In this document: positions 1 through 32,495 of the stretch, in pieces
Position numbering within the stretch: the first letter of the stretch is position 1
Layout: each line of letters starts with the position of its first letter
Assembly: GCA_903939515.1 (NCBI GenBank)
Contig: CAJAHH010000051.1
Location: 1-32,495 of the forward strand
DNA: 32,495 bases
Source: an uncultured Verrucomicrobiota bacterium
Lineage (GTDB): Bacteria; Verrucomicrobiota; Verrucomicrobiia; Limisphaerales; UBA9464
Direction: 5' to 3'
The notes under the pieces: model-generated
What the model was told of the DNA's origin: nothing
Seen by the model: the letters and a program-made list of their open reading frames with translations, nothing else
Database searches by the model: none
Program-made: the position numbers and the translations under genes

Positions 1-191
1 ATGACCTTCTCGATCAAGCCATCCTTGGGCTCATCGTCGCGCTGATCCCTAGAGGACCTGCGAGGACCACGTCCACGTCCACCGTCGGAGTAACCCCTAT
101 TAGGGCGATCACCACCGAACGACTGAGTACCACCGGACGCTGGGCCGGAGGGAGCAGCCGGGGCTGCTGAAATGTCTTTTTGGTCTGCCAC
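1..191 (-). CDS. rpsE: 30S ribosomal protein S5, N-terminal part (runs off the left edge)
   Basis: Protein S5 of the small ribosomal subunit, which supports decoding accuracy. Only the first 63 codons are visible. They read from a GTG start at 191 (MADQKDISAAPAAPSG...) to DGLIEKV at the edge, which matches the start of the conserved S5 double-stranded RNA-binding region. An AAGGAA Shine-Dalgarno lies at 196-201, 4-5 bases upstream of the GTG, and supports this start. The roughly 55 residues before the conserved part are low complexity, rich in Ala, Gly, Arg and Pro, with an RGRGPRR stretch; this is longer than in E. coli S5. It follows rplR by 14 bases and is the last visible gene of the operon. 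Function is clear from sequence and position. Confidence 0.9.
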   Translation of the reverse strand, partial: MADQKDISAAPAAPSGPASGGTQSFGGDRPNRGYSDGGRGRGPRRSSRDQRDDEPKDGLIEKV

Positions 192-205
192 AAGATTCCT
201 TCAGT

Positions 206-568
206 TCAAAATTTGAGACCCGACTCCCGAGCAGCATCAGCCAAGGCTTTTACCTTGCCATGATAGCGGGAAGCTCCGCGATCGAAGACCACGGATTCAA
301 TACCCTTGTCCTTGGCGGCGGCGGCGGCGCGTTTGCCGGTCAAGATAGCATTGGATGCGTTGGCGCCCTTCACCTCGGTCGGTGCGGCTTTGTCACGGGT
401 GCCAACAGCCACCAGCGTCTTGCCCACCACGTCATCGATGAATTGCACGTAGATGTGCTGCCCGGTGAACTTGACGCTCATCCGGGGGCGGGCTGCGGTG
501 CCCGTAACGGTCTTTCTGACCCGCCAGTGGCGCAGTTGGGCCAACCGATGTTTGTGCTCTGTTCTCAT
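206..568 (-). CDS. rplR: 50S ribosomal protein L18
   Basis: L18 binds 5S rRNA together with L5 and places it in the central protuberance of the large subunit. The 120-residue product has normal length, a basic N-terminus (MRTEHKHRLAQLRHWRVRKT), the conserved RPRMSVKFTGQHIYVQ segment and the C-terminal FDRGASRYHGKVKALADAAR motif. It lies between rplF and rpsE as in the usual spc operon order. I see no clear Shine-Dalgarno before the ATG. Confidence 0.97.
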   Translation of the reverse strand: MRTEHKHRLAQLRHWRVRKTVTGTAARPRMSVKFTGQHIYVQFIDDVVGKTLVAVGTRDKAAPTEVKGANASNAILTGKRAAAAAKDKGIESVVFDRGASRYHGKVKALADAARESGLKF

Positions 569-594
569 TCTAGCAAAATTAACGACAAACCGAA

Positions 595-1131
595 TTACTG
601 GACAGTCTTGCCTTCCTTGCGGATAACCTTCTCGCCGGCATAGCGAACACCCTTGCCCTTGTAAGGCTCTGGCGGATAGTAGCTGCGAATCTCAGAGGCA
701 ACACGGCCCACAAGTTCTTTGTCAGCACCATCAATGGTCAGCTTAGTTCCCTCCTCGATCACTACCTTGATCCCAGCAGGAACCGGGTAGTTGATCGGGT
801 GACTGTATCCCAAGGCCAAATTGATCACGGATCCCTGAAGATTTGCTTTGAAGCCAACGCCCTGGATCTCGAGTTTCTTTTGAAACCCTTCGGAGACTCC
901 CTTGACCATATTATTGACCAGTGCGCGAGCCAGACCGTGCATCGATCTAGCTTCCGCTGTCTCAGCGGTGCGTCCCAGACAAACGGTGGTTCCGTCGACC
1001 TTGGCGTTCGTGAATCGCGGCAGAGAAAGACCCAAATTTCCCTTGGGGCCTTCCACTGTCACTCGATCCCCGCTGACGGAGACCTTAACCGTGGCCGGAA
1101 TGGGTACCGGGCTTTTTCCAATACGTGACAT
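595..1131 (-). CDS. rplF: 50S ribosomal protein L6
   Basis: L6 is a two-domain protein near the sarcin-ricin loop and the factor-binding site of the large subunit. The start was set at the ATG at 1131 (MSRIGKSPVPIP), the family's canonical N-terminus, giving 178 residues. A longer frame reaches 1158 but would overlap the end of rpsH and adds only MLRLVKYFV, which has no family support. The C-terminal signature PEPYKGKGVRYAGEKVIRKEGK is complete. The gene starts 11 bases after rpsH ends. Confidence 0.96.
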   Translation of the reverse strand: MSRIGKSPVPIPATVKVSVSGDRVTVEGPKGNLGLSLPRFTNAKVDGTTVCLGRTAETAEARSMHGLARALVNNMVKGVSEGFQKKLEIQGVGFKANLQGSVINLALGYSHPINYPVPAGIKVVIEEGTKLTIDGADKELVGRVASEIRSYYPPEPYKGKGVRYAGEKVIRKEGKTVQ

Positions 1132-1142
1132 AACAAAATACT

Positions 1143-1532
1143 TTACCAGACGTAACAAACAATCTCACCACCCACATTCTGGCGGCGAGCCTGGGAACCG
1201 GTCATCACTCCCTGAGGAGTCGAAAGAATTGCAACTCCCAGTCCACCCAAGACACGAGGTGCCTCGGAGCCAGCGACGTAGCGACGGAGCCCCGGAGTGC
1301 TCACCTGCTTAAGCCCCTGAATGACCGCTTTTCGGCCCTGATACTTAAGGCCGATCTTCAGGGTCTTGAGCTTGTCGCCATCGACAGAGATGTCGGAAAT
1401 GTAACCTTCGCTCTTCAGGACCTTAGCGATAGCCTCCTTGAATATAGAGTGAGGCATGGATACAGAAGGGTGGAGCGCCATACCCGCATTGCGAATGCGC
1501 GTGAGCAGGTCAGAAACTGGATCAGCGTTCAT
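1143..1532 (-). CDS. rpsH: 30S ribosomal protein S8
   Basis: S8 binds 16S rRNA helix 21 and, in E. coli, represses its own operon. The 129-residue product shows the N-terminal DPVSDLLTRIRNA motif and a typical C-terminus (GVAILSTPQGVMTGSQAR), with normal length. It sits between rpsN and rplF in the standard order. Whether it autoregulates here cannot be seen from the sequence. Confidence 0.97.
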   Translation of the reverse strand: MNADPVSDLLTRIRNAGMALHPSVSMPHSIFKEAIAKVLKSEGYISDISVDGDKLKTLKIGLKYQGRKAVIQGLKQVSTPGLRRYVAGSEAPRVLGGLGVAILSTPQGVMTGSQARRQNVGGEIVCYVW

Positions 1533-1552
1533 GGATGTAGTTAGGACTCGGA

Positions 1553-1822
1553 TTACCAGCTGGCCTTGGTCACTCCCGGGATCAACCCCTGAAGCGCCGC
1601 CTCACGGAATGAGAGACGGGAGACACCATACTTACGGATAAATCCGTGACGGCGGCCGCTCACCAGACAACGGTTCACAACGCGAACCGGGCTTGCGTTC
1701 TTGGGCAGGCTGGATAGGCCGGCGTAATCGCCCTTCGCCTTCATTTCAGCACGGAGAGCGGCATACTTCTTGACGGTCTCCAACTTTTTCTTGTTCCGGG
1801 CAAGCCAGGATTTCTTGGCCAT
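1553..1822 (-). CDS. rpsN: 30S ribosomal protein S14 (long, zinc-independent form)
   Basis: S14 binds the 3' domain of 16S rRNA in the head of the small subunit. At 89 residues, with a single cysteine (NRCLVSGRRHG) and no CXXC pairs, this is the long zinc-free C- type rather than the 61-residue zinc ribbon type. The signature GFIRKYGVSRLSFREAALQG is intact. It lies 12 bases downstream of rplE. Confidence 0.97.
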   Translation of the reverse strand: MAKKSWLARNKKKLETVKKYAALRAEMKAKGDYAGLSSLPKNASPVRVVNRCLVSGRRHGFIRKYGVSRLSFREAALQGLIPGVTKASW

Positions 1823-1834
1823 AGGATAGATTGT

Positions 1835-2374
1835 TTATTTTGAAAACGGCATTCCCATCAACTTTAGGAGGTCGTAGGCCTCCTCATTCGTCGGAGCGGA
1901 GGTCACGATGGTGATGTCCATGCCCTGCTGTCTCTTGATCTTGTCCAACTCAATTTCTGGGAAGATCGTCTGATCGGAAATACCGAGTGAGTAGGTTCCA
2001 CGGCCGTCAAACTGCTTGGATCCGACTCCGCGAAAATCGCGAATCCGGGGGAGAGCAGCCGAAACAAGCCGATCAAAGAACTCATACATTACCTCGCGGC
2101 GCAACGTGACTTTGCAGCCAACAGATTGCCCTTTGCGAAGTTTGAAATTTGCAATGCTCTTGCGAGCTATTGTCACCACTGCCTTGCGGCCAGTGATCAT
2201 TTGCATCTCCTTGACGGCATCCTCTAAGGCGCCCTTCTCGAGGGATGCACTGACGCCCATATTAACCACGATCTTCTCGATGCGAGGAATCTGATGGACG
2301 TTTTTGTAACCGCGCTTCTCAGTGAGAGCGGGCCGAACTTCTTCGATATACTTCGTGTAAAGACGTGGTTTCAT
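1835..2374 (-). CDS. rplE: 50S ribosomal protein L5
   Basis: L5 binds 5S rRNA and contacts P-site tRNA in the central protuberance. The 179-residue product has the expected length and motifs: KIVVNMGVSAS near the N-terminus, RDFRGVGSKQFDGRGTYSLGI in the middle, and a C-terminal DITIVTSAPTNEEAYDLLK. It begins 5 bases after rplX ends, so coupled translation is likely; no clear Shine-Dalgarno is visible. Confidence 0.97.
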   Translation of the reverse strand: MKPRLYTKYIEEVRPALTEKRGYKNVHQIPRIEKIVVNMGVSASLEKGALEDAVKEMQMITGRKAVVTIARKSIANFKLRKGQSVGCKVTLRREVMYEFFDRLVSAALPRIRDFRGVGSKQFDGRGTYSLGISDQTIFPEIELDKIKRQQGMDITIVTSAPTNEEAYDLLKLMGMPFSK

Positions 2375-2379
2375 GGGTC

Positions 2380-2682
2380 TCAGCGCTTGCTCACATTGCG
2401 AGCGTCATACTTCTCAGCCTTCATCACGTTGGATACGTGGATCGGGGACTCCAACCAGAGAAGAGCGCCGCTCGGGTTCTCCTGGTTCTTCTTGACGTAG
2501 TGCAGCACTGGTTTGACCAGACGGCGCCGATCGTCCTGCTCCTTGGAGCGTTCGTCGGTGCCTTCCAGAATCACGGCCTGGCGTGACGTCATTACTTCGG
2601 CGATCTTGCCACGGCGGCCTTTGGCCGAACCGGTGATGACGACAACCTCGTCACCTTTTTTCACATGAAATTTGGATGCCAT
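2380..2682 (-). CDS. rplX: 50S ribosomal protein L24
   Basis: L24 is an assembly-initiating protein of the large subunit. The 100-residue product starts with MASKFHVKKGDEVVVITGSA, a KOW motif (residues about 7-35), and ends in the usual basic tail. The central part (DERSKEQDDRRRLVKPVLHY) is somewhat longer than in E. coli. An AGAGGAA Shine-Dalgarno precedes the ATG with good spacing. Its position between rplN and rplE is standard. Confidence 0.95.
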   Translation of the reverse strand: MASKFHVKKGDEVVVITGSAKGRRGKIAEVMTSRQAVILEGTDERSKEQDDRRRLVKPVLHYVKKNQENPSGALLWLESPIHVSNVMKAEKYDARNVSKR

Positions 2683-2694
2683 GTCTATTCCTCT

Positions 2695-2720
2695 TTGAAT
2701 CAGATCATTGAATCAGATCA
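2695..2720. repeat. Exact 13-bp tandem duplication across the rplN stop codon
   Basis: The 13-mer TTGAATCAGATCA occurs twice in direct succession, at 2695-2707 and 2708-2720. The second copy contains the rplN stop codon (2713-2715), and the pair fills most of the rplN-rplX spacer. It looks like a slippage or small duplication event. No function can be assigned. Confidence 0.85.
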
Positions 2721-3078
2721 CCTCAGGAGCGAGCGAAATGATTTTCATAAACTTCTTTTCGCGAAGCTCACGCGCCACAGGTCCGAAAATACGGGTTCCC
2801 CGAGGATTGTTATCTTTGTCGATGATCACTACTGCGTTGCTGTCGAAGCGAACGTACGAACCGTCGCTTCGGCGCAACGGATGACGAGTGCGGACGATCA
2901 CAGCGTTCTGCACTTCACCCTTCTTCACCGTCCCATCCGGAGCTGCCTCCTTGATATGGACCTTGATCACGTCGCCGACGTGGGCGTAGGGCTGATTACT
3001 GCCGAGCACACCGATGGCCCAGGCCACCTTGGCACCTGAGTTGTCTGCGACATCCAGACTGGAACGAATTTGGATCAT
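2713..3078 (-). CDS. rplN: 50S ribosomal protein L14
   Basis: L14 lies at the subunit interface and takes part in bridge B8. The 121-residue product begins [17 protein letters not shown] and ends SLAPEVI, as expected for the family (about 122 residues). An AGAGG Shine-Dalgarno precedes the ATG. The stop codon lies inside an exact 13-bp tandem duplication (2695-2720), described separately. Confidence 0.97.
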
Positions 3079-3093
3079 TGAAATTACCTCTGC

Positions 3094-3408
3094 TCAGTTT
3101 TTAACTGAACCTTCGGGCTGGGTTTTAATGGAACCATCCGGGTTCAGGACGTCCACCAGACGCCAAGCCTTGAGCTTGGACAACGGGCGGGTTTCTTGGA
3201 TGCGCACCAGGTCACCCACCTGGGCTAGTTTGGTCTCATCGTGGGCATACAGCTTTTTGAAGCTCGTGACGACCTTGCGATACTGAGGGTGGCGATAACG
3301 GCGCTCAACCTTAACAACGATGGTCTTTTCCATTTTGTTGGAAACAACCTCGCCGATGCGCTCCTTCCGGTGTCCGCGTTCTGTGGATGTCTGTGACATA
3401 CGGGTCAA
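3094..3408 (-). CDS. rpsQ: 30S ribosomal protein S17
   Basis: S17 is a primary binder of the 5' domain of 16S rRNA. The product has 104 residues from the ATG at 3408; an in-frame ATG three codons later is also possible. The core [19 protein letters not shown] and the motif [20 protein letters not shown] are typical. The C-terminus is about 15-20 residues longer than in E. coli ([17 protein letters not shown]). The start overlaps the rpmC stop by four bases (ATGA), which points to translational coupling and supports the upstream ATG. Confidence 0.95.
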
Positions 3409-3599
3409 GATTTCTTCAAAATTTGGGTCAACTGCGTCTCACCACGCGCGACTTCGCGGCGGATCTCGCGGATACGGTGAGGCTTCTCCAAGCGGGCTGT
3501 GGCCTGTTGGAGACGGAGGTTGAACAACTCCTGCCGAAGCTCGGTGCATTTGGCCGCGAGTTCCGCTGCCGTCAGGTCTTTAAAATTGCTTTTCGCCAT
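3405..3599 (-). CDS. rpmC: 50S ribosomal protein L29
   Basis: L29 lies at the exit of the peptide tunnel and forms part of the docking site for SRP and trigger factor. The 64-residue product has the two-helix form of the family ([20 protein letters not shown] ... [16 protein letters not shown]). A GAGGGGA Shine-Dalgarno-like run precedes the ATG. It overlaps rpsQ by four bases and follows rplP by 10 bases. Confidence 0.95.
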
Positions 3600-3609
3600 G
3601 ATCGTCCCC

Positions 3610-4029
3610 TCAACCCATCTTGTGACGTGAAATGAATTTGGTGGAAATCGGCAACTTGGTGGATGCCAAGCGCATAGCTTCCCGGGCTATCGCCTCAGGT
3701 ACGCCATCGACTTCGAACAAAACACTGGCTGGTCTAATGACCGCCACCCAGGATTCGACACCACCTTTACCGGTACCCATTCGGACTTCTAAAGGCTTCT
3801 TGGTGAACGACTTGTCGGGAAATATACGAATCCAGACTTTGCCGCGACGCTTCATGTAGCGGGTGATTGCCACGCGAGCCGCTTCGATTTGTTTGGTGTC
3901 CATCCAGCATCGCTCTAGCGACTGGAGTCCATATTCACCAAAAGCGACGGTGTTGCCTCGGGAAGCTATACCAGTACGGCTTCCGCGCTGCATCTTTCGA
4001 TATTTTACCCTTGCCGGCATCAATGCCAT
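3610..4029 (-). CDS. rplP: 50S ribosomal protein L16
   Basis: L16 helps to shape the A site and the peptidyl-transferase region of the large subunit. The 139-residue product begins [16 protein letters not shown] and carries the conserved [19 protein letters not shown] and [17 protein letters not shown] motifs. An AGGAG Shine-Dalgarno lies seven bases before the ATG at 4029. It occupies the standard place between rpsC and rpmC. Confidence 0.97.
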
Positions 4030-4054
4030 AAACGGTCTCCTAGAAAATGGTTAA

Positions 4055-4738
4055 TTATTTGACCAAAACAGCCTCAGGACGCTTGTCCTCGGGCTTGCGG
4101 ACATCCGCTTTCTTCATTTCACCTTTGCAGATCCAGCACTTGACCCCGAGCTTACCATACATGGTGTTCGCCTCGGCGAAACCATAGTCAATATTGGCTC
4201 GAAGTGTATGCAGTGGAACGCGACCTTCGTGGTAGACTTCTACTCGTGCGATCTCGGATCCACCGAGGCGGCCAGCGCATCGGATTTTGATGCCTTCGAC
4301 ACCCTCTGACATCCGAGCCTCTTGCACCGCTTTTTTCATGGCTCGACGAAATCCAATCCGTCGCTCGAGCTGCACTGCGATGTTTTCAGCGACCAGCTGA
4401 GCATCAGCCTTTTCGTTCTTGACCTCTTGAATGTCAACGTAGACATCCTTACCGGTCAACTTGGAGAGTTCTTCCTTGAGCTTGTCGATCTCGGAGCCCT
4501 TGCGACCGATGACGACTCCAGGACGGGCCGTGAAAATAGTGACGCGGCAACGGTTGGCAGCACGCTCAATATGAATCTTAGGAATCGCTGCAGATCCCAA
4601 CTTCTTTTTGAGAACTGTGCGGATGGCGATATCCTCCACCAGCAAGGCACCAAAGTCTCTCTTGTTGGCGTACCACTTGGAGCGCCATTCGCGGTTTACG
4701 GGGATCCGTAGACCGATCGGATTGGTTTTTTGGCCCAT
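4055..4738 (-). CDS. rpsC: 30S ribosomal protein S3
   Basis: S3 forms part of the mRNA entry channel and the ribosomal helicase. The 227-residue product has the N-terminal [20 protein letters not shown], a KH domain with the GRKG loop ([17 protein letters not shown], residues about 75-90), and the C-terminal domain with [21 protein letters not shown] and [14 protein letters not shown]. Length is typical. The start lies one base after the rplV stop, so the two are probably coupled. Confidence 0.97.
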
Positions 4739-4739
4739 G

Positions 4740-5075
4740 TTATTGGTTGTCCGTGAGAATGATCTTGATGTGGCTACTCCGCTTGAGGATCGGACCAGCC
4801 GAACCGCGAGCCTTAGGAATGAAGCGCTTGATGCTTCCGGCAGTCTGGGCGTAAGCCCGATGCACGATCAGCGATTCCGCCTTCAAGCCGTGGTTGTTTT
4901 CCGCATTAGCAATAGCCGAGGCGAGAGTCTTAGCGACTGCCCTAGCAGACTTGCGGGGTACAAACTTAAGCACCGCAAGTGCCTCAACCGCGCGCAAACC
5001 CTGGACCTGTCGTACGACTTCCCGGACCTTCTGCGCGGACATTCTGAAATTCTTGAGTATGGCCTGAACTTCCAT
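4740..5075 (-). CDS. rplV: 50S ribosomal protein L22
   Basis: L22 lines the peptide exit tunnel with its long beta hairpin. The 111-residue product has the N-terminal [20 protein letters not shown], the [12 protein letters not shown] segment, and the C-terminal hairpin region [21 protein letters not shown]. Length and order are standard. A GGAAC element lies close to the ATG but is a weak Shine-Dalgarno. Confidence 0.96.
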
Positions 5076-5090
5076 AACGTCGGTTCCTTA

Positions 5091-5372
5091 CTACTTGGCT
5101 TCGGCCTTGGCGGTGTGAGCGCCGTGTTTCTTGAACGTGCGGGTGAACGAAAACTCACCGAGTTTGTGCCCTACCATGTTCTCTGTTACGAAGACCGGGC
5201 TAAATGCTCGGCCATTGTGCACGCTCACCGTCAATCCCACGAATTCGGGGGTAATGGTGGAGCGGCGTGACCAAGTCTTGATTGGAGTCTTGGACTTCGC
5301 TGCCTGGGCCTTTTCGACCTTCGAGAGCAGATGGCCGTCAATGAACGGACCTTTTTTGAGGGAACGAGCCAT
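5091..5372 (-). CDS. rpsS: 30S ribosomal protein S19
   Basis: S19 sits in the head of the small subunit with S13 and contacts tRNA. The 93-residue product starts [19 protein letters not shown] and contains the family signature [20 protein letters not shown] followed by [11 protein letters not shown]. It lies six bases after rplB. All features are canonical. Confidence 0.97.
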
Positions 5373-5378
5373 ATCAGC

Positions 5379-6227
5379 TTACTTTTGCTTCATTGGACGG
5401 CCATCGCGACGAACAACGATAAACCGATTGGAGAGTTTGAACTTCTTCCGAGTACGGAAGCCCTTGGACAGCACGCCCCAAGGAGAGGCCAAGTGCTGTC
5501 GACCGCCGCCACCCTTAGACTTGCCCTGACCACCACCGTTCGGGTGATCGACTGGGTTGCGGGCCATACCGCGAGTTAGCGGACGGATACCGCGGTGAAT
5601 TGCACGGCCAGCCTTACCGAGAACAACGTTCTCAAACTGGGCGTTGCCGACGGCGCCCACGGTGACCATGCAGTCTTCGTGGAACTTACGTATTTCACCA
5701 GAAGGCAACCGCAACTGAGCGTAACCAGCATCGCGGGACATCAAAGTTGCTGACGATCCGGCCGAACGAACAAGCTGACCACCCTTACCCGGAACAAGTT
5801 CCAGGTTGTGGATAGGGATGCCGACCGGAACCTTAGAGAGCGGCAGAGCATTGCCGAGGCTCGGAGGAGCTGTTGGTCCACTGACCACTGTGATGCCCAC
5901 AGTCAAGCCTTCGGGGCAGACGATGTAACGACGTTCCTTGTCAGCATACTCCAGAAGAGCCAAGCGAGCGCTCCGAATCGGATCGTACTCGATGGCGATG
6001 ACCTTAGCTTCCATGCCGAACTTATTGCGGCGGAAGTCTACGGTGCGAACCTTCTGCTTGTGGCCACCGCCACGAGCACGAACGGTCACCCGGCCGTAGT
6101 TGTTGCGGCCTCCTGTTCTTTTCCTGGTGTAAACCAAGGACTTCTCCGGACCCACTTTCGTGATATCCGAATAGTCCTGCACGGTCAGATACCGTGTGGA
6201 CGGCGTAAGCGGTCTAAACGTTTTCAC
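5379..6227 (-). CDS. rplB: 50S ribosomal protein L2
   Basis: L2 is needed for subunit association and peptidyl-transferase activity. I place the start at the GTG at 6227, which gives MKTFRPLTPSTRYLT, the canonical L2 N-terminus, and 282 residues (family about 275). The frame stays open to a GTG at 6278 and an ATG at 6275, adding 17 residues with no L2 similarity. No start has a well-spaced Shine-Dalgarno. The core motifs are present: KTGGRNNYGRVTVRARGGG near the N-terminus and RGMARNPVDHPNGGGQGKSK near the C-terminus, which includes the conserved histidine. It is the first gene of the operon; rplW, rplD, rplC and rpsJ, which usually precede it, are absent. Confidence 0.95.
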   Translation of the reverse strand: MKTFRPLTPSTRYLTVQDYSDITKVGPEKSLVYTRKRTGGRNNYGRVTVRARGGGHKQKVRTVDFRRNKFGMEAKVIAIEYDPIRSARLALLEYADKERRYIVCPEGLTVGITVVSGPTAPPSLGNALPLSKVPVGIPIHNLELVPGKGGQLVRSAGSSATLMSRDAGYAQLRLPSGEIRKFHEDCMVTVGAVGNAQFENVVLGKAGRAIHRGIRPLTRGMARNPVDHPNGGGQGKSKGGGGRQHLASPWGVLSKGFRTRKKFKLSNRFIVVRRDGRPMKQK

Positions 6228-6354
6228 TGCAAAATAATCGTAGCACGGGACGTAAATCCTCGTGTGCCTCGCCATCACTCCCTGTTGCGTCGGGCAACTC
6301 GGTTTTCGGCGGAGCAGTTTCGTTCTTCACTGGGAAGTGTTAAACGGAGCGCAG

Positions 6355-6382
6355 AGCTTAGGCGTTCCGTGGGTGTCTTCAA
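6355..6382 (-). promoter_or_regulatory. Candidate sigma-70-type promoter of the rplB ribosomal operon
   Basis: On the minus strand, TTGAAG (6377-6382) and TAAGCT (6355-6360) are separated by 16 bases. An A/T-rich stretch (GAAAAAACTTTCAGAAAA) directly upstream resembles an UP element. The start would be near 6348, leaving a leader of about 120 bases before the rplB GTG. The -10 box matches the consensus in only three of six positions, so this is a proposal. The spacing is the same as in the better rpmH promoter in this window. Confidence 0.4.
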
Positions 6383-6440
6383 CACTTTTCTGAAAGTTTT
6401 TTCGGAATAGTCACGAATCGAGGACGAGGATCGGACGTTT

Positions 6441-7418
6441 TTATTTTTCTGGTTGGCTGGTTTTTATGGGCTTTTTCCAGGGGTTTTTAGCTGGTTCAGC
6501 CTCTCCTAGAACTCGGTATCGGGTGCGGAAATGCATTTTGCTGACCCGAGGCAAAACTTCGCTTCCGTGACGTTCCACAAGCTTACGAGCAGCCTCTTCC
6601 ACAGCCGCGGAGGCACCTCGTAGCAGCGGCATGGAGAACTCCTTTTCGAGGTTTTTCATGCGCTGAAGGTACTCGTTGCGGGCCACAATGGAGGCGGCCG
6701 CGACAGCCATGTCCTCTTCAGCTCGATGTCGTTGAACCAATTCGACGCCTTTTCCGAGCGTCATGAGCGCCCGTTCTACCGTGGTTTTGCTAGACGCAAA
6801 CTGATCACTAATGGCGCGGACCGGCGGTGGGTTAAGCAGGGGTCCGCGTTCCAGCAGGTTTTCAATGGCTCGGGCATGCCCCCAAGCCAGCACCGTGTTG
6901 ACCGATCCGTGACGGACATGAAGTCGGTTGTAGGCCTCATTGCCGATGGCGATGACGCTGACTTGACACCCTGGGGTCTCTCGGATTGCCCGGTTGAGAT
7001 GAGCGATTTGAGCATCGCTACCGACTGATTTAGAATCACGTATTCCCACGGTTTTCCAGGCGTTTAGGACCGATTTGTTGACATAAACCGCAGCGACACA
7101 CAGCGGCCCAAAAAAGTCTCCCTTACCAGATTCATCAACGCCAATGCGGGCATCGAGCAGGCTTGGATCCAGCGTGCTTTCGTAGCCCAGCGTGGCAGCA
7201 CCTAAAATTTCCGGCTCGAGGACGAACTCAATAAAGTCCCGAGTCCCCTTCCCCTGCACCACCAGCTTTCCGCTGAGATAGAGGGTTACATTGAGATCCT
7301 TTTTGGCGCCACTGATGCGGGCATAAGGCACCTCTTTGAGGTCGTAGGGACCGGCTTGCAGGTGGGCTACGAGTTGGGTTGCCTGATCGGTTGTCAATGT
7401 CGCTGTGTGACTGGTCAC
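6441..7418 (-). CDS. rnhC: Ribonuclease HIII
   Basis: Cleaves the RNA strand of RNA-DNA hybrids in the cytoplasm, removing primers and R-loops. The 325-residue product has an N-terminal TBP-like substrate-binding region (residues about 1-85) and a catalytic RNase H fold. The signature GVDESGKGDFFGPLCVAAVYV carries the DEsGkGD metal-binding motif that separates HIII from HII. Further conserved segments are IRDSKSVGSD, ISDQFASS (Asp) and EEDMAVAAASIVARNEY. It begins with GTG at 7418, and no Shine-Dalgarno is visible. It is transcribed away from mutY, with 80 bases between the starts, and its 3' end faces the ribosomal operon. Confidence 0.95.
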   Translation of the reverse strand: MTSHTATLTTDQATQLVAHLQAGPYDLKEVPYARISGAKKDLNVTLYLSGKLVVQGKGTRDFIEFVLEPEILGAATLGYESTLDPSLLDARIGVDESGKGDFFGPLCVAAVYVNKSVLNAWKTVGIRDSKSVGSDAQIAHLNRAIRETPGCQVSVIAIGNEAYNRLHVRHGSVNTVLAWGHARAIENLLERGPLLNPPPVRAISDQFASSKTTVERALMTLGKGVELVQRHRAEEDMAVAAASIVARNEYLQRMKNLEKEFSMPLLRGASAAVEEAARKLVERHGSEVLPRVSKMHFRTRYRVLGEAEPAKNPWKKPIKTSQPEK

Positions 7419-7498
7419 GGAGGACCGTGGGCCTTGGATTGGGCGGGTTGTCGAGTCAGAACTGGCCCCAGGCCGACAGGCAGGTCAGCTTCGGCACC

Positions 7499-8650
7499 AT
7501 GGGATTGCAACGGTGGAGCAAGATCGGTGACTCGGTTCAAGATCCGGAGAGATTTCTGGCGTTCACCGCGGAGCTGCTCACTCGATGGTTTGACAAGAAC
7601 GCCCGAGATCTTCCGTGGCGCAGGACGCAAGATCCTTACGCAGTGTGGATTTCAGAGGTGATGCTGCAACAAACACAGGTGCAAACGGTGATCCCCTATT
7701 GGCGCCGCTGGATGGACAAGCTTCCGAGGATCCGCGATTTGGCTGAGGCGCCTCCAGAACTGGTTCTCAAACTTTGGGAAGGACTCGGATATTACTCCCG
7801 CGCCCGCAATCTGCAGCGCTCGGCCTGCCAAATTCTTGAGAACCACAATGGAGAGTTTCCTCGAGATCCTAGTGCCATCCTATCTCTGCCAGGAATCGGA
7901 CGCTACACAGCAGGGGCCATTGCCTCCATCGCTCTCGACCAACCCGAGCCTATCCTAGACGGGAACGTAATCCGGGTGCTCACTCGCTTCTTCGCTCTGG
8001 AGGGCGACCCCAAGACCCGGCCTCTGAATCAGCAGTTGTGGGAGCTGGCGGCTGCATTGGTTTGGGTGACTCATGAGTCCACACATTTAGGTGATCGTCG
8101 GTGCGCGCGGATCAACCAGTCGCTCATGGAATTGGGTGCCACGGTGTGTACCCCGGGTGCACAGCCCGCCTGCGGAGTTTGCCCTGTAGCCGGTGACTGC
8201 GAAGCTCGGCGGCGAGGCCAACAAGAACGATTCCCGGAGCTGCCGCCACGGGTTCCTATAACAGGGCGTTTCTTTGCCACTGGAATCGTCGCGTATGAGG
8301 GGCGATACCTCCTGAGACTGCGCGAGGATACGGAGGTGAATCGAGGGTTCTGGGAGTTTCCGAACTGGGAAACAGGCCCCTCTGACCCGCCGGAGGCGGT
8401 GTTGAGCGACCAGTTGGGCATTCCTCCAAACTGTTGGTCTTCACAGCCCGACCTGCGCCATCACATCACTCGGTACCGGATGACCCAACGGATTCGGTGC
8501 GCCTGTTTCCTGCCCTCCCCAGACTGGGCCAAGGGAACCTGGCTTTGGGCCACGGTCACCGAACTGGAGTCTCTGGCCATGACCGCAGCCCACCGCAAAC
8601 TCTCGTTGCGCCTCGTCAAAATTTTAGGGGAAAGCCCGCAATTGTCATAG
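7499..8650 (+). CDS. mutY: A/G-specific adenine DNA glycosylase
   Basis: Removes adenine mispaired with 8-oxoguanine. The start at ATG 7499 (MGLQRWSKIGDS) gives 383 residues. The frame extends back to 7379 without family similarity and would run into the divergent rnhC start. The N-terminal half holds the helix-hairpin-helix glycosylase domain: DLPWRRTQDPYAVWISEVMLQQTQVQTVIPYW with the catalytic Glu in SEVMLQQT, LPGIGRYTAGAIAS as HhH, and LDGNVIRVLTR with the catalytic Asp. The iron-sulfur cysteines read C-X7-C-X2-C-X5-C (CTPGAQPACGVCPVAGDC), where the usual spacing is C-X6-C-X2-C-X5-C. The C-terminal part (GIVAYEGRYLLRLRED...GFWEFPNWE) is the NUDIX-like 8-oxoG recognition domain. It ends in TAG 18 bases before the RF3-fragment gene. 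Confidence 0.95.
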   Translation: MGLQRWSKIGDSVQDPERFLAFTAELLTRWFDKNARDLPWRRTQDPYAVWISEVMLQQTQVQTVIPYWRRWMDKLPRIRDLAEAPPELVLKLWEGLGYYSRARNLQRSACQILENHNGEFPRDPSAILSLPGIGRYTAGAIASIALDQPEPILDGNVIRVLTRFFALEGDPKTRPLNQQLWELAAALVWVTHESTHLGDRRCARINQSLMELGATVCTPGAQPACGVCPVAGDCEARRRGQQERFPELPPRVPITGRFFATGIVAYEGRYLLRLREDTEVNRGFWEFPNWETGPSDPPEAVLSDQLGIPPNCWSSQPDLRHHITRYRMTQRIRCACFLPSPDWAKGTWLWATVTELESLAMTAAHRKLSLRLVKILGESPQLS

Positions 8651-8668
8651 GAGTCGGTCGGAGCCACT

Positions 8669-9448
8669 GTGTGCGGACAAGTGAACGACGGACGACTCAT
8701 AGCCCCAGATTACCCGCATTTTTCGGGCTTCATTTTTAAGATCCAGGCCAACATGGATCCGAAGCATCGGGATCGCATCGCCTTCGTGCGGATCGTCAGC
8801 GGGAAGTTCGAGCGAGACATGAACGTGATTCACATCCAGTCGGGTCGGAAAGTCCGCCTGAGTTCATCGCACAAACTCTTCGGAAATGAACGAGAGACAG
8901 TGGATGTGGCGTACCCCGGGGACATCATCGGTCTAGTGGGCCACGATGGCTTCGGAATCGGAGATACTCTGAGCACCGATCCAAAGATTCGCTTCGATGA
9001 GATCCCCCGTTTTACCCCCGAGGTGTTCGAATATTTTCACAATCCCAACACGGCCAAGTTCAAGCAGTTCCGCCAGGGGTTGGACCAGTTGCTCTTAGAA
9101 GGCGTGGCGCAGGCTTTCCATCTGAAGGACACAGCCAGCCGGGTTCCGCTGTTAGCGGCCGTCGGCCCGTTGCAGTTCGAGGTGCTTCAGTACCGGCTCG
9201 AGACGGAATACAATGCCGAGACGCGACGGGAGAGTGCACCGTTCTCCACCGTCCGCTGGCTGCCCCAGGGAACGCCGACTGAAACTCTGGACACCCTCTC
9301 GTTGCCCACTGGAGCCCGATTGGCCTTCGACATGGACTCCAACCCTGTAGTTCTTTTCCCCAGCGAGTGGTCGTTGGGGTATTTTTCACAAAACCATCCC
9401 AAGCTCACCCTGACCTCACTGGCACCTCCCCGGCTGCACACCCGATAA
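8669..9448 (+). CDS. prfC: Peptide chain release factor 3, C-terminal half only (GTPase domain missing)
   Basis: The 259-residue product matches domains II and III of RF3, the GTPase that recycles RF1/RF2 after termination. Recognisable parts are FSGFIFKIQANMDPKHRDRI followed by AFVRIVSGKFE (strongly conserved in RF3), YPGDIIGLVGHDGFGIGDTL, RFTPEVFEYF and AAVGPLQFEVLQYRLETEYN. It corresponds to roughly residue 295 to the end of E. coli RF3 (529 residues). The entire G domain with P-loop and NKxD is absent: the frame begins with about 18 unrelated residues after a GTG at 8669 preceded by GGAG (8660-8663), and upstream lies intact mutY, in the same frame and separated by one TAG. No frameshift or stop occurs within the 259 codons. 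It could be a degrading truncated gene, a functional stand-alone domain protein or an assembly artefact. Co-transcription with mutY and trpB is likely. Confidence 0.85.
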   Translation: MCGQVNDGRLIAPDYPHFSGFIFKIQANMDPKHRDRIAFVRIVSGKFERDMNVIHIQSGRKVRLSSSHKLFGNERETVDVAYPGDIIGLVGHDGFGIGDTLSTDPKIRFDEIPRFTPEVFEYFHNPNTAKFKQFRQGLDQLLLEGVAQAFHLKDTASRVPLLAAVGPLQFEVLQYRLETEYNAETRRESAPFSTVRWLPQGTPTETLDTLSLPTGARLAFDMDSNPVVLFPSEWSLGYFSQNHPKLTLTSLAPPRLHTR

Positions 9449-9478
9449 ATTTACGCCGCTCCCATCGATTTGCCTGAT

Positions 9479-10702
9479 ATGACTTCCGCCACTGATTTCG
9501 CCTCAACGGCCATGCCCGACTCGACCGGCCATTTCGGGCCGTTCGGAGGACGCTACGTGCCAGAGACTCTCGTCCACCCGCTCCAGCAGCTCGAGGACGA
9601 ATACTGGCGCGCCCAGCAAGACCCAGAGTTCCAGCGGGAACTCGATTATTATCTCAAGGAGTTCGTGGGACGGCCGACACCCCTGTATTTCGCTGAGCGC
9701 CTGACGAAAGCTCTGGGCGGAGCACGGATCTACTTGAAGCGGGAAGATCTGCTGCACACCGGTGCCCACAAAATTAACAACGCCATGGGCCAGGTACTGC
9801 TGGCCAAGCGCATGGGCAAGACTCGGATCATCGCCGAGACCGGAGCCGGTCAGCACGGCGTAGCAACGGCCACCGTCTCGGCCATGTTTGGCATGAAATG
9901 TGTCATCTACATGGGGGCGGTCGACTGCAAGCGGCAGGAACTCAATGTCTACCGCATGAAGATGCTCGGGGCCGAGGTGGTTCCGGTGAAGGCCGGCCAG
10001 CAAACCCTCAAGGAGGCGGTCAATGAGGCCATGCGCGACTGGGTGACGAACGTCCGTTCGACCCACTACATCCTGGGCACGGCCTATGGCGCCCACCCCT
10101 ACCCGGTCATGGTTCGCAATTTTCACCGGATCATAGGAGACGAGGCCCGTGCCCAGATCCTTGAGTGCGAGAATCGTCTGCCAGACCTGCTCATTGCCTG
10201 CGTCGGCGGCGGATCCAACGCCATCGGATTGTTCTACCCATTCCTGAACGATTCCTCTGTGCGGATGCTGGGAGTCGAGGCCGGCGGCGAGGGGATCATG
10301 CCCGAAAAGCATGCCGCACGCTTCCAGGGTGGCTCTCTAGGCGTTCTGCAAGGCACCCGCAGCTACATCCTTCAGGACGAGTTTGGGCAGATCCAGCTCA
10401 CCCACAGTGTCAGCGCGGGACTCGACTATGCCGCGGTCGGACCCGAGCACGCTTGGCTGAAGGACCGCAACCGAGTGGAGTACAGCTACGCCACCGACAC
10501 GGAGGCTCTGGATGGCTTCCTGGGCCTAGCCAAGATGGAAGGGATTATCCCGGCCCTGGAGAGCGCCCATGCCGTAGCGGGAGCCATCCAGCGTGCACCT
10601 ACCATGTCCAAGGATGCGGTGATCATCGTGAATCTATCCGGACGCGGTGACAAAGACGTCATGCAGGCCGCTCAGAAACTGGGAATCGGCTTGCCGGACT
10701 GA
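9479..10702 (+). CDS. trpB: Tryptophan synthase beta chain
   Basis: Condenses indole with L-serine to form tryptophan, using PLP. The start at ATG 9479 ([12 protein letters not shown]...) gives 407 residues; an ATG at 9512 ([13 protein letters not shown]) would give the length most usual for the family (about 396), so either is possible. The PLP lysine lies in [15 protein letters not shown], the phosphate-binding loop in [15 protein letters not shown], and [15 protein letters not shown] and [13 protein letters not shown] are also conserved, all of the TrpB1 type. trpA is not next to it; the neighbours are the RF3 fragment (30 bases upstream) and the mcs genes (convergent). Confidence 0.97.
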
Positions 10703-11121
10703 GGTCCAGCCTCCGGAGAACACTGAGGTATAAGCAGCGAGTTTTGGGCAGAAATCTAGGCCGATATTCTTTTCTATATCGATAACCGCATTCGGCGCGG
10801 CAATTAGCCAGCGCCAAGGCCAGAAATGGCTTTGTTCCCGTGAGTACGTCTCAGCAACGTTCCGAAATCCATGGAAAATTGCCGGTTTAAAATCCGCGGT
10901 TTTGCCGGATCCTCGGATTCGTTTTCTTCCGGATTGAACGCCAGCGCTTCTTCCTTCTTCCAGATGACGCCGATTGCGACTGAGGCCCACCAGAATTGAT
11001 CAGAATTCGTTGGGGCAACCGACTAGCTCAGGCCGGATTGATGGTCCGTTGAGTTTCTGAGCTTAGTGGTTTTTTTCACCGTCACTGACAAGTGCGCTAG
11101 ACGCACGGCCCTCGCTAGGAC
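10703..11121. other. Intergenic region between convergent trpB and mcsB
   Basis: This 419-base stretch has no convincing gene; a 118-codon minus-strand frame here overlaps the end of trpB and shows no family features. It holds an A/T-rich palindrome CGATAT-N8-ATATCG (10762-10781), a direct repeat CAGAATT-GAT-CAGAATT near 10990, the hairpin GTGCG-CTAGA-CGCAC (11091-11105) and a terminator candidate at 11023-11077. Confidence 0.6.
11023..11077 (+). terminator. Candidate rho-independent terminator downstream of trpB
   Basis: CTAGCTCAG (11023-11031) can pair with CTGAGCTTAG (11057-11066), nine base pairs with one bulged T, around a 25-base loop. The 3' arm is followed by TGG and a run of seven T. 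The T run supports a terminator on the plus strand. The long loop and the distance of about 320 bases from the trpB stop make it uncertain. Confidence 0.4.
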
Positions 11122-12237
11122 CTACTCAGGAGAGCCCTCTTCGCGCCGCCCCAACAAGGCCTGGGGATCGGGATTGGGGATCAGAGATGTACGCTCACGG
11201 AGCATCTGAGCCCGGAACAAGTCTCGCTCGTCGGAACCCAGCTTCTCGCGGAGAGGATGCGCCAACTGAAGGTGAGCCGGCTGGCTGCGGAGGAACAGTT
11301 CGTCAGTGAGCGACTTCGGTGTTTTGCCGAAGACCCCCAGATCAACGCCGAGCCGCAGGAAGCTGATCAAATTCATGGCTTCCTTGGAGGAAATGCTCCA
11401 ACTGTTTGCCAACACGCCGTAGGCACGGCCAATGTGGTTGAGCAACACCGCGGGCTTCTTCTCCATCTGGGAGAGGCGCGCGTTCTCTTCGTGCTCAATG
11501 ATCTGGAGCAAAACCTTGTTGATCCGTTCGACGATGTCGTTTTCCGGCTCCCCCAGGGTCATCTGATTGGAAACCTGAAAGACATTGCCCAGCGCCTCAG
11601 TTCCCTCGCCATAGAGGCCGCGCACCGCCAACCCCAACTTGTTAACAGCTTGGATGATCTGGTTGATTTGCTCGGCCAAGACTAAGCCCGGAAGGTGCAG
11701 CATGGCACTCACGCGGATGCCGGTGCCCAAATTAGTGGGACACGCTGTCAGAAACCCGTAACGCTCGGAGAAGGCGAACTCAACCTTCTCCTGCAAGGCT
11801 GTATCGACGGCATCAATGGCCATCCAGGCCTGCCGCAGTTGGAGCCCGGGCCGCAGTGCCTGAATCCGCAAATGGTCCTCTTCGTTGACCATCACGCAGA
11901 CGTTTTCTTCACGGTTCAGCACAATGCCGCTGCCGGCATTCTTGGCCGCGTGTTCACGGCTGATAAGATGCCGTTCCACCAGAACTTGTTTGTCCAGGGC
12001 GGGCAGCTTATCCATCGATTCGGCAAAAATCTCCTGCCCCAACAGGGTCAGGGATTTGACCGCTGGCATCAGCGTCTCAAAGGCCTTAATTCGCTCTGCC
12101 TTCTTGGAATGGCTCGGGAAAGGGACCGTTCGGAGATTGCGCGCCAGACGAACCCGGCTGGAGAGCACGATTTTGTCGTGAGGGCCACTGCGCAGGCAGG
12201 CCTCGGAGGCGGGGACCAGAAAATCGATGATACTCAT
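11122..12237 (-). CDS. mcsB: Protein-arginine kinase McsB
   Basis: Phosphorylates arginines in proteins; in Bacillus this marks them for ClpCP. I start at the ATG at 12237 (MSIIDFLVPASEACL), giving 371 residues. The frame continues to 12279 but would overlap the mcsA 3' end. Phosphagen-kinase motifs are complete: VLSSRVRLARNLRTVPFP near residue 25, the active-site cysteine in TACPTNLGTGIRVSAMLHL, and RGLYGEGTEALGNVFQVSNQ. It begins 10 bases after mcsA ends, so the pair is an operon; translation is probably coupled, as no Shine-Dalgarno precedes the ATG. No ctsR, clpC or clpP lies nearby, unlike in Firmicutes. Confidence 0.95.
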   Translation of the reverse strand: MSIIDFLVPASEACLRSGPHDKIVLSSRVRLARNLRTVPFPSHSKKAERIKAFETLMPAVKSLTLLGQEIFAESMDKLPALDKQVLVERHLISREHAAKNAGSGIVLNREENVCVMVNEEDHLRIQALRPGLQLRQAWMAIDAVDTALQEKVEFAFSERYGFLTACPTNLGTGIRVSAMLHLPGLVLAEQINQIIQAVNKLGLAVRGLYGEGTEALGNVFQVSNQMTLGEPENDIVERINKVLLQIIEHEENARLSQMEKKPAVLLNHIGRAYGVLANSWSISSKEAMNLISFLRLGVDLGVFGKTPKSLTDELFLRSQPAHLQLAHPLREKLGSDERDLFRAQMLRERTSLIPNPDPQALLGRREEGSPE

Positions 12238-12247
12238 GTCGGAGGGA

Positions 12248-12742
12248 TCATTCAGCGGCCTTGAAGGCCTTAATTTCATCGCGCAACCGGGCGGCCGATT
12301 CGAAGTCCTCCTGCGCGATGGCCGCCTGAAGGTCGTGATTCAGGCTCTGGAGTCTGTGCGCACCCTCGAAGACACTTTGCATCCCCGCCGGCACCTTACC
12401 ACGGTGGCGGATGTCCTTGTGCATGGTTTTGAGCACTGAATCCAGGCCGTCTGAAAAAATGTCGTAACAATGAGCGCAACCCAAACGGCCGCTCTTCTTG
12501 AAGTCGGCCTGGGTGTACCCGCACTGGTCGCACGAGAGGGCTCCCACCGCCTCGGAAGCCTCCTCCATCTTCTGGGCGGCGCCCAGACCGAGGAGATGAT
12601 CGGCGATGGCGAAGGCGGCCGGGTCATTGTAGTTCTTCTCCTTCGCACACGCGGCGCAGGCATCGACCTTCTTGACCTTGTTGTCGGCAATTTCGGTCAC
12701 ATGGACCGACGCCTCCTTCAGCTTGCAGAACTGGCACACCAT
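12248..12742 (-). CDS. mcsA: Protein-arginine kinase activator McsA (UVR domain protein)
   Basis: Activator and adaptor of McsB. The 164-residue product has two zinc-binding cysteine groups: MVCQFCKLKEASVHVTEIA with CAACAKEK (residues about 3-35), and CDQCGYTQADF with LGCAHCYDIF (about 70-95). The C-terminus contains a UVR domain (LQAAIAQEDFESAARLRDEI, residues about 140-160). This arrangement is the McsA hallmark. It precedes mcsB directly. The start ATG at 12742 fits the first cysteine pair and lacks an evident Shine-Dalgarno. Confidence 0.94.
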   Translation of the reverse strand: MVCQFCKLKEASVHVTEIADNKVKKVDACAACAKEKNYNDPAAFAIADHLLGLGAAQKMEEASEAVGALSCDQCGYTQADFKKSGRLGCAHCYDIFSDGLDSVLKTMHKDIRHRGKVPAGMQSVFEGAHRLQSLNHDLQAAIAQEDFESAARLRDEIKAFKAAE

Positions 12743-12817
12743 AATTTACAGGGCAGATATCGATGTAGGAAGCAGCAGAGTCAAGGTGAGGGGTGAACCC
12801 TTCTCAGCTTGGGAAAC

Positions 12818-12865
12818 AAAAAAGAGTGACCCAACCCGACCCAAGGAGGGTCTGGAAACCCACTC
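12818..12865 (-). terminator. Candidate terminator after the rpmH-jag operon
   Basis: On the minus strand, just past the jag stop, GAGTG (12861-12865) pairs with CACTC (12824-12828), followed at once by six T (12818-12823). The enclosed G-rich and C-rich segments (GGGTTTCCAGACCC) can form an inner hairpin. Position and T run fit termination of the rpmH-rnpA-yidD-yidC-jag transcript before mcsA. Confidence 0.5.
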
Positions 12866-12873
12866 TCCAACCA

Positions 12874-13341
12874 TTAAGTAGCTGTCGAGGACGGTGCCTG
12901 ACGACGAGGCCGCAGGAGGATCACCTTCTTGTCGCTCCCATCCACCTCCACGCTGTGGGTTTCGATGTCCGGGTCTGTCTTTAGGGCCTGATGGACAATG
13001 CGGCGATCGTAGGCGTTCATCGGTTCCATCTCCATGATGTCACCGAAGCGGCGCACCTTGTCCGCCAACTCAACGGCCCGCTTGGCCAGTTGCTCCCGAG
13101 CCTCACGACGGTAACCACCGACATCCAGCATTACTCTGGGCACCGAATCGTCCCCCTTGTGAAGGATGCGATTGAGCAGGTATTGGATCTCGCCCAACGT
13201 CTGACCCTGCCGGCCGATCAGCCGGTTGGGTTCATCGGTCTGGATGTCCAGCAGGAGCATGTCCTCGTAGTTCTGCTCGGTGACCGTGGCTTCGAAGCCT
13301 AGGGTCTTGAGCATCTGGCAGAGGGTGTCTTTGGCACTCAT
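12874..13341 (-). CDS. jag: KH/R3H RNA-binding protein KhpB (Jag), short form
   Basis: An RNA-binding protein encoded next to yidC in many bacteria, linked in Firmicutes to cell elongation and small-RNA binding. The 155-residue product has a KH domain with the GRQG loop (NRLIGRQGQTLGEIQYLLNR, residues about 38-58) and an R3H domain (MEPMNAYDRRIVHQALKTDP, residues about 105-125), ending in VILLRPRRQAPSST. The N-terminal Jag-N domain of the longer Firmicute proteins is absent. It lies six bases downstream of yidC. Confidence 0.9.
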   Translation of the reverse strand: MSAKDTLCQMLKTLGFEATVTEQNYEDMLLLDIQTDEPNRLIGRQGQTLGEIQYLLNRILHKGDDSVPRVMLDVGGYRREAREQLAKRAVELADKVRRFGDIMEMEPMNAYDRRIVHQALKTDPDIETHSVEVDGSDKKVILLRPRRQAPSSTAT

Positions 13342-13347
13342 GGAAAA

Positions 13348-15171
13348 TTAAACAGATCCCTTTCGACGTCCGGGCTGGGCAGGCGCAATGACGGCAGTAC
13401 CGGTTCCCTTCCCCGGTCCTTCGTTCGATTTGGTGATCTTGGTCTGAAGGATGGTCATCAAATTCTGGGTAGTCCAGTACAGCGTCAGGCCGGCCGAATA
13501 GTTGTAGAAAAGCACACCGAAGAAGACAGGCATGTACTTGAGCATCTTCTGCTGAGCCGGATCCATCTGCGGCGACACCGGTGTCAATGTCGACTGCCAC
13601 CAAGCCGTGGCCAAATACAGGACAGGCATGATATTGAGCGGCAATCCGATCCCGGGAATCCCCAGCAGCGGAATAAATCCCAAACCGGGGACCACGTAGA
13701 CACTGTCGGGACGGGAGAGATCGCAGCACCAGAGGAAACTCTCGCCCCGCAGCTCGATCGCAGTCCGGAGCATGAAGAAAAATCCAATGAACACCGGGAA
13801 GGTCAGCACCAAAGGAAGACAACCGGCCATGGGATTGATCCGGTGCTCTTTCATGAACTCCATGGTCTTCTGGTTCATCTTGGTCGGATCACTCTTGTAC
13901 TTCTCGCGGATGGCGTTCAACTGCGGTTGAAGGGTCGACATCCGCTTCATCGAGCGGGTGCTGGCGGAGGTTAGAGGCCAGAAGGCCAACTTGATCGCGA
14001 TGGTCAGCACGACAATCGATGCTCCATAAGACGGAATCAGCGAATGGACCGCATTGAGGAGCAACAACAGCGCCTTGGCGCAGATGCCGGTGATGCCGGT
14101 AAAATCCATGACCAGATCAATTTGCTTCTCGCTGCTCTTGAGTTGGCTGTACTCCTTGGGGCCCGCGTAGATCGTATGCTTGCGCACCACCTTCTCGCCG
14201 GGCTGCAAGGTCTGGGCCGGATAGGTCAGACTGGTATGATAGGCATGGGGCTGTGGGTTCAACCGCCCATCCGCCGCCACCTCCGAAGGAGACGGTGCCG
14301 GTAGGGGGATATCGACCACTCGAACACCCGCCGGGGATTGATCCGGCTGGGCGATGAGCGCAAAGAACTGATTGTGGACAGCAGCCCAGACCACGTTGCT
14401 GTTGCCGCCGGCAAACTCGCTCCGCGGCGTGCTGATCGTCGAACAACCCAGCGTGGCGTTGGCAAACCAAGGCTTATTGATCTGCTCGGCCTTTTCACCG
14501 TTGAACCAATAGGCTCCTTGCACCTCTGCCATGTCATGGCGATCCATGGGCGTCGCCGCTCCCACCACGTAGTCGTGCGGGGGGATTAGTACCGCGGCAG
14601 TACCACGGTTTTCGACCGTGACCACGGTTTCAAAAAAGTAGCCGTTGGACAGAGCCCAATCTTGGGACACCACCAAGCCATTCAGGAGAGTCTTCTCGGC
14701 ATGGACTCCTGCCTCGGTCTTGCGAAGGTTGAAAAGACCGTCACCGGTCAAGGGACCAACTCCCAGCGTCAGCGCTGGCAATGGAGCGAACCGATTCAAG
14801 GCTGAGGGGGAACCGTTGGGCGTGGTATCGCGGCAATCGACCGAGGCGGGGTATTTTTTGAGCTCGATCAATCGAGCACCGCCGCCATGCGAGGTGAAGG
14901 TCAGTCGCAGCAGGTCGTTTTCGAGAATCACCGATTCCTCGGCCGTCTGGAAGGTCGGCACGCTCACAGGGCTGGCGAGCAAAACCGGCGTCCTCTGCTC
15001 GGTACTGGCCAGCGGAGCGTTGACCTTTGAAAGTGGGGAGTTGCTAGAAGCGGCAACTGAAGCCTCCGAGCGAGCGCCTATTGGTGTGGGCCAAATAAAA
15101 TCAGCCACATATTTCAGGCCCACCATTCCGGCGAGGCAGACTGCAAGAAACGCGATACCTTTTCGATCCAT
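13348..15171 (-). CDS. yidC: Membrane protein insertase YidC
   Basis: Inserts and folds inner-membrane proteins, alone or with SecYEG. The 607-residue product is the Gram-negative long form. It has an N-terminal anchor (IAFLAVCLAGMVGLKYVADF, residues about 5-25), a large periplasmic P1 domain (about 60-370), and the 60KD_IMP core with several membrane segments (GITGICAKALLLLLNAVHSL; PSYGASIVVLTIAIKLAFWP; GCLPLVLTFPVFIGFFFMLR; KYMPVFFGVLFYNYSAGLTL). The conserved cytoplasmic coiled-coil region (MSTLQPQLNAIREKYKSDPTKM) lies after the first core helix, and the tail is basic. It sits between yidD (3 bases) and jag (6 bases). Confidence 0.97.
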   Translation of the reverse strand: MDRKGIAFLAVCLAGMVGLKYVADFIWPTPIGARSEASVAASSNSPLSKVNAPLASTEQRTPVLLASPVSVPTFQTAEESVILENDLLRLTFTSHGGGARLIELKKYPASVDCRDTTPNGSPSALNRFAPLPALTLGVGPLTGDGLFNLRKTEAGVHAEKTLLNGLVVSQDWALSNGYFFETVVTVENRGTAAVLIPPHDYVVGAATPMDRHDMAEVQGAYWFNGEKAEQINKPWFANATLGCSTISTPRSEFAGGNSNVVWAAVHNQFFALIAQPDQSPAGVRVVDIPLPAPSPSEVAADGRLNPQPHAYHTSLTYPAQTLQPGEKVVRKHTIYAGPKEYSQLKSSEKQIDLVMDFTGITGICAKALLLLLNAVHSLIPSYGASIVVLTIAIKLAFWPLTSASTRSMKRMSTLQPQLNAIREKYKSDPTKMNQKTMEFMKEHRINPMAGCLPLVLTFPVFIGFFFMLRTAIELRGESFLWCCDLSRPDSVYVVPGLGFIPLLGIPGIGLPLNIMPVLYLATAWWQSTLTPVSPQMDPAQQKMLKYMPVFFGVLFYNYSAGLTLYWTTQNLMTILQTKITKSNEGPGKGTGTAVIAPAQPGRRKGSV

Positions 15172-15174
15172 GGT

Positions 15175-15459
15175 CTAGTTGGGAAATTTGAGTGATCTCG
15201 GAGACAGGCTGTGTGTCGGAAGCGCGGGCACGGGATCATGACCGCTGCTACCCCAGGGATGGCACCGGCAGAAGCGTCGCGTGGTTAATACTACCCCACG
15301 GCCCACGCCATACCGCTCGATGGCCTCCATCGCATAAACTGAACAGGAAGGAGTAAATCGGCATCCAGAACTCGGGCCCAGCAGAAACCGCTTCATCGGA
15401 GAACCCACCCAACGATAGATTTGGATGAGAAGCAACAGGGCCTGTCGGACAAGATTCAT
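15175..15459 (-). CDS. yidD: Membrane protein insertion efficiency factor YidD
   Basis: A small membrane-associated protein that assists YidC-dependent insertion. The 94-residue product has the family core LLLIQIYRWVGSPMKRFLLG, CRFTPSCSVYAMEAIERYG and RRFCRCHPWGSSGHDPVP, with the conserved cysteines. Its ATG overlaps the rnpA stop (ATGA at 15456-15459), so translation is probably coupled. The position between rnpA and yidC is the usual one. Confidence 0.95.
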   Translation of the reverse strand: MNLVRQALLLLIQIYRWVGSPMKRFLLGPSSGCRFTPSCSVYAMEAIERYGVGRGVVLTTRRFCRCHPWGSSGHDPVPALPTHSLSPRSLKFPN

Positions 15460-15827
15460 GGGGCGGAAGGAAGCGGCTTCCGGAGTTTAGCCCGAGACAA
15501 TGCCCGCAGATAATCTCGGCGGACAGTCTCTAAATTCATTTCTGCGATCGACTTCCGGGCGACCAGCACCATAGAGACCGGTTCGGTCACCTCATACTGG
15601 TGCTGACGGAAGACCTCACGCAGGAGCCGGCGGGCCCGAGACCGAATGACCGCAGAACCCACCTTTCGACTGGTAACCACCCCCAAGCGCAATTCCTTGG
15701 AAGGAAGCCAATTCAAGATGAGGGTGCCGCAAATCTCGCGACGTCCCTCCTCCTTGAGCCGAGCGAAATCGGAGGACCGGCTAATCCGGCGCCGACTGGA
15801 GAATTGGAGCCGCAGCGGCGGGTTCAT
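15456..15827 (-). CDS. rnpA: Ribonuclease P protein component
   Basis: The protein subunit of RNase P, which matures the 5' ends of tRNAs. I start at the ATG at 15827 (MNPPLRLQFSSRRRISRSSDF), giving 123 residues, as usual for the family. A longer frame to 15893 adds a non-homologous leader (MLGLVGPIGPLFASIPAS...). The RNA-binding signature is RLGVVTSRKVGSAVIRSRARRLLREVFR (residues about 47-75), with the FxxxxxxG-type start motif simplified. It lies 79 bases downstream of rpmH and overlaps yidD. Confidence 0.95.
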   Translation of the reverse strand: MNPPLRLQFSSRRRISRSSDFARLKEEGRREICGTLILNWLPSKELRLGVVTSRKVGSAVIRSRARRLLREVFRQHQYEVTEPVSMVLVARKSIAEMNLETVRRDYLRALSRAKLRKPLPSAP

Positions 15828-15906
15828 TGCGGCAGGGATTGAGGCCGGGATCGAGGCAAACAGAGGCCCGATTGGCCCGACCAATCCGAGCAACTATCAG
15901 AGCAAC

Positions 15907-16044
15907 TCACACCGGAGTCAGGCGCCGACGGCCAATGCGACGACGGTTGTTGAGTATGGCGCGGCCACTTCGGGTTGCCGAGCGGGCACGGAAACCGTGT
16001 TGACGCTGACGGCGGATTTTCGACGGTTGGTACTGACGTTTCAT
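15907..16044 (-). CDS. rpmH: 50S ribosomal protein L34
   Basis: L34 is the small, very basic protein of the large subunit. The 45-residue product reads [20 protein letters not shown] then [21 protein letters not shown], which matches the family signature from end to end. The frame is open to 16173, but only the ATG at 16044 gives the L34 N-terminus. It is the first gene of the rpmH-rnpA-yidD-yidC-jag operon, with a promoter 40-70 bases upstream. dnaA, often a neighbour, is not present. Confidence 0.96.
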
Positions 16045-16084
16045 CGCTGTAGATCCGCTGACGTGCTGGCCCGCGGAGCCGCGC

Positions 16085-16112
16085 ACATTAGCCAGTCGAC
16101 GGTTTGAGTCAA
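16085..16112 (-). promoter_or_regulatory. Sigma-70-type promoter of the rpmH operon
   Basis: On the minus strand, TTGACT (16107-16112, five of six matches) and TAATGT (16085-16090) are 16 bases apart. Transcription would start near 16078, giving a leader of about 34 bases to the rpmH ATG. It is well placed at the head of the operon and is among the clearer promoter matches in the window. Confidence 0.6.
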
Positions 16113-16312
16113 GCACCTGCGAGTTTTTACAGAAAGTCTCTTGTCTCACCGAAGCCGGCCGCTCCCCCTTCAATCAGGGCTCGGATGCCGGTATCGAGGT
16201 GCATGAACCCGTCCGGTTCACCCTCCTGTGATCCGTGCGATCCGACCCAGCCTCCGACAAACCCAGCGTCCATGGACTAGGCAGGATCTGGCTTTTGCGC
16301 CAGCCTACTCCC

Positions 16313-16882
16313 ATGAAGTTCACAGTGGTCCACTATGGAGACCCCATCCTTCGCCAGCGCGGAGTGCGCATTGAATCCGTGGATGACGCCCTGCGAGGCA
16401 CCATCGCCGGCATGTTCGACGCCATGTACCATTCCAACGGAATCGGACTGGCGGCCCAACAAGTTGGTCTGGCGCTGCAGTTGGCGATCATCGATGTCCG
16501 GGGGGTCAAGGACCGCGCCAGCCAACTCTGGATCTCTGGTCAACCGGCCGATGTCGACGCGTTCATGCCCTTGGTGCTCATCAACCCGACGATCCGTCCT
16601 GTCGGAGAAGTGGTGGCCGGACCAGAAGGCTGCCTTAGTTTCCCTGAAATCTACGGAGACGTTTGCCGAACGGCCGAGGTGGAGGTTCGGGGTATGAACG
16701 ACCGTAACGAGAGCTTCGAGTTCAAGGCGGGCGGACTTTTAGCTCGAGCCATTCAGCACGAGGTAGATCACCTCAATGGAGTCCTTTTCATTGACCGGAT
16801 GGATTCCAAGAATCGCTCCGAGGTGCGGGACGAGGTGGACACCCTTCAGACTGCCACCAAGAAACAACTCAAACGCAAGTGA
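16313..16882 (+). CDS. def: Peptide deformylase
   Basis: Removes the formyl group from the initiator methionine of new proteins; a metal enzyme. The start at ATG 16313 (MKFTVVHYGDPILRQRGV) gives 189 residues and the canonical N-terminus; the frame extends to 16235 without similarity. All three motifs are present: GIGLAAQQVG (motif 1), EGCLSFP with the metal Cys (motif 2) and QHEVDHLNG with the two metal His and catalytic Glu (motif 3). A stretch of about 15 residues between motifs 1 and 2 (VKDRASQLWISGQPADVDAF) is an insertion-like loop. fmt is not adjacent. No Shine-Dalgarno is visible. Confidence 0.95.
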   Translation: MKFTVVHYGDPILRQRGVRIESVDDALRGTIAGMFDAMYHSNGIGLAAQQVGLALQLAIIDVRGVKDRASQLWISGQPADVDAFMPLVLINPTIRPVGEVVAGPEGCLSFPEIYGDVCRTAEVEVRGMNDRNESFEFKAGGLLARAIQHEVDHLNGVLFIDRMDSKNRSEVRDEVDTLQTATKKQLKRK

Positions 16883-16924
16883 TAGAAGCGAGAGTGAAGC
16901 TCTCCGACGGTGTCCGTCTTGAAG

Positions 16925-17638
16925 TCAGTCCCGAGTGATGGCTACGAGTCGTTCCCTCAGGAGAATTCGACTGAGTTCGCGCCCGGCTTCATCGGTGGAC
17001 CGGGGCACCCATATTGGTTCCCCAAAGACCACCTCACATCGACTGAACGGGATGGGAATTTGGAACCGGTCCCAGCTACGAAGGGTCCATTTCCAACCTA
17101 ATCGGAAAGAGACCGGAACGATGGGGAGTTGGGTGATCTGAGCCAAAGAGATGACCCCAGGATGAGGCTCATAGCGGGGGCCTCGGGGCCCATCGGGGGT
17201 CACAGCCAGATCGCACCCGTCGGAGGCCGCGGAGACCAATTCGCGCAATGCAGGCGCCCCCCGGCGGCTGGAAGACCCGCGGATTCCGACAACATCGAAG
17301 AGCTCGAGCACTCGCGCCAGCAAGCCACCGTCTCGGCTCGCGCTGACCAACGCTGCCAAACGCCGACGCTGACCGCAGCGGGCGACATGGCGATGGTAGA
17401 GGATCAAAGACAAGGCCAATCGATTGTGCCAGATCGCGAAAATGGCCCTCTGCTCGGTGCTCGTATCGTTGAAAAATGAATGGTCGGTCCAATACCATCG
17501 CAAACTTGAAGCCAGCAATCGGGCCAGCATCGCGATGATCCAAGCGGCTAAGCGGCCATGCCAGCGAGCAGCCTCTGGAACCACTAGCCCTGAAACGGGC
17601 CGTTTGGAGTGGGAAGTGGGCTTCATCGATTCAGGCAT
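16925..17638 (-). CDS. DUF374 / lysophospholipid acyltransferase-like protein
   Basis: The 237-residue product belongs to the DUF374 family, related to LPLAT acyltransferases acting on lipids at the inner membrane; the substrate is unknown. An N-terminal hydrophobic segment (LAAWIIAMLARLLASSLRWY, residues about 30-50) may anchor it. The acyltransferase His is likely in AIFAIWHNRLALSLILYH, followed by VSASRDGGLLARVLELF and the DUF374 hallmark VTPDGPRGPRYEPHPGVISL. In Gram-negative bacteria such genes can sit with lipid A genes, but none lie here. The ATG overlaps the ruvA 3' end by eight bases, so the two form an operon. Confidence 0.85.
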   Translation of the reverse strand: MPESMKPTSHSKRPVSGLVVPEAARWHGRLAAWIIAMLARLLASSLRWYWTDHSFFNDTSTEQRAIFAIWHNRLALSLILYHRHVARCGQRRRLAALVSASRDGGLLARVLELFDVVGIRGSSSRRGAPALRELVSAASDGCDLAVTPDGPRGPRYEPHPGVISLAQITQLPIVPVSFRLGWKWTLRSWDRFQIPIPFSRCEVVFGEPIWVPRSTDEAGRELSRILLRERLVAITRD

Positions 17639-18254
17639 TTCGACGCAGGCTGGCCCGGATCAACTGCTCGACCGTGGCCTCTGCCCCCAGTATGGCCAGG
17701 GCCGCTCGGACTGAATCGTGTGCTTCGATCGGTTTGATTCCCAGCGCCATGAGAGCGGCCACGGCGTCGACTCCTCGAGTGTCTTCGCGGGGACCCGCAG
17801 CTGCAGAAACTCCAGACAAGGGCGAGGCAACTGATCCAACCGAACCAAAACCGCCCAACTTGTCGCGGAGTTCGACCACGATTCGCTCGGCAGTCTTGCG
17901 TCCGACTCCCTGGACCGACGAGAGAGCCTTAACATCGCCCGCGGCCACAGCACTGCGGAAGGAAGTGATGCTCATCCCGCTCAGGACACCCAAGGCGATC
18001 TTCGGGCCAATGCCACTGACCGTGTGGATGAGCAGTCGAAATAGATCCCGCTCGGCCGCCGTCAGGAATCCATACAACAAGTGTGCGTCTTCCCGAATGG
18101 CCAGATGGGTCAAGAGAAGCACTTCGGTCCCCGGGGCTGGAAGGCGATCGTAGGAGGAGAGTGGAACCAAAACTTCGTATCCTACGCCCTGAACCTCCAT
18201 CACCACCTGGGTCGGCAGAGCTTCTACCAACTTACCTCTCAAAAAAGTGATCAC
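17631..18254 (-). CDS. ruvA: Holliday junction branch migration protein RuvA
   Basis: Binds Holliday junctions as a tetramer and loads the RuvB motor. The 207-residue product has the OB-fold domain I (ITFLRGKLVEALPTQVVMEV, VGYEVLVPLSSYDRL), domain II with two HhH motifs (HTVSGIGPKIALGVLSG; SSVQGVGRKTAERIVVELRD), a flexible Ser/Ala/Gly-rich linker and domain III (ALMALGIKPIEAHDSVRAA). The GTG start at 18254 aligns with the family N-terminus (MI..LRG). It lies inside GGAGGTGATC, a full complement of the 16S 3' end, so a downstream TTG at residue 5 (18242) is an alternative start. ruvB and ruvC are not adjacent. Confidence 0.94.
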   Translation of the reverse strand: MITFLRGKLVEALPTQVVMEVQGVGYEVLVPLSSYDRLPAPGTEVLLLTHLAIREDAHLLYGFLTAAERDLFRLLIHTVSGIGPKIALGVLSGMSITSFRSAVAAGDVKALSSVQGVGRKTAERIVVELRDKLGGFGSVGSVASPLSGVSAAAGPREDTRGVDAVAALMALGIKPIEAHDSVRAALAILGAEATVEQLIRASLRRNA

Positions 18255-18366
18255 CTCCGGCGGGAATGCGGTTTCGCGACCGGGGAATCAAGTCCGAGGG
18301 TAAAAAATCTCACTCCCTCATCTTCGATAACGACAAACGAGGGATTTCCCATTAAACACTCATTGC

Positions 18367-19143
18367 ATGAATCCCCGCCGGCGTCAGACAGGTTTCACCC
18401 TGATCGAATTGCTCGTGGTCATCGCCATCATCGCCATCCTCGCCGGGATGCTCCTGCCGGCCTTGGCACGAGCCAAGGAAAAGGCCAAATCATCCAACTG
18501 TCTGAGCAACCTCAGGCAAGTAATGATCTCGGAAGCCCTCTACGCTTCGGACAACCAAGGACACTTCACGCCCACGTTCTGGGTCCGGGGTGACAACGTG
18601 AACCGTCGACTGTGGTTCAACTTCCTCAAGCCCTACTTGCAGACGACCAATATCGTCATTTGCCCCACCAAGACTCCGGGGTTCAAGAAGAGCTGGGCCA
18701 TCTATGCCTCGGATCAACCGGACAAGATGATTTCCAACTACTCGATGAACTTCAAAGTAGGCGGGTGCGATTGGCCAAACGTCTGGGACGTCAAGGACTA
18801 CGCCTCGGTGAAAGATTCCAGCATGGCTTCCCCTTCGGCGACCGTGGTCATCACCGATGGCGGCACCAAGCCCAAGAGCTCGGACGCGAAGGATCCGCTG
18901 AAGTGTGTGACCGAAAAATCCCCTGAGAAAGCAGGCGCCTGGGTGCTGCACGATCCCATTAACGACGCCCCTTGCGGCGGCTGCGTCACCTCGGACGACC
19001 CGAACTGGGGCGGGCCCCAGTTGCGTCATACAGGCAAAAGTGTGGTCACCTTTGGCGAGGGACACGTCGAACTGCTCAAGAGTTCTCGTTGGTACTGGGG
19101 AGCGACCCCTTGGCTCGATCCTAAAATCGGTGGGGGCCAATAG
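18367..19143 (+). CDS. Prepilin-type N-terminal cleavage/methylation protein (pseudopilin-like)
   Basis: The 258-residue product starts [20 protein letters not shown] followed by [13 protein letters not shown], the type IV prepilin/pseudopilin leader; cleavage by prepilin peptidase after the Gly of QTG would leave an N-methylated Phe. The rest is a globular domain with several cysteines ([31 protein letters not shown]) and a C-terminal [18 protein letters not shown], typical of the large DUF1559-like/H-X9-DG families abundant in Verrucomicrobia, Lentisphaera and Planctomycetes. The role is unknown; such proteins are assumed to be surface-exposed or part of secretion structures. No pilus machinery is nearby. 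It is divergent from ruvA (112 bases between starts). Confidence 0.88.
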
Positions 19144-19199
19144 TAGAAGCTCTTCACTCCGTCCGCTTTCATCGGTTTCCCGGCAAAAAAAACTGCAAT

Positions 19200-19227
19200 C
19201 CCCGTTGAAGCTTTCGTGCTTCCGGGG
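19200..19227. other. Stem-loop between the prepilin and cytochrome/FGE genes
   Basis: CCCCG-TT-GAAGC / loop TTTCGT / GCTTC-CGGGG forms two stacked five-pair stems with a 2-base bulge. On the minus strand it is followed within a few bases by eight T (19186-19193 read in reverse), so it has terminator form on that strand, although no minus-strand gene ends here. On the plus strand it has no T run and may still end the prepilin transcript weakly. Confidence 0.4.
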
Positions 19228-19238
19228 CGTCACCGCAT

Positions 19239-19269
19239 TTGACACCGGCAACCGGCCCGGCGGTATCCT
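19239..19269 (+). promoter_or_regulatory. Possible promoter of the cytochrome/FGE gene
   Basis: A perfect -35 hexamer TTGACA (19239-19244) is followed by TATCCT (19264-19269) after 19 bases, longer than ideal. Transcription would begin about 12 bases before the ATG at 19288, leaving a very short leader without a Shine-Dalgarno. The match is suggestive only. Confidence 0.35.
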
Positions 19270-19287
19270 CTCCTCCGACAAAACTTC

Positions 19288-21045
19288 ATGAACCGATTCG
19301 TCGCCATCACCACCACCCTCACCGCGGGACTGATCCTTAACGCGGCGGACCCGGTGGACTTCAAGAAACAGGTCCGCCCCATCCTCGAGGTGAACTGCCT
19401 CAAGTGCCACGGCACCGAAAAGCCCAAGGCGGACTTGGTCATGGTGACCCATGCCGACACCATCAAAGGCGGTGAGCATGGGACCGCGTTGGTTCCAGGC
19501 GACCCAGCCAAGAGCAAGATCTACACGACGACCACTCTGCCCGACGGCCATGATGACCTCATGCCACCCAAGGGCGACCGGCTCAGTGCCCAGCAGCAAG
19601 AGACCCTGAAGACGTGGATCCAGGAGGGTGCCGTGTGGCCCGAAGCCATCCGTCTCTCGCAAAAGCAAAAAGTGGACTTCGTTAAAGAGGTCAAACCCAT
19701 CTTTGAGGTCCACTGCGTCACCTGTCACAAAGAAGGCCACGCCAAGGGGGACCTGCGGATGGACTCCAAGGCTGAATTCTTCGCCTCCAAGACCATCGTG
19801 CGCGGTGACGCCGAGGCCTCTAAGATTTACACCAGCACCGTTCTGCCGGCCGACCACGACGACTTGATGCCGCCGGCCAAGAAGGGCGGACCGCTGCCAA
19901 AATCTAAGACCGACCTCATCCGCAACTGGATCGACCAAGGCGCAGAATGGCCGGATGGCGTAACCCTGAGTCAGAAGGAAGCGGGTTCCCTGCTGACCCG
20001 TGACAACGAGGCCATGATCGCGGCGATCCACGCCCGGGTGGTGCAGGTGTCCAAGGAGTCCAGCGCCGCCGACATGAAGGCGTACAGCGACCCCATCGTG
20101 GGATCGGACGTCAAATTCGACATGCTGCCGATTCCCGCAGGCGAATTCCTGATGGGCAGCCCTGCCTCCGAGGGCAAGCGCAAGGCGGACGAGGGTCCGC
20201 AGCGCAAGGTGAAGATCGAGCCGTTCTGGATGGGTAAAACCGAAGTCACCTGGAACGAGTACGAACTCTTCCAGTTCCCCTCGCTAGAAAAGGGAACCAA
20301 TGTTCCCACCGAGCGCATGGAACGGGAACTCTGGCTCGCATTGCCCGAGTTGCTGCCGGCCAACGCGCAGCCGGGAGTCAACCCCTACATCGGCAAGGAA
20401 TCCGACGCCGTGTCCCGTCCGACGACTCCGTACGTCGAGATGAGCTTCGGCATGGGCAAGGAGAACTTCCCAGCCATCTCCATGACCCACTATGCGGCCG
20501 TGAAGTACTGCAAGTGGCTCACCGCCAAGACCGGGCACTTCTACCGCTTGGCAACTGAGGCCGAGTGGGAGTACGCCTGCCGGGCTGGCACCACCACCAA
20601 GTACTCCTTCGGCGACGACGACTCCAAGCTGGGCGAGTACGCGTGGCACTTCACCAACGCAGGTGAGAAGTACCAACTGGTGGGCAAGAAAAAGCCGAAT
20701 CCCTGGGGGCTTTACGACATGCATGGCAATGTCGCCGAATGGGTGCTCGACGCCTACGTGGAGGATTATTCCAAGGTGGGCGATGTTCCCTACACCCCGG
20801 GTGCCGCCGAGTATCCCCATGTGGCCCGCGGCGGTTCTTGGGACGACGAACCGGATGCCCTCCGGAGTGCGACCCGTCGCGCCAGTGATGCGAGCTGGAA
20901 GATGCGCGATCCTCAGTTGCCCAAATCTAAGTGGTACCTGACCGATGCCCAGTTCCTAGGCTTCCGCATCGTACGCCCGTTGAAAGTACCTTCTCGTGAA
21001 GAGATGGAACAGTGCTGGACCAGCTTCCCCCCGCCCAAACCGTGA
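19288..21045 (+). CDS. Exported tandem PSCyt1-type cytochrome c domains fused to an FGE-sulfatase (SUMF1) fold
   Basis: The 585-residue product has a Sec signal peptide ([20 protein letters not shown]). Two homologous cytochrome-like modules follow, each with VDFxKxVxPIxEVxC, a CXXCH heme site (CLKCH near residue 37, CVTCH near 148), a DDLMPP segment that could supply the Met ligand, and a closing [10 protein letters not shown] or [10 protein letters not shown]. From about residue 275 comes an FGE-sulfatase domain: [80 protein letters not shown] and LGFRIVRP. The catalytic cysteine pair of true formylglycine-generating enzymes is absent from the last part ([20 protein letters not shown]), so this is more likely a binding or structural fold than a sulfatase activator. 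Such fusions belong to the PSCyt families of Planctomycetes and Verrucomicrobia. It lies 46 bases upstream of a Tat-exported oxidoreductase. Confidence 0.88.
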
Positions 21046-21091
21046 TCCGGATCACCCATATCGACTGAACCGCAGCCCCAGAAAATCCACC

Positions 21092-22378
21092 ATGTCTCTC
21101 AATCGACGTCAGTTCCTTCGTTCCGCCGCCATCGCCGGAGCCGCCGCCGCGGCCGGTTGCCATGCACCACGGGTGGCCCGCAAGGTGTCCCCAAACGCAA
21201 AGCTCAACCTGGGTGTCATCGGAGTGGCTGGACGGGGTGGAGAAAACCTGGCGGGGGTCTCCAGCCAGAACATCGTCGCGCTGTGCGACATCGACTCGGA
21301 TCGGCTCGGGGCGGCCGCAGCCAAGCACCCGGGCGCGACTAAGTACGCCGACTTCCGACGCTTGCTCGACCGCACCGATCTCGACGGGATCGTAGTGAGC
21401 ACGCCCGACCACAGCCATGCAGTGATCGCCACGGCGGTGCTGGCTTCCGGTCGTCCTCTCTATTGCGAAAAACCTGTCACCCACACCATTTCCGAGGCCC
21501 GCGCCCTGGCTGCGAAAGTCACACACTCCGGATTGGTCACCCAAACCGGCAACCAAATCCACTCCGGTACCAACTACCGGCGCGTGGTGGAATTAATTCG
21601 CGCGGGCAGCATCGGAGCGGTCCGTGAAGTGCATCACTGGACCGGGTCGGTTTGGGAAACCAAGTCGCTGCCCGGAATGCAGCCCGTTCCGTCCAATATC
21701 GACTACGACCTCTGGCTGGGGCCGGTGAAACCCATGCCCTACAGCTCGGAGTGGGTGCATTTCAATTGGCGCCGTTGGTGGCATTTCGGAGGCGGCACCC
21801 TGTCGGACTTCTGCTGCCATCACATGGATCTGGGCGTGTGGGCGCTAAATCTGCCACTGCCCACGCGCATCCAAGCCGAAGGGCCCTCCCCCGATGCCCA
21901 CTGTGCACCGCCGTGGATGATCGTTCATTATGACTTTCCGGCCCGCGGCAATGCCCCGGCCGTGCGCATGCACTGGTACAGCGGCGCCAAGCGTCCCCAG
22001 GTTGCTGGAACTCCCGACCTTTCCAAGTGGGGAGGTGGCACGCTCTTCGTTGGCGACAAGGGCATGCTCTTGGCCGACTACGGCCGCTACGTCTTACTGC
22101 CCGAAGAACAGTTCCGCGGTTCGACTCCCCCGCCCCACTCCATTCCGGATTCCATCGGCCATCACGAAGAGTGGATCGCCGCCTGCAAAGGCGTCGGCAA
22201 GACCGACTCCCCGTTGACCTACGGCTGCCACCTGACCGAAATCGGACAACTCGGTAACCTCGCCTTCCGCACCGGCAAGGTCATTGAGTGGGATGCAAAA
22301 CACCTGCGCGCCCGGGGTGTGCCTGAAGCCGACCGTTGGATCCATCACGACTACCGCCCCGGTTGGAAGCTTTCCTGA
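21092..22378 (+). CDS. Tat-exported Gfo/Idh/MocA family oxidoreductase (possible lipoprotein)
   Basis: A dehydrogenase-like protein of 428 residues from the ATG at 21092 (MSLNRRQFLRSAAIAGAAAA), a twin-arginine signal (NRRQFLR). AAAAGC at residues about 18-23 forms a lipobox-like site, so it may be a lipoprotein. The Rossmann domain starts KLNLGVIGVAGRGGENLAG; VALCDIDSDR binds the nucleotide ribose region, and the family EKP motif with its likely catalytic lysine is in YCEKPVTHT. The C-terminal alpha/beta domain contains GGGTLSDFCCHHMDLGVWAL, the conserved Asp/His region, and ends with WIHHDYRPGWKLS. Secreted members of this type are numerous in Verrucomicrobia and Planctomycetes and are thought to act on sugars; the substrate is unknown. 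Likely in an operon with the upstream cytochrome gene. Confidence 0.9.
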   Translation: MSLNRRQFLRSAAIAGAAAAAGCHAPRVARKVSPNAKLNLGVIGVAGRGGENLAGVSSQNIVALCDIDSDRLGAAAAKHPGATKYADFRRLLDRTDLDGIVVSTPDHSHAVIATAVLASGRPLYCEKPVTHTISEARALAAKVTHSGLVTQTGNQIHSGTNYRRVVELIRAGSIGAVREVHHWTGSVWETKSLPGMQPVPSNIDYDLWLGPVKPMPYSSEWVHFNWRRWWHFGGGTLSDFCCHHMDLGVWALNLPLPTRIQAEGPSPDAHCAPPWMIVHYDFPARGNAPAVRMHWYSGAKRPQVAGTPDLSKWGGGTLFVGDKGMLLADYGRYVLLPEEQFRGSTPPPHSIPDSIGHHEEWIAACKGVGKTDSPLTYGCHLTEIGQLGNLAFRTGKVIEWDAKHLRARGVPEADRWIHHDYRPGWKLS

Positions 22379-22418
22379 GCGGCGGTTCGAGCAAACTTAA
22401 ACCCTCACCGACCCTTCG

Positions 22419-22853
22419 ATGAAGACTCTCCTGTGCATCCTGGCTACATCCATGGCCAGCCTGTCCCTTCCTGCGACCGCCGCGGACAAAGCCGCCGCGA
22501 AGACGCCGGCCGAGGCACCCGCCACCAAACGGTTCCGGAACGTGGACGTCGCTGAGTGGGAGACGCTGCGGAAGGACGCTAAGGTGGTGGTGCTGGATGT
22601 GCGCACTACCGAAGAATACGCCGACGGCCACATGCAGGGTGCCATCAATCTGGACATCCGCGGAGGCAAGTTTGCTGAGACGCTCGCTGGCTTGGACAAG
22701 TCCAAGACCTACCTAGTCCATTGCGCCGTGGGAGGCCGAAGCGCCAAAGCCTGCGGCCAGATGGACAGCCTAAAGTTCGAAAAGGTCCTGAACCTTTCCG
22801 GCGGCATCACCGCGTGGGAAGCGGCCGGACACAAGCCCGTGAAGGGGCGCTGA
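22419..22853 (+). CDS. Periplasmic rhodanese-like protein
   Basis: The 144-residue product has a Sec signal peptide (MKTLLCILATSMASLSLPATAA) followed by an Ala/Lys-rich linker and one rhodanese domain. Visible motifs are VVVLDVRTTEEYADGHMQGA (the CH2A-type region), the active-site loop HCAVGGRSAKAC with the sulfur-carrying Cys, and LSGGITAWEAAGH near the end. A single-domain exported rhodanese could transfer sulfane sulfur or bind an anion in the periplasm; the partner is unknown. It lies 40 bases after the first oxidoreductase, with a strong hairpin just downstream. Confidence 0.92.
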   Translation: MKTLLCILATSMASLSLPATAADKAAAKTPAEAPATKRFRNVDVAEWETLRKDAKVVVLDVRTTEEYADGHMQGAINLDIRGGKFAETLAGLDKSKTYLVHCAVGGRSAKACGQMDSLKFEKVLNLSGGITAWEAAGHKPVKGR

Positions 22854-22864
22854 TCCCCGTTGGA

Positions 22865-22888
22865 TCGATGCCCAACCTCGGGCATCGA
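22865..22888 (+). terminator. Strong hairpin after the rhodanese gene, probable terminator
   Basis: TCGATGCCC-AACCTC-GGGCATCGA is a perfect nine-pair stem with a six-base loop, 11 bases after the rhodanese stop. It is followed by ACAATTCCTT rather than a strict T run, so it may act as a weak or factor-assisted terminator, or protect the 3' end of the mRNA. Confidence 0.5.
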
Positions 22889-22987
22889 ACAATTCCTTCG
22901 GGCGGCCTTCGTACACCCGCTTCTTCAGTCTCACCTTGCAGGAGCCGGTTCTGGGAGCTATCCGAACAACAGATATCCCGACCCCAC

Positions 22988-24181
22988 GTGAACCCTTCCC
23001 ATCCCGTCTCTGCCACTATCTCCCGTCGCGACTTTGCTAAGGCTTCCCTCCTGACTGCCGGAGCGTTCGCGGCGGCTCCCTGGGAGTCTTCGGTGAAGGC
23101 TGCGGAGCCTGGAACCCGACGCATCCGGACCGGAGTCATCGGCTGCGGCAGCGTCTCCAACCAGTACCTTCCTGTCCTCAAGCGTTGCCCGTTTATTGAA
23201 CTAGTCAGCGTCGCTGATATCCGGCCGGAACGGGCCCGAAAACAGTCTGAAGCGTATCAGGTGCCCCACCACTACCCGAGCATCGATGCTATGCTGGCCG
23301 GGGAACCCTTCGAATTCCTCATCGACCTCACCGACATGCAGGCCCACGAGGCCATCAACCGACGCGCCCTTCAGGCTGGCAAGCATGTGTGGAGCGAGAA
23401 GCCCATCGCCAACAGCCTGGAGGCAGGACAGCAACTGCTGCGTTTGGCCCTGCGGCGCAAGCTCCGGCTCTGGGGAGCCCCAATCACCGTGCAAAGCCCA
23501 CAGTTCGCCTTCATGGCCCGTAAAGTGGCCTCCGGTGATTTGGGTCGCATTGCCGCAGCACACGCCTTCTACGGGCACGAAGGTCCGGATTGGTCGTCGT
23601 TCTTCTACGAAAAGGGCGGAGGCAGCCTTCCGGATCTGGCGGTCTACAACCTCACCAGCCTCACCGGACTGCTGGGACCGGTCCGAAGAGTTACGGCCCT
23701 CCTGAGCATCGTCACCCCAGAGCGGACCATTCACGAAAAGGGCAAGATCCAGGTCACCGAGGAGGACAACGCCATGGTGCTACTAGACCACGGCAAGGGC
23801 GTCCTCTCGCATGTTCAGTCGGGCTTCAACTATTTCAACCCCCACGGGCATGACGGCAGTGGTGAGAAACGGCACACGATCCAGATCACCGGCAGTCGCG
23901 GTTACGTAGGGCTGGTCGGTTACGATTGGGCCCCGCAGGGCGTTGAATGGGCTACGCTGGACCGTCCCCAATTGGTTCGGGAATGCACCGAACCCGGCGG
24001 ATATATATGGCAACAGGGAGCTGCCCTAGCAGCGGAATGCCTGGCGACAGGCCGTGAACTCTTGGCTACCCCAGAACAGGCTCTCCACGTCCTGGAGATC
24101 ATCACCGCGGCTCGCGCCTCCTCGGCCAAAGGTCGGACTATTCCTTTGAAGTCCACCTTCCGTTGGCCGTTGCCGGTTTGA
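22988..24181 (+). CDS. Second Tat-exported Gfo/Idh/MocA family oxidoreductase
   Basis: A 397-residue protein from a GTG at 22988 (MNPSHPVSATISRRDFAKAS). I chose this start because it puts the twin-arginine motif ISRRDFAKASLLTAGAFAAA near the N-terminus; an ATG at 22868 is also in frame, but would place the motif more than 50 residues in. The Rossmann domain reads RIRTGVIGCGSVSNQYLPVL, then LVSVADIRPERARKQ, and the EKP lysine lies in HVWSEKPIANSLEAGQ. The C-terminal half (GGSLPDLAVYNLTSLTGLLG) differs from the first copy, so the two are distant paralogues rather than a recent duplication. Substrate unknown; exported sugar metabolism is plausible. Confidence 0.88.
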   Translation: MNPSHPVSATISRRDFAKASLLTAGAFAAAPWESSVKAAEPGTRRIRTGVIGCGSVSNQYLPVLKRCPFIELVSVADIRPERARKQSEAYQVPHHYPSIDAMLAGEPFEFLIDLTDMQAHEAINRRALQAGKHVWSEKPIANSLEAGQQLLRLALRRKLRLWGAPITVQSPQFAFMARKVASGDLGRIAAAHAFYGHEGPDWSSFFYEKGGGSLPDLAVYNLTSLTGLLGPVRRVTALLSIVTPERTIHEKGKIQVTEEDNAMVLLDHGKGVLSHVQSGFNYFNPHGHDGSGEKRHTIQITGSRGYVGLVGYDWAPQGVEWATLDRPQLVRECTEPGGYIWQQGAALAAECLATGRELLATPEQALHVLEIITAARASSAKGRTIPLKSTFRWPLPV

Positions 24182-24209
24182 GGCGCGGGCTTGGATTTAG
24201 TCGCACATC

Positions 24210-24241
24210 TCGGGTCGGGGGCATGATCGCCACCGACCCGA
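24210..24241. terminator. Bidirectional hairpin between convergent genes
   Basis: TCGGGTCGG (24210-24218) pairs perfectly with CCGACCCGA (24233-24241) around a 14-base loop. It lies in the 86-base gap where the second oxidoreductase (plus) and amtB (minus) converge, so it is a candidate terminator for both. There is no T run on either side. Confidence 0.45.
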
Positions 24242-24267
24242 TTGAGTGCGTCTGGCTCAGCGGTGGC

Positions 24268-25677
24268 TCAGTGCGTGTAACCCTCTTCGCCGTGCTCGGC
24301 GAGGTCGAGTCCCTGGTCTTCGATATCCTCCGAGACACGGCATCCCATTAGTCGATCGATCACCAAATAGAGAACAATTGTGACGACCACTGAGAAGACC
24401 AAAACCAATCCGCCGGCTTTTACTTGTTCCCACCAAAGAGATCGGCCCACCAGCGGTAGAATCCATTCGGCTTTGAGGTTGGGGTTGATATCGGAGGTGG
24501 CCAGCACGCCCGCCATGACCGTCCCGACGGTGCCACCGACGGCATGAACCCCGAAAGTATCGAGAGAATCGTCGTAGCGGAAACGGGCCTTGAGCCAACT
24601 GCAGGCCCAGAACGTGGAAAGCCCGGACAAAAGACCAATGATCATGGCCCCGGTGGGGGTCACAAAACCGCTAGCCGGTGTGATCGTCGCCAGTCCTGCG
24701 ACCGCCCCGGAACAAAGACCCAAGACCGACGAGCGTCCGCGGATCACACGTTCTAGGACGCCCCAGGTTAGCAGACCCGCCAGCGCACTCAAGGTGGTGG
24801 CAGTGAAGGCATTGGCGGCGATCTTGTCTGCCGCGACGGCGCTGCCAGCATTAAACCCATACCATCCGAACCACAGCATGCCCGTCCCCACCATGCACAA
24901 GACCATGCTGTGCGGTTGAATGTGTTCACGTCCAAAACCTCGGCGAGGCCCGAGCAACAGGCAGAGTGCCAAGGCGCTCCAACCAGAAGTCATGTGCACA
25001 ACAATGCCTCCCGCAAAATCAATCGCCCGGATCGCGGCCTTGGGGTTCCAGAGCCCGTTCATCCATCCCCCAACTCCCCACATCATGTGGGTGACCGGAA
25101 AATAGACGATGATCATCCAAGCCATACAAAAGACCAGCAGAGCACTGAATCGCATCCGCTCGGCGATGGCGCCCACGATCAGTGCCGGGGTGATGATCGC
25201 GAACATCATCTGATAGATGGCGAAGACATTATGGGAGACCCATGGGCCGTAGTCGGCATTGGGGTCGGCATTGACTCCAGAGAACCCGGACCATTGGAAA
25301 CCACCAAGCCAAGGCGACCCGGGGGCAAAACTGACCGAGTAGCCAAAGGCCCACCACATCACCCCCACCACTCCTGCCAATCCCAGGCACTGCGCCATGA
25401 CTGAAAGGACATTCTTGCGGCGCACCAATCCGCCATAAAATAGCGCCAAACCCGGAAGACTCATGAACAGCACCAGACCCGCACTCATCATCATCCAGCC
25501 GTTGTGACCGGGACCCGGGATCCCCTGCAGAGGGCCAGTCGGAGCAGAGTTGCGTACATAGGCCTCCAAATCTGCTAACCGCTGCTCGACCCCGGCCTCA
25601 GCGGCGGCGGCGGAGGTCGAGGGCAACAACACGAGGGCCGCGGACAGAAATGCCGCAAACATGCGAAACCAGTTCAT
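24268..25677 (-). CDS. amtB: Ammonium transporter (Amt family)
   Basis: Conducts ammonium across the inner membrane. The start at ATG 25677 (MNWFRMFAAFLSAALVLLPS) gives 469 residues with a cleavable signal peptide, as in E. coli AmtB; a longer frame to 25773 would overlap glnB. After a periplasmic segment with VEQRLADLEAYVRNSA comes the Amt core: NGWMMMSAGLVLFMSLPGLA, FYGGLVRRKN, the first twin-His region DFAGGIVVHMTSG, and the second in DTFGVHAVGGTVGTV. The C-terminus EDIEDQGLDLAEHGEEGY is the segment that PII binds. It follows glnB by 13 bases, so the two form a classical operon. Confidence 0.96.
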   Translation of the reverse strand: MNWFRMFAAFLSAALVLLPSTSAAAAEAGVEQRLADLEAYVRNSAPTGPLQGIPGPGHNGWMMMSAGLVLFMSLPGLALFYGGLVRRKNVLSVMAQCLGLAGVVGVMWWAFGYSVSFAPGSPWLGGFQWSGFSGVNADPNADYGPWVSHNVFAIYQMMFAIITPALIVGAIAERMRFSALLVFCMAWMIIVYFPVTHMMWGVGGWMNGLWNPKAAIRAIDFAGGIVVHMTSGWSALALCLLLGPRRGFGREHIQPHSMVLCMVGTGMLWFGWYGFNAGSAVAADKIAANAFTATTLSALAGLLTWGVLERVIRGRSSVLGLCSGAVAGLATITPASGFVTPTGAMIIGLLSGLSTFWACSWLKARFRYDDSLDTFGVHAVGGTVGTVMAGVLATSDINPNLKAEWILPLVGRSLWWEQVKAGGLVLVFSVVVTIVLYLVIDRLMGCRVSEDIEDQGLDLAEHGEEGYTH

Positions 25678-25690
25678 GCGGGAATGACGA

Positions 25691-26032
<342 letters not shown>

Positions 26033-26083
26033 TCATCGCTGAAACGATGAAATCTTCTCATTCAAAAGCCGGTGGATGCAATA

Positions 26084-26106
26084 GATTCCCGAGCCGCTCG
26101 GGAATC
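26084..26106. promoter_or_regulatory. Perfect 23-bp palindrome upstream of glnK-amtB (operator candidate)
   Basis: GATTCCCGAGC (26084-26094), one central C, then GCTCGGGAATC (26096-26106): both 11-base arms are exact complements. It lies 55-77 bases upstream of the glnK start. No T run follows on the minus strand, which speaks against a simple terminator. A dimeric regulator's site, or a stable 5'-leader hairpin, would fit. A sigma-54 promoter is not evident. Confidence 0.65.
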
Positions 26107-26267
26107 AACAATCGGCTCATCCATCGAGACTTCGCCAATGAGAACTCCCCGAAATCAACCGTTCCAAATCACGATCAAAGAGTGGCGAGAACAGCGAAGC
26201 GTAGCTGAGGGCCGAACGAAGAATCGTCATAAGTTTCATTTTCGCCATTGGGTTGCAGTACTGACTG

Positions 26268-26284
26268 GAGCCTCAAGTAGGCTC
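26268..26284. other. Small hairpin in the intergenic region
   Basis: GAGCCT-CAAGT-AGGCTC is a perfect six-pair stem with a five-base loop. It lies in the stretch between glnK and the DUF1080 gene, which otherwise holds an A/T-rich island (about 26325-26365) and the repeats described next. No T run follows. Confidence 0.35.
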
Positions 26285-26483
26285 TTGACCCTCCTGCTGC
26301 TTAACCAGTGCTAGCCTGCTTGCTCAGGTAAATCTTATGTTTATCGTTATATTATTGGTTTTAAACCCCGTTTTACCCTCGTTCTGAGACGTTTTGGACA
26401 AAACGCATCCACCACCGAGACAAAACGGTCCACCTCTTTGAACCCGTCCGAAGATTCCACGGAGTCCTCTGTCGCCTCGCCTC

Positions 26484-26587
26484 GGAGCCTGTCCCTCATT
26501 TCAGTGGTTTCAGTGGGGGCGGATGCAATGGGTGTGCCTGTCAAAAGGAGCCTGTCCCTAAATGTCAAAAGGAGCCTGTCCCTGAAT
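26484..26587 (+). repeat. Three copies of the GGAGCCTGTCCCT repeat upstream of the DUF1080 gene
   Basis: The 13-base core GGAGCCTGTCCCT is found at 26484-26496, 26547-26559 and 26571-26583. The last two lie in a 24-base direct repeat (26540-26563 and 26564-26587) that differs by a single base near its end and begins with GTCAAAA. The same core, on the other strand, forms the tandem array at the right end of the window. The copies lie 85-185 bases upstream of the ATG at 26669 and read towards it. A dispersed repetitive element is the simplest explanation; a regulatory role is possible. Confidence 0.8.
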
Positions 26588-26668
26588 GGATCACCCCTAG
26601 AACCTTGGGCGACTTCGCGAAGCCGTTTTGGTTCGCCTGGGAGTCGTGCCTTGAACCATCCTACCGCC

Positions 26669-27385
26669 ATGATACCCCGACTGTTATGGTCCTGTCTGCT
26701 GCTTGCCGGCGCGCTGTTGGCGGCTGAACCGGCGATCGCTCCCAAGGCCACGATTGACGGTATAGGCCTGGGATGGCGGGCCTTGAGGGAGGCCGATTTC
26801 ACCGCCGTCAATTGCCCAACCAACACGTTCACGTGGCACACGAACGGAGTAAACTGCACGGGGCAACCTGTCGGCGTCATCCGATCAAAACACTCGTTGA
26901 CCAACCTCGAGATGGTCGCCGAATGGCGGCATCTGAAGTCCGGCGGCAATTCCGGCATCTTCCTGTGGGCCAGCCAGACTTCGATCAAAAATCTTGAGGC
27001 GGGCCGGGGACGCCTGCCCGACGGCATCGAAGTGCAGGTTCTCGACCACGGCTACACCGAGCAGTACGAGCGCGACTACAAAAAGAAGGCCGACTGGTTC
27101 ACGTCCCACGGCGATGTCTTCCCGACCGGGCCGGCCCGGATGACGCCCTTCCCGCCGGTCGCACCGAACAGCATGCGCAGCTTCCCGCGCAAGAACCTCA
27201 GCCGCGGCGTGGGCGAGTGGAACCATTACTACGTGCGCGCCATCAACGGCGAGGTCCGTCTCTGGGTGAACGGCGAGGAGGTCTCCGGCGGCACCGGCTG
27301 CTCACCTGCCAGCGGCTTCTTGTGCCTGGAGTCCGAAGGCTCACCGGTCGAGTTCCGGAACTTGCGGATCCGCGAACTGCCATGA
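26669..27385 (+). CDS. Exported DUF1080 / 3-keto-disaccharide hydrolase family protein
   Basis: The 238-residue product from ATG 26669 has a Sec signal peptide (MIPRLLWSCLLLAGALLAAE) and one DUF1080 (3-keto-disaccharide hydrolase, concanavalin-like) domain: GLGWRALREADF, LEMVAEWRHLKSGGNSGIFL, GIEVQVLDHGY, and the closing GEWNHYYVRAINGEVRLWVN followed by SGFLCLESEGSPVEFRNLRI. Some family members hydrolyse 3-keto-glycosides made by partner dehydrogenases. The frame is open back to 26438 through the repeat region, but those 77 residues (with RSLSLN repeats) have no family similarity, and the signal peptide fixes the start. It lies about 2.5 kb from the two exported oxidoreductases. Confidence 0.88.
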   Translation: MIPRLLWSCLLLAGALLAAEPAIAPKATIDGIGLGWRALREADFTAVNCPTNTFTWHTNGVNCTGQPVGVIRSKHSLTNLEMVAEWRHLKSGGNSGIFLWASQTSIKNLEAGRGRLPDGIEVQVLDHGYTEQYERDYKKKADWFTSHGDVFPTGPARMTPFPPVAPNSMRSFPRKNLSRGVGEWNHYYVRAINGEVRLWVNGEEVSGGTGCSPASGFLCLESEGSPVEFRNLRIRELP

Positions 27386-27577
27386 CTTAGCCGGGACGAT
27401 GCAATTGTGAGGAACGGGACGGCGTGGCGGATTCTCTCGCAAGACGAGGAGAGAGCGAGGCGCGGGTCGATTGGAGGCCTGTAACGAGCGAACAACGGCG
27501 CTCTTTCGGAAGATGACCCAGCCAGCACAACCGATCCAATTGCATCGTTGGCTGAGCATTGCCTGGGCAGCTCCCCA

Positions 27578-27646
27578 GGTAGGGCGATTTCTCCGAAAGT
27601 GCCAACATCTGCGGTGCCGGACCGCTCGGAGATCGGTCCCTACCTA
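27578..27646. repeat. Long imperfect inverted repeat
   Basis: AGGTAGGGCGATTTCTCCGA (27578-27597) and TCGGAGATCGGTCCCTACCT (27627-27646) are near-perfect inverted arms (outer AGGTAGGG/CCCTACCT and inner TCTCCGA/TCGGAGA match, with a few differences between) around a 29-base loop. The form suggests a small palindromic interspersed element able to fold into a hairpin. Confidence 0.6.
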
Positions 27647-27915
27647 AGAAGGCCTTCGGGTTTTATCCGGAGGCGTACGACAGCCTGTACGGAACGATTC
27701 AATTGCATCGTTTCGGCTTGAGACGCTGCGACAGTCTCGACCAGTCAAAGCACCGTTGAGTGATCCGCTTCACGGAATTTGGTGGAGAACTGAAAATTCG
27801 AGGACCGGTGAAAACCGAGTTCCGGTGAAAACACAGCACGACTTGCTGGGGCGAGATTCACCTGCGATCAGCAGAATTTCTGCGGAAATCTCGATAGGAT
27901 ACAACAGACTGGAGA

Positions 27916-27949
27916 GGGGAACCAATCGAACAGGGGAACCAATCGAACA
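27916..27949. repeat. Exact 17-bp tandem duplication downstream of tRNA-Glu
   Basis: GGGGAACCAATCGAACA occurs at 27916-27932 and again at 27933-27949. On the minus strand, downstream of the tRNA, CCAATC and GATTGG from this area can pair (stem of six), so the repeat may add hairpins near the tRNA 3' end. Confidence 0.75.
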
Positions 27950-27970
27950 GAGGAGATTGGAAAATGGAGA

Positions 27971-28045
27971 TGGTAGCGCGCACGGGAATTGAACCCGTCT
28001 TTCAGCCTTGAGAGGGCCGTGTCCTAGCCGATAGACGAGCGCGCC
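27971..28045 (-). tRNA. tRNA-Glu, anticodon CTC
   Basis: A 75-base tRNA reading on the minus strand. Acceptor 5' strand is GGCGCGC, then TC, D-arm GTCT-ATCGGCTA-GGAC, base A, anticodon arm CGGCC-CTCTCAA-GGCTG, four variable bases, T-arm ACGGG-TTCAATT-CCCGT, acceptor 3' strand GCGCGCT, and an encoded ACCA end. Anticodon CTC reads GAG (Glu); the TCGTCTA...AGGACAC pattern is typical of tRNA-Glu. The first pair would be G1-U72, a wobble, where G-C is usual. It lies 106 bases downstream of dnaG with its own promoter. Confidence 0.93.
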
Positions 28046-28057
28046 GTCCAGATGGAG

Positions 28058-28087
28058 ATAAAACTCGTTCCCCCCCTTCTCTGTCAA
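28058..28087 (-). promoter_or_regulatory. Promoter of tRNA-Glu
   Basis: On the minus strand, a perfect TTGACA (28082-28087) and TTTTAT (28058-28063, four of six matches) are 18 bases apart, with a run of seven G in the spacer. Transcription would start near 28051, about six bases before the mature tRNA 5' end, which fits a dedicated tRNA promoter. Confidence 0.6.
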
Positions 28088-28151
28088 ACCGAGATTCCAA
28101 GATCCCACGAGGCAAACCGAAAGCACATCGGGATACGGCTCTCATCGGGCT

Positions 28152-29948
28152 CTAGGGAATGGGTTCCAATGGGCTTCGCTTACGAAGACGCAACGCCTGC
28201 AATTCGGAGAGGAGGACCATCCGATCGTCGTCATCCAGAGTGGTATCACCCAGTCGTCCATTGCGCACGGCGATCTGACGATCCAGCCAAACATCCCGAA
28301 GGCGGCGAATGACGTCGGCCAACTGACGCTCGGGCTCGGGAATTTCCCGCTGCTCGGTGGCCGTTTCAGTGATGAGAGACTGGGCGAACGGATCTTCCTC
28401 AAAGCGGCTCAGCAACCCAACCACGTCACCTCCAGTCTGAAAATGCACTGCGAGAATCCGCTGGACCGCCGGGTTCGGCACCCATTCAGGCTCCAGATGA
28501 ACGGCGGCGAAATTCTGCAATTCCGACGACAGGAAGACGTACTTGAGCAACCACAGTTCATTGACCCCGGGCCGTTCTTGAACGATCGGCGAGTCCGGTT
28601 CCGTCAGAGGGGGTTCCTCGTCTGTTCGCTCATACCGCGGCTTGGCTCCGGCGGCCTGCTTGCGGAACTCAGCACGCACCGCCTGCACATCCACCCCCAG
28701 ACGTTGCGCGGTCCGTTGGGCATACGTGTCGATCAGCACGGCGTTGGCCGTCTTGTGCACGGCCTCGCCCATCGACCGCAGCACGACCAAGCGACCACGA
28801 TCAGAGGCGATGTCGTTTCCGGAACACAAACCCTGCAAATAGAAGTCGAAGATGCCCTGGGCACGGTTAAGGAGGGCTTGAAAGGATTCTGCCCCGTGGG
28901 CCCGGATCCAGGAATCCGGATCATCCGGAGGCGGAATGCTGGCCACGCGAATGGCCAACCCGGCCGCCAGGAGCGGATCCAAGGCCCGGATTACGGCGTC
29001 GCGGCCGGCCTTGTCGCCATCGAAGCACAGCACGACCTCGTCGACATAGCGCTTGAGCACCCGGGCCTGGTCGGCCGTGAATGCGGTGCCTTGCGGGGCC
29101 ACGACATTGCGAATCCCGGCCGCGTGGCAGGCGATGGTGTCCAACTGTCCCTCAGCAAGAATGGCCTTTCCCGCGTCAAGAATGGAACGCTTGGCCTTGT
29201 CGAGGGCGAAGAGTACCCGGCCCTTGCTGAAGATGGGCGTCTCGGGCGAATTGACGTACTTGGCCTGCTTCTCGTCACCTTGCAACACGCGCCCACTGAA
29301 GGCGATGACCCGCCCCTGTTCATCGCAAATCGGGAACATCAGCCGCCCACGGAAGCGATCGTACCAACCACCGGAATCTCGGCGTAAGATAAGTCCGGCC
29401 GTTTCGCACAACTCGGGCGAAAACCCCTTGGCCTTGGCCCAGTTCACCGTGTCATCCCAAGCCTCGGGCGCAGCGCCGACGCGGAATTCAAGGACGGCGT
29501 CCGGGTGGACTCCGCGGCGCTCCAGATACTCCCGGGCCACCTGACCGGCGGCTTCACCGGCCAGACACTGCTGCCATCGCTGGGTGATAGCCTCGTGGAG
29601 CTTGAGCAACTGATCCTTGATGGATCGCTGGTCTCGGACGGCAGGATCATTGTCCATCTCCAGCGGAATTCGCGCGCGTTCAGCCAAGCGCCGAACAGCG
29701 TCCATGAAGTCCAGGTTTTCGTACTCTTTAACGAAAGCGAACACATCCCCACCCTTCCCGCAGCCGAAGCAACGGAAGATTTGCCGCGAGGGATTCACAT
29801 TGAAGCTCGGAGACTTCTCTTTGTGGAACGGGCACAGGCACACGAAGTTAGCGCCATTGCGCTTCAGCGGAACATGCGCGCCGATGATATCGACGATGTC
29901 GTTAGCTGCGCGGATCTGCTCAAGAGTGCTTTGCGAGACAAGTGCCAT
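28152..29948 (-). CDS. dnaG: DNA primase
   Basis: Synthesises RNA primers for replication. The start at ATG 29948 (MALVSQSTLEQIRAANDIVD) gives 598 residues; the frame is open to 30065 without similarity. The N-terminal CHC2 zinc domain reads CPFHKEKSPSFNVNPSRQIF then RCFGCGKGGDVF (residues about 40-70). The catalytic core has GRLMFPICDEQGRVIAFSGR and the TOPRIM domain with KAILAEGQLDTIACHAAGI (Glu) and VVLCFDGDKAGRDA (Asp-x-Asp). The C-terminal third (about 430-598) is the variable helicase-binding region, ending in SELQALRLRKRSPLEP. It lies 157 bases downstream of glgB. rpoD and rpsU, common neighbours, are not in the window. Confidence 0.96.
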   Translation of the reverse strand: MALVSQSTLEQIRAANDIVDIIGAHVPLKRNGANFVCLCPFHKEKSPSFNVNPSRQIFRCFGCGKGGDVFAFVKEYENLDFMDAVRRLAERARIPLEMDNDPAVRDQRSIKDQLLKLHEAITQRWQQCLAGEAAGQVAREYLERRGVHPDAVLEFRVGAAPEAWDDTVNWAKAKGFSPELCETAGLILRRDSGGWYDRFRGRLMFPICDEQGRVIAFSGRVLQGDEKQAKYVNSPETPIFSKGRVLFALDKAKRSILDAGKAILAEGQLDTIACHAAGIRNVVAPQGTAFTADQARVLKRYVDEVVLCFDGDKAGRDAVIRALDPLLAAGLAIRVASIPPPDDPDSWIRAHGAESFQALLNRAQGIFDFYLQGLCSGNDIASDRGRLVVLRSMGEAVHKTANAVLIDTYAQRTAQRLGVDVQAVRAEFRKQAAGAKPRYERTDEEPPLTEPDSPIVQERPGVNELWLLKYVFLSSELQNFAAVHLEPEWVPNPAVQRILAVHFQTGGDVVGLLSRFEEDPFAQSLITETATEQREIPEPERQLADVIRRLRDVWLDRQIAVRNGRLGDTTLDDDDRMVLLSELQALRLRKRSPLEPIP

Positions 29949-30038
29949 GGGGCAATGGGCCGACAAGAGCATCCCAACGAATCCGCCGCCGATCAATCGC
30001 ACAAACCCGGGGACAAATTCGCAACGCGCCTGCATCGC

Positions 30039-30058
30039 GTGGAAACTTAAAATTCCAC
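30039..30058. other. Inverted repeat between glgB and dnaG
   Basis: GTGGAA-ACTTAAAA-TTCCAC: perfect six-base arms around an A/T-rich eight-base centre, about 90 bases upstream of the dnaG start. It may be an operator, or part of the glgB 3' end or dnaG leader. No T run follows. Confidence 0.3.
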
Positions 30059-30105
30059 AATCCAAACACGAGGCCCGCGGAAGGTCTCCGAACGGAATGC
30101 GACCG

Positions 30106-32307
30106 TCACTGACCCAACGCCCGGAACGCGCACACGCTCAAGGGTGGGAGGACGAATTCGGCCGAGTGGGGCTGCCCGTGGCATGCAATGGGTTCAGCAG
30201 CAACACCGCCCGCATTGCCCTGGTTGCCGCCTCCGTAAACCGTGGCGTCGGAGTTGAGCAATTCACTCCATCGACCCGGCCGCGGCAAACCGACCCGGTA
30301 GTTGCGATGCAAGGTCGGGGTCAGGTTTAGAACGACCAGCACACACCCGCCGCTTTCCCGGTCGGACCGGATAAAACTCAGCACACTGTTGGCGTGATCC
30401 CCGTTGTCGATCCATTGGAACCCGTCCGGCTCGTAATCCCCGCGCCAAAGGGCCGGTTCGGACCGATACGCGTGATTCAAATCACTCACCCAACGCTGGA
30501 CACCGGCATGGAAAGGGCCCTGCTGCAGAAGCCCCCAATCCACCTCACCATTCACATTCCACTCGGTCACCTGACCCAACTCGCCACCCATGAAGATCAA
30601 CTTCTTGCCTGGGAAGAACCACTGATAACCCAGCACTGTGCGCAAGTTGGCGAAGGCCTGCCAGTCATCACCCGGCATGCGGCGACGGAGAGAACCCTTT
30701 CCGTGGACCACTTCATCATGCGAGAGCGGTAGCACGAAATTCTCATGCCCTTGGTAGAGCATGGCGAAAGTGAGGTCGTTTTGATGGTAGCGCCGATGGA
30801 TGGGATCCCGACCGAAATAACCCAGCGTGTCGTGCATCCACCCCATGTTCCACTTCAGGGTGAAACCAAGACCACCAATCCACGGAGGCCGCGACACCAT
30901 CGGCCACGAGGTACTCTCTTCGGCCACGGTGACCACGCCCGGGAACTCGACTCCGACATGATGGTTGAATCGCCGTAGGAATTCGACGGCTTCCAAATTC
31001 TCGCGACCGCCGTGCTGGTTGGGAATCCACTGACCTTCCTTACGGGAATAGTCGAGGTAAAGCATGGAGGCCACAGCGTCTACGCGCAGGCCATCCACAT
31101 GGTAGCGGTCGCACCAACTCAGGGCGTTAGCGATGAGAAAGTTGGATACCTCGTTCCGACCGAAGTTAAAGATCAACGTGCCCCAGTCTTGGTGCTCGCC
31201 TTGGCGCGGATCTTCGTGCTCATAAAGAGCCGTTCCATCGAAGCGGGCCAGCGCCCAATCGTCCTTGGGAAAGTGAGCGGGAACCCAGTCAATGAGAACT
31301 CCGTAGCCGGCCTCATGCAGGGCGTTGATGAGGTATTGAAGATCATCCGGAGTGCCATAGCGGCGCGTCGGCGCGTAGAAGCCCGTCACCTGATATCCCC
31401 AACTGGGATAGAAGGCGTGTTCAGCCACCGGCATCAACTCGACGTGGGTGAACCCCGTGCTCCGCAAGTATTCGATCAAAGGCTCAGCCAACTCCCGGTA
31501 GCCAAGCGATTCGCTGACGGACTTCTTCTTCCAGGAGCCGATATGCAGCTCGTAGATGCTCATCGGAGAGCGCAACGCATTCGTCTGGCGGCGGCGCTCC
31601 ATCCACGCCTCATCGGTCCAGGTAAACTGGCGGGTGTCCCACACCACAGCAGCCCTCTGCGGAGGCAATTCGAAGGCCGACCCCATCGGGTCGGTGTTGA
31701 TCTTAATGTGACCCTGGGCGTCGAGCATTTCGAACTGGTACAACGCTCCTTCGCGCACCCCTGGAATGAAAATCTCCCAGACGCCGCTAGATCCTAGTTG
31801 CCGCATGGGATGACGCCGGCCATCCCACCCGTTGAAATCGCCCACCACAGACATCCGCCGGGCACTCGGGCCCCAGACGGCAAAGGCGACGCCACTCACA
31901 CCGTCTAAAGTCAGGCACCGCGCCCCCATCGCCTCGTACAACCGCATGTGGTTGCCTTCGCCGAAGAGGCGGAGGTCATTCTCGGAGACCGTGGGCCAGA
32001 ACGAGTAGGGATCTCGCCCCTGGGTAACCGATCCGTCGGCCCACTGGATCCGCAAGTCGTAGGCATACACCTGCGAGGCGGAACGTTGGATTCCTTCGAA
32101 GATATCGCTGAAATTTAGGCGCTGAAGATCGAGAACGGCTTGTGATCGGTCATGGACCGCCACCAACTGCACCGCCACAGCCCCAGGAATCATCGCACGC
32201 CCGACCATACCACTCCCGTCACCCAAGGGATGCAAACCCAGGAGCGTGTGCGGCGAGCGGTGGATCAGGCGCGTCAGGCTGTCCAGTTCCGACGGCGTCA
32301 ACAACAT
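30106..32307 (-). CDS. glgB: 1,4-alpha-glucan branching enzyme
   Basis: Introduces alpha-1,6 branches into glycogen; cytoplasmic. The 733-residue product has the long form: an extra N-terminal module (residues about 1-110, HTLLGLHPLGDGSGMVGRAM), a CBM48 domain (about 120-220, GVSGVAFAVWGPSARRMSVV, GDFNGWDGRRHPM), a GH13 barrel, and a C-terminal beta domain. Catalytic residues are in HVDGLRVDAVASMLYLDYSR (nucleophile Asp), VVTVAEESTSWP (Glu) and VLPLSHDEVVHGKGSL (transition-state Asp). Other glycogen genes are absent from the window. The promoter region is occupied by the 18-bp tandem array. No Shine-Dalgarno is visible. Confidence 0.96.
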   Translation of the reverse strand: MLLTPSELDSLTRLIHRSPHTLLGLHPLGDGSGMVGRAMIPGAVAVQLVAVHDRSQAVLDLQRLNFSDIFEGIQRSASQVYAYDLRIQWADGSVTQGRDPYSFWPTVSENDLRLFGEGNHMRLYEAMGARCLTLDGVSGVAFAVWGPSARRMSVVGDFNGWDGRRHPMRQLGSSGVWEIFIPGVREGALYQFEMLDAQGHIKINTDPMGSAFELPPQRAAVVWDTRQFTWTDEAWMERRRQTNALRSPMSIYELHIGSWKKKSVSESLGYRELAEPLIEYLRSTGFTHVELMPVAEHAFYPSWGYQVTGFYAPTRRYGTPDDLQYLINALHEAGYGVLIDWVPAHFPKDDWALARFDGTALYEHEDPRQGEHQDWGTLIFNFGRNEVSNFLIANALSWCDRYHVDGLRVDAVASMLYLDYSRKEGQWIPNQHGGRENLEAVEFLRRFNHHVGVEFPGVVTVAEESTSWPMVSRPPWIGGLGFTLKWNMGWMHDTLGYFGRDPIHRRYHQNDLTFAMLYQGHENFVLPLSHDEVVHGKGSLRRRMPGDDWQAFANLRTVLGYQWFFPGKKLIFMGGELGQVTEWNVNGEVDWGLLQQGPFHAGVQRWVSDLNHAYRSEPALWRGDYEPDGFQWIDNGDHANSVLSFIRSDRESGGCVLVVLNLTPTLHRNYRVGLPRPGRWSELLNSDATVYGGGNQGNAGGVAAEPIACHGQPHSAEFVLPPLSVCAFRALGQ

Positions 32308-32385
32308 GGCTTCGAGTTAAACCCGCATCGCCGACGCGAGAAATGCCAAACTCGGCCTCGTTTCCTACCGAAAAATCTGCTGACC

Positions 32386-32495
32386 CCCAAGGGACAGGCT
32401 CCACCCAAGGGACAGGCTTCACCCAAGGGACAGGCTCCACCCAAGGGACAGGCTCCACCCAAGGGACAGGCTCCACCCAAGGGACAGGCTCCACC
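32386..32495 (-). repeat. 18-bp tandem array upstream of glgB (continues past the right edge)
   Basis: Six copies of an 18-base unit (plus strand ACCCAAGGGACAGGCTCC) run head to tail. Cores lie at 32390-32402, 32408-32420, 32426-32438, 32444-32456, 32462-32474 and 32480-32492; only the second differs (CTTC instead of CTCC). Read on the minus strand each unit contains GGAGCCTGTCCCT, the core found upstream of the DUF1080 gene. The array starts about 80 bases before the glgB ATG. The open frames across it (PVPWVE repeats) result only from the period being a multiple of three. Confidence 0.9.

What the first reader, a model, noticed from the sequence alone, without database searches (positions are those of the whole stretch)
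8669..9448. Release factor 3 reduced to its C-terminal half, as an intact frame between mutY and trpB
The 259 codons match RF3 domains II-III closely (FSGFIFKIQANMDPKHRDRI, YPGDIIGLVGH, AAVGPLQFEVLQYRLETEYN), but the whole GTPase domain is absent and no piece of it lies upstream, where complete mutY ends. The frame has no internal stop or frameshift and has a GTG preceded by GGAG. Either this is a recent deletion, an assembly join, or a stand-alone ribosome-binding relative of RF3 that has lost GTP hydrolysis, which I do not know to be described.
Basis: partly seen in the sequence, partly recalled or inferred. Interest (0 to 1): 0.7.

Follow-up and report, generated by a model that had tools for sequence, protein, structure and literature searches.

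The report
Release factor RF3 split into two genes
The half-gene in this window is one of two separately encoded halves of the protein-release factor RF3: the missing GTP-splitting half is an intact gene elsewhere in the same genome, and most relatives in this bacterial family carry the same split, so these bacteria probably build this ribosome factor from two proteins.

Summary
In detail: 8669-9448 is an intact frame for RF3 domains II-III with no GTPase domain nearby. The start is probably GTG 8681, conserved in 15 of 15 same-genus copies; GTG 8669 is not. The 'lost GTPase' reading fails: the G domain is a separate 285-aa gene on contig C101 (prfC positions 6-281; window gene 282-523). Of 50 family genomes, 31 have both halves separate, 8 an uninterrupted RF3 (one cut by a contig end), 8 one half only, 3 neither; none shows full-length plus a half, though one draft (G042) has a second, divergent RF3 piece at a contig end. 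Outside the family no such split was found among 178 RF3-positive genomes of the order. Both halves are under strong purifying selection (median dN/dS 0.036, 0.048), and the 22 of 34 copies of each tested keep every position at least 97% conserved in intact RF3 (1804 of 1804, 880 of 880 cells). There is no room for split inteins. I conclude: a naturally split RF3 whose halves work as a non-covalent pair; pairing is inferred. The rpoB tree needs at least four changes, most simply one old fission and three restorations.

The parts
8681..9448 (+). prfC C-half: RF3 domains II and III as a separate 255-aa protein (likely start GTG 8681; frame also open from GTG 8669)
7379..8650 (+). mutY (adenine glycosylase) frame directly upstream; real start not determined
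9470..10702 (+). trpB (tryptophan synthase beta chain) frame directly downstream
6441..7418 (-). RNase HII/HIII-type gene, divergent from mutY; part of the conserved neighbourhood, not of the RF3 system. NOTE: the partner G-half is outside the window, at contig C101 23711-24568 (-) of the same genome (locus L092 4012-4869)

Best explanation
The window gene is the C-terminal half (domains II-III) of peptide chain release factor 3. In most members of this Verrucomicrobiota family RF3 is encoded by two separate genes: a G-domain gene of about 285 aa and a domain II-III gene of about 255 aa, cut in the linker between domain I and domain II. Most likely the two proteins pair non-covalently, in solution or on the ribosome, and together do what one-chain RF3 does: domains II-III hold the small subunit, the G domain reaches the sarcin-ricin loop and hydrolyses GTP, and RF1/RF2 are released through subunit rotation. 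Shown here: two genes, exact complementarity, co-occurrence, purifying selection, complete conservation of RF3 positions in the copies tested. Inferred: that the proteins pair and recycle RF1/RF2.
For: Complementary halves in one genome: G-half TIGR00503 6-281 at 400.2 bits, C-half 282-523 at 234 bits; chain positions 8-283 and 285-519 of E. coli RF3 2h5e. 31 of 50 family genomes have both halves separate. Halves on one contig but apart: 4.0 kb (G043), 4.8 kb (G023), 9.1 kb (G035), 173 kb (G004). All 36 G-half ends read stop 4-9 residues after the same motif. dN/dS medians 0.036 (54 of 91 pairs) and 0.048 (56 of 105). Positions at least 97% conserved in intact RF3 outside the family (40 and 46 rows) are kept in 1804 of 1804 (G) and 880 of 880 (C) cells, tested on 22 of 34 sequences of each half. 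Rate relative to rpoB in split pairs (G 1.19, C 1.44) is near that of intact pairs in the family (1.27, 1.27). Models of each half are confident (mean pLDDT 85.5 and 81.4) and their best PDB matches are RF3. On the ribosome, domains 2-3 touch uS12/h5/h15 and the G domain nears the SRL (PMC6076264, passages).
Against: No direct evidence that the two proteins bind each other or act in termination. The genes lie on different contigs in 27 of the 31 genomes with both, so dosage is not visibly tied. 8 of 50 family genomes show one half only and 3 neither (mostly incomplete drafts, but G015, C-half only, is 90% complete). G042 has, beside its C-half, a second RF3 C-terminal piece (58% identity) at a contig end, so a second and perhaps intact RF3 in that draft is not excluded. 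The split C-halves evolve slightly faster than intact ones relative to rpoB (1.44 against 1.27). The C-half model matches RF3 crystals with TM about 0.5 and rmsd about 9 A, so the relative placement of domains II and III was not recovered without the G domain. RF3 is not universal in this order: 96 of 320 genomes show no match at E 1e-60.
Confidence: 0.86

Rival explanations
1. The halves work apart. The C-half is a GTP-independent ribosome ligand, and the G-half has another job or another partner.
For: Separate genes in different neighbourhoods.
Against: Both halves keep every position that intact RF3 keeps in the copies tested, and no half was found beside a full-length RF3 (the contig-end piece in G042 aside). 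Free specialisation should have relaxed some of these.
Confidence: 0.08
2. The halves are joined into one chain after all, by trans-splicing of RNA or by a split intein.
For: The cut is clean and always in the linker.
Against: G-halves end 4-9 aa after the end-of-domain motif P.GR and C-halves have about 14-20 residues before the domain II motif, too short for intein halves (intein sizes recalled). mutY ends 30 bases before the C-half start. No Rfam family of introns was matched in the window or in 19.5 kb around the own G-half.
Confidence: 0.02
3. An assembly join, contamination or a recent deletion left a dying fragment.
For: The genomes are drafts; some halves lie at contig ends.
Against: Both own halves are internal to 32-35 kb contigs. 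Of 15 same-genus C-half loci, trpB follows in 14 of 14 where the contig continues and mutY lies upstream in 14 (all but G004). dN/dS is about 0.04.
Confidence: 0.01
4. Evolutionary rival: the split arose many times independently instead of one old fission followed by three restorations of the one-gene form.
For: Intact family members sit at G-half-like places: G029 shares its divergent zwf neighbour with the G-halves of G023, G035, G037 and G043, and g2 lies beside gatB, which is also near the G-half of G033, as if the intact gene had stayed and C-halves had left. RF3 sequences alone reject neither split nor intact members as one clade (p 0.222, 0.33).
Against: Four changes suffice on the rpoB tree, whereas independent fission needs about six at the same linker site. 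In G033 the C-half still sits about 55 bases before an ABC-F gene that also follows intact prfC in 7 of the 24 outgroup genomes read, so there a C-half occupies an old prfC place.
Confidence: 0.3

Closest known systems
Peptide chain release factor 3 (prfC; TIGR00503, NF001964; E. coli RF3, PDB 2h5e)
   Same: Sequence, domain content (GTP_EFTU, EF-G_D2, RF3_C), strongly conserved positions, predicted folds of the two halves.
   Different: Two polypeptides from two genes instead of one of about 527 aa; neither half reaches the family's score cut-off alone.
Naturally split proteins made by gene fission: mitochondrial cox2 (PMC5374615, PMC9895450: start of abstract seen in listings), Doa10 (PMC3464245: start of abstract seen)
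   Different: Those are organellar or eukaryotic membrane proteins; here it is a soluble bacterial translational GTPase cut between its GTPase and its ribosome-anchoring domains.
Other translational GTPases (EF-G, TypA/BipA, LepA, Tet)
   Same: G domain plus domain II architecture; weaker matches of both halves.
   Different: In this genome the next three best matches of the prfC model are single uninterrupted frames of 752, 626 and 629 aa.

Membership tests
RF3 (prfC) | RF3-specific C-terminal domain (PF16658) after EF-G domain 2 | tested here: met
   RF3_C 131.1 bits (cut-off 40.1), EF-G_D2 85.6 bits (cut-off 27)
RF3 (prfC) | GTPase domain with RF3-type conserved positions | tested here: met
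   Met by a separate gene in the same genome: positions 6-281; GTP_EFTU 178.2 bits; RF3 models rank first; 1804 of 1804 conserved cells in 22 of 34 split G-halves
RF3 (prfC) | all domains in one polypeptide, score above the curated cut-off | tested here: not met
   G-half 400-402 and C-half 234-236 bits against 466.95 (TIGR00503); 434.9 and 262.8 against 473 (NF001964); the two lie on different contigs
RF3 (prfC) | GTP-dependent recycling of RF1/RF2 on the ribosome | not testable with these tools
   needs biochemistry
   31 of 34 genomes with a separate C-half also have a G-half
Split-intein protein | intein fragments at the break | tested here: not met
   only 4-9 aa after the P.GR motif and about 14-20 aa before the domain II motif

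The most novel reading that the evidence does not exclude
RF3 in this family works as a reversible two-protein GTPase: the ribosome-anchoring half and the GTPase half are made from different operons, so GTPase engagement can be regulated by supply of either half; the split has been kept through most of a bacterial family and reversed to one chain about three times, which makes it a natural series of fission and re-fusion in a core translation factor.
Probability: 0.4. Interest if true: 0.85.

Novelty: new variant of a known kind. Interest (0 to 1): 0.72.

Why it matters
Translational GTPases are usually single chains in which GTP hydrolysis in domain I is coupled to the domains behind it (recalled). 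A stable natural separation of those parts, kept under strong selection in many species with intact sister lineages for comparison, would let one ask directly whether RF3 needs covalent coupling between its GTPase and its ribosome-binding domains. It also warns annotators: each half alone falls below the family cut-offs and can look like a pseudogene or a lost RF3. I found no description. Searches for 'release factor 3' with prfC and 'split gene' or with Verrucomicrobia gave 0 papers; others (20 of 27 listed) listed none whose title or abstract start describes it; the passages shown from two surveys of translational GTPases (PMC1780047, 12 of 13 places; PMC4342817, 12 of 18 places) do not mention it. 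Only the open-licence PMC library was searched.

Tried and rejected
Assembly artefact, recent deletion, pseudogene: rejected by recurrence and dN/dS. Split intein and intron: rejected. Split RF3 elsewhere in the order: 11 suspicious genomes were re-examined. Five are one frame (G256, G260, G267, G313, G314), four are cut by contig ends (G194, G195, G210, G284), one has an N gap (G302), one a frameshift (G162). G051 is cut by contig ends on both pieces, with 41 residues of domain II still joined to its G domain.

A first rpoB tree used wrong antisense frames for G010, G036 and G043 and was discarded; one search replaces it (37 of 50 family genomes have rpoB in it, one of them, G032, without a known RF3 state). 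dN/dS left out pairs with dS not between 0.02 and 1.5 or not computable (37 of 91 and 49 of 105), and two partial G-halves (G001, G006). Separate trees of the G and C parts and of both are poorly supported inside the family. The groups put to the AU tests were chosen after a tree had been seen. G081, filed in another family, has an intact RF3 that falls among this family in RF3 trees; I could not place it by rpoB.

Mended on checking: the codon aligned with GTG 8669 in G002 is GTC; the G-half tail is 4-9 residues, not 4-11; the ends of the G-halves of G003 and G046 were read; ABC-F, gatB and zwf were named by NCBIfam; the gap between C-half and ABC-F in G033 is about 55 bases.

Full report
Observation. 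The window is a whole contig (G000:C51) of a 4.71-Mb draft genome in 160 contigs, 95.9% complete. The frame at 8651-9448 is intact and encodes RF3 domains II and III: EF-G_D2 and RF3_C in Pfam, prfC positions from 282 on in NCBIfam. It lies between mutY and trpB. The likely start is GTG 8681: all 15 same-genus copies share GTGAACGA there, while the codon at 8669 is not a start in several of them.

The missing half. A search of the same genome with the prfC model found the G domain as a separate frame at C101:23729-24556 (-), 400.2 bits, positions 6-281; the window gene gives positions 282-523. The G-half reads as 285 aa from a GTG and is internal to a 35-kb contig, between a 605-aa protein without Pfam match on its 5' side and a convergent gene with 3-hydroxyisobutyrate-dehydrogenase-type domains. 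RF3 models rank first for it in NCBIfam. Against solved structures the two halves match chain positions 8-283 and 285-519 of E. coli RF3 (2h5e). The next three best matches of the prfC model in this genome are uninterrupted frames of 752, 626 and 629 aa.

How widespread. All 50 genomes held of the family were searched (weaker pieces). Seven have one frame above cut-off (G019, G022, G026, G028, G029, G034, G040), and G045 has one frame across the linker cut by a contig end. Thirty-one have both halves as separate genes; in G003 and G046 the G-half is itself in two contig pieces, and its end, read, is a normal G-half end. Five show only a G-half (G001, G006, G018, G038, G039), three only a C-half (G015, G042, G049), three neither (G011, G032, G047). 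None shows a full-length gene plus a half; G042, however, has a second RF3 C-terminal piece of 58% identity at a contig end. Of the 28 genomes at least 90% complete and at most 5% contaminated, 20 have both halves, 7 are full-length and 1 (G015) shows the C-half only. Both halves stand on one contig, apart, in four genomes. Outside the family, 178 of the other 270 genomes of the order had a match at E 1e-60; 171 of these pass the cut-off in one frame by the tally. Eleven with odd patterns and G051 were examined, and none is a split of this kind. Of the 80 best public loci across bacteria, 75 have the P-loop in the same frame, 4 are cut, and 1 is a same-genus C-half from a record titled Verrucomicrobia bacterium RE-27jun17-205. 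Two intact relatives in that list are titled Limisphaerales, an order of Verrucomicrobiota; that the window belongs to this order is inferred from them.

Anatomy of the cut. The 36 G-half ends read (34, 2) stop 4-9 residues after a P.GR motif (mostly PRGR) at the end of the G domain; C-halves have about 14-20 residues between their likely start and the motif FSGFIFKIQANMDP. Intact members of the family have 20-26 variable residues in this linker, G081 18, other outgroups mostly about 15 (G091 more). Within the genus trpB follows the C-half in 14 of 14 loci where the contig continues, and mutY is upstream in 14 of 15 (in G013 2.1 kb upstream); the dehydrogenase gene lies next to the G-half in 15 of 16 loci, the protease in 13 of 16, the rest ending at contig ends.

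Selection. Within the genus, median dN/dS (NG86) is 0.036 for the G-half (54 usable of 91 pairs, 14 sequences) and 0.048 for the C-half (56 of 105, 15 sequences). Positions at least 97% conserved in intact RF3 outside the family (82 in the G part from 40 rows, 40 in the C part from 46 rows) are all kept in the 22 split G-halves (1804 of 1804 cells) and 22 split C-halves (880 of 880) that I put into the alignments, of 34 sequences at hand for each. Distances relative to rpoB are similar in split-split (G 1.19, C 1.44; 204 pairs) and intact-intact (1.27, 1.27; 16 pairs) comparisons between genera of the family, the split C-half being slightly the faster.

Structure. AlphaFold models: C-half mean pLDDT 85.5, pTM 0.73; G-half 81.4, 0.83, with residues 47-54 (about where switch I should lie, recalled) and the tail uncertain. 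Foldseek ranks RF3 structures first for both. For the C-half the TM-score is only about 0.5 with rmsd about 9 A over 250 columns: I read this as two correct domains in another mutual placement, which the lone half may or may not really have.

Mechanism. In E. coli RF3, domains 2 and 3 contact uS12, h5 and h15 of the small subunit, and the G domain nears the sarcin-ricin loop upon the subunit rotation that is proposed to dislodge RF1 (PMC6076264, passages seen). The natural cut separates exactly these functions: C-half = small-subunit anchor, G-half = GTPase facing the large subunit. Since both halves keep the RF3 positions, the simplest account is a non-covalent RF3 pair. That they bind is inferred.

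History. On the rpoB tree (37 family genomes) the fewest changes between split and intact are four: with intact outgroups, one fission at the base of the family and restorations in g5, g2 and the G029/G040/G045 group; independent fission would need about six. rpoB rejects one clade of all split genomes (p 0.009) and one clade of all intact family genomes (p 4e-9); the RF3 sequences themselves reject neither (p 0.222, 0.33), so transfer of whole RF3 genes within the family is not excluded. In G033 the C-half lies about 55 bases before an ABC-F gene, as intact prfC does in outgroup genomes G050, G051, G058, G060, G070, G086 and G090 (7 of 24 read), so there the C-half holds an old prfC place. 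Conversely, intact G029 shares its divergent zwf neighbour with the G-halves of G023, G035, G037 and G043. The data fit fission with the G-half moved away and later re-joining, but repeated fission is not ruled out.

Verdict. A real, conserved, apparently undescribed split of a classical translation factor: a new variant of a known kind. The literature statement rests in an open-licence library only.

Noticed in passing
L048 (G013:C352) 3330-3521: A second copy of the first 65 residues of the C-half (75% identity) lies about 1.5 kb upstream of the intact C-half; partial duplication or chimeric assembly.
   Followed up: partly
L092 4963-6777 (-), contig C101 of the window's genome: 605-aa Gly/Pro/Arg-rich protein directly upstream of the G-half, conserved in several same-genus genomes, without a Pfam match.
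   Followed up: no
L228 2148-2366 (-): Cobalamin riboswitch on the contig of the G-half.
   Followed up: no
window 27974-28045 (-): tRNA gene (Rfam).
   Followed up: no
L051 (G042:C208) 1-573: A second RF3 C-terminal piece, 58% identical, at a contig end in a genome that also has a normal C-half; contamination or a second RF3.
   Followed up: no
L235, L249, L252: Public records titled Akkermansia muciniphila MAGs that carry RF3 56-71% identical to this protein; the titles may be mislabelled.
   Followed up: no
L127 (G004:C57): C-half next to trpB but no mutY match upstream to the contig end (about 3.4 kb), unlike the other 14 same-genus loci.
   Followed up: no
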